NCBI GenBank assembly: GCA_902518505.1
Contig: CABYGG010000001.1
Coordinates: 62,001-126,000 of the forward strand
DNA from: an uncultured Alphaproteobacteria bacterium
Lineage (GTDB): Bacteria > Pseudomonadota > Alphaproteobacteria > HIMB59
Length of the DNA: 64,000 nucleotides
Reading direction: 5' to 3'
The translations under genes were made by a program, and so were the position numbers. The notes under the pieces are model-generated. The model saw only the letters and a program-made list of their open reading frames with translations. It was not told the DNA's origin and did not search any database. This document shows, piece by piece, positions 1 through 64,000 of the stretch (position 1 is the first letter of the stretch; each line of letters begins with the position of its first letter).

Positions 1-1
1 T

Positions 2-322
2 CTATTTGAATTTGTTTTAGACCAAAATCCTTACAAAGAATTGAATTCAAAGCAAATGAGTGGAACTTTATATTACAAAAAAAAACCACTAAAAAAAAAT
101 CTTGTTACAATTTTTTCGAAATATAAAAATACAAAGTTATCAATTGTAAATACCATAACGGATGATAAAGGAAAATTCACTTTTGATATTGAACCAGGAA
201 GGGAATATCTTTTAGACTCAGTTGTGATTTATCCATTAAAAGCAGACCCAGAAAAAAATGAGCCAATCTGGCATAGTGATTGGGCATCAACAACTTTCTT
301 AATACCTGAAAATAATCTTTAA
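2..322 (+). CDS. DUF4198-like protein, C-terminal fragment (cut by window edge)
   Basis: The frame is open from base 2, so the gene begins upstream of the window and only about 106 C-terminal residues are visible. The fragment reads like the carboxy end of DUF4198 (nickel-uptake-associated, periplasmic carboxypeptidase-regulatory-like) proteins: a strand ending in LFEFVLDQNPY, then a beta-sandwich segment with KKPLKKNLVTIF, a DDKGKFTFDI turn, and the family-typical closing WHSDWASTTF. The fold is known for binding partners or metal-related substrates outside the cytoplasm, but the molecular role is not established. The TTG at 41 is only an internal codon. The following membrane-protein gene starts 30 bases downstream on the same strand. 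Family call is by pattern, moderately sure. Confidence 0.6.
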   Translation, partial: LFEFVLDQNPYKELNSKQMSGTLYYKKKPLKKNLVTIFSKYKNTKLSIVNTITDDKGKFTFDIEPGREYLLDSVVIYPLKADPEKNEPIWHSDWASTTFLIPENNL

Positions 323-352
323 TTATTATTAATTAGTATAAAATAGATAATT

Positions 353-688
353 ATGATTTTTGCTTTAAAAGTTTTATTAGCTGCTCTTGTGATTGCATTT
401 GCAAGTTGGCTTTCCGGTAAAAAACCTGAGCTATCTGGATTTATTATTGCTCTCCCAATAGCAAGTATAATAGCCATAGCCTTCTCTTTCTTAGAGCATA
501 AAAATACTGAAAATACTGTAATATTTGCAAAAAGCATTCTTATTGGAGTACCTGTCTCATATTTATTTTTCTTACCTTTTTTCTTTGCAAAAAATCTCAA
601 TATGAATTTTTGGTTAATTTACTTGATTGGATTGTCTTTACTCATAATAGGATATTTTGTTCATAAATATATTATGAGTTTAATTTGA
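353..688 (+). CDS. Small multi-pass inner-membrane protein (GlpM/DUF3147-like size)
   Basis: A 111-residue, almost entirely hydrophobic protein with about four predicted membrane segments (near residues 3-18, 27-47, 56-77 and 86-104) separated by short polar loops such as SGKKPE and EHKNTEN. Size and topology match small membrane proteins of the GlpM/DUF3147 sort, but I see no diagnostic motif, so function is unknown. It begins with ATG after a 30-base gap from the DUF4198-like gene, and its TGA stop is followed immediately, with no spacer, by the ATG of the glutathione S-transferase gene. That makes translational coupling with the GST likely. Confidence 0.55.
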   Translation: MIFALKVLLAALVIAFASWLSGKKPELSGFIIALPIASIIAIAFSFLEHKNTENTVIFAKSILIGVPVSYLFFLPFFFAKNLNMNFWLIYLIGLSLLIIGYFVHKYIMSLI

Positions 689-1303
689 ATGTTTGAGTTA
701 TTCGCAGACTCAACTCCAAATGCAAGAAAAATTTCAATAATGTTAGAGGAGATTAATGAGAGTTATGATTTGACTTTAATTAATTTAAATAATGGTGAAC
801 AATTCAACGAGGAGTTTAAAAAAATTTCTCCATTTTCAAAAATTCCTGTTTTAAGACATAATAATAAGACCATATTTGAGTCTGGTGCTATCTTAATTTA
901 CTTGGCAAATTTATCTGGAGAATTTTATGGCTCAAATCAAAGTTTAACAACCCAGTGGTTGATGGCTCAAATGGGTTATATAGGCCCTATGTTAGGTCAG
1001 CATCATCAATTTCATCATTATAATCCTGGTAAAAGTGATTTTGGTGAAGATAGATATTTTAAAATTGCAGAAACGATATACAAAAATTTAGATGATCATT
1101 TATCTATAAATGAATATTTGGCAAATGAATATTCAATTGCAGATATTGCAACATTTCCTTGGATCGCTAGACACCCAATTCATGATATAGGTCTGAATAA
1201 ATACATCAATCTATTGCGTTGGTATAATCAAATATCACTTAGACCTGCTGTCTTAAAGGGATATGATCTATTTAAAGATGGCTCAATACCACCACCCGCG
1301 TAA
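689..1303 (+). CDS. Glutathione S-transferase family protein
   Basis: A 204-residue protein of standard cytosolic GST length. The N-terminal thioredoxin-like domain (about 1-80) carries the TPNARKISIMLEE start, the cis-proline segment KIPVL and the glutathione-contacting ES pair in IFESGAILIYLA; the helical C-terminal domain (about 85-204) has the SIADIATFPWIAR N-capping/hydrophobic staple motif with the conserved Asp. This pattern is closest to the YfcG/YghU-like bacterial GSTs that act as disulfide-bond oxidoreductases or conjugate electrophiles; the exact substrate cannot be read from sequence. Its ATG abuts the upstream stop codon, and a DUF393 thiol protein follows six bases later, a plausible redox pair. 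Confidence 0.88.
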   Translation: MFELFADSTPNARKISIMLEEINESYDLTLINLNNGEQFNEEFKKISPFSKIPVLRHNNKTIFESGAILIYLANLSGEFYGSNQSLTTQWLMAQMGYIGPMLGQHHQFHHYNPGKSDFGEDRYFKIAETIYKNLDDHLSINEYLANEYSIADIATFPWIARHPIHDIGLNKYINLLRWYNQISLRPAVLKGYDLFKDGSIPPPA

Positions 1304-1308
1304 TCAAA

Positions 1309-1647
1309 ATGAAAGTATACTTTAATGGTTCATGTAATATTTGTAATGCAGAGATAAGTCACTATAAAAAGAAAACCTTAGATATAAACTATGTTGATAT
1401 TTCAAAAAATAAAGATGAACATATAAATCATCTATCCAAAAAAGATTTATTTAGAAGAATGCATGTATATCATGATGGAAAAATTTTTTCTGGATCAGAG
1501 TCCTTTTTAGTTTTATGGGATACAATTCCAAGATGGAGATACCTGTCTTTATTGTTGAAGCTACCTTTATTTAGACAACTATGGAAAATTGCATACGAAG
1601 GGTTAGCTTTACTACTTTATTTGAAAAACAAAAAGAAGATTGAGTAG
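1309..1647 (+). CDS. DUF393 (DCC family) thiol-disulfide oxidoreductase-like protein
   Basis: A 112-residue protein opening with the DCC-family signature: a short strand, then FNGSCNICNAEI with Cys9 and Cys12 as a CxxC pair, followed by a helix and DISKNKDEHINHL. The C-terminal half holds the family-typical GSESFLVLWDTIPRW segment and a hydrophobic tail. DUF393 proteins have a thioredoxin-like fold and are presumed thiol oxidoreductases; partners are mostly unknown. It is the last gene of the short plus-strand group beside the GST. Its stop codon touches a perfect 12-base inverted repeat that probably forms the mRNA end. Confidence 0.8.
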   Translation: MKVYFNGSCNICNAEISHYKKKTLDINYVDISKNKDEHINHLSKKDLFRRMHVYHDGKIFSGSESFLVLWDTIPRWRYLSLLLKLPLFRQLWKIAYEGLALLLYLKNKKKIE

Positions 1648-1680
1648 AACCATTCTTGAAGAAAACCACAAGAATGGTTC
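1647..1680. repeat. Perfect 12-bp inverted repeat between convergent genes
   Basis: Bases 1647-1658 (GAACCATTCTTG) and 1669-1680 are exact reverse complements around a 10-base loop. The repeat lies directly after the DUF393 stop and upstream (in plus coordinates) of the folC 3' end. Neither strand shows an immediate U-tract, so it is either a processed 3'-end stem protecting two convergent transcripts or an atypical bidirectional terminator. Confidence 0.55.
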
Positions 1681-1793
1681 TGGAGGATTAAGGTTAGTTA
1701 ATAAATTTTACTTTTTTGAGAAAATTTAGATCAATCAATATATTTTTATAAATGGGGATATTTTTGCTATTTGGCACTATAATGCGATAAAAT

Positions 1794-3041
1794 CTAATAT
1801 TTTAAACGATTTAATTTTATCACTTCACCAATAAAATATAATGATCCTCCAAAATAAATTGTGGTCTGATTTGATGAGAGTTTATTAATCATTTTAAATG
1901 AATCTGTTAAGGAATTTGCAAAATAGAGCTTAAGGTATTTGGGCAGCAGATCCTTAGTAATAGAGTTTTCCTCGTTCATTTTAACAACAATTATTTTATT
2001 AAAATGATTTGATAAGTGAGAGAGCATTTGAGTATATTTTTTATTATTTAAAAAAGAGCATATGAGTATTTTCCTATTCTTTGGTAATGATTTAATTAAT
2101 GCTTTCATGCCATCGATATTGTGAAAGCCATCTAAGTAAATATTCTTATATTTCTTTATTTTTTTATTTAAAAGTCCGCTCTTAATTTGCTGCAATCTCC
2201 CAGGCCACTCACAATTCATCAACGCTTTTTCTGTTTTTTCTATTACAAATTTTTCTTTCAATATATTCCTCGCTAAATGTATTGCTAATCCAGCATTAAT
2301 TAATTGATGTGATCCTAATAAACTTAATTTTGATAAATTAACTCTTATATCATTCGATAAATAAAAATTAGATTTTATTTTCCAATGAATATTAAATAGA
2401 TTTGCAGTTAATTTTCTTTTTTTTAATTGTGACTTAATATATTTCATAACATTTGTTTTCTGTCGATTAATAAAAATCGTACTTTTTGGATTTAATATTC
2501 CTAATTTCTCAAAAGCAATTTGATACAATGAATTTCCTAAATAATCTTGATGATCTAAAGAAATTGGAGTAATAGCTGCATACTTTGATTTTTTTAAAAT
2601 ATTTGTAGCATCAAACCTTCCTCCAAGACCAACTTCTAATATTAGATAGTCAGCTTTATGATCTTGAAAAGCTTTAAACGCCGCCGCAGTAGTGATTTCA
2701 AAAAATGTTATCAAATTTCCTTGATTTTTATCTTCGCAAAACTTCAAATATTCTAATAATTTTTGATTGGAAATTTCTTTAGATTTTAATTGAATTCTTT
2801 CATTAAATTTTACTAGGTGAGGAGTGGAGTACACGTGTGTTGAATAATCATGATGATTGAGAATTGATTTTAAAATAGCTGCTGTTGAGCCTTTTCCATT
2901 AGTACCAGCTATATGAATGACTTTGGGCAGTAAATTTTCATCGAAATTGATTTTCTTTAAAAGTTTTTTAATTCTCCCTAAAGATAAATCTGAAAATTTT
3001 GGATGTAGATTTAGTAGTCTTTGAAAAATGGGATCTTTCAA
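1794..3041 (-). CDS. folC: Bifunctional dihydrofolate synthase / folylpolyglutamate synthase
   Basis: The 415-residue enzyme adds glutamate to dihydropteroate and then extends the polyglutamate tail of folates in the cytosol, which keeps the one-carbon carrier in the cell. The Mur-ligase fold is clear: P-loop GTNGKGS at 46-52, the metal/ATP segment EVGLGGRFDATN at 136-147, DHQDYLG near 163-169 and DGFHNIDG at 304-311, where most relatives have DGAHN. Length is normal for the family. It is the last gene of the long minus-strand run and starts four bases after accD ends, the accD-folC order common in alphaproteobacteria. Adequate folate polyglutamylation matters to the folate-dependent demethylation genes at 34-42 kb. 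Confidence 0.96.
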   Translation of the reverse strand: MKDPIFQRLLNLHPKFSDLSLGRIKKLLKKINFDENLLPKVIHIAGTNGKGSTAAILKSILNHHDYSTHVYSTPHLVKFNERIQLKSKEISNQKLLEYLKFCEDKNQGNLITFFEITTAAAFKAFQDHKADYLILEVGLGGRFDATNILKKSKYAAITPISLDHQDYLGNSLYQIAFEKLGILNPKSTIFINRQKTNVMKYIKSQLKKRKLTANLFNIHWKIKSNFYLSNDIRVNLSKLSLLGSHQLINAGLAIHLARNILKEKFVIEKTEKALMNCEWPGRLQQIKSGLLNKKIKKYKNIYLDGFHNIDGMKALIKSLPKNRKILICSFLNNKKYTQMLSHLSNHFNKIIVVKMNEENSITKDLLPKYLKLYFANSLTDSFKMINKLSSNQTTIYFGGSLYFIGEVIKLNRLKY

Positions 3042-3045
3042 GAAT

Positions 3046-3891
3046 TTATTTTTTTACGAATGATAAAACTTTTGAAAGTGTTTGACTTAATTCTTTTCGA
3101 TGAACAACCATATCAACCATTCCATGTTCAAGAAGATATTCCGCTGTTTGAAAATCGTCAGGTAATTGTTCTTTGATTGTCTCTTCGATAACTCTTTTTC
3201 CAGCAAAACCAATCATACTTCCTTTTTCAGCAATGATAATATCTCCAAGCATCGCAAACGAAGCACTCACACCTCCAGTGGTAGGGTGAGTTAGAACACT
3301 CACGTAAGGAATTTTATTTTGATCTAGCATATTTACAGCTGCAACTGTTTTAGGTAGTTGCATTAAACTTACAATACCTTCTTGCATCCTTGCACCTCCT
3401 GAGGAAGCAACAGATATAAATGGACAATTCAAATCAACAGCGTTTTGACAACCAATTTTAAATGCTTCACCAACAAATTGACCCATTGAACCACCCATAA
3501 AATTAAAATCTAAAATAAAAACTACAACTTTTGTGCTTCCAATTTCACCTTTAGCTAAAATGGCGGCATCTTTTTGATCAGTTTTTTTTTGTGCAGCTTT
3601 CATCCTGTCTGTGTATTTTTTAAGATCTTTAAATTTTAGAGGATCATTATTTTCAAAAGGTATCTCGATTAATTCATAATTTTCGTTATCAAATAAATTT
3701 TTTAATCTACTATTTACATCCATCCCCATATGAAAGTCGCAATATGAACAAACATTTAGATTTTCTTTTAAATCACTAACATACAAGGTTCTCTCTCCAC
3801 ATCCACACTTGGTCCATAAATCAGACGGAGGATCTTTTCGATTGACAAGGGAGCTTAATTTAGGTTTTACATAATCTGTGAGCCAGTTCAT
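3046..3891 (-). CDS. accD: Acetyl-CoA carboxylase carboxyltransferase subunit beta
   Basis: A 281-residue beta subunit of the carboxyltransferase that moves the carboxyl group from biotin (AccB) to acetyl-CoA, the committed step of fatty acid synthesis. The crotonase-type core is intact, with GGARMQEG around 165-172 and the oxyanion region HPTTGGVSASFA. The N-terminal zinc ribbon is unusual: the first knuckle reads K-C29-G-C31-G, a CxC, whereas the family has CxxC; the second knuckle, C48-SY-C51, is normal. Three bases separate it from trpA upstream and four from folC downstream, the usual alphaproteobacterial trpFBA-accD-folC layout. The reading frame is uninterrupted, so the missing residue looks genuine rather than a frameshift. 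Confidence 0.96.
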   Translation of the reverse strand: MNWLTDYVKPKLSSLVNRKDPPSDLWTKCGCGERTLYVSDLKENLNVCSYCDFHMGMDVNSRLKNLFDNENYELIEIPFENNDPLKFKDLKKYTDRMKAAQKKTDQKDAAILAKGEIGSTKVVVFILDFNFMGGSMGQFVGEAFKIGCQNAVDLNCPFISVASSGGARMQEGIVSLMQLPKTVAAVNMLDQNKIPYVSVLTHPTTGGVSASFAMLGDIIIAEKGSMIGFAGKRVIEETIKEQLPDDFQTAEYLLEHGMVDMVVHRKELSQTLSKVLSFVKK

Positions 3892-3893
3892 TT

Positions 3894-4676
3894 TTAGATC
3901 TTAACCTCTTGAATAAATTTTTTAAGGCTTTTAAGGTACTTATTAAAATCCATCTTTATATCAAAATATTTTTGAATTAGAGCTGAGCCAATTATAACAC
4001 CATCTGCATTTGTTTTTTTGGATATATCAATAACATCTTTTTTAGACTTGATCCCAAATCCAACTAAAACAGGAACAGAAGATATTCTTTTTATAGATTT
4101 AACATTTTTATTTATTTCTTTGTAATCTAATTTATTTGAACCTGTGATTCCAGTTGCGGATATATAATAAATGAAACCTTTTGAATTTTTTAGAAGTTTT
4201 TGAGATCTTTTTTTATCAGTCATTGGAGAAATTAACTTGATCAAGTGTATGTTATTTTTAGACAATGACTTTTTGATTTCATCTTCTTCTTCAAAAGGCA
4301 AATCAACAATTATTATACCATCGACAATACTTTTAATATTTTTTATGAACTTAATTAATCCAAATTTACGGACAGTATTTAAATAACACATAATAACAAA
4401 AGAAGTATTATTTTTAGATTTACTTAATTCTTTAATTAAATTAAGTGATTGTTGCGTTGATAATTTTGATCTAAGTGCAAGTTTATTTGCCTCTTGGATA
4501 ACAGGGCCGTCTGCCATCGGATCAGAAAAGGGAAGCCCAAACTCAATAATATCTGGTTGATGAGATAACATTTCATTAAAAACCTTTTTACTTTGATTTA
4601 GTGTAGGAAACCCACACGTCATAAATAATGAGAGTATTTTTTTCTTAGGAAGAGAGTCTAGATTATTCATCTGCAT
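3894..4676 (-). CDS. trpA: Tryptophan synthase alpha subunit
   Basis: TrpA cleaves indole-3-glycerol phosphate to indole and glyceraldehyde 3-phosphate and channels indole to TrpB. The TIM-barrel signature is complete: [15 protein letters not shown] carries the catalytic Glu and, at the second Asp of the DPxADGP stretch, the second acid, and the phosphate-binding loop reads GFGIKSKKD. Three starts overlap the trpB end: TTG 4679, ATG 4676 and ATG 4670. I chose 4676 because AGGA lies five bases upstream; 4670 is equally possible. Overlap with the trpB stop implies coupled translation and matched subunit amounts. Length of about 260 is normal. Confidence 0.95.
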
Positions 4677-5868
4677 CAAATCCTATTGCTTTAGCTGCAG
4701 TAAATAAATCTTTATCACCTCGTCCACACAAATTTAAAATTACAACTTTGTTTTTATGTTTATTTTTAAATGCTTTAATTAAGTAAGCTAGGGCATGGGA
4801 AGGCTCTAGTGCAGGAATAATTCCCTCTAGTTTTGAACATGTTTGAAATGCTTCAAGAGCTTCTTTATCAGTTATACCAAAGTATTTAACTCTTTTAATA
4901 TCCTTTAAGTAGGAGTGTTCAGGCCCCACACCAGGGTAATCGAGGCCAGCAGAAATAGAATGAGCCTCTTTTATTTGCCCATCATTGTCTTGTAAGACAT
5001 AACTGTAACTACCATGTAAAATACCGGGAGTTCCAGATGTCATTGTAGCAGCTGTTTCTTCTGTTTTAGCGCCTCTACCAGCTGCCTCAACTCCAATAAT
5101 TTTTACCTTTTTATCATTTAAAAATGGATAAAATAAACCCATGGCATTTGATCCACCTCCAACACAAGCTATCAAATAATCTGGTAGTTTTTTCTCTACT
5201 TTTAATATTTGCTCTCTAGCCTCTCTTCCAATAACAGATTGGAAATCTCTTACCATTTTCGGATAGGGGTGAGGACCTGCAGTAGAACCGATAATATAAA
5301 AAGTATCTCTGACGTTTTTAATCCAATCTCTTAAAGCCTCATTCATCGCATCTTTTAAAGATTTGCTGCCAGATTCAACAGGAATAATGGTGGCACCCAG
5401 AAGCTTCATTCTAAATACATTAGGTTTTTGTCTTTCGATATCTTTAGAACCCATGTAAATATAACAAGGAAGACCAAAAAGAGCACAAACAGTAGCTGTA
5501 GCAACTCCGTGTTGCCCAGCGCCAGTTTCAGCAATAATTCTTGTTTTACCCATTTTTTTTGCAAGAAGTATTTGCCCCAAGCAATTATTGATTTTATGTG
5601 CACCTGTATGATTTAACTCATCTCTTTTAAAATATACTTTTGGTCCATTAATATATTTAGATAAATTTTTAGCGAAATGCAGAGAGGAGGGCCTACCCAC
5701 ATAGTTTTTAAAAAGATCATTTAGCTCTTTTTTAAATTTTTTATCCTTTTGAATTTTTTTGTAAGATTTATCTAAATTTATTAATAGGGGCATTAATGTT
5801 TCTGAAACATACATACCACCAAACTTACCAAATCGTCCAACAGTGCTAGGTTGTTTATATTTTTTCAT
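4663..5868 (-). CDS. trpB: Tryptophan synthase beta subunit
   Basis: The 401-residue PLP enzyme condenses indole with serine to give tryptophan and forms an alpha2-beta2 complex with TrpA. The PLP Schiff-base lysine is K92 in [18 protein letters not shown] follows near 114-121, and GGGSNAMG near 237-244 binds the PLP phosphate. The start at 5868 overlaps the trpF stop by one base and the end overlaps trpA, so the three trp genes are translationally linked. No trpE, trpG, trpD or trpC is in this window; in alphaproteobacteria these usually sit elsewhere. Sequence conservation is high and nothing is missing. Confidence 0.97.
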
Positions 5869-6494
5869 TAATTATAAATTGATGAAATAACACCATCTAT
5901 CAAAGTAAGGCTTTTTTCACCCGGTTGTTCCTCTACACCAGAATTTATATCAACAAAATCTGCACCTGTTAAGCTAATTGCCTTTTTGATATTAGTGACA
6001 TTTAGACCACCTGATAAAATATAAGGAAGTTTTTTAATATTTTTAAAATCAGACCAATCCCAAGTTTTATTGTTACCTCCAGGCATCTGATTTGAAGAGG
6101 GTTTCGCTTCGATGAGGAACTGATCTACATCTATTAACTCAGTTGTTTTAAAATCCTCTGGGGATATTGATTTATATATATTTTTCTTAAAATTATTTTT
6201 AACTTCGCTTATGAATTTTTGATCTTCATTCCCATGAAGTTGAATTGTATCAAAATCAAAAACTTCTAATTTATTTTTTATTTCATCAATTGATGGATTA
6301 ACAAAAACACCCACAAATTTATCTTTATGTGATTTAAAATATTGGTTAACAAGAGATAGTGTGTCCATATCAATAAACCTTGGACTCTTCTCATAAAAAA
6401 TTAATCCTTGATAAGAAATATTTAAATCAAGACAGTGATTAATAATAGCTGGATTATTTTGTCCACAAATTTTTATTTTTATTTTGTTCGCCAT
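5868..6494 (-). CDS. trpF: Phosphoribosylanthranilate isomerase
   Basis: TrpF performs the Amadori rearrangement of phosphoribosylanthranilate in tryptophan synthesis. The 208-residue TIM barrel begins with IKICG (catalytic Cys10), continues with [11 protein letters not shown], and ends with the LSGGLN and [15 protein letters not shown] segments that hold the catalytic Asp and bind phosphate. The ATG at 6494 lies 41 bases inside the end of pyrF; because the family normally starts only a few residues before the ICG motif, this long overlap looks real rather than a start-calling artefact. Its stop overlaps the trpB start by one base. Confidence 0.95.
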
Positions 6495-7161
6495 ATTTTT
6501 TTAATAAATCTATAGGTTTTTTACTTTCTATTAATTCTCTTCCTATTACAACAAAGCTTGCACCATCTTGTAAAGCATTATGAGCGAAAGTAACTCTTTT
6601 TTGATCATCATTTCTAGCAAACATTTTAATACCAGGTGTTATTTTAATTAATTTATTAAATTTTCTTAAAACTTTCAGATCATCACCTGAACAAATAAGG
6701 CCATGAATGTTTACATTTTTTGCAATTTCTGCAAATTTTTTTACAAGTTTTTTTGTATTTCTCTCTTTATATATTTTTTCGCTATCTTGTCCATCTAAGC
6801 TAGTCAATAAGGTTACTCCTAGGATTTTAGTTTTAAGTTTATTTTTCTTAATAGAGCTTACTGCAGCTTTCATCATCTCGTTACCTCCAGATATATGTAA
6901 GGTAATAAAATCAGGATTTATTTTTGATAAAGAGTCTATCGCACTCTTAACTGTATTTGGTATGTCATGAAGTTTTAAATCTAGGAATAATTTACATTTT
7001 GACTTTTTAATTTCTGAAATTAGCTCGTTTGAACGATTATTATAAAAAGATCTATACCCTACTTTAAAACCATAAACATGGCGGTGTAGTTTTTTAACTA
7101 TGGTAATATTTTGAGTGTTTGATTTTAGATCTAGCGCTATAAAAGATTTAAGTTTTTTCAT
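6454..7161 (-). CDS. pyrF: Orotidine 5'-phosphate decarboxylase
   Basis: PyrF decarboxylates OMP to UMP, the last step of de novo pyrimidine synthesis. The 235-residue protein has the catalytic DLKLHDIPNT motif (Asp61, Lys63, Asp66), the N-terminal ALDLKS strand, and TPGIKMF plus FVVIGRELIE phosphate-binding segments near the C terminus. Length is standard. It sits between ihfB and trpF, overlapping the former by 14 bases and the latter by 41 bases, so it is part of the same dense minus-strand operon. The ihfB-pyrF-trpF order is widespread in alphaproteobacteria. Confidence 0.95.
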   Translation of the reverse strand: MKKLKSFIALDLKSNTQNITIVKKLHRHVYGFKVGYRSFYNNRSNELISEIKKSKCKLFLDLKLHDIPNTVKSAIDSLSKINPDFITLHISGGNEMMKAAVSSIKKNKLKTKILGVTLLTSLDGQDSEKIYKERNTKKLVKKFAEIAKNVNIHGLICSGDDLKVLRKFNKLIKITPGIKMFARNDDQKRVTFAHNALQDGASFVVIGRELIESKKPIDLLKKYGEQNKNKNLWTK

Positions 7162-7453
7162 TTAACTTTTTATTTATATATTGACTTGGTTTGAATGTAA
7201 CCTTCCACTTGGATGGGATATAAATTTTTTTCTTATTTCTAGGGTCAGAACCGTATCTAGAATTCATAAATTTAGATTTAAATACACCAAAATTTCTTAA
7301 CTCTAATGAAATATGATTACAAATATTATTCTCTAAAATATCAAAGAACCTATTGAATATAGCCTCGTTAATTTTGGGTGTTAAATCGTTTTGTGATTGG
7401 AGGTAAGCCTTGAGTATATCAGACTTATTCTTCTTTGGAGCCCTTATCATCAT
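7148..7453 (-). CDS. ihfB: HU/IHF-family DNA-bending protein, probably IHF beta
   Basis: A 101-residue protein with the HU/IHF fold: two N-terminal helices, ISLELRNFGVFKSKF strand, and the DNA-arm segment GSDPRNKKKIYIPSKWKVTFKPS containing the Pro that intercalates in DNA. Position directly after rpsA is the classic ihfB position and is the main reason to call it IHF beta rather than HU. It would bend DNA in the nucleoid and assist recombination or transcription complexes. The consecutive ATGs at 7453 and 7450 both lie inside the 3' end of rpsA (29-base overlap); no later start would keep the first helix. Sequence is diverged from well-studied IHF proteins. Confidence 0.85.
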   Translation of the reverse strand: MMIRAPKKNKSDILKAYLQSQNDLTPKINEAIFNRFFDILENNICNHISLELRNFGVFKSKFMNSRYGSDPRNKKKIYIPSKWKVTFKPSQYINKKLNEKT

Positions 7454-9122
7454 CTAAAGCCTTACCTAGAATGTCACCTAAAACAGATCCCGACGATTTA
7501 GATCCATATTTTTCTAGTAAATTCTGTTCCTCATCTATCTCTAATTGTCTAATTGAAAGTGCAAACTTTCTATTAGTAAGATCAATAGAACTAATTTTGG
7601 CATCTATTTTTTGACCTTCGTTATATCTAGATATGTTTTGCTCTTCTTTATTTTTTGAAAGTTCCTTTCTTCTTATGGTTGTTTCAATAAAGCTGGCTAC
7701 TTCAACATCTATGCCGTTATTGTTAATTTTAATGACTTTAGCAGAAACAATATCACCTTTTGATTTATCTTTGAAAAATTCATTAAAAGGATCTTCAGAT
7801 AGTTGTTTAATACCAAAACTAATTTTTTCCTTCTCTGGGTCAATTTCTAAAATTTTAACCTTTATATTTTGCCCTTTTTGATATTTTTTAAGGGTCCTAT
7901 CACCATTTGAGTCCGTCCATGACAAATCATTCTTATGTATCAATCCGTCAATATTTTCATTAAGTTTTGCAAATATCCCAAATTCAGTAATGTTTTTAAT
8001 CTCAGTTTCAATGGTTTGATCTTTCTTGTATTCGTTAAGAATATTTTCCCAAGGATTTGGCTCAGTTTGTTTAATTCCAAGACTTATTCTTTTTTTCTCT
8101 TTGTCTATTTCTAAAATTTTTACTCTAATGTTAAAACCAACATCTAAGATTTTGTTTGGATGAATATTTTTTTTAGTCCAACTAATATCGTTTGAGTGAA
8201 CCAAACCCTCTAAATCTTTATCTGTGAGTTGAACGAAAGCACCATAATCTGTTATGTGAGTGATTTTTCCATCATAAATTTCTTCAACTTTAATTTTTTC
8301 CTCTATTTTCTCCCAAGGGTCATCTTTTAATTGTTTGTAACCTAAGCTAATTTTATCAGAGTCATCTGAAACTTTAAGAATTTTAAATTCATAATTTTTT
8401 CCAATTTCTAATACGTCAGATGGGTGTCCAATTCTACTCCAAGATATATCACTTAAATGAACTAAGCCATCAATTCCACCAAGATCAACAAAAGCACCAT
8501 AGTCAGTGAAAGTTTTTACTTTACCTGTAACAACAGAATTATTTTTAGACTTTTCTAGTATTTTATTTTTTATTTCTTTTTGTTTTTCCTCTAGTATTGC
8601 TTTTCTTGATACCACAATGTTTCCTTTTGAGTAATCCATTTTTAAGATTTCAAAAGTTTCCTCTGTCTTTATCAAGTGACTAACATCTCTGACAGGACGA
8701 ACATCGATTTGGCTTAAGGGTAAGAATGCATTTGTACCCATTATTTTTACGTAAAGTCCAGCTTTAGCTTTACCAACAATAAAACCTTTAACTCTCTCTT
8801 TATTGTCATGTAATTTTTGAAGCTTTTCCCATGATTTCATTTTGATAGCCTTTTCATGAGAAACTTTCACATTACCCTCCCTGTCTTCTAATTTTTCGAC
8901 AAAAACTTCAATTTCCTGACCAGTTTTTAAATCATCTGATGAACCAGTATTGATAAATTCTTCTTTGGGTATTTGCCCCTCACTTTTGTAACCAATATCA
9001 ACTGTTATGTGTTGCTCACTTATTTTTAGGATGGTTCCAGATATAATTTTATTTGCAGCGATTGTGCTTTTATTTTCGAATTGTTGATCAAGCAATTTGC
9101 TATACTCGTCGTTAGATATCAT
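7425..9122 (-). CDS. rpsA: 30S ribosomal protein S1
   Basis: A 565-residue S1 protein made of six S1/OB-fold RNA-binding repeats, visible from repeated segments such as DYGAFVDLGGIDGLVHLSDISW and DPWEKI linkers at roughly 90-residue spacing. It binds mRNA leaders and helps deliver them to the 30S decoding centre, which should matter in a genome where many genes here lack a recognisable Shine-Dalgarno sequence. The length is typical for alphaproteobacteria. Only 68 bases separate its ATG from the aroA stop, and cmk, which normally fills that place, is absent. The promoter probably lies in or upstream of that gap. Confidence 0.97.
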   Translation of the reverse strand: MISNDEYSKLLDQQFENKSTIAANKIISGTILKISEQHITVDIGYKSEGQIPKEEFINTGSSDDLKTGQEIEVFVEKLEDREGNVKVSHEKAIKMKSWEKLQKLHDNKERVKGFIVGKAKAGLYVKIMGTNAFLPLSQIDVRPVRDVSHLIKTEETFEILKMDYSKGNIVVSRKAILEEKQKEIKNKILEKSKNNSVVTGKVKTFTDYGAFVDLGGIDGLVHLSDISWSRIGHPSDVLEIGKNYEFKILKVSDDSDKISLGYKQLKDDPWEKIEEKIKVEEIYDGKITHITDYGAFVQLTDKDLEGLVHSNDISWTKKNIHPNKILDVGFNIRVKILEIDKEKKRISLGIKQTEPNPWENILNEYKKDQTIETEIKNITEFGIFAKLNENIDGLIHKNDLSWTDSNGDRTLKKYQKGQNIKVKILEIDPEKEKISFGIKQLSEDPFNEFFKDKSKGDIVSAKVIKINNNGIDVEVASFIETTIRRKELSKNKEEQNISRYNEGQKIDAKISSIDLTNRKFALSIRQLEIDEEQNLLEKYGSKSSGSVLGDILGKALDDDKGSKEE

Positions 9123-9190
9123 AAGTCATTATTTACCTTTCAAATTAAGTACGGTTTTTTTAAAGTTTTATTAATGTTTTTCAAGAAAAA

Positions 9191-10489
9191 TTAATTACTA
9201 AATAGAGATATATGCCTAAAAAATGTTGGATAGCTTGTTTTTACACACGATTTATCTTTTATTATATTGTTTTTTTTACAAATCATATTTGCGATAAAAA
9301 ATGACATTAATATTCTGTGATCATCATTATGTCTAATAACTGCAGCACCCCTTTTTAAATTTCTATCACCAAATATATGTAAATCATATTTTTTAACTAC
9401 TGATTTTACACCAATTTTTTTTAAGTTTTGATGTATCAGTTCTAATCTATTACTCTCTTTGACCGTTAATTCTTTAAGTCCTTTAAAAATTGTTAAACCA
9501 TCTGCAAAAGAGGCTACTATAGATAGAATTGGTATTTCATCTATTTGCAAAGGGATATCTTCTGATTTTAAAGTAGTCGAACGTAAGTTATTTTTTTGTT
9601 CAATTTTAATATCAGCAACTAATTCATTATGAATTTTTCTTCTATTAATTATATTAATATTTCCACCCATATTCTTTAAAGTTTTTATAAAACCAATTCG
9701 TGTATTGTTAAAAAGCAAATTTTTTACAATTAGTTTTGAACCAGGTTTTAAACAAGCAGCGGAAATAAAAAAAGCGGCTGAGGAGGGGTCACCAGGTACA
9801 TCGTATTTGATAGATTTAAGTTCTTTATCATTTTTCATCTCTATAAATCTATGTAAAAGGTTTTCCCTAACTTTTATATTATATCCCATAGAATAAAGCA
9901 TATTTTCTGTATGATCTCTTGTACTTTTAAATTCTTTAATTTTTACTTTTCCATTAGTGTTTAAAGCAGAGAGCATTATCGCACTTTTGATTTGCGCGGA
10001 TGGAATAATTATATTAAATGATAAAGGTACTGCTTTTCCGGTACCTTTTAATTTTATTGGAGGGAATAGGTTTTTCTTCAATTCAATTTTTGCACCTATT
10101 TTAGTTAAGTGTTCTGTAACTCTTTTCATTGGCCTTTTACTAAGAGACGCATCACCAACGAGAGTTACTTTGATATTATTTGATGAAATTAAACCAGATA
10201 ATAGTCTTATACCAGTTCCTGAGTTACCAAGATCTATTACTTTCCTTGGTTCAAATAAACCACCTGGAGGAATACCAAAAATAATGTACTTACCTTTCTT
10301 TCTTTTAATTTGAACACCCAACAATTTCATTGCCTTCAGTGTGTTCATTACATCTTCTCCCTGTAATAAGTTAGTAATTTCAGATTTACCAGTTGCCTGT
10401 CCTGCTAAAATCAAAATTCTATGACTTATAGATTTATCACCTGGAGGAAAATAAGTACCTTTAATTAAGCTTTTATTATTAAAAGGCAT
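9191..10489 (-). CDS. aroA: 3-phosphoshikimate 1-carboxyvinyltransferase (EPSP synthase)
   Basis: AroA transfers enolpyruvyl from PEP to shikimate 3-phosphate in chorismate synthesis. The 432-residue protein shows the N-terminal PPGDKSISHR motif (Lys19-Ser20 contact substrate), LGNSGTGIRLL around 87-97, and DHRILMSF near the C terminus. The SGTG stretch reads G-T-G rather than the G-N-A-G-T found in class I enzymes, in line with class II-like alphaproteobacterial proteins. It follows lptB by four bases and is followed by rpsA without the usual cmk gene. No sign of truncation. Confidence 0.95.
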   Translation of the reverse strand: MPFNNKSLIKGTYFPPGDKSISHRILILAGQATGKSEITNLLQGEDVMNTLKAMKLLGVQIKRKKGKYIIFGIPPGGLFEPRKVIDLGNSGTGIRLLSGLISSNNIKVTLVGDASLSKRPMKRVTEHLTKIGAKIELKKNLFPPIKLKGTGKAVPLSFNIIIPSAQIKSAIMLSALNTNGKVKIKEFKSTRDHTENMLYSMGYNIKVRENLLHRFIEMKNDKELKSIKYDVPGDPSSAAFFISAACLKPGSKLIVKNLLFNNTRIGFIKTLKNMGGNINIINRRKIHNELVADIKIEQKNNLRSTTLKSEDIPLQIDEIPILSIVASFADGLTIFKGLKELTVKESNRLELIHQNLKKIGVKSVVKKYDLHIFGDRNLKRGAAVIRHNDDHRILMSFFIANMICKKNNIIKDKSCVKTSYPTFFRHISLFSN

Positions 10490-10493
10490 ATAG

Positions 10494-11213
10494 CTAGTTG
10501 TAATTTTTGCCTAAGTATATTTTTTTTACAAATTGATCGGATATAATTTCTTTCGGAGTTCCTGATTTTATTATCTCTCCATTATAAATTATGTATCCAT
10601 ACTCAACAATACTCAAAGCTTCTTTAACATTATGGTCAGTTATTATTATCCCTATATTCATTTTTTTTAGTAACATAATTGTAGACTTTACTTCTTCTAT
10701 CGCTATTGGGTCAATGCCTGCAAAAGGCTCGTCAAGTAAAAGAAATTTTGGACTGCTTGCCAAAGCTCTTGCTATCTCAGTTCTTCTCCTTTCACCTCCA
10801 GATAATAATTTACCTTTAGTTTTTTGAAAATTACCTAAAGAAAATTTTTCAATAAGATTATTAGTAATTTTTTTTGATTGATTTTTATCGTGAAATAATT
10901 CAGCTATAGAAAAAATATTATCAAATACATTTAAATCTCTAAAAATTGATGCCTCCTGAGGGAGATATGAGATACCAAGTTTTGTTCTCAAATTTAAACT
11001 TTTTCCATCTAAACTATTTTCATCTAAAAAAATTTCACCCAGGTCCGGAGACAAAAAACCAGCAACAATATTAAAGAGTGTTGTCTTACCACTCCCATTT
11101 GGTCCAAGTAAACCATTTATTCTATTGCTATTAAATTCTAAGCTTACTTTGTTTAAAGCTTTTTTTGATTTAAAGCTTTTACTAACTTTTATAAGTTTAA
11201 TTGTTTGAGTCAT
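10494..11213 (-). CDS. lptB: LPS export ABC transporter ATP-binding protein
   Basis: LptB is the ATPase that powers LPS extraction from the inner membrane by LptFG. The 239-residue ABC domain has Walker A GPNGSGKTT at 37-45, the Q-loop in YLPQEAS, signature LSGGE at 137-141, Walker B FLLLDE at 157-162 and the H-loop in ITDHN. The ERRRTEIARAL helix and the TDHNVKEAL segment are typical of LptB rather than of other ABC ATPases. It overlaps lptA by 17 bases and follows lptC and kdsD, the standard LPS assembly cluster. Unlike many alphaproteobacteria, no rpoN, hpf or ptsN follows; aroA does. Confidence 0.94.
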   Translation of the reverse strand: MTQTIKLIKVSKSFKSKKALNKVSLEFNSNRINGLLGPNGSGKTTLFNIVAGFLSPDLGEIFLDENSLDGKSLNLRTKLGISYLPQEASIFRDLNVFDNIFSIAELFHDKNQSKKITNNLIEKFSLGNFQKTKGKLLSGGERRRTEIARALASSPKFLLLDEPFAGIDPIAIEEVKSTIMLLKKMNIGIIITDHNVKEALSIVEYGYIIYNGEIIKSGTPKEIISDQFVKKIYLGKNYN

Positions 11214-11661
11214 TTTCTAATAAAACTTCAACAAGTGAGTCTTTATCAGCTGAATTGAGTATCCTTTTGTTATTATCAATATCAGCAATTAGCTCATAAC
11301 CAGTAAGTAATCTTGTTGGAGATTCAATAGATACATCACCTGTAAGAACAATTATATTATCATCTTTGGTGTAAATCGCATGATTTCCTCTAAAAATTTC
11401 ATCTTTAAATTCTATGACCACGTTTTCAAATAACTCAACTATAGTAAATATTTCTTCATTATTTTCTTCAACGTAATTTGCTATCATTTTATCAGAATAA
11501 GCAATAAATTTTTCATTCTTAAACTCTACATCTCCATTTGCTGTATATTTTTTATTTTCTGAGTCCCAGATAAGTGTATCACTTGCCTTTACATAACTAT
11601 CCGAATAAGATGTAGAGATAAAAAAAAAGGAAACAATTAGATATAATATTTTATTAATCAA
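11197..11661 (-). CDS. lptA: LptA, periplasmic LPS transport protein
   Basis: LptA forms the periplasmic bridge that carries LPS between LptC and LptD. This 154-residue protein has an N-terminal signal peptide (about residues 1-21, ending near STSYSDS) and an OstA-type beta-jellyroll with the repeating strand pattern YTANGDVEFKNEKFIAYSD and FRGNHAIYTKDDNIIVLTGD. It is shorter than the E. coli protein but in range for small alphaproteobacterial genomes. The gene is sandwiched between lptC (eight-base overlap) and lptB (17-base overlap), which makes the call firm despite low sequence conservation. Confidence 0.85.
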   Translation of the reverse strand: MINKILYLIVSFFFISTSYSDSYVKASDTLIWDSENKKYTANGDVEFKNEKFIAYSDKMIANYVEENNEEIFTIVELFENVVIEFKDEIFRGNHAIYTKDDNIIVLTGDVSIESPTRLLTGYELIADIDNNKRILNSADKDSLVEVLLENDSNN

Positions 11662-12079
11662 TCAAAAACTCTACTTCACCCTTAAAGATAATTATACCCT
11701 CATTATCTATGTTTTTGAAACCTTTGGATTTCAATACTCCCATAGAATTTATCACTTTAACAGGGTCATTGCTATTTGATATTTCTTCTTTAAGTTTAAT
11801 AAAAATATTCTCGCCGTAAATTTTATACTCTTTATTTTCTAAATATGAACTTCCTTCAAGATAAATATTATCTTCATCAATTTTATTTAATTTTTCAGAT
11901 CCAATTTTCGTAATACCAGATTTACTCAAAACAATGCTAGAAAAGTTTTCAACAGTTATATTTTTTTTACTAAAATCTTCAGATAAAGGTCTTTGGTTAT
12001 AAAAATATATAAAAATTTGGACAGCTAAAAAAAAAATAATAAAAAAATTAATTATCTTTTTGTTTATATTTCTAATCAT
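11654..12079 (-). CDS. lptC: LptC, inner-membrane LPS transport protein (short form)
   Basis: LptC anchors the LPS bridge in the inner membrane and hands LPS to LptA. The 141-residue protein has one N-terminal membrane helix (about 10-27) followed by an extracytoplasmic beta-rich segment with IYLEGSSYLENKEYKIYGENIFIKL and a final EGIIIFKGEVEF strand. It is shorter than the roughly 190 residues usual for LptC, so the jellyroll may be trimmed. Identification rests on topology, strand pattern and position between kdsD and lptA; it overlaps both by eight bases. Confidence 0.78.
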   Translation of the reverse strand: MIRNINKKIINFFIIFFLAVQIFIYFYNQRPLSEDFSKKNITVENFSSIVLSKSGITKIGSEKLNKIDEDNIYLEGSSYLENKEYKIYGENIFIKLKEEISNSNDPVKVINSMGVLKSKGFKNIDNEGIIIFKGEVEFLID

Positions 12080-13019
12080 TTTCTAAACATTTTTTTATAT
12101 TAACGATGCCAATGGGTTTATTTTTTTTGACAATAATCAGGCTTGTAATGGAATATTTATTCATAAGAACAATAGCAGATGATATTAATAAGTCTCCAGT
12201 TGTAACAATAGGTTTGCTTTTCATGATTTTTGTGGCTTTTTCATTCATGTCTATATTTGCAATTGATCTTCTTAAATCACCATCTGTAATAATGCCTCTT
12301 ATTTTTTCATTATTATCCAAGACTATTACACAACCATATTTTTTTTCAGTCATTATTAAAACAGCGTCAATTATAGACGAATTAGTGTTGATTATAGGAA
12401 TATCAGTATCCATAATCTCATTAAGCGTTTTCAATTTTCTTCCAATTTTTCCTCCTGGATGAAGCTCAAAAAAAGATCTTTTGTCAAATTTTCTCAAACT
12501 CAAGACTGAACAGCAAAGAGCATCACCTAGAGCTAAGGACATAGTGGTGGAAGTAGTTGGAATTATTTGTAATTTGTCTGCCTCAGAATGATTAGGTAAA
12601 ATTAAATTTATATCTGAATTTTTTGATAATAAGCTCTTGTTTGTAGAAGTAATTGAAATAATTTTAATTTTTATTTTTTTACTAAAGTTTATTAAATCAG
12701 ATAACTCATTAGATTCCCCAGAGTTTGATAAAATTATTAAAATATCATTTTTTTCTATAATTCCCATATCTCCATGACTTGCATCTACAGGATTTAAATA
12801 AATTGCTGGTATTCCAGTTGAAGTGAAAGAAGCTGCAATTTTAGCAGCAATATTTCCGCTTTTTCCAACACCTGAAATAATTATTTTACCGCTTAGTTTT
12901 GAAATGAGCTCAACAGCTCTAATAAAATCTTTATCTATACTTTTTGACAACTTGGCTAAAGCCTGGGATTCTAACTTTATTACCTCTTGACCTACTTTTT
13001 TTATTTTGGATTTTGTCAT
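12072..13019 (-). CDS. kdsD: Arabinose-5-phosphate isomerase (KpsF/GutQ family)
   Basis: KdsD converts ribulose 5-phosphate to arabinose 5-phosphate, the precursor of the LPS sugar Kdo. The 315-residue protein has an N-terminal SIS domain (about 35-175) with SGVGKSGNIA and the LNPVDASHGDMG loop, and two C-terminal CBS domains (about 200-260 and 265-315) with GCVIVLDNNEKIRGIITDGDLRR. Domain order and length match KdsD exactly. It lies upstream of lptC in the LPS cluster, overlapping it by eight bases, and follows the RNase D gene after three bases. Its presence implies a Kdo-containing LPS. Confidence 0.94.
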   Translation of the reverse strand: MTKSKIKKVGQEVIKLESQALAKLSKSIDKDFIRAVELISKLSGKIIISGVGKSGNIAAKIAASFTSTGIPAIYLNPVDASHGDMGIIEKNDILIILSNSGESNELSDLINFSKKIKIKIISITSTNKSLLSKNSDINLILPNHSEADKLQIIPTTSTTMSLALGDALCCSVLSLRKFDKRSFFELHPGGKIGRKLKTLNEIMDTDIPIINTNSSIIDAVLIMTEKKYGCVIVLDNNEKIRGIITDGDLRRSIANIDMNEKATKIMKSKPIVTTGDLLISSAIVLMNKYSITSLIIVKKNKPIGIVNIKKCLEND

Positions 13020-13022
13020 TGA

Positions 13023-13655
13023 TTACTTGTGTGCAAAGATATCCATTTCTTCCCAACCTTGTAAATCTAAATCTACTCTAACTTCCAAAAATTTCATTAT
13101 TGATTTGAAGAGTTTCATTCTTTTTTGATTAACTAATTTATTATTTAAGGCTGATTTAATTTCAGATAAATATAAAACATCATTCATAGCGTAATTAATT
13201 TGTTTTTTATTTAGTTTTTTCTTACTCCAATCGGAAGACTGCTCTGTTTTATCTAATTGGATATCCAATATTTCATTTACTAAATCTTTAAGACCATGTT
13301 TGGAAGAGTAAGTCCGAGTTAATTTTGATGCTATCTTTGTACAAAAAACATTTTTAACATTTATTTTTAAATTTTCTTTTAATACTGCCATATCAAATCT
13401 TCCAAAATGAAAAATTTTTGTTAAATCATTATTTTCTAATAATGATTTTATATTTTTTGATAATTTTGGAGATAAGTCTTCTTCAAATTTAATTAGATAA
13501 ACTTTTTTATCAGTTTCATTTCTTAGTTGAATAAGACACAGTCGATCTCTTTTAATATTTAAACCCAGAGTTTCTGTATCAATAGAAATGTCCCCTTTGA
13601 ATGATCTAAGAAGTTTTGCTGGTAGATCATTTTGAAATAATTGATAATTTGACAT
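13023..13655 (-). CDS. rnd: Ribonuclease D-type 3'-5' exonuclease, catalytic domain only
   Basis: A 210-residue DEDD-family exonuclease. Motif I is IDTETLGL (Asp26, Glu28), motif II lies in HFGRFDMAVL, and motif III is YAMNDVLYL with the Tyr and Asp of DEDDy enzymes. The HRDC domains of full-length RNase D are absent, as in the short alphaproteobacterial homologues. It would trim the 3' ends of tRNAs and other structured RNAs. It is the first gene of the long minus-strand run; 35 bases separate its ATG from the divergent NDUFA9-like gene, so both promoters must fit in or overlap that gap. Confidence 0.9.
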   Translation of the reverse strand: MSNYQLFQNDLPAKLLRSFKGDISIDTETLGLNIKRDRLCLIQLRNETDKKVYLIKFEEDLSPKLSKNIKSLLENNDLTKIFHFGRFDMAVLKENLKINVKNVFCTKIASKLTRTYSSKHGLKDLVNEILDIQLDKTEQSSDWSKKKLNKKQINYAMNDVLYLSEIKSALNNKLVNQKRMKLFKSIMKFLEVRVDLDLQGWEEMDIFAHK

Positions 13656-13690
13656 TCTAGAACATATATTTATATAAGATAGATATTACA

Positions 13691-14620
13691 ATGAAAAACA
13701 AAAATATACTGGTTTTCGGATCTACAGGCTTCATAGGAAGAAGTATAACGAAAAGACTATTACAAAATGGTGACAAATTAATATGTCCGGTAAGAAATGC
13801 TAGGAGAGTAAAAAGAAATATACTTTCAGGTGATATAGGGCAGATAGAAGTAATAGAATTTGATATTCATAATTTAGAAGAAATTAAAAGTTTAATTGCA
13901 AATTCAGACTTAGTAATTAATTTAATTGGTATTTTATATGAAAAAAATAATTTATCATTTGAATTGGTTCATTACTTACTGCCAAAAAAAATTGCTAATT
14001 ATTGTGAATTATACAAAAAACCTTTTCTTCATGTCTCTGGCTTAGGGTCTACTTTTCAAACAAAATCAAATTATTTAATCAGCAAAAAAATGGGTGAGGA
14101 ATATATCGAAAATAATAACTCTAACTATATTATTATAAGACCAAGTACTGTCTTTGGAGAGGAAGACAATTTCTTTAATTTATTCGGTAAGATGGCTAAG
14201 CTTTTACCTTTTCTTCCAGTGATTAAAAATGGGACAACTAGATTTCAACCAATATATGTAAATGATTTGTCTCTTCTTATTTTTAATTTACTTCATAAAT
14301 TTGATAAGTATAAAAATTCTAATTTAGCAGCAGTTGGGAATGATATATTTACATTTAAAGAAATTTTGAGTCATATTTTTTTTTCTTTGAAAAAAAAGGA
14401 GAGATTTTTTTACATACCTTCTTTTTTGGCAATTGTTCAAGGTAAAGTATTAGAAAAACTACCAAAACCTTTATTTACATATGATCAGTATGTAACTCTT
14501 TCTCATGATAGTATTTCGGAGGGAAGTCAAAAATTAGTAACTGAAATATTACAACAAGATTTATCAGATATGAAGGTTATCACCTCAGAATATCTAAAAA
14601 AGTTTATAGATAAAGTTTAA
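13691..14620 (+). CDS. NDUFA9-like NAD(P)-binding protein (complex I assembly family)
   Basis: A 309-residue Rossmann protein of the atypical short-chain dehydrogenase type. GSTGFIG at 10-16 binds the nucleotide, VINLIGILYE lines the cofactor pocket, and the SGLGS-x-K/Y region (SNYLISKKMGEEYI) keeps a Tyr-x3-Lys-like arrangement. The VFGEEDNFFNLF and FQPIYVNDL segments are characteristic of the complex I NDUFA9 subfamily, whose bacterial members stand next to uppP in many alphaproteobacteria, as here. A structural or assembly role in NADH dehydrogenase is inferred from the family; a catalytic role is not excluded. Its stop codon abuts the convergent uppP stop with no gap. Confidence 0.82.
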   Translation: MKNKNILVFGSTGFIGRSITKRLLQNGDKLICPVRNARRVKRNILSGDIGQIEVIEFDIHNLEEIKSLIANSDLVINLIGILYEKNNLSFELVHYLLPKKIANYCELYKKPFLHVSGLGSTFQTKSNYLISKKMGEEYIENNNSNYIIIRPSTVFGEEDNFFNLFGKMAKLLPFLPVIKNGTTRFQPIYVNDLSLLIFNLLHKFDKYKNSNLAAVGNDIFTFKEILSHIFFSLKKKERFFYIPSFLAIVQGKVLEKLPKPLFTYDQYVTLSHDSISEGSQKLVTEILQQDLSDMKVITSEYLKKFIDKV

Positions 14621-15376
14621 TTAAGATACATAGATTAATAAAATTAAACCTAATAAAACTCTATAAATCACAAAAGGTGTAAAGCCAATTTTATTTATCA
14701 CTTTAATAAATACAGATATTGTAAAATATGCTGCAAAAAATGTAGTTATAAAAATTAAAGATAGATTTTTATCTATAATAAAATTTTCAAATTTTTTAAT
14801 ATTGGAAAAAAAAGACAAACAGATAATAGGTATACCCATATATAAACTATAAATAGATGAATATTTTCTATCTTCTCCAAATATTCTGAATGCAATTATA
14901 CAACTTCCTGCTCTACTGAAACCTGGTAAAAAAGCTAGACATTGAAAAAATCCAGCTAAAATAAATTTGGTACTTTTATTGTTGATTTTAAACTTAAACT
15001 TTTCTGTTTTATCTGAAACATAGAGTAATATTGCTCCAGTAATCGAAGTGTATCCAATTAACTCTAAACTTATATAACTTACATCATAGAATTTGATTAT
15101 AAATCCTATTAGAATTGCAGGCACAGTCGCATAGATTAAAATTTTCCAGTAAGCTTTGATATTTGATTTTGAAAAATGTTTGTTTGCGAATAAATATATT
15201 AATAAAGCTAACAAAGATGCAAAGTGTGCTGTTGTTTCATGTAAATAATTTCTAGACTCTAAGCTTTTAAATAGGATTTCTAAGATATTAAGGTGCCCAC
15301 TGGAACTAATGGGGATAAATTCAGTAATTCCCTGTATTAATCCATAAAAAATATAAAAAATACTACTATCAGTCAT
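14621..15376 (-). CDS. uppP: Undecaprenyl-diphosphate phosphatase (BacA/UppP)
   Basis: UppP is an integral membrane enzyme that recycles undecaprenyl pyrophosphate to the monophosphate used as carrier for peptidoglycan and LPS precursors. The 251-residue protein has the two family motifs: GITEFIPISSSGHLN (Glu19 and the SSSGH at 24-28) and PGFSRAGS near residue 155-162, set in about seven or eight membrane helices. It is slightly shorter than the roughly 265 residues usual. It converges with the NDUFA9-like gene, with the two stop codons immediately adjacent and no terminator visible between them. Confidence 0.94.
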   Translation of the reverse strand: MTDSSIFYIFYGLIQGITEFIPISSSGHLNILEILFKSLESRNYLHETTAHFASLLALLIYLFANKHFSKSNIKAYWKILIYATVPAILIGFIIKFYDVSYISLELIGYTSITGAILLYVSDKTEKFKFKINNKSTKFILAGFFQCLAFLPGFSRAGSCIIAFRIFGEDRKYSSIYSLYMGIPIICLSFFSNIKKFENFIIDKNLSLIFITTFFAAYFTISVFIKVINKIGFTPFVIYRVLLGLILLIYVS

Positions 15377-15470
15377 AATTTATTATCATTTATAAGTTTA
15401 CTTAACTCATAAACATTTGTATTAATACATTCCATTTATTTGTAGGAGAATAAAGTAATATTTTATTATC

Positions 15471-16883
15471 ATGCTAGAGTTTCATAAAAAAAAATCTAAG
15501 AATCCCTCTAAAACTGAACCTGAAAAAAGAATAAAGGATTTTCAGGAGATTTATAGTCAGTTTGATAAGAATGACTCTGTTGAACAATCGTCAAGATGTT
15601 CCCAATGCGGAATCCCATATTGTCAAATACATTGCCCTTTAAACAATAATATACCAGATTGGCTACGTTACATTGCAGAAGGCCGATTGGAGGAAGCTTA
15701 TCAGGTATCTGCGTCTACAAATGCATTTCCGGAGGTATGTGGTAGAGTTTGTCCTCAAGATCGTTTGTGTGAAGGTAATTGTGTTGTCGAACAGGCAGGC
15801 TTTGGAGCCATTACAATAGGTAATTTAGAAAAATACCTCACAGAAATAGCATGGGAAAAAGGATGGGTTAAAAACTTATCATCACAAAACCAATATAAAC
15901 AGAAAGTTGCAATAATAGGATCGGGTCCTGCAGGAATGGCTGCGTCAGCCTATTTAACTCAAAACGGATATCAAGTAGATGTCTATGAAAAACACGACCG
16001 AGCTGGTGGTTTGATGATTTACGGCATACCTAACTTTAAATTAGACAAAAAAATTGTTGAGAGAAGAACAGAGTGGCTTACTAATAGCGGTGTTGTATTT
16101 AATTTAAACACGGAAGTTGGAAAAAATATTTCCTTTCAAGATTTGGAAAAAGATTATGATGCAATATTAATTGCAACAGGCGTATACAAAGCAAGACAAT
16201 TAGATATTGATACCACATCAGTCAATAATAGCATTCCTGCTTTAGATTTTTTAATTGAGAGTAATAGAACCGGTTTAGGTGACTCTCCCTCAAAAAATAA
16301 ATATCTTACAGCAAAAGATAAACATGTAGTAGTTATTGGAGGAGGTGATACTGCTATGGATTGTGTTAGAACAGCCATTAGACAGCAAGCAAAAGAAGTT
16401 ACTTGTCTTTACAGAAGAAACAAAGAAAATATGCCTGGATCAGCAAGAGAAGTTTTAAATGCAGAGCAAGAGGGCATCAAATTTAATTGGCTATCTGTTC
16501 CTTCTAAAATTATCAGCGATAGCTCTACTGCAACGAGTATGACATACAAAGTGGCTGCATTAGGTGAGGTGGACGAGAGTGGAAGAAGAAAACCAATTGA
16601 TACTGGTGTTGAAAAACAAATAAAAAGTGACTTAATTATTCAAGCTCTTGGCTTTGAGCCTGAAGATTTGAACAATAATTTCAAAACAAATATTGAATTA
16701 ACTAGCTGGAATACAGTTAAAGTTGATTTTAAAAAGTTTCAAACTAGCAAACCAAAGATTTTTGCTGCAGGGGATATTGTTAGGGGTGCTTCTCTAGTTG
16801 TTTGGGCGATACATGATGGCCGAGAAGTTGCAAAATCAATTCACAATTTCTTACAGAGTTCGAAAATTAAAAAAGCTTCATGA
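15471..16883 (+). CDS. gltD: Glutamate synthase (NADPH) small subunit
   Basis: GltD takes electrons from NADPH and passes them to GltB for reductive glutamate synthesis. The 470-residue protein has N-terminal Cys clusters for 4Fe-4S centres (Cys43, 46, 51, 55 and Cys90, 94, 100, 104), an FAD GSGPAG motif at 150-155 and an NADPH GGGDTAMD motif near 288-295. Length matches the family. The ATG at 15471 has only a weak ribosome site; a GTAGGAG lies about 30 bases upstream. It overlaps gltB by four bases (ATGA), so the subunits are coupled. The order gltD-gltB is the reverse of E. coli. Confidence 0.96.
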   Translation: MLEFHKKKSKNPSKTEPEKRIKDFQEIYSQFDKNDSVEQSSRCSQCGIPYCQIHCPLNNNIPDWLRYIAEGRLEEAYQVSASTNAFPEVCGRVCPQDRLCEGNCVVEQAGFGAITIGNLEKYLTEIAWEKGWVKNLSSQNQYKQKVAIIGSGPAGMAASAYLTQNGYQVDVYEKHDRAGGLMIYGIPNFKLDKKIVERRTEWLTNSGVVFNLNTEVGKNISFQDLEKDYDAILIATGVYKARQLDIDTTSVNNSIPALDFLIESNRTGLGDSPSKNKYLTAKDKHVVVIGGGDTAMDCVRTAIRQQAKEVTCLYRRNKENMPGSAREVLNAEQEGIKFNWLSVPSKIISDSSTATSMTYKVAALGEVDESGRRKPIDTGVEKQIKSDLIIQALGFEPEDLNNNFKTNIELTSWNTVKVDFKKFQTSKPKIFAAGDIVRGASLVVWAIHDGREVAKSIHNFLQSSKIKKAS

Positions 16884-19800
16884 AAGACAATCCATTAGAA
16901 ATTTTTAAAATAAATAGACAAAAACTAAAAGATAATCATGTTTATAATGAAAAATATGAACATGATAACTGTGGTGTAGGTTTAGTTGCCTCAATAAACG
17001 GTGACTCAAGAAGAGACATAGTCGAAAAAGGAGTAGAGGCTCTTAAAGCGGTATTTCATAGAGGTGCGGTTGATGCTGACGGCAAAACTGGAGATGGTGC
17101 TGGTATTATGTTGGAAGTTTCAAATTCTTTCTTCAGCAAACAAGTTTTAAAAATGGGTCACAGAACAACTAAAGACACTGTGTTAGGTGTAGGCATGATT
17201 TTTCTGCCTAAAAGAGATTTTGGAGCTCAAGAAAAATGTAGAGCTATCGTTGAATATGAAATAATAAAATCTGGAATGAATCTGTTTGGATGGAGGCAGG
17301 TTCCTGTTAATATAGAAATCATTGGTGAAAAAGCTAACTACACTAAACCAGAAATAGAACAAATAATTTTCTCACCTAAAGAGTCAACACCAGACATCGA
17401 AAAGAAACTTTATCTAACAAGGAAAAGGATAGAGAACAAAATTAAAGCACAGAGTATTAACGATTTTTATGTTTGTTCTTTATCGACACAAACAATTGTT
17501 TACAAAGGTATGTTTTTAGCTGAACAGTTATCGGAGTTTTATCCAGACTTGCTTGATAATGAATTTAAATCTAAATTTGCCATTTACCATCAAAGATACT
17601 CTACAAACACGTTTCCTACATGGTCCTTGGCTCAACCATTTCGAGTTTTAGCTCATAACGGTGAAATCAATACTCTTAAGGGTAATATAAATTGGATGAG
17701 TGCACATGAACCAAGAATCACACATCCTTTTTTCATGGAGAGAATTAACGATTTGAAACCGATACTTGACCCAGACGCCTCTGACTCTGCTTCGCTTGAT
17801 GCTGCTTTTGAACTTTTTGTTCAAACTGATAGGGACATGCCTATGGCAAAATCAATGATAATTCCTGAGTCTTGGTCTAATCGATCTGACTTATCTGATC
17901 AATTAAAGGCCATGTATGCTTATTGTAACGCTGTCATTGAACCATGGGACGGACCAGCTGCAGTCTGCGGAAATTTTGGAGATTGGATAATTTCTGGTAT
18001 GGACAGAAATGGGTTAAGACCTCTACGATATATACTTACTGATGACGATTTACTAATTTCAGGATCTGAAGTTGGAATGATTAATATCGATGAGAAAAAT
18101 ATTATAAAAAAAGGAAGAGTTGGGCCTGGTGAATTAATAGCAGTTAATTACAAAGAGAATAAGTTTTATGAGAGTTTTGAATTAAAAGAATTACTCAGTA
18201 AACGTAATAATTACTCAGATTGGAATCAAAAAACTATAAAGTTAGATAACATATTATCTAATGAAAAAATTTATGAACCATCAAAAAAGAACGAAGAAAA
18301 TGTTTTTCAAATTGCTAAATCATTTAATTTAACATTAGAAACACTTGATTTAATTTTAGACCCAATGGTTAAAACAGGGCAAGAGGCTGTTGGATCAATG
18401 GGAGATGACGCACCACTAAGTGTACTCACTGAAAGATACCGAGGTCTTCATAGTTTTTTTAAACAAAATTTTGCTCAAGTGACTAACCCTCCAATTGATA
18501 GCCTTAGGGAACAAGTTGTAATGAGTTTAAAAACTAGGCTTGGAAACCTTGGAAATATTGTAGAAGAAGACTCTGAACAATGTAATTTGGTACTTTTAGA
18601 GAGTCCTTTGTTACTAGATAATGAACTGGAAACTTTAAAAAATCATTTATCAAAGTATACAACTGAGATTGACTGTACTTATAAATTGAATGAAGAGACT
18701 AATTTTTTAAATGAAATCCAAAGAATATGTTCTGAGGCTGAACAGGCAGTCAGATCTGGTTCTCAGCATCTAATTATAACTGATAATAACATTAATAAAG
18801 ACAGAATTGCTTTACCAATGATACTTGCTACTAGCGCTGTTCATAGTTATCTAATTAAAAATAATTTAAGGACATTTACTTCTTTAAACGTCTCTTCTAG
18901 AGAGTGTCTTGATGTACATTATTTTGCAGTGCTTATTGGTGTTGGTGCAACTACCGTCAATGCTTCGTTAGTAGAAAAACTTATTTCAAATAGGTATAAA
19001 AAAAACATTTATCAGAATACTGATTATTCTCAATTAATTAAAAACTTTAAAAAATCCATAGAGAAAGGATTAAGAAAAATTATCAGTAAAATGGGAATTT
19101 CAGTAATCAGTTCATATCGTGGTGGAAGAAATTTTGAAATTATTGGCTTAAGCAGAAGCATGGTAGAAAGTTTTTTTCCAGGAATGTCCTCTAGAATTTC
19201 TGGTATTGGATTAGATGGATTAGAAAAAAGAGTAAGGCGACAGCATGAGGTATCATTTAAATCTGATAATGTAATTTTAGATATAGGCGGTGAATATAGA
19301 TTTAGAGCTAATAGCGAATCACACGCTTATGAGGGTGTTTCAATACATATGCTTCAAGAAGCAGTAACCAGAGACTCATATAATCTCTATAAAAAATATT
19401 CCTCAAGAATTTATAGTTCTAAACCAATTCAAATAAGGGATTTACTCCAATTTAATGAAAGTAGAAATTCTATAAATTTGGACAATGTAGAGAGCATTTC
19501 TGAAATAAGAAAAAGCTTTGTATCTCCTGGAATTTCACTTGGTGCTTTAAGCCCTGAGGCTCATGAAACTCTGGCTGTTGCAATGAACAGAATAGGTTCA
19601 AAGTCTGATAGTGGAGAAGGAGGAGAGGACGCGAGAAGATATTCCAAATTAAAAAATGGTGATAATGCGAGCTCAGCGATTAAACAAGTTGCAAGTGGAA
19701 GATTTGGTGTGACTGCAGAATATTTGAATAACTGTTCAGAATTAGAAATTAAAATAGCCCAAGGTGCTAAGCCTGGAGAAGGTGGTCAATTACCCGGTTT

Positions 19801-21394
19801 TAAGGTCACTGATTTAATTGCTAAATTAAGACATAGTACAAAAGGTGTAACTCTTATTAGTCCTCCCCCACATCATGATATTTATTCTATAGAGGACCTT
19901 GCTCAGCTTATATACGATTTAAAACAAATCAATCCAATTGCAAAAGTTTGTGTAAAACTAGTAGCACAATCAGGAATAGGAACTGTTGCTGCTGGTGTTG
20001 CAAAGGCTAAAGCTGATGTAATTTTAGTTTCAGGACACTCAGGTGGAACAGGGGCAAGCCCTCAGTCAAGTATTAAATATGTTGGCCTTCCGTGGGAGTT
20101 AGGTATAAGTGAGGTTCACCAAATTTTAGCTTTGAATGGTTTAAGAGACAAAGTTCTTCTTAGAACAGATGGAGGAATTAAAACAGGGAAAGATATTGTT
20201 ATTGCTGCAATATTAGGAGCTGAGGAATATGGAATTGGTACAGCTTCGTTGGTGGCAATGGGATGTATAATGGTTAGACAATGTCACTCAAATACATGTC
20301 CAGTTGGTGTCTGTACACAAGATGAAAAACTTCGTGAAAAATTTGGAGGTACTCCTGAAAAAGTTATCAATTTGTTTTCATTTATTGCCGAAGAAGTTAG
20401 AGAAATTCTCGCCACTTTAGGTTACAAATCCTTAAAGGATATTATTGGCAAAACAGAATTATTATCCCAAATTCATTATGGATCTAGCGATTTAGATAAT
20501 CTTGACTTAAATCCAATATTAACCAAGATTGATGATGGCAAAATTTATGATTACCATTCACTAAAAAAACGAAATGAAGTACCAAAAACACTTGACGATC
20601 AGTTTGAAAAAGATGGAAAAGACTTTATTAATTCAGGTCAAAAAATTGAACTGACATATAATATACAAAATACATTAAGAACAATAGGAACTAAAATTTC
20701 TTCCATCATTACAAGAAAATATGGAATGAATTCCTTATCTGATGATCATGTCACTCTAAAACTAAGAGGTTCAGCTGGCCAGTCTTTGGGAGCATTTGCA
20801 GTCAAAGGTCTTACTTTAAAAGTGTTTGGCGATGCTAATGATTATGTAGGCAAAGGTCTTTCTGGGGGAAAAATTATAGTTCAGCCAAGAAATTCATTTA
20901 CTCAACCTAGTCATGAAAATGTAATTATTGGAAATGTCACCCTATATGGAGCAACTGATGGAATGTTATATGCTTCTGGTCAAGCAGGTGATAGGTTTTG
21001 TGTCAGAAATTCAGGTGCACTAGCAATTGTAGAAGGATGTGGCGCTAATGGCTGTGAGTATATGACAGGTGGGTCTGCAATTATTTTAGGTGATGTTGGT
21101 GATAACTTTGGTGCTGGGATGACTGGTGGTTCCGCTTTTATTTATTCTGAACAAAAGAATATTACTGATTTGATGAACATGGAAACTATAGGGCTTTATG
21201 GAGTAGATAACAAAGATTGGAAAAATCATCTCCTAGATCTCTTAAAAGATTTCTACAAAGAGACTAAATCAAAAAGAGCAGAATTTATTATTGGAAATTA
21301 TGACTCTGAGATCAAAAAATTTGCTCACGTCGTTCCTGATGAGGTGATTGATAAACTAGAATATCCAATAACAAGAAAATCAAAAATAGCTTAA
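16880..21394 (+). CDS. gltB: Glutamate synthase (NADPH) large subunit
   Basis: The 1504-residue large subunit makes two glutamates from glutamine and 2-oxoglutarate, the main ammonium assimilation route with glutamine synthetase. The class II glutaminase domain starts at Cys31 in DNCGVGLVA after a 30-residue propeptide that should be removed to expose the Cys. The central and FMN domains follow, with GEGGEDARRY, GAKPGEGGQLPG and SGHSGGTGASP; a 3Fe-4S cluster lies in CIMVRQCHSNTCPVGVC; the C terminus is the GltB alpha-helix domain of GG repeats. Full length. It is convergent with the hydrolase gene, overlapping its stop by four bases. Confidence 0.97.
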   Translation: MKDNPLEIFKINRQKLKDNHVYNEKYEHDNCGVGLVASINGDSRRDIVEKGVEALKAVFHRGAVDADGKTGDGAGIMLEVSNSFFSKQVLKMGHRTTKDTVLGVGMIFLPKRDFGAQEKCRAIVEYEIIKSGMNLFGWRQVPVNIEIIGEKANYTKPEIEQIIFSPKESTPDIEKKLYLTRKRIENKIKAQSINDFYVCSLSTQTIVYKGMFLAEQLSEFYPDLLDNEFKSKFAIYHQRYSTNTFPTWSLAQPFRVLAHNGEINTLKGNINWMSAHEPRITHPFFMERINDLKPILDPDASDSASLDAAFELFVQTDRDMPMAKSMIIPESWSNRSDLSDQLKAMYAYCNAVIEPWDGPAAVCGNFGDWIISGMDRNGLRPLRYILTDDDLLISGSEVGMINIDEKNIIKKGRVGPGELIAVNYKENKFYESFELKELLSKRNNYSDWNQKTIKLDNILSNEKIYEPSKKNEENVFQIAKSFNLTLETLDLILDPMVKTGQEAVGSMGDDAPLSVLTERYRGLHSFFKQNFAQVTNPPIDSLREQVVMSLKTRLGNLGNIVEEDSEQCNLVLLESPLLLDNELETLKNHLSKYTTEIDCTYKLNEETNFLNEIQRICSEAEQAVRSGSQHLIITDNNINKDRIALPMILATSAVHSYLIKNNLRTFTSLNVSSRECLDVHYFAVLIGVGATTVNASLVEKLISNRYKKNIYQNTDYSQLIKNFKKSIEKGLRKIISKMGISVISSYRGGRNFEIIGLSRSMVESFFPGMSSRISGIGLDGLEKRVRRQHEVSFKSDNVILDIGGEYRFRANSESHAYEGVSIHMLQEAVTRDSYNLYKKYSSRIYSSKPIQIRDLLQFNESRNSINLDNVESISEIRKSFVSPGISLGALSPEAHETLAVAMNRIGSKSDSGEGGEDARRYSKLKNGDNASSAIKQVASGRFGVTAEYLNNCSELEIKIAQGAKPGEGGQLPGFKVTDLIAKLRHSTKGVTLISPPPHHDIYSIEDLAQLIYDLKQINPIAKVCVKLVAQSGIGTVAAGVAKAKADVILVSGHSGGTGASPQSSIKYVGLPWELGISEVHQILALNGLRDKVLLRTDGGIKTGKDIVIAAILGAEEYGIGTASLVAMGCIMVRQCHSNTCPVGVCTQDEKLREKFGGTPEKVINLFSFIAEEVREILATLGYKSLKDIIGKTELLSQIHYGSSDLDNLDLNPILTKIDDGKIYDYHSLKKRNEVPKTLDDQFEKDGKDFINSGQKIELTYNIQNTLRTIGTKISSIITRKYGMNSLSDDHVTLKLRGSAGQSLGAFAVKGLTLKVFGDANDYVGKGLSGGKIIVQPRNSFTQPSHENVIIGNVTLYGATDGMLYASGQAGDRFCVRNSGALAIVEGCGANGCEYMTGGSAIILGDVGDNFGAGMTGGSAFIYSEQKNITDLMNMETIGLYGVDNKDWKNHLLDLLKDFYKETKSKRAEFIIGNYDSEIKKFAHVVPDEVIDKLEYPITRKSKIA

Positions 21395-22116
21395 ATAAAT
21401 TTAGATAGGGTTATTAAACTTTCTTTGTCAGATAGGCTATGATCTGCATGTTTAATTAAAATATTCTTAAAGTTCTTAAATTTTTTACTAAAATTGAAAC
21501 TATCATTATATCCATATGGAACAGCTTTATCTTGCCCCCCATGTAGGAAAATAGTTTCTCCAAAAAAATTACCCTTAATCTTTTCAATTAAATATTTTTT
21601 ACTTCTTTTAAATAGTGCTGGAGAGTAATAATAAGCAAAATCAGAACTAACTTTTTGTTTAACGATCTTATTATTTTTAATCCTATTTTTTTGATGAACA
21701 CTAAAATTTTTCCAAATTAAATTTGTAGTAAAATTTGGTGCAGGGGCAATGCCTATAAGTTTTGTAACCTTTCTTGGATTTATCAAAGCATATATTATTG
21801 CAACCCATCCACCCATACTACTGCCGACCAAAATAAAATTTTTTATTTTTAAGTATTTTATAATATTGTCCAAATCATCATACCAATCACTAATACCAAA
21901 GTTAGTAAATACACCACTAGATCGACCATGCCCTTGAAAATCAAAACACAAATATGAAATTTTATTTTTTTTACAATAACTATTCAAAAAACTAGATTTT
22001 TTACCACTCATGTCTGACAATAAACCGTGTAAAAAGATCAGAGTTTTTTTACTTCTTTTGTAATATCTATAAGATATTTTAACATCATCTTTTTTATAAA
22101 AGCTTAGTTTTGACAC
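21391..22116 (-). CDS. Alpha/beta-fold hydrolase
   Basis: A 241-residue alpha/beta hydrolase with the oxyanion HG pair in FLHGLLSDMSG, nucleophile Ser100 in GSSMGGW (98-104), an acid in GGQDKAVPYG and the catalytic His in ADHSLS (about residue 226). The arrangement resembles short acyl or carboxyl esterases of the YqiA/YbfF sort; the substrate is unknown. Start is GTG at 22116, which lies within the first codons of the divergent glycosyltransferase (seven-base overlap of the two start regions). No upstream ATG exists that would avoid this. The 3' end overlaps gltB by four bases. Confidence 0.85.
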   Translation of the reverse strand: MSKLSFYKKDDVKISYRYYKRSKKTLIFLHGLLSDMSGKKSSFLNSYCKKNKISYLCFDFQGHGRSSGVFTNFGISDWYDDLDNIIKYLKIKNFILVGSSMGGWVAIIYALINPRKVTKLIGIAPAPNFTTNLIWKNFSVHQKNRIKNNKIVKQKVSSDFAYYYSPALFKRSKKYLIEKIKGNFFGETIFLHGGQDKAVPYGYNDSFNFSKKFKNFKNILIKHADHSLSDKESLITLSKFI

Positions 22117-23204
22117 AGATTAAAAATACAAAAAAAATTACTTGTTTACAAATAGTTCCATCTATGGGCATTGGAGGTATCGAAACTGGCGTGAGAGACA
22201 TTTCAAAATACCTTAATAAAAAAAATATTGATAATTATATTTTATGTGAAAGTAGCTACAAAAATTTCAATTTTCAAGGTCTAAAAATTATAAAGTTAGA
22301 TAATTTAAAATTTAAAAACATTTTTGATCAAAATAAAATCAAAATTCAAATAAAACAATTAATTAAAAAAAAGAGAATAAACTTAGTACATATTTCTTCA
22401 AGAGCACCAGCTTTTTTTCTTATTAACTATATTAAAAATTTAAATATAAAAATTGTTACAAGTGTTCATAACAGATATGAGTCTAAATCATTTTTAAAAA
22501 ACTGGTATAATAGTTTTCTATTGAGGGGTGATGCTATTATTTTTAACTCAAATTTTGTAAAAAAAACATACGAGAATAAATTTAATGATAAAACTAAACT
22601 ACATGTTATTCCAAGAGGTGTAGACACAAATTACTTTTCTCCGTCTAAGAAAAAACAAGTAGAGAAAAATATTTTTATCCCCTCAAGGATTTCAAGCTGG
22701 AAGGGCCATGAGTTATTACTAAATTACTTCTCATTATTAGAGCAAAAATATAAAGACTCATTTAATATCCATTTAGTTTCTTTAAATGTAAGTAAAGAAG
22801 AAAAAAAAATAAAATTACTTATAAATAAATTGAATATATCAAAAAAAATTATAATTCATAAACCTACTCTAGATGTAAAAAAATTATATCAAAGAGCATA
22901 CTTGGTTGTAAATATATCTAAGAGACCCGAAGGATTTGGTAGAACTATTTCTGAGGCATTATCCTCTGGTAAAGTTATTATAGCTCCTAATCAAGGAGGT
23001 ACTAAAGAGCAGCTTTTCAATTTTAATAAAAATTTATTGTTTGACGTAAATTCTTTTAAATCTTTCCAAAAAACTTTTAAATACGCTTTAAAAAATTACA
23101 AATCAATATCAAAAAAAGGAAGATCTTATGTAAAAAAAAATTATTCATCTGACCTTATGTGTAGAAAAACTTTGGGCGTTTACAATCATTTAGTTAATTC
23201 ATGA
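22110..23204 (+). CDS. Glycosyltransferase family 4 protein
   Basis: A 364-residue GT-B glycosyltransferase. The N-terminal half opens with the GT4 motif PSMGIGGIETGV and contains HISSRAP and VHNRYESK segments; the C-terminal half has the nucleotide-sugar binding pattern NISKRPEGFGRTISEALSSGK, with the E-x7-E motif of retaining GT4 enzymes. It probably adds a sugar to LPS core or another surface glycan. The next gene, a GT9 heptosyltransferase-like protein, overlaps it by four bases (ATGA), supporting a joint LPS role. Start is TTG at 22110, overlapping the start of the divergent hydrolase; a later start would remove the first strand. Confidence 0.88.
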   Translation: MTQIKNTKKITCLQIVPSMGIGGIETGVRDISKYLNKKNIDNYILCESSYKNFNFQGLKIIKLDNLKFKNIFDQNKIKIQIKQLIKKKRINLVHISSRAPAFFLINYIKNLNIKIVTSVHNRYESKSFLKNWYNSFLLRGDAIIFNSNFVKKTYENKFNDKTKLHVIPRGVDTNYFSPSKKKQVEKNIFIPSRISSWKGHELLLNYFSLLEQKYKDSFNIHLVSLNVSKEEKKIKLLINKLNISKKIIIHKPTLDVKKLYQRAYLVVNISKRPEGFGRTISEALSSGKVIIAPNQGGTKEQLFNFNKNLLFDVNSFKSFQKTFKYALKNYKSISKKGRSYVKKNYSSDLMCRKTLGVYNHLVNS

Positions 23205-24109
23205 ATATTCTAGTGATAAAACATGGATCACTTGGCGATTTAGTCCTATCGTTTGGTGCTATTAAATCATTAAGAAATAATTATCCAAACTCCAAAATAT
23301 ATTTACTTACACAGTCTAATTACAAACAAATTTTTGCAGACTTACCTTATGTGAATCAAATTTTAATTGATAATAGGATATCAATTTTCCCATCGGTAAA
23401 AAATATTTTGATGATAGTTAAAGAAAAAAAAATAGATTTATTAATTGATTTACAAAACTCAACAAGAACAGAAATTTATAATTTTTTTATTAAGATATTT
23501 ACCAAATGTAGAATCCTATCTGCCAGAAAATTTTCGAATTATAAATACAAACAAAAAAAACTTGGTGTTCAACACATCACTAAAAATCATCAAGAACAAC
23601 TAAAATACTTGAATATAAATAATTACTTACAGCCCGATTTAAATTGGATGCTTAAGGGTCAAACAAAACTATCAAACAAAGTTATTTTTATTCCAGGGAC
23701 ATCTAAATCTGGAGAATATAAAAAATGGCCTTCAGATAAATATGCTAAAGTAGCTCAATATTTAGTTGATAGAAATTATGAAGTTTATTTGACAGGCTCT
23801 GATTTGGATTTAAATACAATTAATGAGATAATTAAATTATGTCCAAAGTCTCAAAATAAAATTAATGAATCAAAAATTGAGGATTTTTATCAATTATGCA
23901 TGTCCTCCAAGTTAGTGCTAACAAATGATACAGGGCCAGCCCATATCGCGGGTCTAACAAATAAAAACGTAATTTGGATAGCAAATGATAACGAAATTTC
24001 ACGTTCATGTTATCCACTAGGAGATAATCTACATAAAATTACAGCATCTAACGTAAAAAATATTAGTGTGAACAGCATTATCAATAAAATAGAACAAATT
24101 TTAAAATAA
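23201..24109 (+). CDS. Glycosyltransferase family 9 (heptosyltransferase-like)
   Basis: A 302-residue protein with the GT9 N terminus NILVIKHGSLGDLVLSFGAI and the C-terminal donor-binding pattern FIPGTSKSGEYKKWP and LTNDTGPAHIAG (the D-x-GP-x-H motif of WaaC/WaaF enzymes). GT9 enzymes transfer heptose from ADP-heptose to the LPS inner core. Slightly shorter than WaaC/WaaF, so the exact acceptor is uncertain. It is translationally coupled to the upstream GT4 gene. The following 114 bases before infC hold no gene and no clear terminator. Confidence 0.87.
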   Translation: MNILVIKHGSLGDLVLSFGAIKSLRNNYPNSKIYLLTQSNYKQIFADLPYVNQILIDNRISIFPSVKNILMIVKEKKIDLLIDLQNSTRTEIYNFFIKIFTKCRILSARKFSNYKYKQKKLGVQHITKNHQEQLKYLNINNYLQPDLNWMLKGQTKLSNKVIFIPGTSKSGEYKKWPSDKYAKVAQYLVDRNYEVYLTGSDLDLNTINEIIKLCPKSQNKINESKIEDFYQLCMSSKLVLTNDTGPAHIAGLTNKNVIWIANDNEISRSCYPLGDNLHKITASNVKNISVNSIINKIEQILK

Positions 24110-24223
24110 TTTATATTTACAATTGATTTATCTTTGCTAATAATCCTTAGATGATTTTATTTAAGCAATCACTAGGGCATTTATAATTGCAAACTTCCTA
24201 TATTTTCTTTTACATATAATATT

Positions 24224-24769
24224 TTGAATAAACCCTTCCAAAGAAATAACAATTCCCGTGGCAAAAAAGATCTTCATAAGATAAATAATTTTATCTCTGC
24301 AGCTGATGTAAGAGTTATTTTAGATGATGGTGAACAGTTGGGTGTAATGAAAAAAAATGAAGCTATAGATATTGCAAAAGGCAGAGGTATGGATTTAGTC
24401 GAAATAGCTCCAAATAATAATCCCCCAGTTTGTAAAATAGTAGACTATGGAAAATTTAAGTATCAAGAACAGAAGAAAAAAAATGAAGCAAAAAAGAAAC
24501 AAAAAGTAATTGAAACTAAAGAGTTAAAAATCAGACCTGGCACAGGAGAGCATGACTACCAAGTGAAAATTAGAAACGCTCAGAAGTTTTTAAAAGATGG
24601 AAATAGAGTGAAATTTAGCTTGCGATTTAAGGGTAGAGAGATGGAACATTCTAATTTAGGCATCGATATGCTTAAAAGAGTAAAAACTGATTTGGGAGAA
24701 CTTATTAGAGTTGAAATGGAACCTAAAATTGAGGGAAGACAAGCTTTCCTCGTAGTTGCACCTAAATAA
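24224..24769 (+). CDS. infC: Translation initiation factor IF-3
   Basis: IF-3 binds the 30S subunit, blocks subunit joining and checks start codons. The 181-residue protein has the N-domain NNFISAADVRVILDDGEQLGVM, linker rich in Lys/Glu (YQEQKKKNEAKKKQK) and C-domain ELKIRPGTGEHDYQVKIRNAQKFL. The first possible codons are ATT at 24221 and TTG at 24224, with no ATG available. Since infC is classically started from a rare AUU-type codon that IF-3 itself discriminates against, ATT 24221 may be the true start. No Shine-Dalgarno is visible. Next gene is rpmI after a 92-base leader. Confidence 0.93.
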   Translation: MNKPFQRNNNSRGKKDLHKINNFISAADVRVILDDGEQLGVMKKNEAIDIAKGRGMDLVEIAPNNNPPVCKIVDYGKFKYQEQKKKNEAKKKQKVIETKELKIRPGTGEHDYQVKIRNAQKFLKDGNRVKFSLRFKGREMEHSNLGIDMLKRVKTDLGELIRVEMEPKIEGRQAFLVVAPK

Positions 24770-24797
24770 ATTATATGATATCAAATTGACCTCAGTT

Positions 24798-24834
24798 GGT
24801 TGAAAAGGCTTTAAAAAGGGTATGCCTTAAGACC
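24798..24834 (+). promoter_or_regulatory. Candidate structured leader of rpmI-rplT
   Basis: Within the infC-rpmI spacer, GGTT 24798-24801 can pair with GACC 24831-24834 and AAGGC 24805-24809 with GCCTT 24824-24828, giving an imperfect hairpin just upstream of the rpmI ribosome site at 24851. Position suits an L20-type autoregulatory leader. Pairing is by eye only. Confidence 0.35.
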
Positions 24835-24861
24835 TTATTAACTTACTCAAAAGGAGATGAA

Positions 24862-25062
24862 ATGCCCAAACTTAAAACAAAAAGTAGCGTCAAAAAACGC
24901 TTTAAAAAATCCTCTTCAGGAAAATTAGTTGTCGGAAACGTTGGTAAACGCCATGGCATGTCCAAAAGAACAAACTCTTTTATCAGAAATTCTAAAGGTA
25001 CTAGGGTCTTATCAAAATCTGCATCAATAATAATTGATTCAATGATGCCATATTCTAAATAG
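24862..25062 (+). CDS. rpmI: 50S ribosomal protein L35
   Basis: A 66-residue, strongly basic protein with the L35 pattern [20 protein letters not shown] and the KRHGMSKRT centre. The frame is open back to 24796, but the ATG at 24862 is correct: it restores the family's usual N terminus and has AAGGAG at 24851-24856, six bases upstream. It sits in the conserved infC-rpmI-rplT block, and rplT follows after 16 bases with its own AAAGGAG site. L35 is a structural component of the large subunit. Confidence 0.95.
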
Positions 25063-25078
25063 GTAAAGGAGAGATATT

Positions 25079-25438
25079 ATGCCAAGAGTTAAAAGAGGTG
25101 TTACAGCAAGAGCTAAACATAAAAAAGTTTTTGAATTTACAAAAGGTCATCGTGGGAGAAGAAAAAATGTTTATAGAGTAGCAACACAAAGTATGGATAA
25201 AGCTCTCCAATACGCATATCGTGATAGAAGAAATAAGAAAAGAGATTTTAGAGGATTATGGATCCAAAGAATTAATGCTGGTGTTAGAGAACATGGACTA
25301 ACTTATGCAAAATTTATTGATGGATTAAAAAAAGCAAACATTGAAATCAATAGAAAAATTCTCTCTGAAATTGCATTTCATGAACCCGCTGCATTTAAAT
25401 CAATTGTTGAGAAAGCTAAGGCTAATTTAGCCAACTAG
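25079..25438 (+). CDS. rplT: 50S ribosomal protein L20
   Basis: L20 is a 119-residue primary binding protein of 23S rRNA that starts large-subunit assembly and, in several bacteria, represses its own operon. The long basic N-terminal helix ([33 protein letters not shown]) and the globular end with [20 protein letters not shown] and [17 protein letters not shown] are intact. Standard length. An AAAGGAG site precedes the ATG. Seven bases separate the stop from pheS, so the ribosomal and tRNA synthetase genes probably form one transcript. Confidence 0.97.
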
Positions 25439-25445
25439 ATTAAAA

Positions 25446-26495
25446 ATGGACATTAAAAAAGTCCTAAACGAAGTTACGAAAGAAATAGAGCAAAGCTCTA
25501 GCCAACAAGAATTACAAAACGTTAAAGTAGCTTACTTAGGAAAAAAGGGGAAAATAACTGAGTTATTGAAAAGTCTTAAGGATCTTTCTTTAGAAGAAAA
25601 AAAATCTTCAGGTTCAAAATTAAATTTACTAAGAATTGAGGTTGATAATCTTATCAAAAATAAATTTAACGATTTAAAAATTAAAGAAATAAACTCTAAA
25701 TTAAAAAACGAATATTTAGATATAAGTTTTCCTCCACCAAATTCTATAGCCTCGAAGGCTCATCCAATATCAAAAACATTTGATGAGGTTATCACTATTT
25801 TTGGATCAATGGGTTACTCTGTTGCCGAAGGTCCTGATATTGAGACAGATTTTTTCAATTTTTCAGCATTAAATATTCCTGAAAATCATCCTGCACGTGA
25901 AATGCAGGATACTTTTTATATAGATGACAAGGATAAAGAGGGTAAGCCTTATGTTTTACGAACACACACTAGCCCAGTCCAAATTAGAACGTTATTAAAT
26001 CAAAAACCCCCAGTCAAAATAATTGCTCCTGGAAGAACATATAGGTGTGACTCTGACTCAACACATTCTCCAATGTTTCATCAAGTCGAGGGATTGTTTA
26101 TTAATGAGAATGCAAATATGGGAGATTTGAAGGGCACTCTAATTGAATTCTGTAAACAATTTTTTAATGTACAGAACTTAAAAGTAAGATTTCGACCTAG
26201 TTACTTTCCTTTTACTGAACCCTCTGCTGAAATGGATATTGCTTATGAGATTGTGAATAACAAAATTCAATTAGGCCAAGGCGATCGTTGGCTTGAGATT
26301 CTTGGATGTGGAATGGTAAACCCAATAGTTCTAGAGAACTGCAATGTGGATGCGAATATCTATCAAGGTTTTGCATTTGGAGTGGGCTTAGACAGAATCA
26401 CAATGTTAAAGTATGGGCTTACAGATATTAGATCATTTTTTAGTGGAAACTTAAATTGGATAGCTAGCAATGGCTTTACCATAGGAGATTTTTAG
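25446..26495 (+). CDS. pheS: Phenylalanine-tRNA ligase alpha subunit
   Basis: PheS is the catalytic subunit of the (alpha-beta)2 enzyme that charges tRNA-Phe. The 349-residue protein has an N-terminal coiled-coil arm (about 1-85) and a class II synthetase core with motif 2 (PGRTYRCDSDSTHSPMFHQVEG) and motif 3 (FGVGLDRITML), which bind ATP and Phe. FTEPSAEMD lies between. Length is normal. Its stop codon overlaps the first base of pheT. The place after rplT is conserved across bacteria. Confidence 0.97.
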   Translation: MDIKKVLNEVTKEIEQSSSQQELQNVKVAYLGKKGKITELLKSLKDLSLEEKKSSGSKLNLLRIEVDNLIKNKFNDLKIKEINSKLKNEYLDISFPPPNSIASKAHPISKTFDEVITIFGSMGYSVAEGPDIETDFFNFSALNIPENHPAREMQDTFYIDDKDKEGKPYVLRTHTSPVQIRTLLNQKPPVKIIAPGRTYRCDSDSTHSPMFHQVEGLFINENANMGDLKGTLIEFCKQFFNVQNLKVRFRPSYFPFTEPSAEMDIAYEIVNNKIQLGQGDRWLEILGCGMVNPIVLENCNVDANIYQGFAFGVGLDRITMLKYGLTDIRSFFSGNLNWIASNGFTIGDF

Positions 26496-28888
26496 TGAAG
26501 TTTAGTTATAGTTGGTTGTGTGATCATTTAGAGACAGATAAAAATGCAAATGAAATTGGTGAAGCTCTTACAAACTTAGGTCTTGAACTTGAGAGCTTGA
26601 CTGACTATTCAGAATACTCAAAGTTTGTTGTAGCAACCATAAAAGATTTTAGAAAACATCCTAATGCAGATAGATTAAATATATGTAAAGTTGATGATGG
26701 GACCAATATCTATCAGGTAATCTGTGGAGCAAATAATGTAAAGAAGGGATTAAAAGGAATATTTGCCAAAGATGGCATGTATATTCCAGGAACAAAGATA
26801 AATTTAAAAAAAGGAAAAATTAGAGGTGAAATATCTGAGGGTATGCTTTTGTCTGAGAGGGAGCTTAACTTAAGTGATGATCATGAGGGCATTATTGAGT
26901 TATTAGATGATTTTCAAAATGGCACCTCAGCAGTTGAAGCTTTGAAGTTAAATGATCCTATTTTCGAGATAGGTATTACACCTAACAGAGGAGATTGCCT
27001 TGGTGTTAGAGGTGTTGCTAGAGATCTTTCAGCTAAAGGTGTTGGTAAACTAAAGCCTATGAATTTTAAAAAAATAAATCAGTTAGAATTTGCAAGCCCA
27101 ATCATTTGGAATATTAACAATGATAATAATAGCTGTGAATATGTAGTAAGTAGATATTTTAAAAATGTAAATAATTCTAAATCTCCAGAATGGTTACAAA
27201 AAAAACTTATCAGCCTTGGATTAAGACCTATTAACGCTTTAGTTGATATAACAAATTATATCACTATTGATTTAGGAAGACCTTTACACGTTTTTGACGC
27301 AGATAAAATTGGAAAAAAACTTGATATGAGGCTTGCTAATGCAAATGAAAGAATTCTTGCTTTAGATAATAAAGAATACACTTTAGATAAAAATACAACC
27401 GTGATAGCTGATGGAGATAATGCACTCGCTATAGCAGGGATTATAGGAGGAGACTACAGCGGATGCACAGATGATACTAAAAATGTATTTCTTGAGGTTG
27501 CTCTTTTTAATCCGAATAGTGTTGCACAAACTGGTAGAACTCTTGGAATAAATTCTGATGCCAGGTATCGTTTTGAAAGAGGATTGGATAAAAATATGGT
27601 CATTGAAGGTTTGGAATATGCATCATATTTAATAAATAAAATATGTGGGGGTTTAGTAAGTAAAAATATTGAAGCTGGAAAATTAGACAATTTTGAGCAT
27701 AAAATAAATTATAAATTTGATTATTTTAATAAGACTATTGGTTTAGTACTAGATCCACAAAAACAAATCAAAATATTAAAAGATCTTAAATTTCAAATTA
27801 ATAAAAGTAATGAAAAGGAATGTGAAGTCTTAGTACCATCATGGAGGAATGATGTTAAAAACAAAATCGATATAGTTGAAGAAATCATAAGAATTTATGG
27901 ATATGAAAATATTAAACAAAGTGTGCCCTCTGCATCAATCGATGAGATTGATAAGATTGATAATTCATCAACAAATAAGAAATATAAATCAATAAAAAAA
28001 CTTAAAAAAACCCTTATATCTAATGGAATTTCTGAAGTTATAACTTTTTCTTTTCACTCAATTAGAGCTCAAGAAATCCTTAAAGGAGATAAATCCTTGA
28101 AAATTTCAAATGCAATCAGTGATGATCAATCTTATATGAGAAATTCTATGATATTTAACCATTTAGAAAGTGCAGAATTAAATTTTAAAAAAGGTTTTAA
28201 AAATATTCAATTATTTGAGATTGGTCCTATTTATAATTCTTCTCAATCCCAAGAAAATATTCTATCATTGCTTATTTCCACTGAAGAAAATACAAACTCT
28301 ATTTACAAATCTGAAGAATTTAATTTTTACTCTCTAACAGAATTAACCTCAATATTAATTAGCTCATTAAATTTTGACATAAAACAATTTAACATATCAA
28401 GATCAACTTCAAATACATATCATCCAGGTCAATCTGCTGAACTATTTATGGGAAAAAAATTAATAGCTAGATATGGAAAAGTTCACCCACTAATTATGGA
28501 GGAATTTTCTAAACTTAAAAATTGTTATGCAATTGAATTATTTTTTGAAAACCTTCCAATTGACTCTATTAGCAAAGCTAATAGTATAAATATCCAAGAC
28601 TCCCAATTTCAATTTAGTGAAAAAGACTTTTCTTTTTTATTCGAAAAGGAGCAAAATCTTTTTGAGGTTCAGAGATACGTCAAAGGTTTAGACAAAAACT
28701 TAATCAAAAATGTAGATTTTTTTGATTTATATTTATCAAAAGACTTAGGTGATAGAAGTAAAAGTGTAACATTTAGGGTTACTATTCAATCTATAGAAAA
28801 AACCCTTGAAGAAAAAGATTTAGAACAATTACATAAAAATATCTTAGAAAAAGTATCAAATAAATTTAAAGCAAAAATTAGAAGCTAA
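26495..28888 (+). CDS. pheT: Phenylalanine-tRNA ligase beta subunit
   Basis: The 797-residue beta subunit provides tRNA recognition and editing. Domains in order: N-terminal tRNA-binding EMAP-like domain (about 40-150, with [13 protein letters not shown]), B3/B4 editing domain (about 210-390, with EVALFNP and [17 protein letters not shown]), B5 (about 400-480), the catalytic-like core and a C-terminal anticodon-binding FDX-ACB domain with [11 protein letters not shown] and [17 protein letters not shown]. The start at 26495 is GTG and overlaps pheS by one base; the end overlaps lepA by one base. Full length. Confidence 0.96.
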
Positions 28889-30687
28889 TGGAAATTTCTA
28901 AAATTAGAAATTTTTCGATAATAGCACATATAGATCATGGTAAATCCACTCTAGCGGATAGAATAATAGAAATTTGTGGAGGGATGGATGACAGGACTAA
29001 AAAAGACCAAGTCTTGGATTCAATGGAGATTGAAAGAGAAAGAGGGATCACCATAAAAGCTCAAACAGTAAGATTAAGTTATAAAAATAAAAATGGTGAT
29101 GAATACCAACTTAATATACTTGATACTCCTGGACATGTTGATTTTTCTTATGAAGTTTCAAGATCACTATCAGCTTGTGAAGGCTCAGTGTTAGTTGTTG
29201 ACAGTACACAGGGAGTTGAGGCTCAGACTCTCGCAAATGCTTATCAGGCAATAGATGTTAATCACGAGATTCTTCCGGTTCTTAATAAAGCAGATTTACC
29301 TGCATCCGAACCAGAAAGAGTAAAAGAAGATATTGAACAAACAATAGGAATAGATACTTCAGAAGCTCGTCTCGTTTCTGCAAAAACTGGACTGGGAGTT
29401 GAAGATTTATTAGACCAGATTGTAGAAAAACTACCCTCTCCAAATACAAATGAAAAAAATCTCAAGGCCCTCTTAGTGGACAGTTGGTACGATAATTATT
29501 TAGGAGTAACAGTTCTGGTTAGAGTTCTTGATGGAGTTATGAAAAAGGGCATGAAGGTTAGGTTTTTATCTAATAATCAACAATACAATATCGATAGAAT
29601 AGGATATTTCACACCTGAAATAAATTATTGTGATGAATTGGGCCCAGGAGAAATAGGTTTTATTAATGCTAGTATAAAGTCAGTAGCTGACTGTAAGGTC
29701 GGTGACACAATAGCAGAATTAAATGATCAAAAAATAAAACCACTTCCAGGTTTCAAGCCCTCATTACCAGTCGTGTTTTGTGGGATATATCCTGTTGATA
29801 CATCAGACTATGAGAGGCTTAAAGAGAGTTTTGAAAAACTTGCGTTAAATGACTCAAGTTTTACATATGAAAATGAAACTAGTGCTGCTTTAGGTTATGG
29901 TTTTAGGTGTGGTTTTTTAGGTTTGCTTCACCTAGAGGTTACAACAGAAAGACTTAGAAGAGAATTTGATTTAGATTTAATTACTACTGCTCCAGGAGTT
30001 GTATACAAAGTAATTGACAGAAATAAAAACAAAATTGTAATAAGAAACCCCTCTGAACTGCCCGATCCAGCTGAAATAGATAAAATTTTAGAGCCATGGG
30101 TTAAATCAACTATAATAGTACCGCAGGATTATTTGGGTACAGTTATAACACTTTGTATTGAAAAAAGAGGTAAACAAAAAAACTTAAATATACAAAATAA
30201 TAGAGCTATCTTAGAAATGGAATTACCTTTGAATGAAATCGTTATAGATTTTTATGACAAATTAAAATCTTATTCAAAAGGTTATGCTAGTTTTGATTAT
30301 CAGGTCTATGATTATTTTGAAGGAGATCTGGTAAAACTGAATATTCTTGTTAATTCAGAAACTGTTGATGCATTTTCAAATATAGTCCACAAAACAAGAG
30401 CTGAAACAATTGGAAGAAGGATATGTAATAAGTTAAAGGATTTAATCCCAAGACAAAATTTTCAAATACCAATTCAGGCAGCTATTTATGGAAAAATTAT
30501 AGCCAGAGAAACTATAAAAGCTTTTAGAAAAGATGTGACTGCTAAACTTTATGGTGGAGATGTGAGTAGAAAGAAAAAACTTTTAGAAAAACAAAAAAAA
30601 GGAAAGAAAAGAATGAAACAATTTGGTAATGTCGAAATCCCACAGACAGCTTTTTTTGAGGCATTAAAAATAGGTGATAATGAATAA
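28888..30687 (+). CDS. lepA: Elongation factor 4 (LepA)
   Basis: A 599-residue ribosome-bound GTPase that remodels stalled or back-translocated ribosomes and aids initiation. G1 is AHIDHGKST at 13-21, G2 lies in [12 protein letters not shown]3 is DTPGHVDF, G4 NKADLP and G5 SAKTG. The LepA-specific C-terminal domain is complete, with [30 protein letters not shown] patterning near the end. ATG at 28888 overlaps the pheT stop. A tRNA-Ser gene follows five bases after the stop codon on the same strand. Confidence 0.97.
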
Positions 30688-30691
30688 AAAT

Positions 30692-30781
30692 GGAGAGATG
30701 GCCGAGTGGTTTAAGGCGCACGCCTGGAACGCGTGTATAGGGGCAACTCTATCGTGGGTTCGAATCCCACTCTCTCCGCCA
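30692..30781 (+). tRNA. tRNA-Ser (anticodon GGA)
   Basis: A complete 90-base class II tRNA. The acceptor arms GGAGAGA (30692-30698) and TCTCTCC (30771-30777) pair perfectly, the discriminator is G30778 and CCA is encoded (30779-30781). Anticodon loop CTGGAAC at 30724-30730 sits between CACGC and GCGTG, giving anticodon GGA (30726-30728) for UCC/UCU serine codons. A long variable arm and the T-loop GTTCGAATC are present. It starts five bases after lepA, so it may be cut from the same transcript. Confidence 0.97.
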
Positions 30782-30797
30782 ATTTTTCGTTAAGTAA

Positions 30798-31610
30798 ATG
30801 AAAATTGTAGATAAAATTAAATATAAAATTAGAAGATTATCTGAATACCCACTTGTAACATTATACGATCAAAAAGCATCTAGGCCCCCAAAACAAAGAA
30901 TTTCACCTATAGTTTATCAAACATGGATAGATAACAAGTTTGGAAAAACTCATGCAAGATCATTATTAAATTTTAGAAATATAAATAAAAACTTATCATT
31001 TAAAATTTTTACTAATTCTATGATGGAGGAGTACATGCAACAAAAATGGGGTAATAAAAAAATTTATAACATTTTTAAAAATGCCCTTATTGGACCTCTC
31101 AAAACAGATATTTTTAGGTATTGCATATTATATGATCAAGGTGGCTATTATTTTGATATCAGCAGGGCTTGTAAGATACCATTGACCAAGCTTCATAATA
31201 AAAATTCAAAATTTATAATTACATATGAGGATACAAATTGTTTTATACCACCTAATAATAAAAATGTTTTCCTTTTGAAAAGACCTTTTTCTCATATACT
31301 TCAGTGGGGACTAGCATTTGAAAAAAAGAATAAATTTTTAGAATTATTAATAAAAGAGATATCAAAATCATACCCATTTTATAAAAATAAAATTTTTGAA
31401 AACCCAAAATTGGCAATTCTTAATTTTACTGGTCCTGGTATGTACACAAAAGTTATGAGAGATTATTTATCGAAATGTAATAAAAATGACTATAAAGAGT
31501 TAGATACTAAATTTAATGGAAATGGCATTTTTAAATTGAATGGATCGCAAGTTAGATATCATAAAGAGCCAAGCTACACGTATCTTAAAAATAAAAAAAT
31601 ATGCATCTAA
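30798..31610 (+). CDS. GT32-like (DXD-region) glycosyltransferase
   Basis: A 270-residue protein resembling the glycosyltransferase sugar-binding-region/OCH1-like family: PIVYQTWIDN near 37-46, LKTDIFRYCILYDQGGYYFDIS at about 101-122 and a GPGMYTKV segment near 213-220. In relatives the GG-x-Y-x-D-x-D segment binds metal and UDP- or GDP-sugar; here it ends D120-I-S122, so the second acid is a serine. It probably works on surface polysaccharide, like the GT9 gene it converges with (overlap four bases). Weak metal binding or a changed donor is possible. It begins 16 bases after the tRNA. Confidence 0.7.
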   Translation: MKIVDKIKYKIRRLSEYPLVTLYDQKASRPPKQRISPIVYQTWIDNKFGKTHARSLLNFRNINKNLSFKIFTNSMMEEYMQQKWGNKKIYNIFKNALIGPLKTDIFRYCILYDQGGYYFDISRACKIPLTKLHNKNSKFIITYEDTNCFIPPNNKNVFLLKRPFSHILQWGLAFEKKNKFLELLIKEISKSYPFYKNKIFENPKLAILNFTGPGMYTKVMRDYLSKCNKNDYKELDTKFNGNGIFKLNGSQVRYHKEPSYTYLKNKKICI

Positions 31611-32572
31611 TTTGCAAGAAATTTATTTAGTATTTCTTCGTATTTACTTATTGGAAAATCGTTTAATTCTTTGTATCCAAAATCTTTTATTTGTATTGCC
31701 TGAGAAAAACCTGGTCTTGAAAATTTTTTTTCGTTTGTAACACCAAATAATTTTAAAGTTTTTACACCTGCGAATTCAAACATCCATGCTGTGCCACCAT
31801 CATTACATAACAAACAAGACATTTTTTTAGCTAGATTCATAGTGAAAGATATATCTTTTGAAATAATTTCTCCGTTTTCCCACTCTGGACAAATAAACTT
31901 ATTATTTAGACATATATCTAAAAAAGGTTTTTCGTTAGGACCTAAAAAAAAATATATATTATAATTTTGATCTCTTAATTTTTTTGCTATTTGCAAATAA
32001 TTATCAAATTTCCATTGCCTAATAGGGTTTCCTGCTCCAGGAGCAATAGCAATATTTCTACTCTTATCAGATATGATTTCGGGGATAGTATTATTAATTG
32101 GAACATTTATATTAGGTATTTTATTAATCAACTCATTTTTTATAATTGATAAAATATTAAAATAAAATTTTTCAATATAAATATTCTTAAATTCTAAATT
32201 TTTATTATTTTTAAAATCTGAAAATAAAAAGTTAGCAGTTGCACTAAAAAATTTATGGTGAGGTATTTTTTTTAGACTCAAGGTCCTTAATACAACCTTT
32301 TGTAAATCAATTATTAAATCAAACTTAATTTTAGGAAACTTATCACTTTTCTTAAATAGGCTAAAAATGGAAGATTCAATTTTATTATGTTCAATAAAAT
32401 TGTGGATAATATCTTTGACTAGTGGGTTTAATTTATCTTTTAATGTCGTTGTTTGACTAGTCGTATAATAAATTAATGAATTAGGGTAAATATCTTTTAA
32501 TTTCTGAAGAAAAGTAATTTTTTGTAATCCATCACCTATTTTGTCATTAAAACTATAAACAAGAATATTCAT
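31607..32572 (-). CDS. Glycosyltransferase family 9 (heptosyltransferase-like), second copy
   Basis: A 321-residue GT9 member with N terminus NILVYSFNDKIGDGLQKITF and C-terminal donor-site motifs IAPGAGNPIRQWKFDNYLQIAK and LCNDGGTAWMFEFAGVKTLKLFG. The usual D-x-GPxH motif is D-GGTAW here, so the donor or acceptor may differ from that of WaaC/WaaF. The ATG at 32572 overlaps the rmuC stop by four bases. It converges with the GT32-like gene (four-base overlap). Likely role in LPS or another glycan; function inferred only from family. Confidence 0.78.
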   Translation of the reverse strand: MNILVYSFNDKIGDGLQKITFLQKLKDIYPNSLIYYTTSQTTTLKDKLNPLVKDIIHNFIEHNKIESSIFSLFKKSDKFPKIKFDLIIDLQKVVLRTLSLKKIPHHKFFSATANFLFSDFKNNKNLEFKNIYIEKFYFNILSIIKNELINKIPNINVPINNTIPEIISDKSRNIAIAPGAGNPIRQWKFDNYLQIAKKLRDQNYNIYFFLGPNEKPFLDICLNNKFICPEWENGEIISKDISFTMNLAKKMSCLLCNDGGTAWMFEFAGVKTLKLFGVTNEKKFSRPGFSQAIQIKDFGYKELNDFPISKYEEILNKFLAN

Positions 32573-33531
32573 TCTTTAAATTCTAAATCGATTTTTGTTT
32601 TAGCACCCAATTCTTTCATCTTGTTAGCCCTACTGAGTAAACTCCCTTTGCCATCTTTTATATATTTTTTAGTTTGATTGATATTTTCAGCAGACTTAAT
32701 CATACTAGTTTCAGTTTTTTCAAGTAAATTTAAAGTTTTTGCTATTTGATCAAACATACCTCCTGCTATCTCTGCAACTTCTTTTGAATTTTTATTTTGT
32801 TTTTCTAATCTCCAAATACTCTCAACTAATTTCATACACATAATTAACGTTGATGGGCCAACTACAATAACTTGCCTTTGTTGAGCATAATTTGAAATAC
32901 TCTGATCATATTTTTGTGCAGTTATGAGTGCAAATTCATGAGGCATAAAAATGAATACGTAGTCAGGTGAATTTACATTTAAAAGATTGGTATAATCTTT
33001 CTTATGAACGTTATTAATATGGTTTTTTAAAGAATTTATAAACCCTTTCATTGAATTTACTTTAGATTGTTCGTCACTTGAATTTTGAAATTCATACCAA
33101 TCTTTCATTGGGACTTTTGAGTCTATAACAATATTCCTATTTTCTGGTAAAAAAACTACTACATCTGGTCTAAATATCTGACCATTTTCATTTTTGTCTG
33201 TAAATTGAGTTTTGTAGTCTCTGTCTTTGGTCATGCCACAATCTTGTAAAATATTTTCTAAAATAACTTCACCCATTTCACCCATGTCAGAAATATTTGT
33301 GGACATAGCGTTTGACATTCTCTTCGTAAGAGTTCCTATTTCTTCTATTTTTGAATTAACGTAACCAGTTTGCTCTAAAGCCTTATTATATAAACTCTCT
33401 AAATTTTTATTTATTTGTTTTATATCTATATCAAAATTATTATCTGACTTAAAATTCGTTTTTTTTATAGTTATTAATAAAAGTATTATAACAATAACAA
33501 GACAAGAAATAATGATAATATCTGTAGTCAT
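32569..33531 (-). CDS. rmuC: DNA recombination protein RmuC
   Basis: A 320-residue RmuC-family protein. It has an N-terminal membrane helix (about 4-22), a short coiled coil (about 35-75) and the RmuC core with GEMGEVILENILQDCGM, RPDVVVFLPENRNIVIDSKVP (a PD-(D/E)XK-like nuclease core) and FMPHEFALITA. RmuC limits inversions at short repeats in E. coli; the precise activity is uncertain. It is shorter than E. coli RmuC, mainly in the coiled coil. It follows a small unknown gene by 21 bases and is coupled to the GT9 gene downstream. Confidence 0.9.
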   Translation of the reverse strand: MTTDIIIISCLVIVIILLLITIKKTNFKSDNNFDIDIKQINKNLESLYNKALEQTGYVNSKIEEIGTLTKRMSNAMSTNISDMGEMGEVILENILQDCGMTKDRDYKTQFTDKNENGQIFRPDVVVFLPENRNIVIDSKVPMKDWYEFQNSSDEQSKVNSMKGFINSLKNHINNVHKKDYTNLLNVNSPDYVFIFMPHEFALITAQKYDQSISNYAQQRQVIVVGPSTLIMCMKLVESIWRLEKQNKNSKEVAEIAGGMFDQIAKTLNLLEKTETSMIKSAENINQTKKYIKDGKGSLLSRANKMKELGAKTKIDLEFKE

Positions 33532-33552
33532 TTTAATATGTTTAAATTACTT

Positions 33553-33927
33553 TTAAGAATGAATTTTATTTATTTTATCAAGACTTTTTTTTAAACTACT
33601 TTTAAGGTCTTGTATTTTATATTCATCAAAAAGTTTAGTCTCTAATAAGGTATTAAAATATAATTTTAAGTCATTTGATAGCTTTTCAATTTTTTTAAAA
33701 TCTTCAGGTAATTGATCTTTTAGCTTTAACATTTCATTATTAAAATCTTTTAAAGCGCTTTTAAAATGATTATCAGCAAAAGTTTCTAATTTATTTTTAA
33801 TTATTTTATAGTCAAAATTTGTATCTATTTTTGACTCTAAATCATAAATAGCTAAGTTAAAATAATCAAATAGTTGATCATACAAATCGTATAGTTTTGT
33901 GCTATTAATCATTTTAACTACATTCAT
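33553..33927 (-). CDS. Uncharacterised helical protein, 124 residues
   Basis: I do not recognise this gene. The 124-residue product is acidic/basic mixed, rich in Lys, Asp, Leu and Phe, and appears wholly helical with heptad-like spacing (for example KNKLETFADNHFKSALKDFNNEMLKLKDQL and LKSSLKKSLDKI). There is no signal peptide, membrane segment, Cys pair or catalytic motif. It lies 21 bases upstream of rmuC on the same strand and could act with it; its own ATG at 33927 has no clear ribosome site, and ATG 33912 is an alternative. A structural or adaptor role is only a guess. Confidence 0.6.
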   Translation of the reverse strand: MNVVKMINSTKLYDLYDQLFDYFNLAIYDLESKIDTNFDYKIIKNKLETFADNHFKSALKDFNNEMLKLKDQLPEDFKKIEKLSNDLKLYFNTLLETKLFDEYKIQDLKSSLKKSLDKINKIHS

Positions 33928-33965
33928 AATGTTAGACTATTACAGGAAAAAGAAAATTCAAATAT

Positions 33966-33993
33966 AAAAAGCCCAGTTATTTATACTGGGCTT
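33966..33993 (-). terminator. Rho-independent terminator of the sarcosine/one-carbon operon
   Basis: On the minus strand a 9-bp perfect stem, AAGCCCAGT (33993-33985) with ACTGGGCTT (33977-33969), encloses a 7-base AT loop and runs directly into a short T-tract (33970-33966). It starts 15 bases after the stop of the DmdA-like gene. This is the only canonical intrinsic terminator I find in the window. Confidence 0.85.
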
Positions 33994-34007
33994 GAAAATA
34001 GCATTTG

Positions 34008-35312
34008 TTAATAAGCTGAGTCTCTACCATCTTCTTTGGCAATTTCACGTGCGTTTGGATTTACTGAGGGTCTAAATGGAATTTCAACAATTTCTCCATC
34101 AACAGGTGTCCCAGGTGTATCACTATATTGATCAGGTAGATGAAATTTAAATTTATTACCAATATCCTTTTTTTCATAGGGAACATACCCCATTGCTATA
34201 TTTGTTTCCAATTCTGGAGAGTACCAAGGGGATGTTAGATAACCTATTGGTGTTGATCCATCTTCAGATACAAGCCAAAAATCAGGTGCATATTCATCAA
34301 TTGGCTTACCCCCTAATCTAAATCCAACAAGTTGGTTACTATAAGGTTTTTCTCCTGCTTCGATTTTTGCTCTCATAGCCTCTAGTGCTTGCTTACCAAT
34401 GTAATCGCCTTGTTTTTTTCTAGGAACCTGATAGCCGAGGTTACATTGGAATGGATAAGTTTCGGCATCAAGATCTTGACCCCAAGATAAAATTCCTGCA
34501 GCTATTCTTCTATGGTGTGCAGGTGCTATTACTTTTAGATTATGTTTCTTTCCAGCCTCTAAAACAGCATTCCACATATCATCTGCATACAAAGTTGCAT
34601 CTCTAAGGTAGATTTCATATCCCTTTTCACCAGTAAAACCTGTTTGTGAAATAATACAATCTCTCCCTCCAACTTTTGCTGCCATTAATCCATAATAAGG
34701 AATGTCTTTGACAGCATCTCCAACTAAATCTGCCATAAGGTCGATTGACTTTGGTCCTTGAATTTGAACAGGAGATACATCTATTTCATCAATCTCTACA
34801 TTAAATTTTTTATCGTGATTTACGCCTTGAAGAAAAAACATAATATCTGAATCAGAGAGTGAAAACCAAAATTCATCCTCAGCAATTCTGAGTAATATAG
34901 GATCATTTAACACCCCTCCTTTGTCATTACAAAGGATTACATATTTTCCTTTCATTACATCAATTCTTGAAGCATCTCTTGTGATAACGAAATTTGTAAA
35001 TTTTAATGCATCAGGTCCTTTTACACGAATTTGTCTTTCTACTGCAACATTCCACATAGTAACGTGATTTACTAATGCATCATATTCGACCATTGCACCA
35101 CCATCTTCAGGTTTTACATAACCTCTAGGATGATACATTCTATTGTACACAGTGCATCTCCAACATCCTGCCTCAACTGATAAATGCCAATAGGGATTTT
35201 TTCTAACTCTGGTAGAAATCAGCATCTGTTGAGGTGTTGGTCCTGATTGCCTTAAATTAAATGGGACTTTTCTGTCAGATTGGTCCACTGAACTTGGTTG
35301 CTTAAGCTTCAT
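34008..35312 (-). CDS. GcvT-family, DmdA-like tetrahydrofolate methyltransferase
   Basis: A 434-residue protein of the GcvT/DmdA superfamily. After an N-terminal extension of about 45 residues come TVYNRMYHPRGY, MWNVAVERQIRVKGPDA, VITRDASR, GGVLNDPILLRI and DVSPVQIQGPKS, which match the DMSP demethylase DmdA pattern (DmdA has GG-I-INDP and SPxxxQGP) more closely than glycine-cleavage T-protein, where the motif is DD. The likely reaction is transfer of a methyl or one-carbon group to tetrahydrofolate. Donor unknown: DMSP, betaine or a related compound. It is longer than DmdA (about 370). A strong AGGAGG precedes the ATG. Paired with the upstream MetF-type gene; last gene of the operon. Confidence 0.8.
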   Translation of the reverse strand: MKLKQPSSVDQSDRKVPFNLRQSGPTPQQMLISTRVRKNPYWHLSVEAGCWRCTVYNRMYHPRGYVKPEDGGAMVEYDALVNHVTMWNVAVERQIRVKGPDALKFTNFVITRDASRIDVMKGKYVILCNDKGGVLNDPILLRIAEDEFWFSLSDSDIMFFLQGVNHDKKFNVEIDEIDVSPVQIQGPKSIDLMADLVGDAVKDIPYYGLMAAKVGGRDCIISQTGFTGEKGYEIYLRDATLYADDMWNAVLEAGKKHNLKVIAPAHHRRIAAGILSWGQDLDAETYPFQCNLGYQVPRKKQGDYIGKQALEAMRAKIEAGEKPYSNQLVGFRLGGKPIDEYAPDFWLVSEDGSTPIGYLTSPWYSPELETNIAMGYVPYEKKDIGNKFKFHLPDQYSDTPGTPVDGEIVEIPFRPSVNPNAREIAKEDGRDSAY

Positions 35313-35392
35313 ATATCCTCCTATAAAAAATGCAGTAGCAATTTTTGAAAATTAATTTCTTTTTAATGTCTATGCAATCGAAAAATTTGAAC

Positions 35393-36274
35393 TTAAAAGA
35401 TTTTGTTGTGGAGGACTATTTTGTCATTTTCCATTGTAAAATCACCATTTTGAAGAGCATTTAACCAATGACAGGTCTTCTCGAAGCCGCCAAAAGGAAA
35501 GCAGTGAAAATTTTTAAATGAACTTTGATCTTTAGAGAAATTAGCTAATTCAATAAACATTTCGTCGTTTGAAGTTTTTGTTAAAAGGTCAGTTACTTTA
35601 GATGAGTTCTTTTTTAGAAAACTTAATGAATTTCCAACACCACTCATTATCCCAAAATTAAGAAGTGTTTTAAAAGACGCTGGGCCTGGAAAGCCTACTC
35701 TGACGGGTAATTTTATATTTGAATTATCTAAAAATTTACACCATTTAATAAATGGTTCGGCATTAAAAAAAAATTGAGTAACAAGTTCTAAATTTAAATT
35801 CTTATTTTTTGATAATTCATATTTTTTATCTAAAAATTCGTTGACAGTATTTTGATCAATATCAGGTGAACCTTCTGGGTGTCCAGCTATTCCTATCTCT
35901 TCAAAATCATTATCCTTTAATAAACCAGACTCTAGTATTTCCAGCGAAGATGATACTGATCCATTCTGATTACCACCACCACCTATAACAAGAATTTTAT
36001 TGCTATCCGTTCTATTTCTTAGTTCTTTTAGGAAGTCTGAAACATGATCTAAATCTCTCATTGTCCTTGCAGGCAAATGAGTAATAGGAGTTAATTCTTG
36101 TTTAGATACAAAATCAACAGTTTCTAAAATGTCTTTTTCCGTAGCATCAGGTAAATATGTTATGTAAACATTATTTTTTTTATCTAATGGGATAGACTTT
36201 AGTTTGTGTCTTACTTTTGGGTTTAACTCTATGGTAAAGCCATCTACTAAAGAAACAATATTGTTTTTGATCAT
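35393..36274 (-). CDS. metF: Methylenetetrahydrofolate reductase-type protein (MetF family)
   Basis: A 293-residue TIM-barrel protein with MetF features: VYITYLPDATEKDILETV near the N terminus, the THLPARTM and NKILVIGGGGNQNG strands, GIAGHPEGSPD near 128-138 (FAD/folate region), TQFFFNAEPFIKW and RVGFPGPASFKTLLNF. MetF interconverts methylene-THF and methyl-THF. Next to a methyl-transferring GcvT/DmdA-like protein the useful direction would be oxidation of methyl-THF, feeding methylene-THF to serine synthesis or energy metabolism; this is inference. It follows the DMGDH-like gene after 18 bases; the downstream gene is 80 bases away with its own ribosome site. Confidence 0.82.
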   Translation of the reverse strand: MIKNNIVSLVDGFTIELNPKVRHKLKSIPLDKKNNVYITYLPDATEKDILETVDFVSKQELTPITHLPARTMRDLDHVSDFLKELRNRTDSNKILVIGGGGNQNGSVSSSLEILESGLLKDNDFEEIGIAGHPEGSPDIDQNTVNEFLDKKYELSKNKNLNLELVTQFFFNAEPFIKWCKFLDNSNIKLPVRVGFPGPASFKTLLNFGIMSGVGNSLSFLKKNSSKVTDLLTKTSNDEMFIELANFSKDQSSFKNFHCFPFGGFEKTCHWLNALQNGDFTMENDKIVLHNKIF

Positions 36275-36292
36275 ATTTTTAAAATATAATAG

Positions 36293-38767
36293 TTAAGACT
36301 TTAATCTATTATTTTCTGGATCAAGCAAAGGTTCTTCAGTAATTGTTAATGGATACCTTTTGCCAAAGTACTCGACCTCTAACTTATTTCCTTTTTCTGA
36401 AACTTCTGTTGGTAAATATCCATAAACAATGTGTTTATCAACAAAATAGCCATAATTTGTACTTGTAACGTACCCTACAGCTTTACCATTTGAATATATT
36501 GGTTCTGTGCCTAAGGCCATTCCTTCAGGGTCATCAATAATCATACAAGTAAGTTTCTTTTCAATTGGTTTTTCTTTTATTTTTTGAAGTGCAGTCTTGC
36601 CTATAAACTCATTTTCTTTTTTAAGCTTCACCGTAAAGCCTAAGCCTGACTCATAAGGGTTGTAATTAGTATGAATATCTGTACCCAGTGATCTATAGCC
36701 TTTCTCCAATCTGAGTGACTCAAAAGCACCAGCTCCAGAACAAATCATGTTGAACTCTCTTGAAGTTTCTCGAAGTTCATCCCATAATGATAATCCATAC
36801 TCAGTAGGTGTATATATTTCCCAACCTAATTCACCTATATAAGATATTCTTACAGCAACACAGGGAATGTTACTGATAGAAATCTTTTTAATATGGAAAA
36901 ATGGAAAACCTTCGTTTGATACATCATCGTCATCACACAGTTTTTCAAGAACAGATCTTGAATTTGGTCCCCATAAGCCAATACCTGCAAAAGCAGATGT
37001 CCAATCTATGATCTGAACACTTCCATCATCAGGAGCATTTGCTCGAAGCCAACTAATATCAATCATTCCATTCCCAGCTCCTGCCAAGACCCAAAATTTA
37101 TCTTCCTCAAGTCTGCTAATTGTAAGATCACTTTTTATACCACCATACATATTAGAAATTACGCTATAAACAACTTTACCTACGGCAACATCAATATTAT
37201 TTGTGCAAACTTTCTGCAATAATTTAAGAGCACCTTTTCCACTTACTTCAATTTTCACAAATCCTGTAATATCAAACAGGGCGCCTGTTTGTCTTGTTAC
37301 AAGATGTTCAGCTGCTTGAATCGGTGACCAATATTTTGCAGCCCAGCCTGTTCTATTTGGAAAGTTTTTACCTTTCATTAATTCAGCATTTGACTCATAC
37401 CATTGAGGCCTTTCCCAGCCCATAGTCTCAAAGAAATGTGCTTTTTGTCCTTCTAATCGAGCGTAAAATGGACTTCTTCGTAGTGGTCTTGGCTGCTCCA
37501 TTTGTTGAAGCGGGTGAATAATGTCATATACCTCTTTATAATTCTGCTTACCTCTTGATCTTAGATATTTCCTGACATGATGATGTTGATGAAAACGATT
37601 TATGTCTCCTTGGCGAACATCGAGTTCAGGTTCACCATTCACTATCCATTCTGCCATAGCTTTTCCAACACCACCAGCATGTGTAATCCATACAGCATTG
37701 GCGGTCCACAAACCTTTTACACTTGTCTCGCCCATTAAAGGGTTACCATCAGTTGTAAATGAGAAAATTCCATTAATTTTTTTTGTAAGTTTTTTTTCAG
37801 AAAATCTTGGGAACAACCAATTCGACTCTTTATGAGCACCTTCAAAATCATCAGGTCTAAAGTCTACCAGTGAGGGCATTTCTTCAGCATCCTCAGGTTT
37901 CTTTAGTTCTTCTGACTCTAAAATTCTTGGTTCATGTCGATAATTTCCAATAACATAAGTATCATTCCATTGTCTGAAATAGAGACTGTAATCTTGGTGA
38001 CGCATCAATGCATGCTCAACCAAAGCTTCTTTGTGATCAGCTTTAAATCCTTTCAATTCTTCAAACGGCTCTAACCACACCATTTGATGTTCGCAGGGAA
38101 CTAAAGGTAATGATATATTAGCAAGCCTTCCCATTTTTGGAGCCCAGATACCAGTTGAGACAAGTACTATATCGGCCTCATAATCACCCTTAGATGTTTG
38201 TACACCACGAATTTGATTATTCTGAATTTTAAAACCATTAACTGCTGTATCGCCAAAAAATTCGCCTGCTTTTAAATCAGTCACATATTTTGCCATTGCT
38301 CTAACAGCTCTTACGGGTGCTGCTAAACCATCTGTTGGAACATAATATCCCCCGTGAATTTTTTCTGGATCAATATAGGGGCTCATTTTTAAAACTTCAT
38401 CTGGAGTAATGATTTTTGCATCAGTTAATCCATAACTGTGAGCTATACCTAGTTTTCGATAAAGGTCTTGATGTCTTTCTTTTGTCTTTGATACTTCAAT
38501 TCCTCCAACAGTATGAAAACAAGGTTTGCCGTCAAATGATAATGATCTAAGTAAGTCAACTGTGTACTGTGCAAATTTACACATCATTCGTGAGGGATTA
38601 GTTTGAAAAACGCCCCCAGGTGCATGACTTGTAGAACCACCAGTTTCAAACAATGGACCTTGATCGAGTATAACCATATCTTTCCAACCCAATTGAGCTA
38701 AGTGATAGGCTGTGCTTGCTCCAACAATACCACTCCCGACAATTATTATTCTTGATTTTCGTGCCAT
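36293..38767 (-). CDS. Dimethylglycine/sarcosine dehydrogenase-like FAD + GcvT fusion protein
   Basis: An 824-residue two-part enzyme. The N-terminal DAO-type flavin domain (about 1-390) has GSGIVGAS at 11-18 and STSHAPGG around 45-52, where related dehydrogenases bind FAD through the histidine. A linker is followed by a GcvT-type folate domain (about 430-824) with TGALFDITGFVKIEVSGKGA, GGIKSDLTI, GELGWEIYTP and a C-terminal GcvT-C barrel. It should oxidatively demethylate an N-methylated glycine and place the carbon on THF as methylene-THF. Dimethylglycine is the likeliest substrate because sarcosine is covered by soxBDAG next door. Ribosome site AGAGGA precedes the ATG. Confidence 0.87.
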   Translation of the reverse strand: MARKSRIIIVGSGIVGASTAYHLAQLGWKDMVILDQGPLFETGGSTSHAPGGVFQTNPSRMMCKFAQYTVDLLRSLSFDGKPCFHTVGGIEVSKTKERHQDLYRKLGIAHSYGLTDAKIITPDEVLKMSPYIDPEKIHGGYYVPTDGLAAPVRAVRAMAKYVTDLKAGEFFGDTAVNGFKIQNNQIRGVQTSKGDYEADIVLVSTGIWAPKMGRLANISLPLVPCEHQMVWLEPFEELKGFKADHKEALVEHALMRHQDYSLYFRQWNDTYVIGNYRHEPRILESEELKKPEDAEEMPSLVDFRPDDFEGAHKESNWLFPRFSEKKLTKKINGIFSFTTDGNPLMGETSVKGLWTANAVWITHAGGVGKAMAEWIVNGEPELDVRQGDINRFHQHHHVRKYLRSRGKQNYKEVYDIIHPLQQMEQPRPLRRSPFYARLEGQKAHFFETMGWERPQWYESNAELMKGKNFPNRTGWAAKYWSPIQAAEHLVTRQTGALFDITGFVKIEVSGKGALKLLQKVCTNNIDVAVGKVVYSVISNMYGGIKSDLTISRLEEDKFWVLAGAGNGMIDISWLRANAPDDGSVQIIDWTSAFAGIGLWGPNSRSVLEKLCDDDDVSNEGFPFFHIKKISISNIPCVAVRISYIGELGWEIYTPTEYGLSLWDELRETSREFNMICSGAGAFESLRLEKGYRSLGTDIHTNYNPYESGLGFTVKLKKENEFIGKTALQKIKEKPIEKKLTCMIIDDPEGMALGTEPIYSNGKAVGYVTSTNYGYFVDKHIVYGYLPTEVSEKGNKLEVEYFGKRYPLTITEEPLLDPENNRLKS

Positions 38768-38825
38768 TTATTCCTCTAAAAATACCTAATCAGTTCCAAA
38801 ATTTGATGTCAATATGAAAAAAAAC

Positions 38826-39347
38826 TTAAAAGTTAACCGCGTCAATAAGACGATCCTCAAGATAGTCAGCAAATGATCGATTACAACTAAGTAATAATTT
38901 AAGATCAAGATTAAAAATAGAACAGTCTACTCTAGCTAATAATGTTTGTGCGGCAGTGGATTTTTTAAAGAATTTTTCTCTAAAGTCAAAATGTGTTAAT
39001 TTATTTAATATATCAAAAATTTTTTTACCTTGAATTTCAAAAAATACTTGTGAGTCAGAAATATTTGTAGCTAATATTGAGGGTGATTTATTTAAATCAT
39101 CTAAAATTTTGTTGAGCTTTTTAATTTCAATTTCTTTTTCAAATATTAAATTCCATTGATCAAAAGACATTTTTGCTAAAGTATAATTATCATTTGAAAT
39201 TATCCTTAAATTATCTGATGGTGGTAAAAGCTTTAAAGATTTGTTTATGTGATTATTAAATTTTGAGTCACCAGATCCTCTTAACAGAATTTGTTGTATA
39301 ACTTTTTTTTTTATTTCAATACCATCAGATCGGATTACTTCAGTCAT
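38826..39347 (-). CDS. soxG: Sarcosine oxidase gamma subunit
   Basis: A 173-residue gamma subunit of heterotetrameric sarcosine oxidase. It has a small GcvT-like fold without catalytic residues: IQQILLRGSGDSKF, SPSILATNISDSQVFFEIQGKKIFDILN, and the QTLLARVDCSIFNL and CNRSFADYLEDRLIDA ends typical for SoxG. The subunit holds the complex together. It overlaps soxA by four bases (ATGA), so it is made in step with it. The following 58 bases before the DMGDH-like gene hold no terminator. Confidence 0.86.
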   Translation of the reverse strand: MTEVIRSDGIEIKKKVIQQILLRGSGDSKFNNHINKSLKLLPPSDNLRIISNDNYTLAKMSFDQWNLIFEKEIEIKKLNKILDDLNKSPSILATNISDSQVFFEIQGKKIFDILNKLTHFDFREKFFKKSTAAQTLLARVDCSIFNLDLKLLLSCNRSFADYLEDRLIDAVNF

Positions 39348-42322
39348 GAAACTAACCTTTTATTATCTTCATCATAAAAAACGGGTTTTACTATATCCAC
39401 ACCAGTTGTACTCATACTTGATGTAGAAGCGTAAGCTTTTGTTCCAATCATTGAGTGGCCATTTTTGATAACAGCTAATGCAAAATCATGACCTAATGTA
39501 GAACTATAATAACAAGATGTAATATGACCAAGCATTGGGACAGGAGATTTAATTTCTTTATCAAGAATGATATGTTGTCCCTCCTCTAGTTTATCGGCTT
39601 TATTCGAGGGAATTATACCAACAAGTTGTTTTCTATCTTCTCTTATAGTATCAGACCGAGTAAGTGATCTTTTGCCTAAAAAATCTTTTTTTGATTTACC
39701 AATCATCCAGCTAAGTCCCAAATCTATTGGCGTTATAGATCCATCTGTGTCTTGGCCAACAATAATGTAACCCTTTTCTGCCCTTAAAAGATGCATTGCC
39801 TCCGTGCCGTAGGGAGCAAGACCAAATTCTTTTCCAAAACTTTGAATGTTATCCCAAATTTTAGGGGCACTATTTGACGGAATATATATTTCGTAACCTA
39901 ACTCCCCAGTAAAGCTTGCTCTTAGAATTCGTATTGGAATACCATTAAATTCATGAAATTGGAAAGTCATAAATGGAAACTCCTCATTGCTAAAATTGAT
40001 ATTTGGAAAGGCTTTTTTCATAATTTCTCTGGCTTTTGGTCCACTAATGTTGAAAGTTGCATATTGCTCTGTAATCGAGTTCATAAAAACTTTTAAGTTT
40101 GGCCACTCGGTTTGAGCATATTCCTCCATGCAACCTAAAACAGTAGCAGCACCTCCAGTAGTTGTAGTGGCAATAAAATGCTGATCAGAAATTTTACAAA
40201 TTATTCCGTCATCTTTTACCATTCCATCTTCCCCCAACATAAGAGCATATCTTGCAGAACCTTGTCTCATCTTAGTAAAACTGTTTGTGTAAATTAAATT
40301 CATAAATTCCAAAGCATCCTCACCTTTGATCTCAATTTTTCCTAATGTGCTCCCATCTAAAATACCTGCGTTTTCTCTTACATTTTTGCTCTCTCGTTGA
40401 ACAGCATCATGCATCGACTCATCTTTATTAATTTGAAAATACCATGGCCTTTTCCATTGCCCGACATCCTCAAAAATTGCACCATTTTTTAAGTGCCAAC
40501 TATGTATTGGTGACTTTCTCTCTGGGTCATAAAACTCATAGCAATTTCTGCCAGCTATTGCTGAAAAACTTAAGGGAGCATAGGGTGGTCGATAAATAGT
40601 TGTGCCAACTTCATTTACTTTTTTATCCAGAAGATCAGAAACTATTCCCAGTGCGTTAATACTACTAATTTTACCTTGATCGGTTCCCATACTATTTGTT
40701 GTATATCTCTTTAAATGTTCAATTCTATCAAAACCCTCTGTTATTGCTTGACGGATATCTTTAGTTGTTACATCATTTTGTAAGTCAATAAATGATTTAG
40801 CCCATAATGATTTCTTTTGCGGAGAGACCTCCCACAATTTTTCAATGTGATACTTAGTGTTTGTATTTAATTCGAGTTTTACGTCTAATTTTTTGACTTT
40901 AAAAGTTTTCAATTTTTCATTTATATCAGAATTTAAATTATCAAAATTAAATTGTCCTGAAGCAGAACCAAGAGTTATGGTAGGTTGAAAAGGTTTTGAT
41001 GGTTTGTAAGTTAAATCTTTCTCATCCCAATCTAATAAACCTTTTGATTGAGTAAACAAGTGAACATCTGGATTTATTCCACCTGACAAACATAAGCAGT
41101 CACATTTAATTTCATTTAAAGCACCAGAACTATCCTCAACAAGAATTTTTTCAATTTTTTTGTTTCCAAATGCTCCTTTTATTTGTGAATTTGTGTAGAG
41201 AGGAACATCATTTTTTCTTATCAAGTCAAACAAATTTGGCTCAATTTCTTCCCCAGATCGTGAGTCGATATATGCTTTTGGTTTTAAACCAGCTTTTATA
41301 AGACTATAAACTAAGCTGTTTGAATTCGAATTATTACTGAAAATAACAGGTTCTTTAGAAGGTGCTAGTCCATATCGGCACATATATTTTTCAAAGGAAG
41401 AGCTTAGCATTATGCCTGGTAGATCGTTATTTTGAAAAGATAAAAATCTTTCAATGTGTCCATTACATAATATTGTGTGACCTGTACGTATCTTATGTAA
41501 AGTGCTATTAACTTTTCCTTCTATCGGTTTAGAGCCAACAAATCTATCTTCAATGGCTATAAGGTGATTTACGTAATTATAAGTTGTAACAAGTGTGTTT
41601 TTTAAAATCTTTATATTCTTAGAGTCTTCTATTTCTTGTATAGTTTCTTTTAACCAATCTTTAGGCTCTTTGTTGTCAATTAATGATATTTTGTTTGAAT
41701 TATTTATAATGCCACCAAGTTGTTCTTCATAGTCAATTAACAACACATCATAATTTGAGTTGATTAAAGATTTAGCTGCGAGAAGTCCATTTAATCCTCC
41801 CCCTATAATTGTAACATCGACGTTGTGATGGATATGATTACTTACGCCTTTGAAATCTTTTGGAGGTTTACCTAATCCAGCTGCTCTTCTAATAAGTGGT
41901 TCGTATAAATTTTTCCAAAATTTCTTATGTGGCCCCATGAACGTTTTATAGTAAAAACCAGCAGTAAAAATTGGAGAAAATAAGTTATTGATACTTCCAA
42001 AATCGTTTTCAAGAGAAGGCCATCTGTTTTGACTTTCAATTTCCATCCCTTCATAAATTTTTTTTATAGTTGCTCTTGTGTTTGGTTCGGAATATTCACT
42101 AATTATTTGGACTAGAGCATTTGGTTCTTCTATACCACAGGTATAAATTCCTCTGGGCCTATGGTACTTAAAACTTCTTCCTACAAGGTTAATATTATTT
42201 CTTAATAGAGCTGAGGCTATAGTATCGCCTTTGTAGCCAAAATATTTGACCCCATCGAACTTGAAGCTAATTTTTTGATGAAACTGAATAAATTGATTTT
42301 CTTTTAAATTTATAGATTTCAT
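39344..42322 (-). CDS. soxA: Sarcosine oxidase alpha subunit
   Basis: A 992-residue alpha subunit. Residues 1-90 form a ferredoxin-like domain (GDTIASALLRNNINLVGRSF, then RGIYTCGIEEPNA), residues about 168-480 bind NAD/FAD with GGGLNG at 174-179, and about 600-992 form the GcvT-type folate domain (ILDGSTLGKIEIKGEDALEF, DDGIICKI, GELGYEIYIP). The complex oxidises sarcosine to glycine and produces methylene-THF and H2O2. The length is normal. The gene name is that used for sarcosine oxidase, not the thiosulfate-oxidising SoxA. It overlaps soxD and soxG by four bases each. Confidence 0.95.
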   Translation of the reverse strand: MKSINLKENQFIQFHQKISFKFDGVKYFGYKGDTIASALLRNNINLVGRSFKYHRPRGIYTCGIEEPNALVQIISEYSEPNTRATIKKIYEGMEIESQNRWPSLENDFGSINNLFSPIFTAGFYYKTFMGPHKKFWKNLYEPLIRRAAGLGKPPKDFKGVSNHIHHNVDVTIIGGGLNGLLAAKSLINSNYDVLLIDYEEQLGGIINNSNKISLIDNKEPKDWLKETIQEIEDSKNIKILKNTLVTTYNYVNHLIAIEDRFVGSKPIEGKVNSTLHKIRTGHTILCNGHIERFLSFQNNDLPGIMLSSSFEKYMCRYGLAPSKEPVIFSNNSNSNSLVYSLIKAGLKPKAYIDSRSGEEIEPNLFDLIRKNDVPLYTNSQIKGAFGNKKIEKILVEDSSGALNEIKCDCLCLSGGINPDVHLFTQSKGLLDWDEKDLTYKPSKPFQPTITLGSASGQFNFDNLNSDINEKLKTFKVKKLDVKLELNTNTKYHIEKLWEVSPQKKSLWAKSFIDLQNDVTTKDIRQAITEGFDRIEHLKRYTTNSMGTDQGKISSINALGIVSDLLDKKVNEVGTTIYRPPYAPLSFSAIAGRNCYEFYDPERKSPIHSWHLKNGAIFEDVGQWKRPWYFQINKDESMHDAVQRESKNVRENAGILDGSTLGKIEIKGEDALEFMNLIYTNSFTKMRQGSARYALMLGEDGMVKDDGIICKISDQHFIATTTTGGAATVLGCMEEYAQTEWPNLKVFMNSITEQYATFNISGPKAREIMKKAFPNINFSNEEFPFMTFQFHEFNGIPIRILRASFTGELGYEIYIPSNSAPKIWDNIQSFGKEFGLAPYGTEAMHLLRAEKGYIIVGQDTDGSITPIDLGLSWMIGKSKKDFLGKRSLTRSDTIREDRKQLVGIIPSNKADKLEEGQHIILDKEIKSPVPMLGHITSCYYSSTLGHDFALAVIKNGHSMIGTKAYASTSSMSTTGVDIVKPVFYDEDNKRLVS

Positions 42323-42669
42323 TTTTCAACCGTAAAATTACCCGACCCAACTTCTGGTTCACCAGAGGGCGTTTTAACAACACTTTTAAAATTATTTAAA
42401 TTTGGTTTTTTTTCATCGAGCTTGTAGGTCACCAAAATTTCATCAGTAGATGTATCTCTTACACAATTAAACCATTTGCGACAACCATGTGTGTGTACCC
42501 AGCGCTCATAAAACAAACCTTTTGGATTTGCTCTTATAAAGACGTATTCTCCCCACTCACGATCACCTATTTCTTTTGATCCATCGGGTCTTTTTACATG
42601 TGCCTCTCCTCCATTTGAAAATTCCGATTGATCTCTCGGGCCGCAATAAGGGCAATTAATTATGAGCAT
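42319..42669 (-). CDS. soxD: Sarcosine oxidase delta subunit
   Basis: A 116-residue delta subunit with the zinc ligands of the family in place: Cys6 and Cys9 in INCPYCGPR, then His59 and Cys63 in WVHTHGCRKWFN. The conserved block REWGEYVFIRANPKG lies between them. It is about 15 to 20 residues longer than typical at the C terminus. It stabilises the heterotetramer. It starts five bases after the soxB stop and overlaps soxA by four bases, giving the standard order soxB-soxD-soxA-soxG. Confidence 0.93.
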   Translation of the reverse strand: MLIINCPYCGPRDQSEFSNGGEAHVKRPDGSKEIGDREWGEYVFIRANPKGLFYERWVHTHGCRKWFNCVRDTSTDEILVTYKLDEKKPNLNNFKSVVKTPSGEPEVGSGNFTVEK

Positions 42670-42674
42670 ATTTA

Positions 42675-43925
42675 TTAATGTGCTACGGCTGCAGCACCGT
42701 GTTCGTCGACTAATCTTCCACTTGCAAATCTATCAAGATTAAAAGCGCTATTAATTTGATGAGGTTCATTTTTTGCAATGGTATGTGCGAAAACATTTGC
42801 ACTTCCAGGTGTAGCTTTAAAACCACCTGTGCCCCAGCCACAATTAAAAAATAAACCCTCAATGTCACATTTACTAATAATAGGGCTAGCATCTGGGCAG
42901 ATGTCAACAATACCACCCCATTGACGAAGCATTTTCATTTTGCCAAATACTGGATAAAGCTCGACCATAGCTCGAATAGTATCTTCAATAATGTTAAAAC
43001 CACCTCTTTGAGTGAAAGAATTATAACTGTCGGTTCCTGCTCCAATAACCAATTCACCTTTATCAGATTGACTGACATAAGCATGAACTGCAGAGGACAT
43101 TACCACTGTATCAATAATAGGTTTGATTGGTTCAGAAACAAGTGCCTGAAGTGGCTTACTTTGTAAAGGTAATCTGATACCTGCACTCTCTGCTAAAACA
43201 CCAGTATGACCTGAAGCAACAACTCCAATTTTATTTGCCCTTAAAAAACCCTTGGAAGTTTCGACACCTTCTATTGTTCCATTTTTAGTCCTTATTTGAT
43301 GTGCCTCACAATTTTGAATTATATCAACTCCCATCTCATCGGCGCGCATTGCAAAACCCCATGCTATTGCATCATGTCTTGCTACACCACCACGAGGTTG
43401 GTAAGATGCACCTAGCACTGGATATCGAAGATTGTCAGTATTCATTATAGGAACCTTTTTTTGAATTTCTTCTTTAGATAACCAAAATGAATCAATACCA
43501 TTTAAATTATTTGCACTCACTCTTCTTTTAATTTCTTTTATGTCATGTTCGTTATGGGCTAAATTCATAACCCCTCTTTGACTAAACATTACATTGTAAT
43601 TTAATTCGCTTGATAGGTTTTCCCATAACTTCAAAGAGTGTTCGTACAAATGAGCACTATCATCCCATAAATAATTTGATCTAATGATAGTAGTGTTTCT
43701 ACCTGTGTTACCTCCACCAAGCCAACCCTTTTCTATTACGGCAATATTTTTTAATCCATGTTCTTTTGCTAAGTAATATGCAGTTCCTAGTCCATGACCC
43801 CCACCACCAATTATTATGACATCATAAAACTCTCTAGGTTCGGGGCTTCTCCACATTTTTGGCCACTCTTTATGGCCAGATAGTGCATTTTTAGCAAGGC
43901 TAAATATTGAATATTTTTTCTTCAC
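42675..43925 (-). CDS. soxB: Sarcosine oxidase beta subunit
   Basis: The 416-residue beta subunit carries the flavin that oxidises sarcosine. FAD-binding GGGGHG lies at 40-45, followed by [28 protein letters not shown] at 183-190 is where heterotetrameric oxidases carry the histidine that binds FMN covalently (family knowledge, fairly sure). [13 protein letters not shown] near the C terminus completes the flavin site. Length is standard. It follows the 2OG-oxygenase-like gene after only 28 bases, so the sox genes seem to be transcribed from the sugar-kinase/PFK promoter far upstream. Confidence 0.95.
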
Positions 43926-43953
43926 ATCAGCAAATTAGCAAAAAATAAAATAA

Positions 43954-44784
43954 TCAGCTAGTTATTTTCAGGGGCGAATTGTCATTAATTTTTTTAAAAA
44001 TTTTAGGGAACTTCCATTGCAAATCGCAGTCTACATTTGGGGCTTGAGCTGAACTATTTAAGTCGTTTTCACAAATAGTTCTAATTTCAAAGCTTATCCT
44101 TGTATTTTCGGACTTTTCTTTTGATGAGCTATGTAAGTGAGCACCTGAAAAACATAAAATTTCTCCTGGTTTTATAGTTACTGGTATTTTCTTAATATTG
44201 CTTGGCAAGTCCTCTTTTAATTGTGGAGCAGAGGGATAAGAAAAATCGCCTTTTTTTCTATTGGCTAAATAAATGTTTAAGTCCCAAGTCGAAGTAGTAT
44301 TTTTTACTGGAACATCAAAATAATCTGGATAAAAAACCATAGTATTTTTTTCCTCTACATTGCTTACTGGTGCCCACCAATTAATTTGTTGATACAAATT
44401 TGTGCCCCAAGTATCACGATGAATATTTATTCTAGATGCTTCTCTGTAAGGTAAGTTATTTTCTGCTGGTGCTACTCTTACCACAAATCGATCCCAAAAA
44501 GTTTCACCTTTATTATATCCAATTTCATATAAAAAGTTTGAAAATAGTTTTCTGAAATCTTCATGGTTTTTTAATTTTGATACAATATCCTTACTTATAT
44601 CCTCAGAATTTTTTAAATAGTGTATTTCTTCTATTTCACCATCATAAATATTTTGTATTTTATTTTTAATTTGGGTTATTAAATCATTTGAAGTTTTTGA
44701 TTTTTGAAATACAAAAACTTTTCCACTAAAAATATCTTTTTTAAATTCTTGAAGATTTGAAATTTTTTCTATTGGTATAAACAT
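43954..44784 (-). CDS. Fe(II)/2-oxoglutarate-type oxygenase-like cupin protein
   Basis: A 276-residue protein I cannot assign to a named enzyme. The C-terminal half has the facial-triad layout of double-stranded beta-helix oxygenases: H122-R-D124 in NIHRDTWG, a distal His (H216 or H218) in GAHLHSS and Arg229 in NTRISFEIR as possible 2-oxoglutarate anchor. PVTIKPGEILCFSGA and INWWAPVSNV are typical core strands. It would hydroxylate or demethylate a small substrate. Lying between phosphofructokinase (no gap) and soxB (28 bases), it could release N-methylglycines from a larger compound or act on a sugar. No metal-ligand residue seems lost. Confidence 0.68.
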   Translation of the reverse strand: MFIPIEKISNLQEFKKDIFSGKVFVFQKSKTSNDLITQIKNKIQNIYDGEIEEIHYLKNSEDISKDIVSKLKNHEDFRKLFSNFLYEIGYNKGETFWDRFVVRVAPAENNLPYREASRINIHRDTWGTNLYQQINWWAPVSNVEEKNTMVFYPDYFDVPVKNTTSTWDLNIYLANRKKGDFSYPSAPQLKEDLPSNIKKIPVTIKPGEILCFSGAHLHSSSKEKSENTRISFEIRTICENDLNSSAQAPNVDCDLQWKFPKIFKKINDNSPLKITS

Positions 44785-45867
44785 TCACTTTATATCACCA
44801 ACATATACCCCAAGTGCTAAAGCAGTTTCAATAAGAGGATCGGATCTATCTACAACTTTATAAGTAGAAATTCCTTCACTAATTGGAACATCAACAACTT
44901 TTCTATCTCTCCAGGCAACCATTCTTCCATATTTTCCTTTTGCTATTAAATCAACAGCATAAACTCCAAAAGCACTTGCTAAAATTCTATCACGTGGAGT
45001 AGGGGGTGCACCTCGTTGAACATGCCCCAAAGAAGTAACCCTACACTCTATATCAGTACTTTTCATTATTTCCTCTGAAAGATAATTACCTATACCGCCT
45101 AATCTTTTTTGACCATCAGCGTATTCAACAGTATAACTTTTTCCGCTTTCTGTTTTTACTGCCTCTGCTACTACAATCAGCGAATGAACTATTCCTCTAT
45201 TTTTCATTTCAGTAAGTTTATTGACAATTCCTTTGATAGAGTAATTTAATTCAGGAATTAGGATTACATCTGCTCCACCTGCAATGCCTGCGTTAATAGC
45301 TATGTGTCCTGCGTCTCTCCCCATTACTTCTAAAATCATCGTTCTTTGATGACTTGCAGCAGTTGTTTGTAAGTTATCTAGTGCTTGGGTAGCAACATTC
45401 ACAGCTGTGTTAAACCCTATGGAGCTTTCAGTGGCTCCCACATCATTGTCAATTGTTTTAGGTATGGCTACAATATTTAAGTCACCTCTTTTTGCAATTT
45501 CAGTTAAAATCGACATGCTTCCATCTCCGCCTATAACAATTAGCCCATCAAGACCTAATTCTTTGTAACCATCAATAATGTCTTGGGATCTATCTTTGTA
45601 TTTACCATCTGGCATGGGAAATTTAAAAGGATTACCTTTACTTGTTGTTCCCAAAAATGTCCCACCTTGTCTTAGAAGAGAACCGCTAAAAGTTTGATAG
45701 TCTAATGGAACATAAGCCACTGGTCTTTGCATTAAACCAACAGTGCCATCACGAATACCCATAACTTCCATCTGATATGTATTTTTAGCTCTGAAAAATA
45801 TCGATCTAACTGCCGCGTTTAAACCACCACAGTCTCCACCACTAGTAAGAATTCCAATTTTTTTCAT
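44785..45867 (-). CDS. pfkA: 6-phosphofructokinase (PfkA superfamily)
   Basis: A 360-residue PFK-A protein with TSGGDCGGLNAAVRSI at 9-23, IGGDGS at 112-117, PKTIDND at 136-142 and MGRDAGHIA around 188-196. The Gly in GGDGS predicts ATP use, while the Lys of PKTIDND is typical of PPi-dependent or mixed types; the glycine/lysine pair is known in the ATP-dependent group X/III branch, so the donor is not certain. Fructose 6-phosphate phosphorylation would give a complete upper glycolysis, lacking in many marine alphaproteobacteria. Coupled to the ROK kinase upstream (zero gap) and the oxygenase-like gene downstream (zero gap). Confidence 0.9.
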   Translation of the reverse strand: MKKIGILTSGGDCGGLNAAVRSIFFRAKNTYQMEVMGIRDGTVGLMQRPVAYVPLDYQTFSGSLLRQGGTFLGTTSKGNPFKFPMPDGKYKDRSQDIIDGYKELGLDGLIVIGGDGSMSILTEIAKRGDLNIVAIPKTIDNDVGATESSIGFNTAVNVATQALDNLQTTAASHQRTMILEVMGRDAGHIAINAGIAGGADVILIPELNYSIKGIVNKLTEMKNRGIVHSLIVVAEAVKTESGKSYTVEYADGQKRLGGIGNYLSEEIMKSTDIECRVTSLGHVQRGAPPTPRDRILASAFGVYAVDLIAKGKYGRMVAWRDRKVVDVPISEGISTYKVVDRSDPLIETALALGVYVGDIK

Positions 45868-46791
45868 TTAAAATTTATCTGAGTCCCACAACCACGCCGC
45901 CCCTCTAACACCGCTGGAGTCACCGTGAGTATTCCGTAAGATCTTATTTCTTATCTTATCACTAAATGTGTATTTAGGAAGTAATTTAGGTATATTGTCA
46001 TAAAGTCTACCAACGTTTGACATACCTCCACCAAAAACTATTACCTCAGGGTCAACGATACCTATCATTACAGATATTAATCTGGCAAAACGATCTTCAT
46101 ATAATTCAAATTCTTTTTTTGCTCTTTCATCTCCATTTGCTTCCAAAGCAACTATTTCCCTTGTTCTCAAACTGGTGCCGTATTTCTCGTTAAATAATTT
46201 TGTAAAACCTATTCCTGATATAAATTGCTCAGCACATAAGGGTCTTTTGCAATTACCTACATTACATTGGACATTAGAATTAATTTCCTCCGCAGTAGGA
46301 TAGGGTAATGGTTGATGTCCCCAATCTCCTGCAATTTGATTAACGCCCTCAATGACTTTCTTTTCATAAACAAATGATCCGCCAAAACCAGATCCAATAA
46401 TTACACCCCAAACTGATTTATAATTTGCCCCAGAGCCATCGATAGCTTCAGATAATGCAAAACAGTTAGCATCATTCATGATTCGAATTTCTCTATTTAA
46501 ACTTTTTTCTAAGTCTTTATGAAATGGTTTGTCATTAATCCATATACAATTAGCATTATTTACTAATCCAGTTTCATATGAAGAAAATCCTGGTATGCAA
46601 ACCCCTACAGAATTTTGTTGATCTGTAAATTTATCAAATTCTGAAACTAAAGATTTTACGGTATTTAAACCACTTTCGTAATTTTTTTCATAAGTAGATC
46701 TTTTTCTCAGAATTTCTTTACCATTTGAGTCTATTAAAATACCCTCAATTTTGGTACCACCGTAATCAATGCCTATTTTAAAATCACTCAT
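45868..46791 (-). CDS. ROK-family sugar kinase (fructokinase/glucokinase type)
   Basis: A 307-residue ROK kinase with the N-terminal ATP loop IDYGGTKIEG (8-17), catalytic region MNDANCFALSEA, GTG-like IIGSGFGGSF, and GDWGHQPLP leading to the zinc site: His159, then Cys176, Cys181 and Cys186, a C-x4-C-x4-C arrangement instead of the usual C-x-C-x4-C. It is nearest to Mak-type fructokinases. Directly upstream of PFK, it probably supplies fructose 6-phosphate (from fructose) or glucose 6-phosphate. It is the first gene of the long minus-strand unit; the promoter region with two 13-base direct repeats lies upstream. Confidence 0.87.
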   Translation of the reverse strand: MSDFKIGIDYGGTKIEGILIDSNGKEILRKRSTYEKNYESGLNTVKSLVSEFDKFTDQQNSVGVCIPGFSSYETGLVNNANCIWINDKPFHKDLEKSLNREIRIMNDANCFALSEAIDGSGANYKSVWGVIIGSGFGGSFVYEKKVIEGVNQIAGDWGHQPLPYPTAEEINSNVQCNVGNCKRPLCAEQFISGIGFTKLFNEKYGTSLRTREIVALEANGDERAKKEFELYEDRFARLISVMIGIVDPEVIVFGGGMSNVGRLYDNIPKLLPKYTFSDKIRNKILRNTHGDSSGVRGAAWLWDSDKF

Positions 46792-46816
46792 TTTTAAATA
46801 GATACCATAAGTTATA

Positions 46817-46851
46817 AAATATATGTATGAAATCTTTTAAATATATGTATG
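46817..46851. repeat. Two 13-bp direct repeats in the ROK kinase / Gfo divergent promoter
   Basis: AAATATATGTATG occurs at 46817-46829 and again exactly at 46839-46851, a period of 22 bases or about two helical turns. It lies in the 91-base gap between two divergently transcribed sugar genes. This looks like a paired operator or an UP-type element for one or both promoters. No other copy was noticed. Confidence 0.5.
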
Positions 46852-46882
46852 GATTTTAGTCAAATAGGTTTAAATTTTTTTT

Positions 46883-47890
46883 ATGAAAAAAAGAATTATT
46901 AATTGGGGCATATTAAGCACTGCTAAAATTGGTTGGGAGCACGTAATACCTGCAATAAAAAAATCTAAAAAAAGTCAGGTTATTGCACTTGCTAGTAGAA
47001 ATTTATCCAGAGCAACGGCTCTTACAAAAAAATTTAAAATACCAAAAAGCTATGGTTCTTATAAAGAGTTATATGAAGATAAAGATGTAGATATAATTTA
47101 TAACCCTCTTCCTAACCACTTACATATAAAATCAAGTATTGAGGCATGTAAAAATAAAAAAAATCTCCTATTAGAGAAACCATTATCTTTAAAATCAAAA
47201 GATATAGATCCATTAATAAAAATTGCCTCACAAAATAAAGTTATTGTTAAAGAAGCATTTATGGTCAGGCATCATCCTCAATGGCGATGGGTTAAAGAAT
47301 ATATAAAATCAGGTAAGATCGGATCAATATCAAGTATATCAACAGTGTTTTCATACAATAATAAAAATCCAAAAAATATCAGAAATATCAAAAAATTTGG
47401 TGGAGGGGCCATCTATGACATTGGATGTTATCCGACTGTCATATCAAGATTTCTATTAGATAAAGAACCAAAAAGAGTTATTGCAACTTCTAAAAATGAT
47501 AAAAAATTTAAAACAGATATTTTATCATCAGCATTGTTAGATTTTGGAGATACTTTCTCAACCTTTACAGTTGCTACACAAAGCACATATTCACAACAAG
47601 TAGTAATTCTTGGCACAAAAAAAACAGTTGTTATTGAAAATCCTTTCAATGCAATTGCGAATAAACCAACTACAGTTGTTATCTACAATGGAAAATCAAT
47701 CTATCGAAAAGACAATACAATAAAAGTATTTCCAGCGGCTGATCAATATGAGCATCAAGTTACAAAATTTTCTAATGAGTTAATTTATAAAACTAAAATA
47801 GATTATGGATTATTAGATGCAAAAAAAAATATGAAGGTATTAGATGCAATTTTTATATCTATTAAGAAAAAAAAGTGGATTAAAATTTAA
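46883..47890 (+). CDS. Gfo/Idh/MocA family oxidoreductase
   Basis: A 335-residue NAD(P)-dependent oxidoreductase. The N-terminal Rossmann domain has WGILSTAKIGWEHVIPAI and the conserved LLEKPLSLK, with the catalytic-type Lys in EKP; the C-terminal beta-sheet domain follows, with GGGAIYDIGCYP, where D and H-equivalent residues normally contact substrate. The family includes glucose-fructose oxidoreductase, inositol and xylose dehydrogenases, so it should oxidise a sugar or sugar derivative. The substrate cannot be read from sequence. It is divergent from the ROK kinase operon and stands alone on the plus strand. No signal peptide, so cytosolic. Confidence 0.88.
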   Translation: MKKRIINWGILSTAKIGWEHVIPAIKKSKKSQVIALASRNLSRATALTKKFKIPKSYGSYKELYEDKDVDIIYNPLPNHLHIKSSIEACKNKKNLLLEKPLSLKSKDIDPLIKIASQNKVIVKEAFMVRHHPQWRWVKEYIKSGKIGSISSISTVFSYNNKNPKNIRNIKKFGGGAIYDIGCYPTVISRFLLDKEPKRVIATSKNDKKFKTDILSSALLDFGDTFSTFTVATQSTYSQQVVILGTKKTVVIENPFNAIANKPTTVVIYNGKSIYRKDNTIKVFPAADQYEHQVTKFSNELIYKTKIDYGLLDAKKNMKVLDAIFISIKKKKWIKI

Positions 47891-47923
47891 TTTATTAGTG
47901 AGATAATAAAAAATTTAAATTCA

Positions 47924-48949
47924 TCAATGGGCACTAGAAGGAGCCCATATATTTATATCACCCTCTTTTGCCGCTTTATTTATTTCTTTTATTTCTTTTT
48001 TTGAAAATTTTAAATTATCAAGTGCAGCTAAGTTTTCTTTAAGCTGTTTTACGTTTCTAGCTCCAATTAAAGCAGAAGTTATTGCACGATTATTTAATAC
48101 CCATGCTATAGCCATTTGGGATAAAGATTGATTTCTTCTTTTTGCAATTTTATTGAGTTCATTAATAATTTTAGTATTTTTTTTCGTTATTAAATCTTTG
48201 CTGAAAGAGCTATTTTCATTAACCCTTGAAACTTTGGGAATTCCTTTCAAATATTTATTAGATAAAAAACCTTGGGCTAGTGGAGAAAAGGCGATACAAC
48301 CAACTCCTTTTTTTATAAGAGTTCTTGTTAAATCTTTTTCAATCCATCTATTGATTAATGAATAAGAAGGTTGATGAATTAATAATTTGATTCCTTTGCT
48401 CTTTAAAATTGAAATCATTTTATTTGTCTTGTTGGAGGAGTAAGAAGAGACACCAATATACAGGGCCTTACCAGCTTTATAGATACTTTCTAAAGCATCA
48501 GCTGTTTCCTCAAGAGGTGTATTTGGATCAAAACGATGAGAATAAAATATATCTACATAATCCAGTTTCATCCTCTTTAAACTTTGATCGCAACTAGCAA
48601 TTACATGTTTTTTTGAACCCCATTCACCATAGGGTCCATCCCACATATCGTAACCTGCTTTAGACGATATAATTAACTCATCACGGTATTTTCCAAGATC
48701 ACTTTTCATGACTTTTCCAAAATTAGACTCAGCACTGCCATAAGGTGGTCCATAATTATTTGCTAAATCAAAATGAGTAATTCCTGCATCAAAAGACTCA
48801 AAAAGAATTTTTTTAGACTCTGATGCCATTCCATTGCCACCAAAGTTATGCCATAACCCAATTGACAAGACAGGTAGTTTTAAACCACTATCACCACAGT
48901 TTCTATAATGCATTTTTTGATAGCGATTTTTGTCTGAAATATATGGCAT
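47924..48949 (-). CDS. Aldo/keto reductase (YghZ-like)
   Basis: A 341-residue AKR with HFDLANNYGPP (Asp61, Tyr66), SSKAGYDMW (Lys) and DYVDIFYSHRFDPNTPLEET, then CIAFSPLAQGFLS and the NADP-binding end TSALIGARNVKQLKENL. The pattern and the long N-terminal region (about 30 residues) fit the YghZ/L-glyceraldehyde 3-phosphate reductase branch. It would reduce a sugar aldehyde or detoxify glyceraldehyde-type products. ATG at 48949 lies two bases after the rbsK stop, so it is in the fucU-rbsK-AKR operon. Confidence 0.9.
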   Translation of the reverse strand: MPYISDKNRYQKMHYRNCGDSGLKLPVLSIGLWHNFGGNGMASESKKILFESFDAGITHFDLANNYGPPYGSAESNFGKVMKSDLGKYRDELIISSKAGYDMWDGPYGEWGSKKHVIASCDQSLKRMKLDYVDIFYSHRFDPNTPLEETADALESIYKAGKALYIGVSSYSSNKTNKMISILKSKGIKLLIHQPSYSLINRWIEKDLTRTLIKKGVGCIAFSPLAQGFLSNKYLKGIPKVSRVNENSSFSKDLITKKNTKIINELNKIAKRRNQSLSQMAIAWVLNNRAITSALIGARNVKQLKENLAALDNLKFSKKEIKEINKAAKEGDINIWAPSSAH

Positions 48950-48951
48950 TT

Positions 48952-49857
48952 TTAGAGTAATTCCTCTTTGTATGGCATTGAATTTGCTGCTCCCTCCCTT
49001 GTAACAGAAACACCTGCCACAAGATTAGCAAACTCAATAGCTTCTTTGAAGTTTTTATTTTGTGAGATTGCCACACTTAGAGCCCCATTAAAAGCATCTC
49101 CCGCACCTGTTGTGTCAACTACTGGTTTTTTTAGATTTGAAGCAGGTACTATAAACTCCTCTTTATTGTTTTTAAAATAACAACCATTTTCTCCAAGTGT
49201 AATAATTATATTCTTTAACCCTTTATCTAAAAAAAAATTTCCTGCTTTTTTACAGTCTTCCTCATTTTTAATTGATTGACCAAAATAAAAACTTGCTTCC
49301 GTTTCATTGGGGGTAAAAAAATCAAAATATTGAAAGTTATCATCAGTTATTTCACTGGCGGGTGCTGGATTTAGAATTGTCGTACAATTAAAATTTTTCG
49401 CTTTTTTTAGAGCATAGAGGGTTACCTTTTTTGGTGTCTCTAACTGAGTTAAAAAAACATCAGAAGACTCAATTATATTTAACTTTGAGTCGATTAACTT
49501 TTCATCGATTGTACCAGCAGCTCCTGGAACAACATTTATTGCATTTTGCCCAGTTTTTTCATTAATCAATATACCTGCAGCCCCAGTTGATTCATTTTCA
49601 GAAATAACCAAACCATCATAATTTATTTTATCTCTTTCGTATAAAGAGATTGCAAGATCTGCATAGCTATCTTTACCTACTTTACTTATAAATGATACAT
49701 TACCTCCGGCTCTTGCTGCTGCTATTGCTTGGTTAGATCCTTTACCACCTGGCCCGATGATGTATTTTTTTCCTAATATGGTTTGACCTGGTATTGGAAT
49801 ATCATTTGCAAAAAAACATAGATCTGCAACAAATATCCCAAATACACAAATACTCAC
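48952..49857 (-). CDS. rbsK: Ribokinase
   Basis: A 301-residue PfkB-family kinase with GGKGSNQAIAAARAGG (ribokinase substrate signature) near 38-53, TLGENGCYF, and the DTTGAGDAFNGAL motif with catalytic Asp. ATP donates phosphate to ribose to give ribose 5-phosphate, entering the pentose phosphate pathway. It may also accept 2-deoxyribose. The GTG start overlaps the TGA of the FucU/RbsD-type gene by four bases, as in rbsD-rbsK pairs, which strengthens the ribokinase call. The FrcBCA importer downstream could supply ribose. The AKR gene follows after two bases. Confidence 0.92.
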   Translation of the reverse strand: MSICVFGIFVADLCFFANDIPIPGQTILGKKYIIGPGGKGSNQAIAAARAGGNVSFISKVGKDSYADLAISLYERDKINYDGLVISENESTGAAGILINEKTGQNAINVVPGAAGTIDEKLIDSKLNIIESSDVFLTQLETPKKVTLYALKKAKNFNCTTILNPAPASEITDDNFQYFDFFTPNETEASFYFGQSIKNEEDCKKAGNFFLDKGLKNIIITLGENGCYFKNNKEEFIVPASNLKKPVVDTTGAGDAFNGALSVAISQNKNFKEAIEFANLVAGVSVTREGAANSMPYKEELL

Positions 49858-50312
49858 TTATCTAGTACCCAAACAGTACCATCAGGTTTAACAACTCCTT
49901 TAGTTAAGATAAAGCATCCAAATGGTCTAGTTTCGTTTGTTGTTATTATGGCAAATGCCTTTTTGGCTTCATCATAAAATTTAAACCTTTCAATGGATGA
50001 AATTTTCCAATGCTCTCCTGAGATTTTCTTAGTTATGTCAATTATTTCTTGATGAACTTCATTTAATTGATCTGGATTTCCATCAATTTCCATCCTTTGA
50101 ATAGGAGAGTCGACAAAGCTATCTAGAGGAAATAAGGAGAGTATAGCCTCTGCAGCTCTTGCAGCATTTACGCCATCAATACGATGAACTCTGGAGTTCA
50201 TCGAATAGGCGGGAAAATTTGAGTCACATAAAATTAATTTATCTCCATGTCCCATCGCTCTTAAAGTATGCAAAACCTCTGGACTAAGAATAGGATCAAT
50301 TTTAATAAGCAT
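49854..50312 (-). CDS. RbsD/FucU-family sugar mutarotase
   Basis: A 152-residue RbsD/FucU protein: the LSPEVLHTLRAMGHGDKLILCDSNFPA N terminus with the conserved His and Asp of the family, and AFAIITTNETRPFGCFILTKGVV near the C terminus. RbsD interconverts pyranose and furanose forms of ribose; FucU acts on fucose. The length and the GHGDKLILCDSNFPA stretch are closer to FucU, but the coupled ribokinase points to ribose. The pair may process any sugar entering through the island's importer. First gene of a small operon; 39 bases separate it from the 2-hydroxyacid dehydrogenase stop. Confidence 0.86.
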   Translation of the reverse strand: MLIKIDPILSPEVLHTLRAMGHGDKLILCDSNFPAYSMNSRVHRIDGVNAARAAEAILSLFPLDSFVDSPIQRMEIDGNPDQLNEVHQEIIDITKKISGEHWKISSIERFKFYDEAKKAFAIITTNETRPFGCFILTKGVVKPDGTVWVLDK

Positions 50313-50351
50313 ATAACATAGAACTAAATTAATTCGTTAAATTCAACTTAA

Positions 50352-51368
50352 TTAATTAATCTTTACTGGTTTTGATCTTAGTTTTCCGACAGTCTCTAGC
50401 TCTGCTTTTCTACATAACTTTGGAGGGAGACCTTTGTTTATTAGTTTTAAATCTTCAAACACTATTTCGCCCATTTCATAAAACACAGACTTTAGAGCTC
50501 CCGCTCTGTGTGCTGAGAAAAGAATATTTTTAGACTTACGTATGGGATCATTTTTTTCTACTGGCTCCTCAGGAAATACATCTGTTGCAACTTTTATATT
50601 TCTTTTTTTTGAAATTTTTAGTAGGTCTTTAAAATTCACTACATTAGCCCTACTTAGAATTATTAAACAAGAATTTTGTTTCATCAGATTAAGTAGCTTT
50701 TTATCAATCATGTGTTTGTTTTTTGTTGTGATAGAACTAAGAACATATATCACATCTGATTTTTTGAATATTTCATTAAGAGAATTAATTTTACAATTAT
50801 TATCCTCAAGCAACTTGCTTGGAAGCCAAGGGTCGTATGCAAGAAAATTATTTGTGAAAGGCTCTAACAAGGGTTTTAACTTTTTGGCCAGATCTCCAAA
50901 ACCAATAAAACTGACAGTGTTATTCTGCAATAAACTAGAATTCATATTACTTTCCAATCCATATTTTTCTTTATTATTAATAAAATCTATATGTGATTGA
51001 TGAATTTCCCTCTTGAGAGACAAAGTAAAACCAACTGCAATTTCAGCAACTGTTTGAGCAAAAACAGGAGCAGTGGATAGAACATAGATACCATTTCTAA
51101 AACAATACTCATAATCCATATTGTCCATGAAGTTGCTCTCAACATTGAATATAGCTTTAAGTTTTGCTGCCTTTTTTAAAATTGAATTTGGAAGGTCAGG
51201 TTGTCCAATTATAAAATCTGCTTTTGATATATTGTTTTGATAAAATTTTTTTTTATTTTTTATTGGTGCATCAATAAGTTTGAAATTTTTTTTTAAATAA
51301 ACAAGCTTATCTTTAGAGAAAATAAGATCCATTTGTCTTGGAAAAGGATCAACAATTATTGTTTTCAT
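50352..51368 (-). CDS. D-isomer-specific 2-hydroxyacid dehydrogenase
   Basis: A 338-residue NAD(P)-dependent dehydrogenase with nucleotide motif SFIGFGDLAKKL, then substrate-domain return with catalytic Arg in SRANVVNF, Glu in FPEEPVEKND and His in FSAHRAGAL. The family reduces glyoxylate, hydroxypyruvate or sugar-derived 2-keto acids. It is divergent from the D-lyxose isomerase gene with only 46 bases between. Its start shows a TATAAT at 51380-51375 exactly six bases before ATG, suggesting a leaderless transcript. The likely role is handling a 2-keto or 2-hydroxy acid from sugar breakdown; the substrate is not deducible. Confidence 0.88.
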   Translation of the reverse strand: MKTIIVDPFPRQMDLIFSKDKLVYLKKNFKLIDAPIKNKKKFYQNNISKADFIIGQPDLPNSILKKAAKLKAIFNVESNFMDNMDYEYCFRNGIYVLSTAPVFAQTVAEIAVGFTLSLKREIHQSHIDFINNKEKYGLESNMNSSLLQNNTVSFIGFGDLAKKLKPLLEPFTNNFLAYDPWLPSKLLEDNNCKINSLNEIFKKSDVIYVLSSITTKNKHMIDKKLLNLMKQNSCLIILSRANVVNFKDLLKISKKRNIKVATDVFPEEPVEKNDPIRKSKNILFSAHRAGALKSVFYEMGEIVFEDLKLINKGLPPKLCRKAELETVGKLRSKPVKIN

Positions 51369-51374
51369 TACTTG

Positions 51375-51380
51375 ATTATA
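51375..51380 (-). promoter_or_regulatory. -10 element; candidate leaderless start of the dehydrogenase gene
   Basis: On the minus strand TATAAT is followed by six bases (CAAGTA) and the ATG at 51368, placing the predicted transcription start at or next to the ATG. A weak -35 (TTATCA) lies 17 bases upstream at 51403-51398. The motif is part of TTGATTATATCAA, a near-palindrome at 51372-51384. Confidence 0.5.
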
Positions 51381-51414
51381 TCAATTATTTATTTTTTTGA
51401 TAATCTAAGTTGAA

Positions 51415-52080
51415 ATGAAAAGATCTGAAATAAATGCTGCAATATCTGAAGCTAAAGATATGATCGATAGATATTCGTGGGTTCTACCTAAATGGGGCTA
51501 TTGGTCTAAAGAAGAGTACAACAATAATCCTAACTTAAAAAATTATTTAAAAAATCATCAAATGGGCTGGGATGTTACTGATTTTGGTAAAGGCGAATTT
51601 GAAAAAAAAGGTATCACCTTGTTTTGTATAAGGAATGGAATACAGGGTAACAATGATGACAAACCCTATGCAGAAAAGTTATTATTTATGAGAGAGGGCC
51701 AAGAAATTCCTTTTCATAGCCATAAAGTAAAACTGGAAGATATAATTAATCGGGGAGGTGGGGAATTAGTGATTGAATTTTTAGAAGTTGACTCAAATCA
51801 AATTGAATTAAGCTCTAAAATTGATGTTCTTGTTGATGGTGAAATAGTTTCCATTGCACCAAGAGAACCATTGATTTTAAAAAGAGGCCAGAGCGTCACT
51901 GTTGAAAGAAACATATATCATAAATTTTACTCAGCTGAGGGTTCAGGAATGGTTATGGCAGGAGAGGTTTCTCAAGTCAACGATGATAATAAAGATAATT
52001 ATTTTTTAGAAAGTGTGGGAAGGTTCACTGAAATTGAAGAAGATGAAGTTGCGATACATCCTCTCTGGAATGAAATATAA
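51415..52080 (+). CDS. D-lyxose ketol-isomerase family cupin
   Basis: A 221-residue cupin matching the D-lyxose isomerase family. The metal site reads PFHSHKVKLEDIINRGGG, with His101, His103 and Glu108, plus His169 in NIYHKFYSA; these correspond to the four manganese ligands of the E. coli enzyme. It interconverts D-lyxose and D-xylulose, and relatives act also on D-mannose and fructose. It begins 31 bases after the shared palindrome/promoter region and overlaps the PfkB kinase gene by one base (TAATG), so the isomerised sugar is probably phosphorylated by that kinase. Confidence 0.85.
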   Translation: MKRSEINAAISEAKDMIDRYSWVLPKWGYWSKEEYNNNPNLKNYLKNHQMGWDVTDFGKGEFEKKGITLFCIRNGIQGNNDDKPYAEKLLFMREGQEIPFHSHKVKLEDIINRGGGELVIEFLEVDSNQIELSSKIDVLVDGEIVSIAPREPLILKRGQSVTVERNIYHKFYSAEGSGMVMAGEVSQVNDDNKDNYFLESVGRFTEIEEDEVAIHPLWNEI

Positions 52081-53060
52081 TGCAAAGAGGTATAATTGGC
52101 CTTGGAATGTGGTGTGTAGATACCACATACAAAATAGATAATTTACCTGATAGAGGTAAATTAGAAGCAATTTCTAATACTTTTCAATGCGTAGGTGGAG
52201 GTCCATCAAATGTTTTGACAGATTTAAATTCTTTAGGATTTAAACATCCAATGTACGCAATGGGATCAATTGGACTTGATACAGATGCATCAATTATAAA
52301 AAAACATTGTAGAGAAAATAAAATAGAGACTAAATATTTAATTGTATCAAATCAAATTTCTACTTCTCATACCGTTTGTATGTTTGAAAAACAAAAAGAA
52401 AGAACTTTTTTATATTATCCAGGGGCAAACAGCTTACTTGATAAAAAACATTTTAAAATTAATCAATTAAAAATTTCACCTAAAGTTCTTTATGTCGGAT
52501 ATATTACACTATTAGGAAAATTGGACAAATTTGATGTTGACAAAAAAACTCGTTTATCAAAAGTTTTAAAAAAAGCTAAAAGTAAAAATGTGATAACAGT
52601 TTTAGATTTAGTTTCAAATAAACACCCTAAATATAAAAATATTATTGAAAGCTCATTGCCATTCACCGATTATTTGCTTTTGAATGAAATTGAAGCAGAG
52701 ATACTATTTAATAAAAAAATTTACGACTTCAATAAAAAAAATCTTAATCAAAAAATCTTAATCAAGTTAATCAGTAAAGTTTTCAAAAAGGGTATTATTA
52801 GAGGAGTTGTTATTCATAGTCCAACTGAGTCGCTCTATTTTGATAGATCAAAAAAAATTTACACTAAATCAAAGGTTTTACCAAAAAGCAGGGTAATAAA
52901 TTCAGTTGGAGCTGGAGATGCTTTTTGTGCAGCGTTTATATTTGGAATACATGAAAATTGGGACATAAAAAAAACTCTCAAAAAGGCTCATGCAGCTGGA
53001 ACATCTATGATGAAAGTTAATGCCTCTTCTGGAAATTTACCCAATATATCTAAATTATAA
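52080..53060 (+). CDS. PfkB-family carbohydrate kinase
   Basis: A 326-residue ribokinase-like kinase: FQCVGGGPSNVLTDLNSLG near the N terminus (substrate loop), the ATP region VVIHSPTESLYF and the catalytic NSVGAGDAFCAAFIFG with Asp in GAGD. The family member is not ribokinase (the GGKGSN motif is GGGPSN here). Coupled to the lyxose-isomerase gene, it probably phosphorylates the ketose product (xylulose or fructose-like), but substrate specificity cannot be read. It converges with the aldolase-like gene, overlapping it by six bases. Confidence 0.85.
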   Translation: MQRGIIGLGMWCVDTTYKIDNLPDRGKLEAISNTFQCVGGGPSNVLTDLNSLGFKHPMYAMGSIGLDTDASIIKKHCRENKIETKYLIVSNQISTSHTVCMFEKQKERTFLYYPGANSLLDKKHFKINQLKISPKVLYVGYITLLGKLDKFDVDKKTRLSKVLKKAKSKNVITVLDLVSNKHPKYKNIIESSLPFTDYLLLNEIEAEILFNKKIYDFNKKNLNQKILIKLISKVFKKGIIRGVVIHSPTESLYFDRSKKIYTKSKVLPKSRVINSVGAGDAFCAAFIFGIHENWDIKKTLKKAHAAGTSMMKVNASSGNLPNISKL

Positions 53061-54047
53061 TTTTAAAACTTTTTCAGTGACCTCAAGGTCTTTTAAAAGT
53101 TTCCTGTCGGGTATGAGTTTATTTTTCTTTAATTCAGAATGGTAAAGTTTTACAGCATCCTTAGGTTTAATGTTACTTTCAACAACTTCTCTCATAATTT
53201 TTACTAATAAGATAGGATCTTCAGCTAAGTTAATTTTTCTCCCAAACAAAGCTACTTTTGCACCATATTGACTGGCTTTTTTAATTAATTCAAAACAATC
53301 TCTTGTCGTGCCCTTGCTACCCCCAAGAATACCAACAATAAGATTTTCAGGATCGAAGCTGGCTAGCTCCTCCATTGCTTTTGGACCATTGTAAGCTATT
53401 TTCAAAAAAAGAGGTCTCTCATCCTTAGTCTGCCCGGCTATTGCTTTTATAATGCAATCGTTAATGTAATCACCCATTTGTCGTATGTTCATATTTAGAT
53501 CAATCGGGGAATTAAATACTTCTAAAAAATGTTTAAATTTATATTTAGAAGCCTCAATTCTATATTCTTTATAGGCATTTAACATTGCAAGGTCATAGTC
53601 AACATTATTAGAAAATGTTATAGAAAATAAACCAAGGTTAACTAATTTACTTACTTTGTTCATTTGAGCAGACCGAAAAGGTCTAGGATTAGTTTTTCTA
53701 TAATTTCCATTTCTCATCAGCCAGATATCAGTCGTATCATTCATTCTAATAGCAGGTGTAATACTTGAATTTTTAAATAAATTTCTTTTTACAAGATCTT
53801 CACCAACTGATGCAGACATCAGCATAATATCTACTAAATTAGATTTAGTCATCGATATCATTGCATTTTTGTAATCTACTAGGTTTTGATATCCTTTTAG
53901 TACTTTTCCATTTTCATTTCTTTTTGATCCAGGTGTTGTGATGCCCATTGCTAGATCGCCATCTTTAGCATCTGCTATAATGAAGTCTCTTGGAGAATAT
54001 TTATTATTTTTTATTTTAAGAATTTTTTTATCTAAAGACTTATTCAT
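53055..54047 (-). CDS. Class I aldolase-like protein (DeoC/LacD/FbaB-fold), uncharacterised
   Basis: A 330-residue TIM-barrel-type protein. It shows DFIIADAKDGDLAMG near residue 21, FLEVF strands near 174, a FLKIAYNG segment with Lys216 as the candidate Schiff-base residue, then LIVGILGGSKGTTRD (242-250) and VALFGRKINLAED, a phosphate-binding end like DeoC/FbaB aldolases. I cannot name substrate or product. It probably cleaves a sugar phosphate to DHAP or pyruvate plus an aldehyde. It faces the PfkB kinase tail-to-tail and is divergent from xylB with 60 bases between; TATAAT lies six bases before its ATG. Confidence 0.7.
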   Translation of the reverse strand: MNKSLDKKILKIKNNKYSPRDFIIADAKDGDLAMGITTPGSKRNENGKVLKGYQNLVDYKNAMISMTKSNLVDIMLMSASVGEDLVKRNLFKNSSITPAIRMNDTTDIWLMRNGNYRKTNPRPFRSAQMNKVSKLVNLGLFSITFSNNVDYDLAMLNAYKEYRIEASKYKFKHFLEVFNSPIDLNMNIRQMGDYINDCIIKAIAGQTKDERPLFLKIAYNGPKAMEELASFDPENLIVGILGGSKGTTRDCFELIKKASQYGAKVALFGRKINLAEDPILLVKIMREVVESNIKPKDAVKLYHSELKKNKLIPDRKLLKDLEVTEKVLKL

Positions 54048-54053
54048 GATTTG

Positions 54054-54059
54054 ATTATA
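54054..54059 (-). promoter_or_regulatory. -10 element; candidate leaderless start of the aldolase-like gene
   Basis: Minus-strand TATAAT followed by CAAATC and ATG at 54047, the same six-base spacing as for the dehydrogenase gene at 51368. It lies in TTGATTATACTCAA (54051-54064), almost identical to the site at 51372-51384. No good -35 hexamer is visible. Confidence 0.48.
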
Positions 54060-54095
54060 CTCAATTCTAAAAATAGAAAATAGTTTTATTCTCTA

Positions 54096-54101
54096 TATAA
54101 T
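54096..54101 (+). promoter_or_regulatory. -10 element; candidate leaderless start of xylB
   Basis: TATAAT at 54096-54101, then ATAAAA and the ATG at 54108: again exactly six bases, so transcription should start at the ATG. There is no ribosome-binding site before xylB, which fits. No -35 consensus is seen at 16-18 bases. Confidence 0.48.
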
Positions 54102-54107
54102 ATAAAA

Positions 54108-55562
54108 ATGTATTTAGGTATTGATCTTGGTACTTCTTCGATGAAGTGTTTGCTACTTGGAGAAGAACAAGAAATTTTGTTGAGTGTTATTAGTGAAGAT
54201 ATACCACTGTCCACGCCTCAAAATGGCTGGTCAGAACAAGATCCATCATTTTGGATAAAAGCGTTAGATCAGTGTATCAAACAAATTGTTTTAAAATTTG
54301 ATTTATCGCAGATTAAAGCTGTATCTTTTTCCGGACATATGCATGGTGCAACTTGTATTGATAAAAATTATAAGGTCATAAGGCCATGTATACTTTGGAA
54401 TGATACACGTAGTTTTAAGCAGTGCAGTCAAATTATGGCTGACGAAACTGTTATGGATATAGCTGGAAATATAGCAATGCCTGGTTTTACATCTCCAAAA
54501 ATCTTATGGATGAAAGAACACGAAAGTGAAAATTTTAAATCAATTGCAAAGGTTTTATTGCCGAAAGACTATTTAAGGTTTTATTTAACGGGAGAGTTTT
54601 TTAGTGATTTGTCAGACGCAGCAGGCACTTATTGGTTAGATGTTAAAAATAGAACTTGGTCTAATAAACTTTTAGACATTGGCTCAATGGATATCTCGCA
54701 AATGCCTAAAACTTGTGAGGGGACCGATCAAACAGGTGTAATTAAAAAAGATATTGCAGAAAAATATGGCTTTAATAACTCTTGCAAAGTATTTGGTGGA
54801 GCAGGAGATAATGCTGCAGCCGCTGTTGGATTAGGGCTTTACCAAGAGGGAAATGCTTCATTATCTTTGGGTACTTCTGGTGTAATTTTTGGTTCAACAA
54901 AAAATTTTTTAAAAAATTATGATGATGCTATACATTCCTTTTGCCACTGCTTACCAGAAACATGGCATCTTATGTCAGTGATGCTCTCTTGTACCTCAAA
55001 TGTTAATTGGTTTATAAATAATTTTAATTCATCAATTGATGAAATTAATAAAGTGTTAAGTGCTGTTTTAAATAATTTTTCTGAAATAAATAGATACCCT
55101 TATTATCTTCCTTATCTCACAGGTGAGAGAACCCCAATTAATGACCCTCATATAAGAGCAAGTTTTCACGAAATGAGTATTGACACTAATCGAGATACAT
55201 TAATCTACAGTTTAATAGAAGGTATTTCTTTCGGTTTGTATGATAATTATTCTTCCTTAGTTAAGACAGGTATAAAGTTAGATAACATCTTTGTAATAGG
55301 AGGTGGTTCTAAAAATGATAGCTGGATACAAATACTTGCTTCATTGATGGAGAGAGATTTATCTATAACAGATGCGTCAGATACAATGGCTGCTTTTGGG
55401 GCTGCTAGAATAGCATTTCTTGGTTACAATAATTTAAAACCAAGAGAAGCCCTTAGTCTTCCAAAAGTCAAAAAAATTATAGGTAAGAATGAAATTCAAA
55501 CGGATATCTTAAAAGACAGATTTTTAAGGTGGAAAAGCTTTTATTTAGGAAAAAATGTCTAG
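54108..55562 (+). CDS. xylB: Xylulokinase-type FGGY kinase
   Basis: A 484-residue FGGY kinase with phosphate loop LGIDLGTSSMK (3-13), SFSGHMHGATCID with the xylulokinase-type MHG, ILWNDTR, GGAGDNAAAAVG, SLGTSGVIF, and VIGGGSKNDSWIQILAS near the C terminus. MHGA and WNDTR are the usual marks of xylulokinase, making xylulose 5-phosphate. Substrate could be D-xylulose from the lyxose isomerase or from other ketoses. Leaderless start suspected. It overlaps the next gene, an FrcK-type kinase, by eight bases. Confidence 0.9.
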   Translation: MYLGIDLGTSSMKCLLLGEEQEILLSVISEDIPLSTPQNGWSEQDPSFWIKALDQCIKQIVLKFDLSQIKAVSFSGHMHGATCIDKNYKVIRPCILWNDTRSFKQCSQIMADETVMDIAGNIAMPGFTSPKILWMKEHESENFKSIAKVLLPKDYLRFYLTGEFFSDLSDAAGTYWLDVKNRTWSNKLLDIGSMDISQMPKTCEGTDQTGVIKKDIAEKYGFNNSCKVFGGAGDNAAAAVGLGLYQEGNASLSLGTSGVIFGSTKNFLKNYDDAIHSFCHCLPETWHLMSVMLSCTSNVNWFINNFNSSIDEINKVLSAVLNNFSEINRYPYYLPYLTGERTPINDPHIRASFHEMSIDTNRDTLIYSLIEGISFGLYDNYSSLVKTGIKLDNIFVIGGGSKNDSWIQILASLMERDLSITDASDTMAAFGAARIAFLGYNNLKPREALSLPKVKKIIGKNEIQTDILKDRFLRWKSFYLGKNV

Positions 55563-56193
55563 TAACCAAAGAATAGAATTCCCTGAATTAGTAAACAAAA
55601 TACTAGAAAATGTTATTAAAATTAATCAAAGTCGTTATTTTATTGCAATTTCAGGAGCGCCAGCATCTGGAAAAAGCACAATATCTGAAAAATTAAAGTC
55701 TGAACTAATATCAAAAAACCACAAATCAAGTGTTCTTCAAATGGATGGATTCCATCTAGATAATAATATTCTTGAGAAAAAAAAATTGATTGAGAGAAAA
55801 GGGGCACCGGAAACATTTGATGTACTAGGTTTATTAAATTGTTTATTAAGATTAAAAAACGAGGGTGAAGTAATTGTTCCTATCTTTGATAGATCATTAG
55901 AACTATCAAGATCATCTGCATTAGTCATATCTGAGAATACAAAAATTATAATAGTAGAGGGTAATTATTTATTGCTTGATCAAGAACCATGGAGAAAAAT
56001 TCATAATTTTTTTGACACGACTATTATGATTGATTGCAATAAAGATATTTTAGAAAAAAGATTAATTGAAAGATGGGAGAGTTATGGGCTATCTAATGAT
56101 CAAATTAAAAATAAAGTTTATAAAAATGATCTTCCAAATGGATTAAATGTTATTAGTAAAAGTATTTCTGCTGAATTTAATTTAATAAATTAA
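55555..56193 (+). CDS. FrcK/uridine kinase-like P-loop sugar kinase
   Basis: A 212-residue P-loop kinase with Walker A ISGAPASGKST (32-42), QMDGFHLDN (Asp as catalytic base) and IIVEGNYLLLDQEPW, and a C-terminal lid with KRLIERWESYG. This is the uridine kinase/pantothenate kinase-like group that includes FrcK, found with frcBCA in rhizobia. A fructose or nucleoside kinase role is inferred from that link; specificity is unknown. It overlaps xylB by eight bases and converges with frcA (four-base overlap); in rhizobia it lies downstream of frcA on the same strand. Confidence 0.8.
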   Translation: MSSNQRIEFPELVNKILENVIKINQSRYFIAISGAPASGKSTISEKLKSELISKNHKSSVLQMDGFHLDNNILEKKKLIERKGAPETFDVLGLLNCLLRLKNEGEVIVPIFDRSLELSRSSALVISENTKIIIVEGNYLLLDQEPWRKIHNFFDTTIMIDCNKDILEKRLIERWESYGLSNDQIKNKVYKNDLPNGLNVISKSISAEFNLIN

Positions 56194-56954
56194 TCTTGAG
56201 GTGGTTGCTTAGCACCTGTCATATATGCGACAGCATCAGACATTTCATGTTTCTTTGGGTCAATTACACATAATCGGGTTCCAAGTCTATGAATATGTAT
56301 TCTATCAGCTACTTCAAAAACATGAGGCATGTTATGAGAAATTAATATGATGGGAATTCCTCTAGACCTCACCTCACCGATTAATTCTAAAACTCTTCTA
56401 CTTTCTTTGACACCTAGAGCGGCAGTAGGCTCATCCATAATAACGACTTTAGTTCCAAATGATGTTGCTCTTGCAACTGCAACACCTTGCCGTTGGCCTC
56501 CAGACAATGTTTCAACTAATTGATTTATATTTTGTATGGTTAATAGACCAAGATCAGACAGTCGTTTTCTAGCTTCATCTGCCATTGCTTTTTTATCTAA
56601 AAATTTTAAAAAACTACCCATAAAGCCTTTTTGTCTAATTTCTCTGCCTAAAAACATATTATCAGTGATTGATAAAGCAGGTGAAAGTGCAAGGTTCTGA
56701 TAAACAGTTTCGATACCTAATTTTCTTGCTTCTATAGGTGATGTAAAAGTAACTTTATTTCCATCAAGCAATATTTCACCACTATCAGGTATAACAGCAC
56801 CACATAACACCTTAATTAGTGTAGATTTTCCAGCACCATTGTCTCCAATTACTCCCAAAACCTCACCTGGATAAAGCTCTAAATCAGCACTATCGAGTGC
56901 AACAACTTTACCGTATTTTTTTGACAACTTATTTGCTACTAGCACTGGCTGCAT
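56190..56954 (-). CDS. frcA: Fructose/ribose-type ABC transporter ATP-binding protein
   Basis: A 254-residue single ABC ATPase (rather than the fused double ATPase of RbsA): Walker A GDNGAGKST at 37-45, ETLSGGQRQGVAVARA, Walker B VVIMDEPTAALG and an H-loop in ILISHN. Single-domain architecture is the hallmark of FrcA. The reading frame extends 26 codons further upstream, but ATG 56954 overlaps the frcC stop (TAATG) and gives the usual N terminus MQPVLVANKLSKKYG. It energises import of fructose, with ribose and mannose as known rhizobial substrates. It ends four bases into the convergent frcK-like gene. Confidence 0.9.
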   Translation of the reverse strand: MQPVLVANKLSKKYGKVVALDSADLELYPGEVLGVIGDNGAGKSTLIKVLCGAVIPDSGEILLDGNKVTFTSPIEARKLGIETVYQNLALSPALSITDNMFLGREIRQKGFMGSFLKFLDKKAMADEARKRLSDLGLLTIQNINQLVETLSGGQRQGVAVARATSFGTKVVIMDEPTAALGVKESRRVLELIGEVRSRGIPIILISHNMPHVFEVADRIHIHRLGTRLCVIDPKKHEMSDAVAYMTGAKQPPQD

Positions 56955-58048
56955 TATGCTGAGACCTTTCTTATCCATTGATCTATTCCAACAGCTACTA
57001 TAATAAGACAACCTAAAGCAAATCTTTGCCACAATACATCAAGACCTGCTATGGACAGACCTGAGCTAAATACACCCACAATCAAAGCTCCAAATAAAGA
57101 GCCAATTATAGTGCCCCTTCCACCAAAAAGAGAAGTTCCACCTATTACAACAGCTGTGATGGAGTCTAAGTTACCCTCATAAAAAGATGTTGGAGACACT
57201 GAACCAACTCTACCTATGGAAACCCATGCTCCAATAGCAACAACAAGACCAGCAACAGCATAAATTGAAACTAACATCCTATCAGTTCTAATACCTGATA
57301 ACTCAGCAGCCTCCTTATCATCGCCAATTGCGTAAACATGCCTCCCCCAAGCAGTTTTATTGAGTAAAAACCAGAGAAAAACGAAAATACCAATCATGAG
57401 GAACGCACCGTAAGTGAATACAAAACCCCCAAGATTTATTCTCTCTCCCCAAAAGTGCAGAAGAGGAGCATTTACTTCAATATCGGAGCTTCTAATAGAT
57501 TGAGATCCAGTAAAGAATATTACTAGTGCAAAAAATATATTCCAAGTTCCTAAAGTAACTATAAACGGAGGCAATCTTAAGCGGGTTACCAGTAACCCAT
57601 TGAAAGCACCTGTTGCAATACCAGAGATAAACCCCACTGCTATTGCTGGGAGGGTTGGAACTCCCATTTCAACAGAAAGCTTACCCATAAATACTGATGC
57701 TAAAACCATCATTGCAGCAACACTTAAATCAATTCCAGCAGTTAATATTATTAAAGTTTGAGCAGCTGCAAGAATACCGACAATTGTAACTTGTTGTACA
57801 ATCAGAGATAAATTAAAAGCAGAGAAAAATTTTCCTCCAGCGATGAAGCCAAATGCAATAACGCTTAATATTAAAATAATAACAGGAACTATTGTTGGAT
57901 TACCGTGAAGAAAATGTTGAATTTTTTTTAGTGTAGTTTGTTCACCTAAATCAAAAGAGTGATGATCTTGATCTTTTTCTCCTATATCAGTTGTGAATTT
58001 AGGTTGATCTTTTAGATCTTTAGAAATGTCATCAGAAACTTTATTCAT
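56954..58048 (-). CDS. frcC: Fructose/ribose-type ABC transporter permease
   Basis: A 364-residue inner-membrane permease of the RbsC/FrcC family. The N-terminal ~45 residues are polar and cytosolic, then about ten membrane segments follow, with LIILTAGIDLSVAAMMVLASV and the coupling loop ISGIRTDRMLVSIYAVAGLV and GGTSLFGGRGTIIGSLFGALIVG characteristic of this family. It forms a homodimeric channel with FrcA and receives sugar from FrcB. It follows frcB after 59 bases containing an 11-bp hairpin and overlaps frcA by one base. Confidence 0.93.
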   Translation of the reverse strand: MNKVSDDISKDLKDQPKFTTDIGEKDQDHHSFDLGEQTTLKKIQHFLHGNPTIVPVIILILSVIAFGFIAGGKFFSAFNLSLIVQQVTIVGILAAAQTLIILTAGIDLSVAAMMVLASVFMGKLSVEMGVPTLPAIAVGFISGIATGAFNGLLVTRLRLPPFIVTLGTWNIFFALVIFFTGSQSIRSSDIEVNAPLLHFWGERINLGGFVFTYGAFLMIGIFVFLWFLLNKTAWGRHVYAIGDDKEAAELSGIRTDRMLVSIYAVAGLVVAIGAWVSIGRVGSVSPTSFYEGNLDSITAVVIGGTSLFGGRGTIIGSLFGALIVGVFSSGLSIAGLDVLWQRFALGCLIIVAVGIDQWIRKVSA

Positions 58049-58065
58049 TTAAAAAATATCATAGC

Positions 58066-58091
58066 TTCAGGGCAGAATAATCTGCCCTGAA
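58066..58091 (-). promoter_or_regulatory. 11-bp hairpin between frcB and frcC
   Basis: TTCAGGGCAGA at 58066-58076 and its exact complement at 58081-58091 flank an ATAA tetraloop. It lies in the frcB-frcC spacer, 17 bases after the frcB stop. A T-run (TTTTTT) follows on the minus strand only after about 10 bases. It likely stabilises frcB mRNA or partly terminates, so the binding protein exceeds the membrane parts. Confidence 0.7.
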
Positions 58092-58107
58092 TAATAAAAT
58101 TATTGGA

Positions 58108-59142
58108 TTAACCCCAACATCTATCCATACCTTCTTTGACACTAATTGATGGAACTCCGCTGGCAGCATCATCTGTAACTAAGTTCACACCAGTGTTAAA
58201 GAAGTCAAGACCTGGAGTATTTTCAGGCTTTGAACCATCTTCAGCCCAGGCTTTAATCGCCTCAACACCAAGTGAAGCCATTAACAATGGGTATTGTTGA
58301 GATGTAGCACCTATAATTCCTCTTTCAACGTCAGCCACACCTGGGCAACCTCCGTCAACTGAAGCAATAAGAACGCTACCATCATCTTTTCCAACTGCTT
58401 TTAATGCCTCATATGCACCAACAGCTGCTGGCTCATTAATAGTGTACACAACGTTTATGTCTGGGTCTTTTTGTAGACATTTTTCCATTGCAGTTCTTCC
58501 ACCTTCTTCGTTACCGTTTGTAACTTCATTACAGATAATTCTTGGATCATCCTCATCTCCCCATCTGGAAACGTCTTTTACATCGATTCCAAATCCAGAT
58601 AAGAAACCTTGATCTCTAAGAACACCAACAGAAGGTTGACTCTCGTTAAGGTCTAACATTGCAATTTTGGCATTAGCAGCATCTGCTCCTAACTTTGCAG
58701 CAACCCAAGCTCCACCTAACTCACCTGCCTTGAAGTTATCAGTTGCAAAAGTAGAGTCTGCAGCTGTAATTGGCTCTAGTGGTGTGTCAAGAGCAATGAC
58801 TAGTAAACCATTGTCTTGAGCATTTTTTAATGGAGTAACAATAGCTTTTGTGTCAGATGCAGCAATTAAAATACCTTTTGCACCTGAAGCAATACAAGTC
58901 TCAATAGCTCTTACTTGAGTCTCATGGTCACCATCAACTTTACCCGCAAAGAATGATAATTTGACACCTAATTCATTAGCTCTCGCTTCTGCTCCTTCTT
59001 TCATTTTAACGAAGAAAGGATTGATGTCTGTTTTTGTAATTAAGCAAGCTTCAACAGCGTGGCTTCCTGCTTTTGCTGGCATAGTAGCAAAAGTAAAAGC
59101 AACAGCCATAAGTGAAGCTAGAACTAGAGATAATTTTCTCAT
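58108..59142 (-). CDS. frcB: Sugar ABC transporter periplasmic binding protein (FrcB type)
   Basis: A 344-residue periplasmic protein. A signal peptide covers residues 1-25 (hydrophobic core [14 protein letters not shown], cut after AKA), followed by the class I binding-protein pattern [58 protein letters not shown] and [20 protein letters not shown]. Similarity is highest to FrcB and other fructose/ribose/xylose binders. It delivers the sugar to FrcC-FrcA. AGGAGG (59156-59151) lies eight bases before the ATG, among the strongest ribosome sites here. The 76-base upstream gap holds two palindromes and TTGACA. Confidence 0.93.
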
Positions 59143-59172
59143 AGTTATTTCCTCCTATATATAGTCACATTC

Positions 59173-59199
59173 ACAATATCCTATTGTCATGTCAACATG
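59173..59199. promoter_or_regulatory. Tandem palindromes in the frcB promoter, candidate operator
   Basis: ACAATA-TCC-TATTGT (59173-59187) is directly followed by CATGT-CA-ACATG (59188-59199), both perfect; GCTAGC follows at 59199-59204. TTGACA (minus strand, 59195-59190) is embedded in the second palindrome. The site lies about 30-55 bases before the frcB ATG, suited to a sugar-responsive repressor. No regulator gene is in the window. Confidence 0.5.
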
Positions 59200-59218
59200 C
59201 TAGCTAAATTTTAATTTT

Positions 59219-60694
59219 TTAGTCTTGATTTTTCACAAAATGTTTATCAACTATTTCTTTCCATGAACTAAAAGAATTTCTTATAGAGTCATCCTTATTA
59301 GGAATAATTTTAGAGTTTTTCACCTTAAAATCGTTTAAACCAGTAGTATTTTTTAAATTATGATAATACTGCATTCCAAAAAGTAACGCACCATACGATG
59401 ACATATCCTCCATTTCAGGGATATTTAACTCAATTTCTAAAAGGTTACTTATAATTTGAAGGAAAAACTTATTTTTTACCATACCACCATCAATGGACAA
59501 ATTTTTTAAATCAAGATTTCTTGATTTTTTCATAAACTCTAAATACACGACCACTTGGTAAGCAACAGACTCTAATCCAGCTCTGACCAAATGATTGGTA
59601 TTTGTAGATGCACTTATTCCAAAGAATGCAGCCCTAGCGTCTGATATCCAAAATGGAGGACCTAGCCCTGAGAAGGCAGGTATTAGATAGACTCCATTAT
59701 TATCTTTTTCTTTTTTTGATAAGACTTCACTATCCTCAGGCTTATCAATTAATTTTAAATTGTTTTTAAGCCATGAAATCGTTCCTCCAGCGAATGAGTT
59801 TAGGCACTCTAATGCATAGATATTCTGTTTATCACTTGTGAAAGCAAGGGAGGTTAGTGAATTTTCATCGATAATCATCTCATTGCCAATATTTGTTTGA
59901 ATGTTAAAACCAGTTCCTGTCGTGATTTTAGTATCACCTTTATCAAAACAAAAATTTGCAAAAAATGAAGCTTGCGCATCACCAGCGACTCCAATTATAG
60001 GTATTAACTTTTTAAATGCTTTATTAAAATCACTCTCTCCAAAAATATTTGAACTATTGAGTATTTTTGGAAGTTTCAAATTATTGCAATTAAAAATATT
60101 TAATAAATTTTGATCCCAAGAATTTTCTAAACAATTAAATAATAAGGTTCTTGATGCATTTGTAGTATCAGTCACATAAGAATTTAGGTTTGTAAATCTA
60201 TAAATGAGATATGTTTCGATTGTTCCAAATAAGATATCCCCATTGTCAATTTTCGATTTAACTTCTGATTTGTTCTCATAAACCCATTTTAATTTACTGC
60301 CAGAAAAAAAAGTATTAGGTTTAAGACCAGTTTTATCAATAATTTCTTTATTTTTTGACTTATCGTTTAGAATTCCCTCACAAATTTTTTGACCTCTAGT
60401 ACACTGCCAAACAACAGCATTATGTATTGGTTTTCCATCTTTTTTATTAAAAAGCGTAAATGTTTCTCTTTGATTAGTTAGACTGATGAATTTAGGATTT
60501 GAAATAATTTCTGATGCCTTTTTAACTAACTCTAATAAGTTTTGATAAATTTCTTCTAAATCGTGTTCAATATAACCTTCATCTGTGATTATTTGCTGGT
60601 GTCCCTTTTGAAATCTTTTTACGACCTCTAATTTTTCGTTAAAAACAATAACTGTTGTGGATGACGTACTTGAGTCAATAGTTATATAACTCAT
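59219..60694 (-). CDS. FGGY kinase, glycerol-kinase-like with altered substrate residues
   Basis: A 491-residue FGGY kinase of glycerol kinase type: TNQRETFTLF (Arg76, Glu77), VVWQCTRG (Trp96), AGDAQASFFANF (Asp239), GTGFNIQTNIG and GLGPPFWISDARAAFFG with GGMVKNKFFLQ at the C terminus. Two glycerol contacts of the E. coli enzyme look changed: the Tyr135 place is Phe129 and the Phe270 place is Asn264. The substrate is therefore probably not glycerol but a polyol or ketose. It overlaps the transketolase C-subunit gene by four bases and precedes frcB by 76 bases, so it serves a sugar brought in by FrcBCA. Confidence 0.85.
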   Translation of the reverse strand: MSYITIDSSTSSTTVIVFNEKLEVVKRFQKGHQQIITDEGYIEHDLEEIYQNLLELVKKASEIISNPKFISLTNQRETFTLFNKKDGKPIHNAVVWQCTRGQKICEGILNDKSKNKEIIDKTGLKPNTFFSGSKLKWVYENKSEVKSKIDNGDILFGTIETYLIYRFTNLNSYVTDTTNASRTLLFNCLENSWDQNLLNIFNCNNLKLPKILNSSNIFGESDFNKAFKKLIPIIGVAGDAQASFFANFCFDKGDTKITTGTGFNIQTNIGNEMIIDENSLTSLAFTSDKQNIYALECLNSFAGGTISWLKNNLKLIDKPEDSEVLSKKEKDNNGVYLIPAFSGLGPPFWISDARAAFFGISASTNTNHLVRAGLESVAYQVVVYLEFMKKSRNLDLKNLSIDGGMVKNKFFLQIISNLLEIELNIPEMEDMSSYGALLFGMQYYHNLKNTTGLNDFKVKNSKIIPNKDDSIRNSFSSWKEIVDKHFVKNQD

Positions 60695-61632
60695 TTGTTA
60701 AGTAAGTCTTTTGATATTTCAGCTATCTTTTCTGGACTCATATTATAGTGATCTAATACATCAGCTTGAGATCCATTAATCATATATTCATCAGGTATTC
60801 CAAGTATTTTGAGTTTTACATTTATATTATTTTGAGCAATCAGGCTCGCACAACATTCACCAAGTCCTCCAAATATACTATGTTCTTCGACTGTTAAAAT
60901 TGCTTTTGAGTTTTGAGAAAATTCTATAAATGTTTTTTTATCAAAGGGCTTTATTGTATGCATACTGATAATTGAACAATGAATATTACTTTTTTTTAAA
61001 ATTTCACTTGCCAAGTATGCTCGTTGCAAAGTTTCGCCAGTTGCTACAATTGTTAAATCCTCTCCTTTTTTTACTACAATAGATTTTCCAATTTTAAATT
61101 TTGTGCCTGGAGGATGAATATCCATCATTGGTTTTTTTCCATACCTAATGTAAAGGGGATGATTATATGAAATAGCTTGTTTTATAACTTCGGCTGCTTC
61201 AAAGTTATCCGCAGGTGCAACTATTGTCATATTATTGATTGTTCTTAAAGTAGCAAAGTCATGGATGGAGTGGTGTGTAGATCCTAGCTGTCCATAACTT
61301 ATTCCTGCACTAATGCCTATTAACGAAACATTTAGGTCAGAGTAAGCAACATCATTTTTTATTTGCTCTAAAGCTCTAGCAGTTAGAAAACTTGCAGGTG
61401 ATACTCCAAATACAATCTTTCCCCCTGCAGCCAATCCTGATGAAACTCCAACCAAATTTTGTTCAGCGATGCCAACTTCAATGATTTGATTAGGCAATTC
61501 TTTACCAAAAGGAACCAATTTACCTGATCCTCTCGAGTCACTAGTAACAACTATAATATTTTTATTTTTCCTTGCCTCTTTAAGTAGTGTCTCAGAAAAG
61601 ACCTCAAGATTTGGTTTACCAATTTCATTCAT
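60691..61632 (-). CDS. Transketolase C-terminal (pyrimidine-binding) subunit
   Basis: A 313-residue protein equal to the pyrimidine (Pyr) and C-terminal domains of transketolase: FVVT-like IIVVTSDSRGSGKL, QIIEVGIAEQNLVGVSSGLAAGG with the catalytic Glu that activates thiamine diphosphate, GSTHHSIHDFATLRTI, and a C-terminal domain with VEEHSIFGGLGECCA. It works with the partner subunit encoded just upstream (eight-base overlap) as a split, alpha2-beta2-type enzyme. It moves a two-carbon ketol unit between sugar phosphates; the cellular acceptor is not known. Also matches AptB-like apulose-4-phosphate transketolase subunits. Confidence 0.9.
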   Translation of the reverse strand: MNEIGKPNLEVFSETLLKEARKNKNIIVVTSDSRGSGKLVPFGKELPNQIIEVGIAEQNLVGVSSGLAAGGKIVFGVSPASFLTARALEQIKNDVAYSDLNVSLIGISAGISYGQLGSTHHSIHDFATLRTINNMTIVAPADNFEAAEVIKQAISYNHPLYIRYGKKPMMDIHPPGTKFKIGKSIVVKKGEDLTIVATGETLQRAYLASEILKKSNIHCSIISMHTIKPFDKKTFIEFSQNSKAILTVEEHSIFGGLGECCASLIAQNNINVKLKILGIPDEYMINGSQADVLDHYNMSPEKIAEISKDLLNK

Positions 61633-62452
61633 AAGAATTTAGTTTCTCATTTAACTCTGAGATAGCGCTTTCATATTCATCCTTATTCGGTACTTTGTGG
61701 TGCCAGTCAATCTGATTTTCAATAAAACTTACACCCGATCCTTTAGTTGTTTTTGCAATTATTACAGTTGGCTTATTTTCCTTAACGGGGACATGCTGAA
61801 ATACAGATAAAAGATCAGAAATATTATTTCCATTAGTAGAAATAGTTTCAAAACCAAAAGACTTAAATTTTTTATCAATTGGTTCAATAGGATTTACATC
61901 TTCAGTTTTTCCAGTAATTTGTAAATCGTTTCTATCAACAATTACAATTAAATTATCTAAGTTATATTTTGAGGCAGTAGTACAAGCCTCCCAAACCGAA
62001 CCCTCCGAGAGCTCCCCATCTCCCAATAAAGAAAACACTTTATTGTTTTTTTGATCAATTTTTTTGCATATTGCTAAACCCACAGCGACTGAAAGACCGT
62101 GACCAAGAGCTCCAGTATTATGTTCAATCCCAGGTACCTTTTTTGTAGGGTGACCTATAAAGTGTGAATTAAATTGATTCAAGGTATTTAGATCTTTTTT
62201 TGAATAAAAACCGCAATCACATAATACTGTGAATAATGCTTCCACAGAGTGTCCTTTACTTTGAATAAAATGATCACGATCCAAGTTCGGAAAATTTTTG
62301 GGAGAAATGTCCATAACTGAATTGTAAAGAACATTCAAAATATCAATACAAGAAAGGCTCCCCCCAGTATGACCTGCACCAGATTTAAAAATTATTTCAA
62401 GAATAGTTTTTCTATATTCTAATGATTTCTTTTTTAAATTTTTCTCATTCAT
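61625..62452 (-). CDS. Transketolase N-terminal (thiamine-diphosphate-binding) subunit
   Basis: A 275-residue PP-domain protein of a two-subunit transketolase. GAGHTGGSLSCIDIL lies near 25-39, SKGHS at 65-69, GALGHGLSVAVG at 114-125, and the GDGE...N motif (144-147 to Asn175) binds the ThDP-metal. The C-terminal part has HKVPNKDEYE. Splitting into N and C halves is common in rhizobial sugar operons and in the D-apiose pathway. The gene is the first of the kinase-transketolase unit and divergent from the isomerase gene, sharing an 82-base promoter region. ATG at 62452 has no clear ribosome site. Confidence 0.9.
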   Translation of the reverse strand: MNEKNLKKKSLEYRKTILEIIFKSGAGHTGGSLSCIDILNVLYNSVMDISPKNFPNLDRDHFIQSKGHSVEALFTVLCDCGFYSKKDLNTLNQFNSHFIGHPTKKVPGIEHNTGALGHGLSVAVGLAICKKIDQKNNKVFSLLGDGELSEGSVWEACTTASKYNLDNLIVIVDRNDLQITGKTEDVNPIEPIDKKFKSFGFETISTNGNNISDLLSVFQHVPVKENKPTVIIAKTTKGSGVSFIENQIDWHHKVPNKDEYESAISELNEKLNSYE

Positions 62453-62534
62453 AGTGAATAGATAAAGAATATCCCCTTTCTAGGCTCGATCAATTATTAT
62501 ATATTACATTTAGTAAGGTAGGAGGTAATAGGAC

Positions 62535-63938
62535 GTGTCATCAACATTAGGTATAATAATAGGTAATAGAGATTTTTTTCCAGATCATCTAATTACAGAG
62601 GCTAGAAATGAAGTTTTGAATATTTTTAAGAATAAAGGTTTAAAACCTATTATTTTGAAAGACTCAGACACCAAGCTGGGTGGAGTTGAAACATTTCTTG
62701 AAGCTCAAAAGTGTGCTGATCTTTTTAAATCCCATAAAGATGAAATAGAGGGCATATTAGTGGTCTTACCTAATTTTGGTGATGAAAAAGGAGTAGCTGA
62801 CACAATTAGACTATCAGGTTTAGATGTGCCTGTTCTGGTTCAGGCAACTCCAGACGATTTAGAAAAAATGCAACCCTCAAATAGAAGAGATGCTTATTGT
62901 GGTAAAATATCTGTTTGTAATAATCTTTATCAATATGGAATAAAGTACTCGTTAACAAAAAGCCATGTTGTAAGTTTGTCCGGAAATGAATTTGATTATG
63001 AGCTAAATAAATTTATTTCAATTTGTAAAGTAGTGAAAGGTATGAGGAGGGTCAGAATTGGAGCTGTTGGAGCAAGACCTCAAGCTTTTAATACAGTCAG
63101 GTTCAGTGAAAAAATTTTAGAACGCCATGGTATTAGCGTCACTACTATCGATTTATCAGAAGTCCTTGGTAAAGCTAGAGAACTCAATGATGATAGCAAA
63201 AAAGTTAAAGACTCGATGAATAGAATTTTAGGTTATGGAGATACTACTGCTACCCCATCTGAAAAATTATTACAGCTTGCGAGGCTTGATGTTGTTTTAA
63301 ATGATTTTGTTGAAACAAACAAACTCGATGCTACTGCTATTCAATGTTGGACAAGTGTTCAAGAAAATTATGGATGTAATGTTTGTACGTCAATGAGTAT
63401 GATGAGCGAAAATATGCTTCCAAGTGCTTGTGAAGTAGATGTCACTGGAACTTTAACGATGTATGCTATGCAATTAGCCTCAAACAGTCCAAGTGCTTTA
63501 GTTGATTGGAATAATAATTATGACCAAGACGAGGAAAAGTGTGTTTTATTTCATTGTGGAAATTGGGCTAAAAGTTTCCTCCCTGATTTGAAAATAAGTA
63601 CAGCACCTATTCTGGGAAGTGTTTTTGGTGAGGAAAAAACCCATGGTGCACTTGAAGGTAGAACGCCAGCTAATCCTCTAACTTATGGAAGGATTTCCAC
63701 TGATGATAACTTAGGTAAAATAAAATGCTACTTTGGAGAGGGAGAGCTAACTGATGATCCTTTAAACACTTTTGGTACAAGAGCTGTTGCAAAAGTACCT
63801 AAGCTTCAAAAATTAATGCAATATGTTTGTAGACATGGTTATGAACACCATGTAGTGATGAATGCTTCAAAAACTGGCGAAATATTAAATGAGGCTTGTG
63901 GTAATTATCTTAATTGGGAAACTTATATTCATAGTTAA
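62535..63938 (+). CDS. L-fucose/L-arabinose isomerase-family protein
   Basis: A 467-residue isomerase-family protein. N-terminal domain with LGIIIGNRDFFPDHL and EGILVVLPNFGDEKG; middle and C-terminal domains with AIQCWTSVQENYGCNVCTSMSMMSE, ACEVDVTGTLTMYAM (candidate metal-binding acids) and HCGNWAKSF; the pattern is that of fucose/arabinose isomerase-like proteins of unknown specificity. It would convert an aldose to the ketose used by the kinase across the divergent promoter. GTG at 62535 is preceded by GGAGG at 62521-62525, a firm start. Sulfoquinovose isomerase (SqvD-type) belongs to the same broad family. Nothing further is coded in the remaining 62 bases. Confidence 0.78.
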   Translation: MSSTLGIIIGNRDFFPDHLITEARNEVLNIFKNKGLKPIILKDSDTKLGGVETFLEAQKCADLFKSHKDEIEGILVVLPNFGDEKGVADTIRLSGLDVPVLVQATPDDLEKMQPSNRRDAYCGKISVCNNLYQYGIKYSLTKSHVVSLSGNEFDYELNKFISICKVVKGMRRVRIGAVGARPQAFNTVRFSEKILERHGISVTTIDLSEVLGKARELNDDSKKVKDSMNRILGYGDTTATPSEKLLQLARLDVVLNDFVETNKLDATAIQCWTSVQENYGCNVCTSMSMMSENMLPSACEVDVTGTLTMYAMQLASNSPSALVDWNNNYDQDEEKCVLFHCGNWAKSFLPDLKISTAPILGSVFGEEKTHGALEGRTPANPLTYGRISTDDNLGKIKCYFGEGELTDDPLNTFGTRAVAKVPKLQKLMQYVCRHGYEHHVVMNASKTGEILNEACGNYLNWETYIHS

Positions 63939-64000
63939 TTTAGCTAATTTGCTTTAATTTATTATAATTAAAACACAAGAAATACCTATAATTTTTGATT

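Follow-up and report, generated by a model that had tools for sequence, protein, structure and literature searches.

The window, by which we mean the whole 64,000-nucleotide stretch of DNA analysed, comes from HIMB59/AEGEAN-169, a group of surface-ocean alphaproteobacteria. A preliminary description of this DNA listed a minus-strand set of sugar-utilization genes with a divergent isomerase-like gene. All seven reading frames are present in that order, and the Pfam families of their products score above cut-off (Table 1). Although the reading frame of the ATPase opens at a GTG (57032), its translation more likely begins at ATG 56954, which overlaps the permease stop codon (TAATG). The genes for the N and C subunits of the transketolase (tkN and tkC) overlap by 8 nt, and the kinase ATG shares 4 nt with the tkC stop (ATGA). 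An A/T-rich imperfect palindrome (62492-62511) is the sole such element in the gap between tkN and the isomerase gene, where we found no convincing operator or promoter site; promoter-like matches across 56000-64000 are no commoner than in shuffled sequence. A recent foreign origin was considered on the basis of composition and discarded, as the isomerase gene (34.5% GC, GC3 20.5%) resembles its neighbours.

Table 1. Features of the block, in window positions
Feature	Position	Strand	Basis
Isomerase-like, AraA/FucI fold, proposed D-apiose isomerase	62535-63938	+	Pfam Fucose_iso_C above cut-off
Intergenic region of 82 bp between divergent tkN and isomerase genes, presumably with divergent promoters	62453-62534	.	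Position
Transketolase N (tkN), ThDP-binding, AptA-like	61625-62452	-	Transketolase_N PF00456, 146.5 bits
Transketolase C (tkC), pyrimidine and C-terminal, AptB-like	60691-61632	-	Transket_pyr PF02779 and Transketolase_C PF02780
FGGY kinase, GlpK-like, proposed D-apulose kinase (AplK-like)	59219-60694	-	FGGY_N/C PF00370 and PF02782
SBP, FrcB-like, proposed D-apiose (or pentose) binding	58108-59142	-	Peripla_BP_4 PF13407, 142.1 bits
ABC permease, FrcC-like	56954-58048	-	BPD_transp_2 PF02653, 124.8 bits
Single-domain ABC ATPase, FrcA-like	56190-56954	-	ABC_tran PF00005, 108.9 bits

The predicted fold of the isomerase matches those of AraA and FucI, with 11-14% identity in structural alignments. 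Residues Glu300, Asp324 and His438/His439 are invariant, and the acidic pair is separated by 24 residues, like Glu337 and Asp361 of FucI; we take such a pair and a histidine to be the metal ligands of FucI-fold isomerases. The model is poor around these residues, too poor for their geometry to be assessed. The profile of the isomerase gave no match to E. coli FucI with hhalign (probability 0.2), sequence searches of the PDB with the protein and with its profile returned no relative, and blastn of the gene against E. coli genomes returned no match. L-Fucose isomerase proper was rejected as an assignment, since there is no profile match to FucI although the folds agree; the operon context also differs from those of AraA and FucI.

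The kinase scores below the cut-offs of the two best NCBIfam models, both GlpK (456.5 versus 590.35 bits and 440.3 versus 498 bits). The GlpK encoded on contig 16 of the same genome, to which it is 36% identical, exceeds both (682.2 and 727.5 bits). Three GlpK positions that presumably contact glycerol are altered in the kinase (Y136F, Q247A and F271N), whereas the genome's own GlpK keeps Gln247 and Phe271. Neither of these two residues is retained in any of the HIMB59-group orthologues examined. They are replaced by Ala/Asn in the block's kinase and by Ser/Ser in E. coli AplK and in 54 of 54 Bacteroidota kinases (those longer than 440 residues in the kinase cluster of the 80-locus set described below), and every cluster kinase examined has site residues unlike those of GlpK. 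The kinase is 27-28% identical, end to end, to four enterobacterial kinases, and the HIMB59 kinases form a clade of their own in the kinase tree. The tkN product is 44% identical to AptA of E. coli SE15 and that of tkC 38% to AptB; both are about 50-61% identical to their counterparts in Bacteroidota loci. Housekeeping roles as glycerol kinase or transketolase were rejected, as separate copies of both enzymes are encoded elsewhere in the genome; the second transketolase is a 650-residue protein, in keeping with the description of the split enzyme as dedicated.

Conservation in relatives, a check named beforehand, bore out the block. Of the 80 GTDB loci that we fetched with the isomerase, 67 of them from Bacteroidota, 76 have tkN close by, 77 have tkC and 69 have the kinase, so the neighbourhood is not a product of chance. 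The kinase is present in 27 of 37 congeneric genomes. Among these 27, 12 carry the window-type isomerase and 13 an ApsI-type TIM-barrel isomerase, and none carries both; across all 37 the counts are 13 and 13 with no overlap. On a tree of tkC and the kinase the isomerase type changed at least six times. From this tree of 25 rows we omitted congeners that were almost identical to one another, loci cut off by contig ends (L134 among them) and the kinase of one congener (G009), which is split in two; where ApsI and SDR genes occurred together, as in two rows, the type was entered as ApsI. In the source genome (79.5% complete) there is no ApsI match at E <= 1e-40, and the AraA/FucI-fold protein stands in its place.

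Strains of E. coli STc131/STc14 and of E. fergusonii with a gene cluster comprising the FGGY kinase gene aplK, the transketolase genes aptA and aptB and two SDR genes grow on D-apiose, whereas K-12 does not (PMC13001218). We located the same cluster in E. coli SE15. It shares its kinase and transketolase logic with the block, with the SDR pair instead of the isomerase. Three congeners have, next to a kinase of the block's family, SDR genes with 52-57% identity to the E. coli pair: both in G020 and G013 and one in G002, where the contig ends; the source genome has no SDR of this type. We considered whether the SDR pair could be a further alternative for the first step in HIMB59, exchangeable with the two isomerases, and dropped this idea because G013 and G020 also carry ApsI.

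Plasmid operons of Sodalis, Rahnella and Klebsiella form an apiose-type cluster that has tkN, tkC, an FGGY kinase and the isomerase (52-53% identical to that of the window) in common with the block. Their kinases and transketolases are 69-72% and 73-79% identical, respectively, to those of SE15, and these records contain no close homologue of the SE15 SDRs (<=35% identity). Unlike the block, they have an importer of the RbsA type, accompanied by DUF2291, as well as a sugar-binding regulator; the records name no substrate. In two Pseudomonadota genomes the isomerase is of the ApsI type, the transketolases are 71-79% identical to those of SE15, and the SBP and permease are 82-83% and 81% identical, respectively, to those of Sodalis; the isomerase-type and ApsI-type clusters should therefore share a ligand. 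ApsI homologues also occur without the kinase and transketolase (loci L167 and L168, and Pantoea), so that ApsI alone is no proof of apiose, and the Pantoea homologue, outside any such cluster, was set aside. PDB entry 3ktc is presumably a Pectobacterium ApsI.

In Bacteroidota the operon order is isomerase, tkN, tkC, SBP, DUF2291, ATPase, permease and kinase. PF13204 apiosidase genes lie inside 13 of the 39 operon-bearing loci searched (out of 67), against 0.28 expected; positions in the 13 were matched by hand to PF13204 matches, and of the apiosidase homologues just those in L077 and L112 were scanned with Pfam. PF13204 homologues occur in no more than 15 of all 67 loci, seven of which represent one related arrangement.

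From these sequence comparisons we conclude that the block is very probably a D-apiose utilization locus of the non-oxidative type, in which an isomerase of the AraA/FucI fold replaces ApsI. Gene content, conservation, isomerase exchange, residue changes and fold were computed directly; the catalytic steps and the substrate we infer. Points that speak against this reading are the distance of the kinase from its enterobacterial counterparts, its Ala/Asn rather than Ser/Ser site, the different type of importer and the limited share of Bacteroidota loci with PF13204 homologues. The FrcBCA importer would bring in D-apiose. The isomerase, presumably metal-dependent, would convert it to D-apulose, as suggested by its exchange with ApsI and its context, and the GlpK-like kinase, judged from its position and altered glycerol site, would form D-apulose 4-phosphate. 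The split transketolase may then transfer a two-carbon ketol unit to glyceraldehyde 3-phosphate, yielding xylulose 5-phosphate and DHAP, which is the chemistry of AptAB on apulose 4-phosphate. Carter et al. reportedly described the non-oxidative pathway ApsI-AplK-AptA/B in 2018. Like the block, it has an isomerase first, an FGGY kinase, two transketolase genes and a pentose-type ABC importer, and the ApsI-type genes of the congeners occupy the place of the block's isomerase. The block differs in its diverged kinase and transketolases, in having FrcBCA instead of an RbsA-type importer with DUF2291 and in its first enzyme, which has the AraA/FucI fold rather than the xylose-isomerase-like TIM barrel of ApsI, a difference in family already suspected from the DNA.

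The isomerase is thus proposed to be a non-homologous replacement of ApsI and apparently represents an enzyme family new for this step; the open-licence literature matches listed include none that assigns it to apiose. D-Apiose is the parsimonious substrate because of the ApsI exchange, the SDR genes of the congeners and the homologues in enterobacterial apiose clusters. The preliminary description correctly anticipated a route of importer, isomerase, FGGY kinase and split transketolase, the genes being present, conserved in relatives and arranged with apiose-like logic. It had called this route unnamed and its substrate possibly new. Neither suggestion is supported, as the congeners swap the isomerase for the ApsI type on the same kinase and transketolase background, apiose-cluster SDRs stand at their locus and the enterobacterial isomerase is accompanied by proteins closely related to the kinase, transketolases, SBP and permease of apiose clusters. 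Parsimoniously, what is new here is the enzyme family of step one and the host organism, and the pathway itself is known.

FrcBCA is likely to be the D-apiose importer, with a permease conserved alongside the SBP and ATPase in relatives. The SBP sequence was discarded as evidence of substrate, since the top PDB matches are a mixture of ribose/allose-type proteins, with 5ibq, which we take to be an apiose complex, in only fifth place. It is possible, though rather unlikely, that the enzymes handle D-apiose while FrcBCA serves another sugar (e.g. lyxose, xylulose or ribose) and apiose enters by another importer. FrcBCA borders both the apiose-type set and adjacent lyxose isomerase-xylulokinase genes, FrcB is unlike the SBP of the RbsA-type apiose importer (29-31% identity) and one congener (G020) has both importer types. 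The predicted entry of the sugar by FrcBCA is favoured by the finding that FrcB (E <= 1e-50) follows the kinase, being found in 25 of the 27 congeners with the kinase and 0 of the 10 without it; it fits less well with G024, where frcBCA adjoins xylB more than 20 kb away from the kinase and isomerase. Against a separate role for FrcBCA, frcBCA, tkN, tkC and the kinase form a single block in two genomes of another family (G055 and G059), with no xylB homologue in the 15.7-17 kb examined, and in G013, which is without FrcB, the kinase adjoins an RbsA-type importer.

It is improbable that the isomerase acts on another aldose, be it L-fucose, D-arabinose, L-arabinose or some unknown sugar, and that the transketolase splits the corresponding ketose phosphate, which would make the substrate new. 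In favour of this reading, arabinose and fucose isomerases share the fold, and the kinase and transketolases have diverged from the enterobacterial ones. However, the strict exchange with ApsI, the SBP common to both types of cluster and the apiosidase genes in Bacteroidota all argue for apiose, and neither a fuculose-phosphate aldolase nor a ribulose-phosphate epimerase family occurs among the seven genes. A sulfoquinovose pathway, with the isomerase as SftI/SqwI and the transketolase as the sulfo-transketolase SqwGH, is hardly credible and was rejected: sulfo-TK pathways do use split transketolases and SftI is the sole NCBIfam match of the isomerase, but its 89.1 bits fall far below the cut-off of 700, no transaldolase or sulfonate-specific family was found among the window proteins scanned and we know of no place for an FGGY kinase in such a pathway. 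It is equally implausible that the kinase is a plain glycerol kinase in a fortuitous neighbourhood, its GlpK resemblance notwithstanding, given the intact site of the separate GlpK, the loss of Gln247 and Phe271 from all group orthologues examined and the recurrence of the kinase linkage in another phylum.

Apiose, a branched sugar, is known chiefly from land plants, and the open-licence literature matches listed include no report of it in open-ocean water. We nevertheless consider it probable that an AraA/FucI-fold family of D-apiose isomerases, common in Bacteroidota, has been repeatedly exchanged with ApsI at a single locus in abundant bacteria of the surface ocean and that apiose is a regular component of marine DOM. 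If so, a family that the records consulted label just 'L-fucose/L-arabinose isomerase family protein' or 'fucose isomerase' would gain a function, the apiose pathway of many Bacteroidota would be completed and the locus would offer a clean natural case of non-homologous enzyme replacement. Use of a plant-associated sugar by AEGEAN-169/HIMB59 would also make it directly testable whether seawater contains apiose and where it comes from; what surprises is that open-ocean plankton should have an apiose route whose first enzyme can be swapped. One study reports that AEGEAN-169/HIMB59 makes up as much as 6% of the surface-water community in the South Pacific Gyre (PMC11366302).

The seven-gene block at 56190–63938 is best read, from its gene content and from comparison with related loci, as a locus for D-apiose use that belongs to the known non-oxidative type but has a different importer and begins with an enzyme of another fold. 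Reading frames, Pfam matches and overlapping starts and stops bear out all seven genes of the preliminary description: an isomerase of the L-arabinose/L-fucose isomerase fold and, on the opposite strand, split transketolase subunits (tkN and tkC), an FGGY kinase and the importer FrcBCA. The genome (1.21 Mb, 79.5% complete; the window is 62001–126000 of contig 1) carries a separate transketolase (650 aa) on contig 7 and a separate glycerol kinase, above the GlpK cut-offs, on contig 16, so that the kinase and split transketolase of the block are extra copies. The closest named relatives of the isomerase, among the best 80 of at least 526 loci, are from single-cell genomes and MAGs of uncultured Alphaproteobacteria and from 'alpha proteobacterium HIMB59 MED-G104', which assigns the window to the HIMB59/AEGEAN-169 group. 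Published work on this group emphasizes a widened range of sugars, with a fructose ABC transporter among the features named, and 'apiose' is absent from the main texts of PMC10308909 and PMC11366302; the papers listed in literature searches contained no report of apiose use by this bacterium.

Counting the window's own, 37 genomes of the genus were compared, and 27 have the kinase at ≥50% identity. The first-step gene in these is of the window type in 12 and of the type of ApsI, the unrelated TIM-barrel D-apiose isomerase, in 13 (E ≤ 1e-40), with none having both; the hypergeometric chance of zero overlap is 5e-6, ignoring relatedness. Of the remaining two, G002 has an SDR (oxidoreductase) gene and a contig end, and in G012 the contig ends in tkC. 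The ten congeners without the kinase contain no ApsI and one window-type isomerase, near a contig start (G015). Three genomes of another family combine the kinase (45–46%), tkN and tkC with ApsI. A tkC and kinase tree of 25 rows has at least six changes of isomerase type forced by well-supported branches, and the nearest rows to the window beyond its own clade are ApsI-type. Compared with locus L042, the window is 98.7% identical in the isomerase, 81.9% in the kinase and 89.1% in tkN, whereas against L128, which is ApsI-type, identity is 93–94% for the kinase and tkC and just 82% for tkN. These contrasts would fit recombination in which the gene for the first step is exchanged along with a neighbouring portion of tkN. 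The kinase gene of G009 is broken into two parts that overlap and lie in different frames, owing either to a sequencing error or to gene decay; the isomerase and transketolase next to it are intact.

The E. coli SE15 cluster comprises aplK, aptA, aptB, an RbsA-type importer, DUF2291, a regulator and two SDR genes. Strains of E. fergusonii and of E. coli STc131 and STc14 that bear the cluster grew on D-apiose and K-12 did not, and the authors presume that the two SDR enzymes act in place of ApsI (PMC13001218). SDR genes 52–57% identical to those of E. coli occur in G013 and G020 (both genes) and in G002 (one seen), which links the HIMB59 locus with the apiose cluster of E. coli; G013 and G020 also carry ApsI, so that the SDR genes may not be a substitute for it there. 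Clusters of Sodalis, Rahnella and a Klebsiella record resemble that of SE15 (kinase 69–72%, tkN 78–79% and tkC 73–77% identity) but have an isomerase of the window family (52–53% identical to that of the window) and no close SDR homologue, the sole ones being 27–35% identical. One Klebsiella record (CP110761.1), a linear 11.6 kb 'plasmid' that is nearly all cluster, is possibly an assembly fragment. A search of 398 Pseudomonadota genomes (E ≤ 1e-90) gave five ApsI-type genes, three of which adjoin kinase and transketolase genes and two of which do not. Two of these three, L169 and L170, are 79% (tkN), 71–72% (tkC) and 44–45% (kinase) identical to SE15, and 82–83% (sugar-binding protein) and 81% (permease) identical to Sodalis. 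Because their sugar-binding proteins are so similar, clusters with ApsI and with the window-family isomerase very probably take the same ligand. The earlier suggestion that the substrate may be new is thus unsupported, given this shared binding protein and the ApsI-type exchange at the same kinase/transketolase locus. The ApsI-type protein matches PDB entry 3ktc, presumably the Pectobacterium ApsI, over 322 residues (454 bits). A Rhizobium plasmid carries adjacent genes for an ApsI-type protein (79%), tkN, tkC, an FGGY kinase and triose-phosphate isomerase, the last of which agrees with DHAP as product. Three ApsI homologues (L149, L167 and L168; 63–71% identity) lie outside any kinase/transketolase cluster, and the family may therefore have other roles.

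Conservation of the block extends beyond the genus. Searching GTDB with an alignment of the isomerase (E ≤ 1e-3) gave at least 526 loci that encode a relative, the best 80 of which were kept (13 HIMB59-type and 67 Bacteroidota-type, the latter with isomerases of 68–73% identity). Protein clustering of these 80, some of which are partly cut off by contig ends, placed the transketolase genes in 77 (tkC) and 76 (tkN), the kinase in 69, and an ABC ATPase and a permease in 68 and 65 respectively, as well as a sugar-binding protein in 58 and DUF2291 in 56 of the 67 Bacteroidota loci, where the commonest order is isomerase–tkN–tkC–binding protein–DUF2291–ATPase–permease–kinase. A quick tree places the transketolases of HIMB59 with those of Bacteroidota and not with enterobacterial ones (SH-aLRT 88). 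Homologues of PF13204 (apiosidase-like) lie within 15 of the 67 Bacteroidota loci; in seven of these, apiosidase-like, GH43-like and BT_1020-like genes immediately precede the isomerase, the first of them being split in two in L097. At least one match occurs in 38 of 39 operon-bearing Bacteroidota genomes searched (37 above the cut-off; 77 matches in total) and in 2 of 14 control genomes. Thirteen of the 39, all operon carriers, have PF13204 inside the isomerase locus against 0.28 expected, a count whose tail probability is not literal as the loci are related. Sde182 nucleoside-hydrolase-like proteins (PF07632; 43 proteins in 28 of the best 80 loci) are possibly extracytoplasmic enzymes releasing the sugar.

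We take the glycerol-contacting residues of GlpK to be Arg84, Glu85, Trp104, Tyr136, Asp246, Gln247 and Phe271, and read the corresponding kinase positions from alignments. Gln247 and Phe271 are kept in nine GlpK-type sequences (E. coli, the genome's own and seven from Bacteroidota genomes). Both are serine in 54 of 54 Bacteroidota cluster kinases over 440 aa, in four enterobacterial kinases, in those of Rhizobium and of the ApsI clusters L166, L169 and L170, and in three HIMB59-order kinases of a second family; they are Ser/Cys in L139 and L144 and Ala/Asn in the window kinase and the other examined members of its clade. Loss of this pair marks the cluster kinases, and the window's clade is the one that has diverged most. 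In NCBIfam terms these kinases are still GlpK-like, one Bacteroidota member exceeding one GlpK cut-off (561.8 versus 498). In the kinase tree the HIMB59 sequences stand together as a clade (100/100), and GlpK has as its sister the kinases of the enterobacteria, Rhizobium and L078; the Bacteroidota rows do not form one resolved clade. These groupings give no support for a single origin of apulose kinases.

FrcB (E ≤ 1e-50) is present in 25 of the 27 kinase-bearing congeners and in none of the ten without the kinase; the two exceptions are G033 and G013, the latter having an RbsA-type importer adjoining the kinase. G020 keeps FrcBCA besides such an importer. In G055 and G059, of another family, frcBCA, tkN, tkC and the kinase form one block, and in G024 frcBCA lies beside xylB, apart from the kinase. 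FrcBCA is thus likely, although not certain, to import apiose, and may supply the adjoining lyxose-isomerase and xylulokinase genes as well. These genes are part of another sugar gene set bordering the block, which is next to frcBCA in many relatives and suggests conversion of D-lyxose to xylulose 5-phosphate. The 330-residue protein of this set is kept beside xylB in HIMB59 relatives.

Coordinates of the second sugar gene set in the window and of features in related loci
Feature	Position	Remark
D-lyxose isomerase family protein	window, within 51415–56193	PF07385; under NCBIfam cut-off
PfkB kinase	window, within 51415–56193	
Protein without Pfam family, 330 aa	window, 53055–54047	weak NCBIfam similarity to LsrF-type thiolase/aldolases
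Xylulokinase	window, within 51415–56193	above NCBIfam cut-off
Uridine-kinase/PRK-like kinase	window, within 51415–56193	
SDR pair, RbsA-type importer and ApsI	L129, 2955–9895 (G020)	at kinase/transketolase locus
SDR pair, RbsA-type importer and ApsI	L172, 1445–5052 (G013)	at kinase/transketolase locus
Split kinase of G009	L147, 9006–10486 / L049, 6683–8156	
Sde182-like protein (example)	L100, 13881–15275
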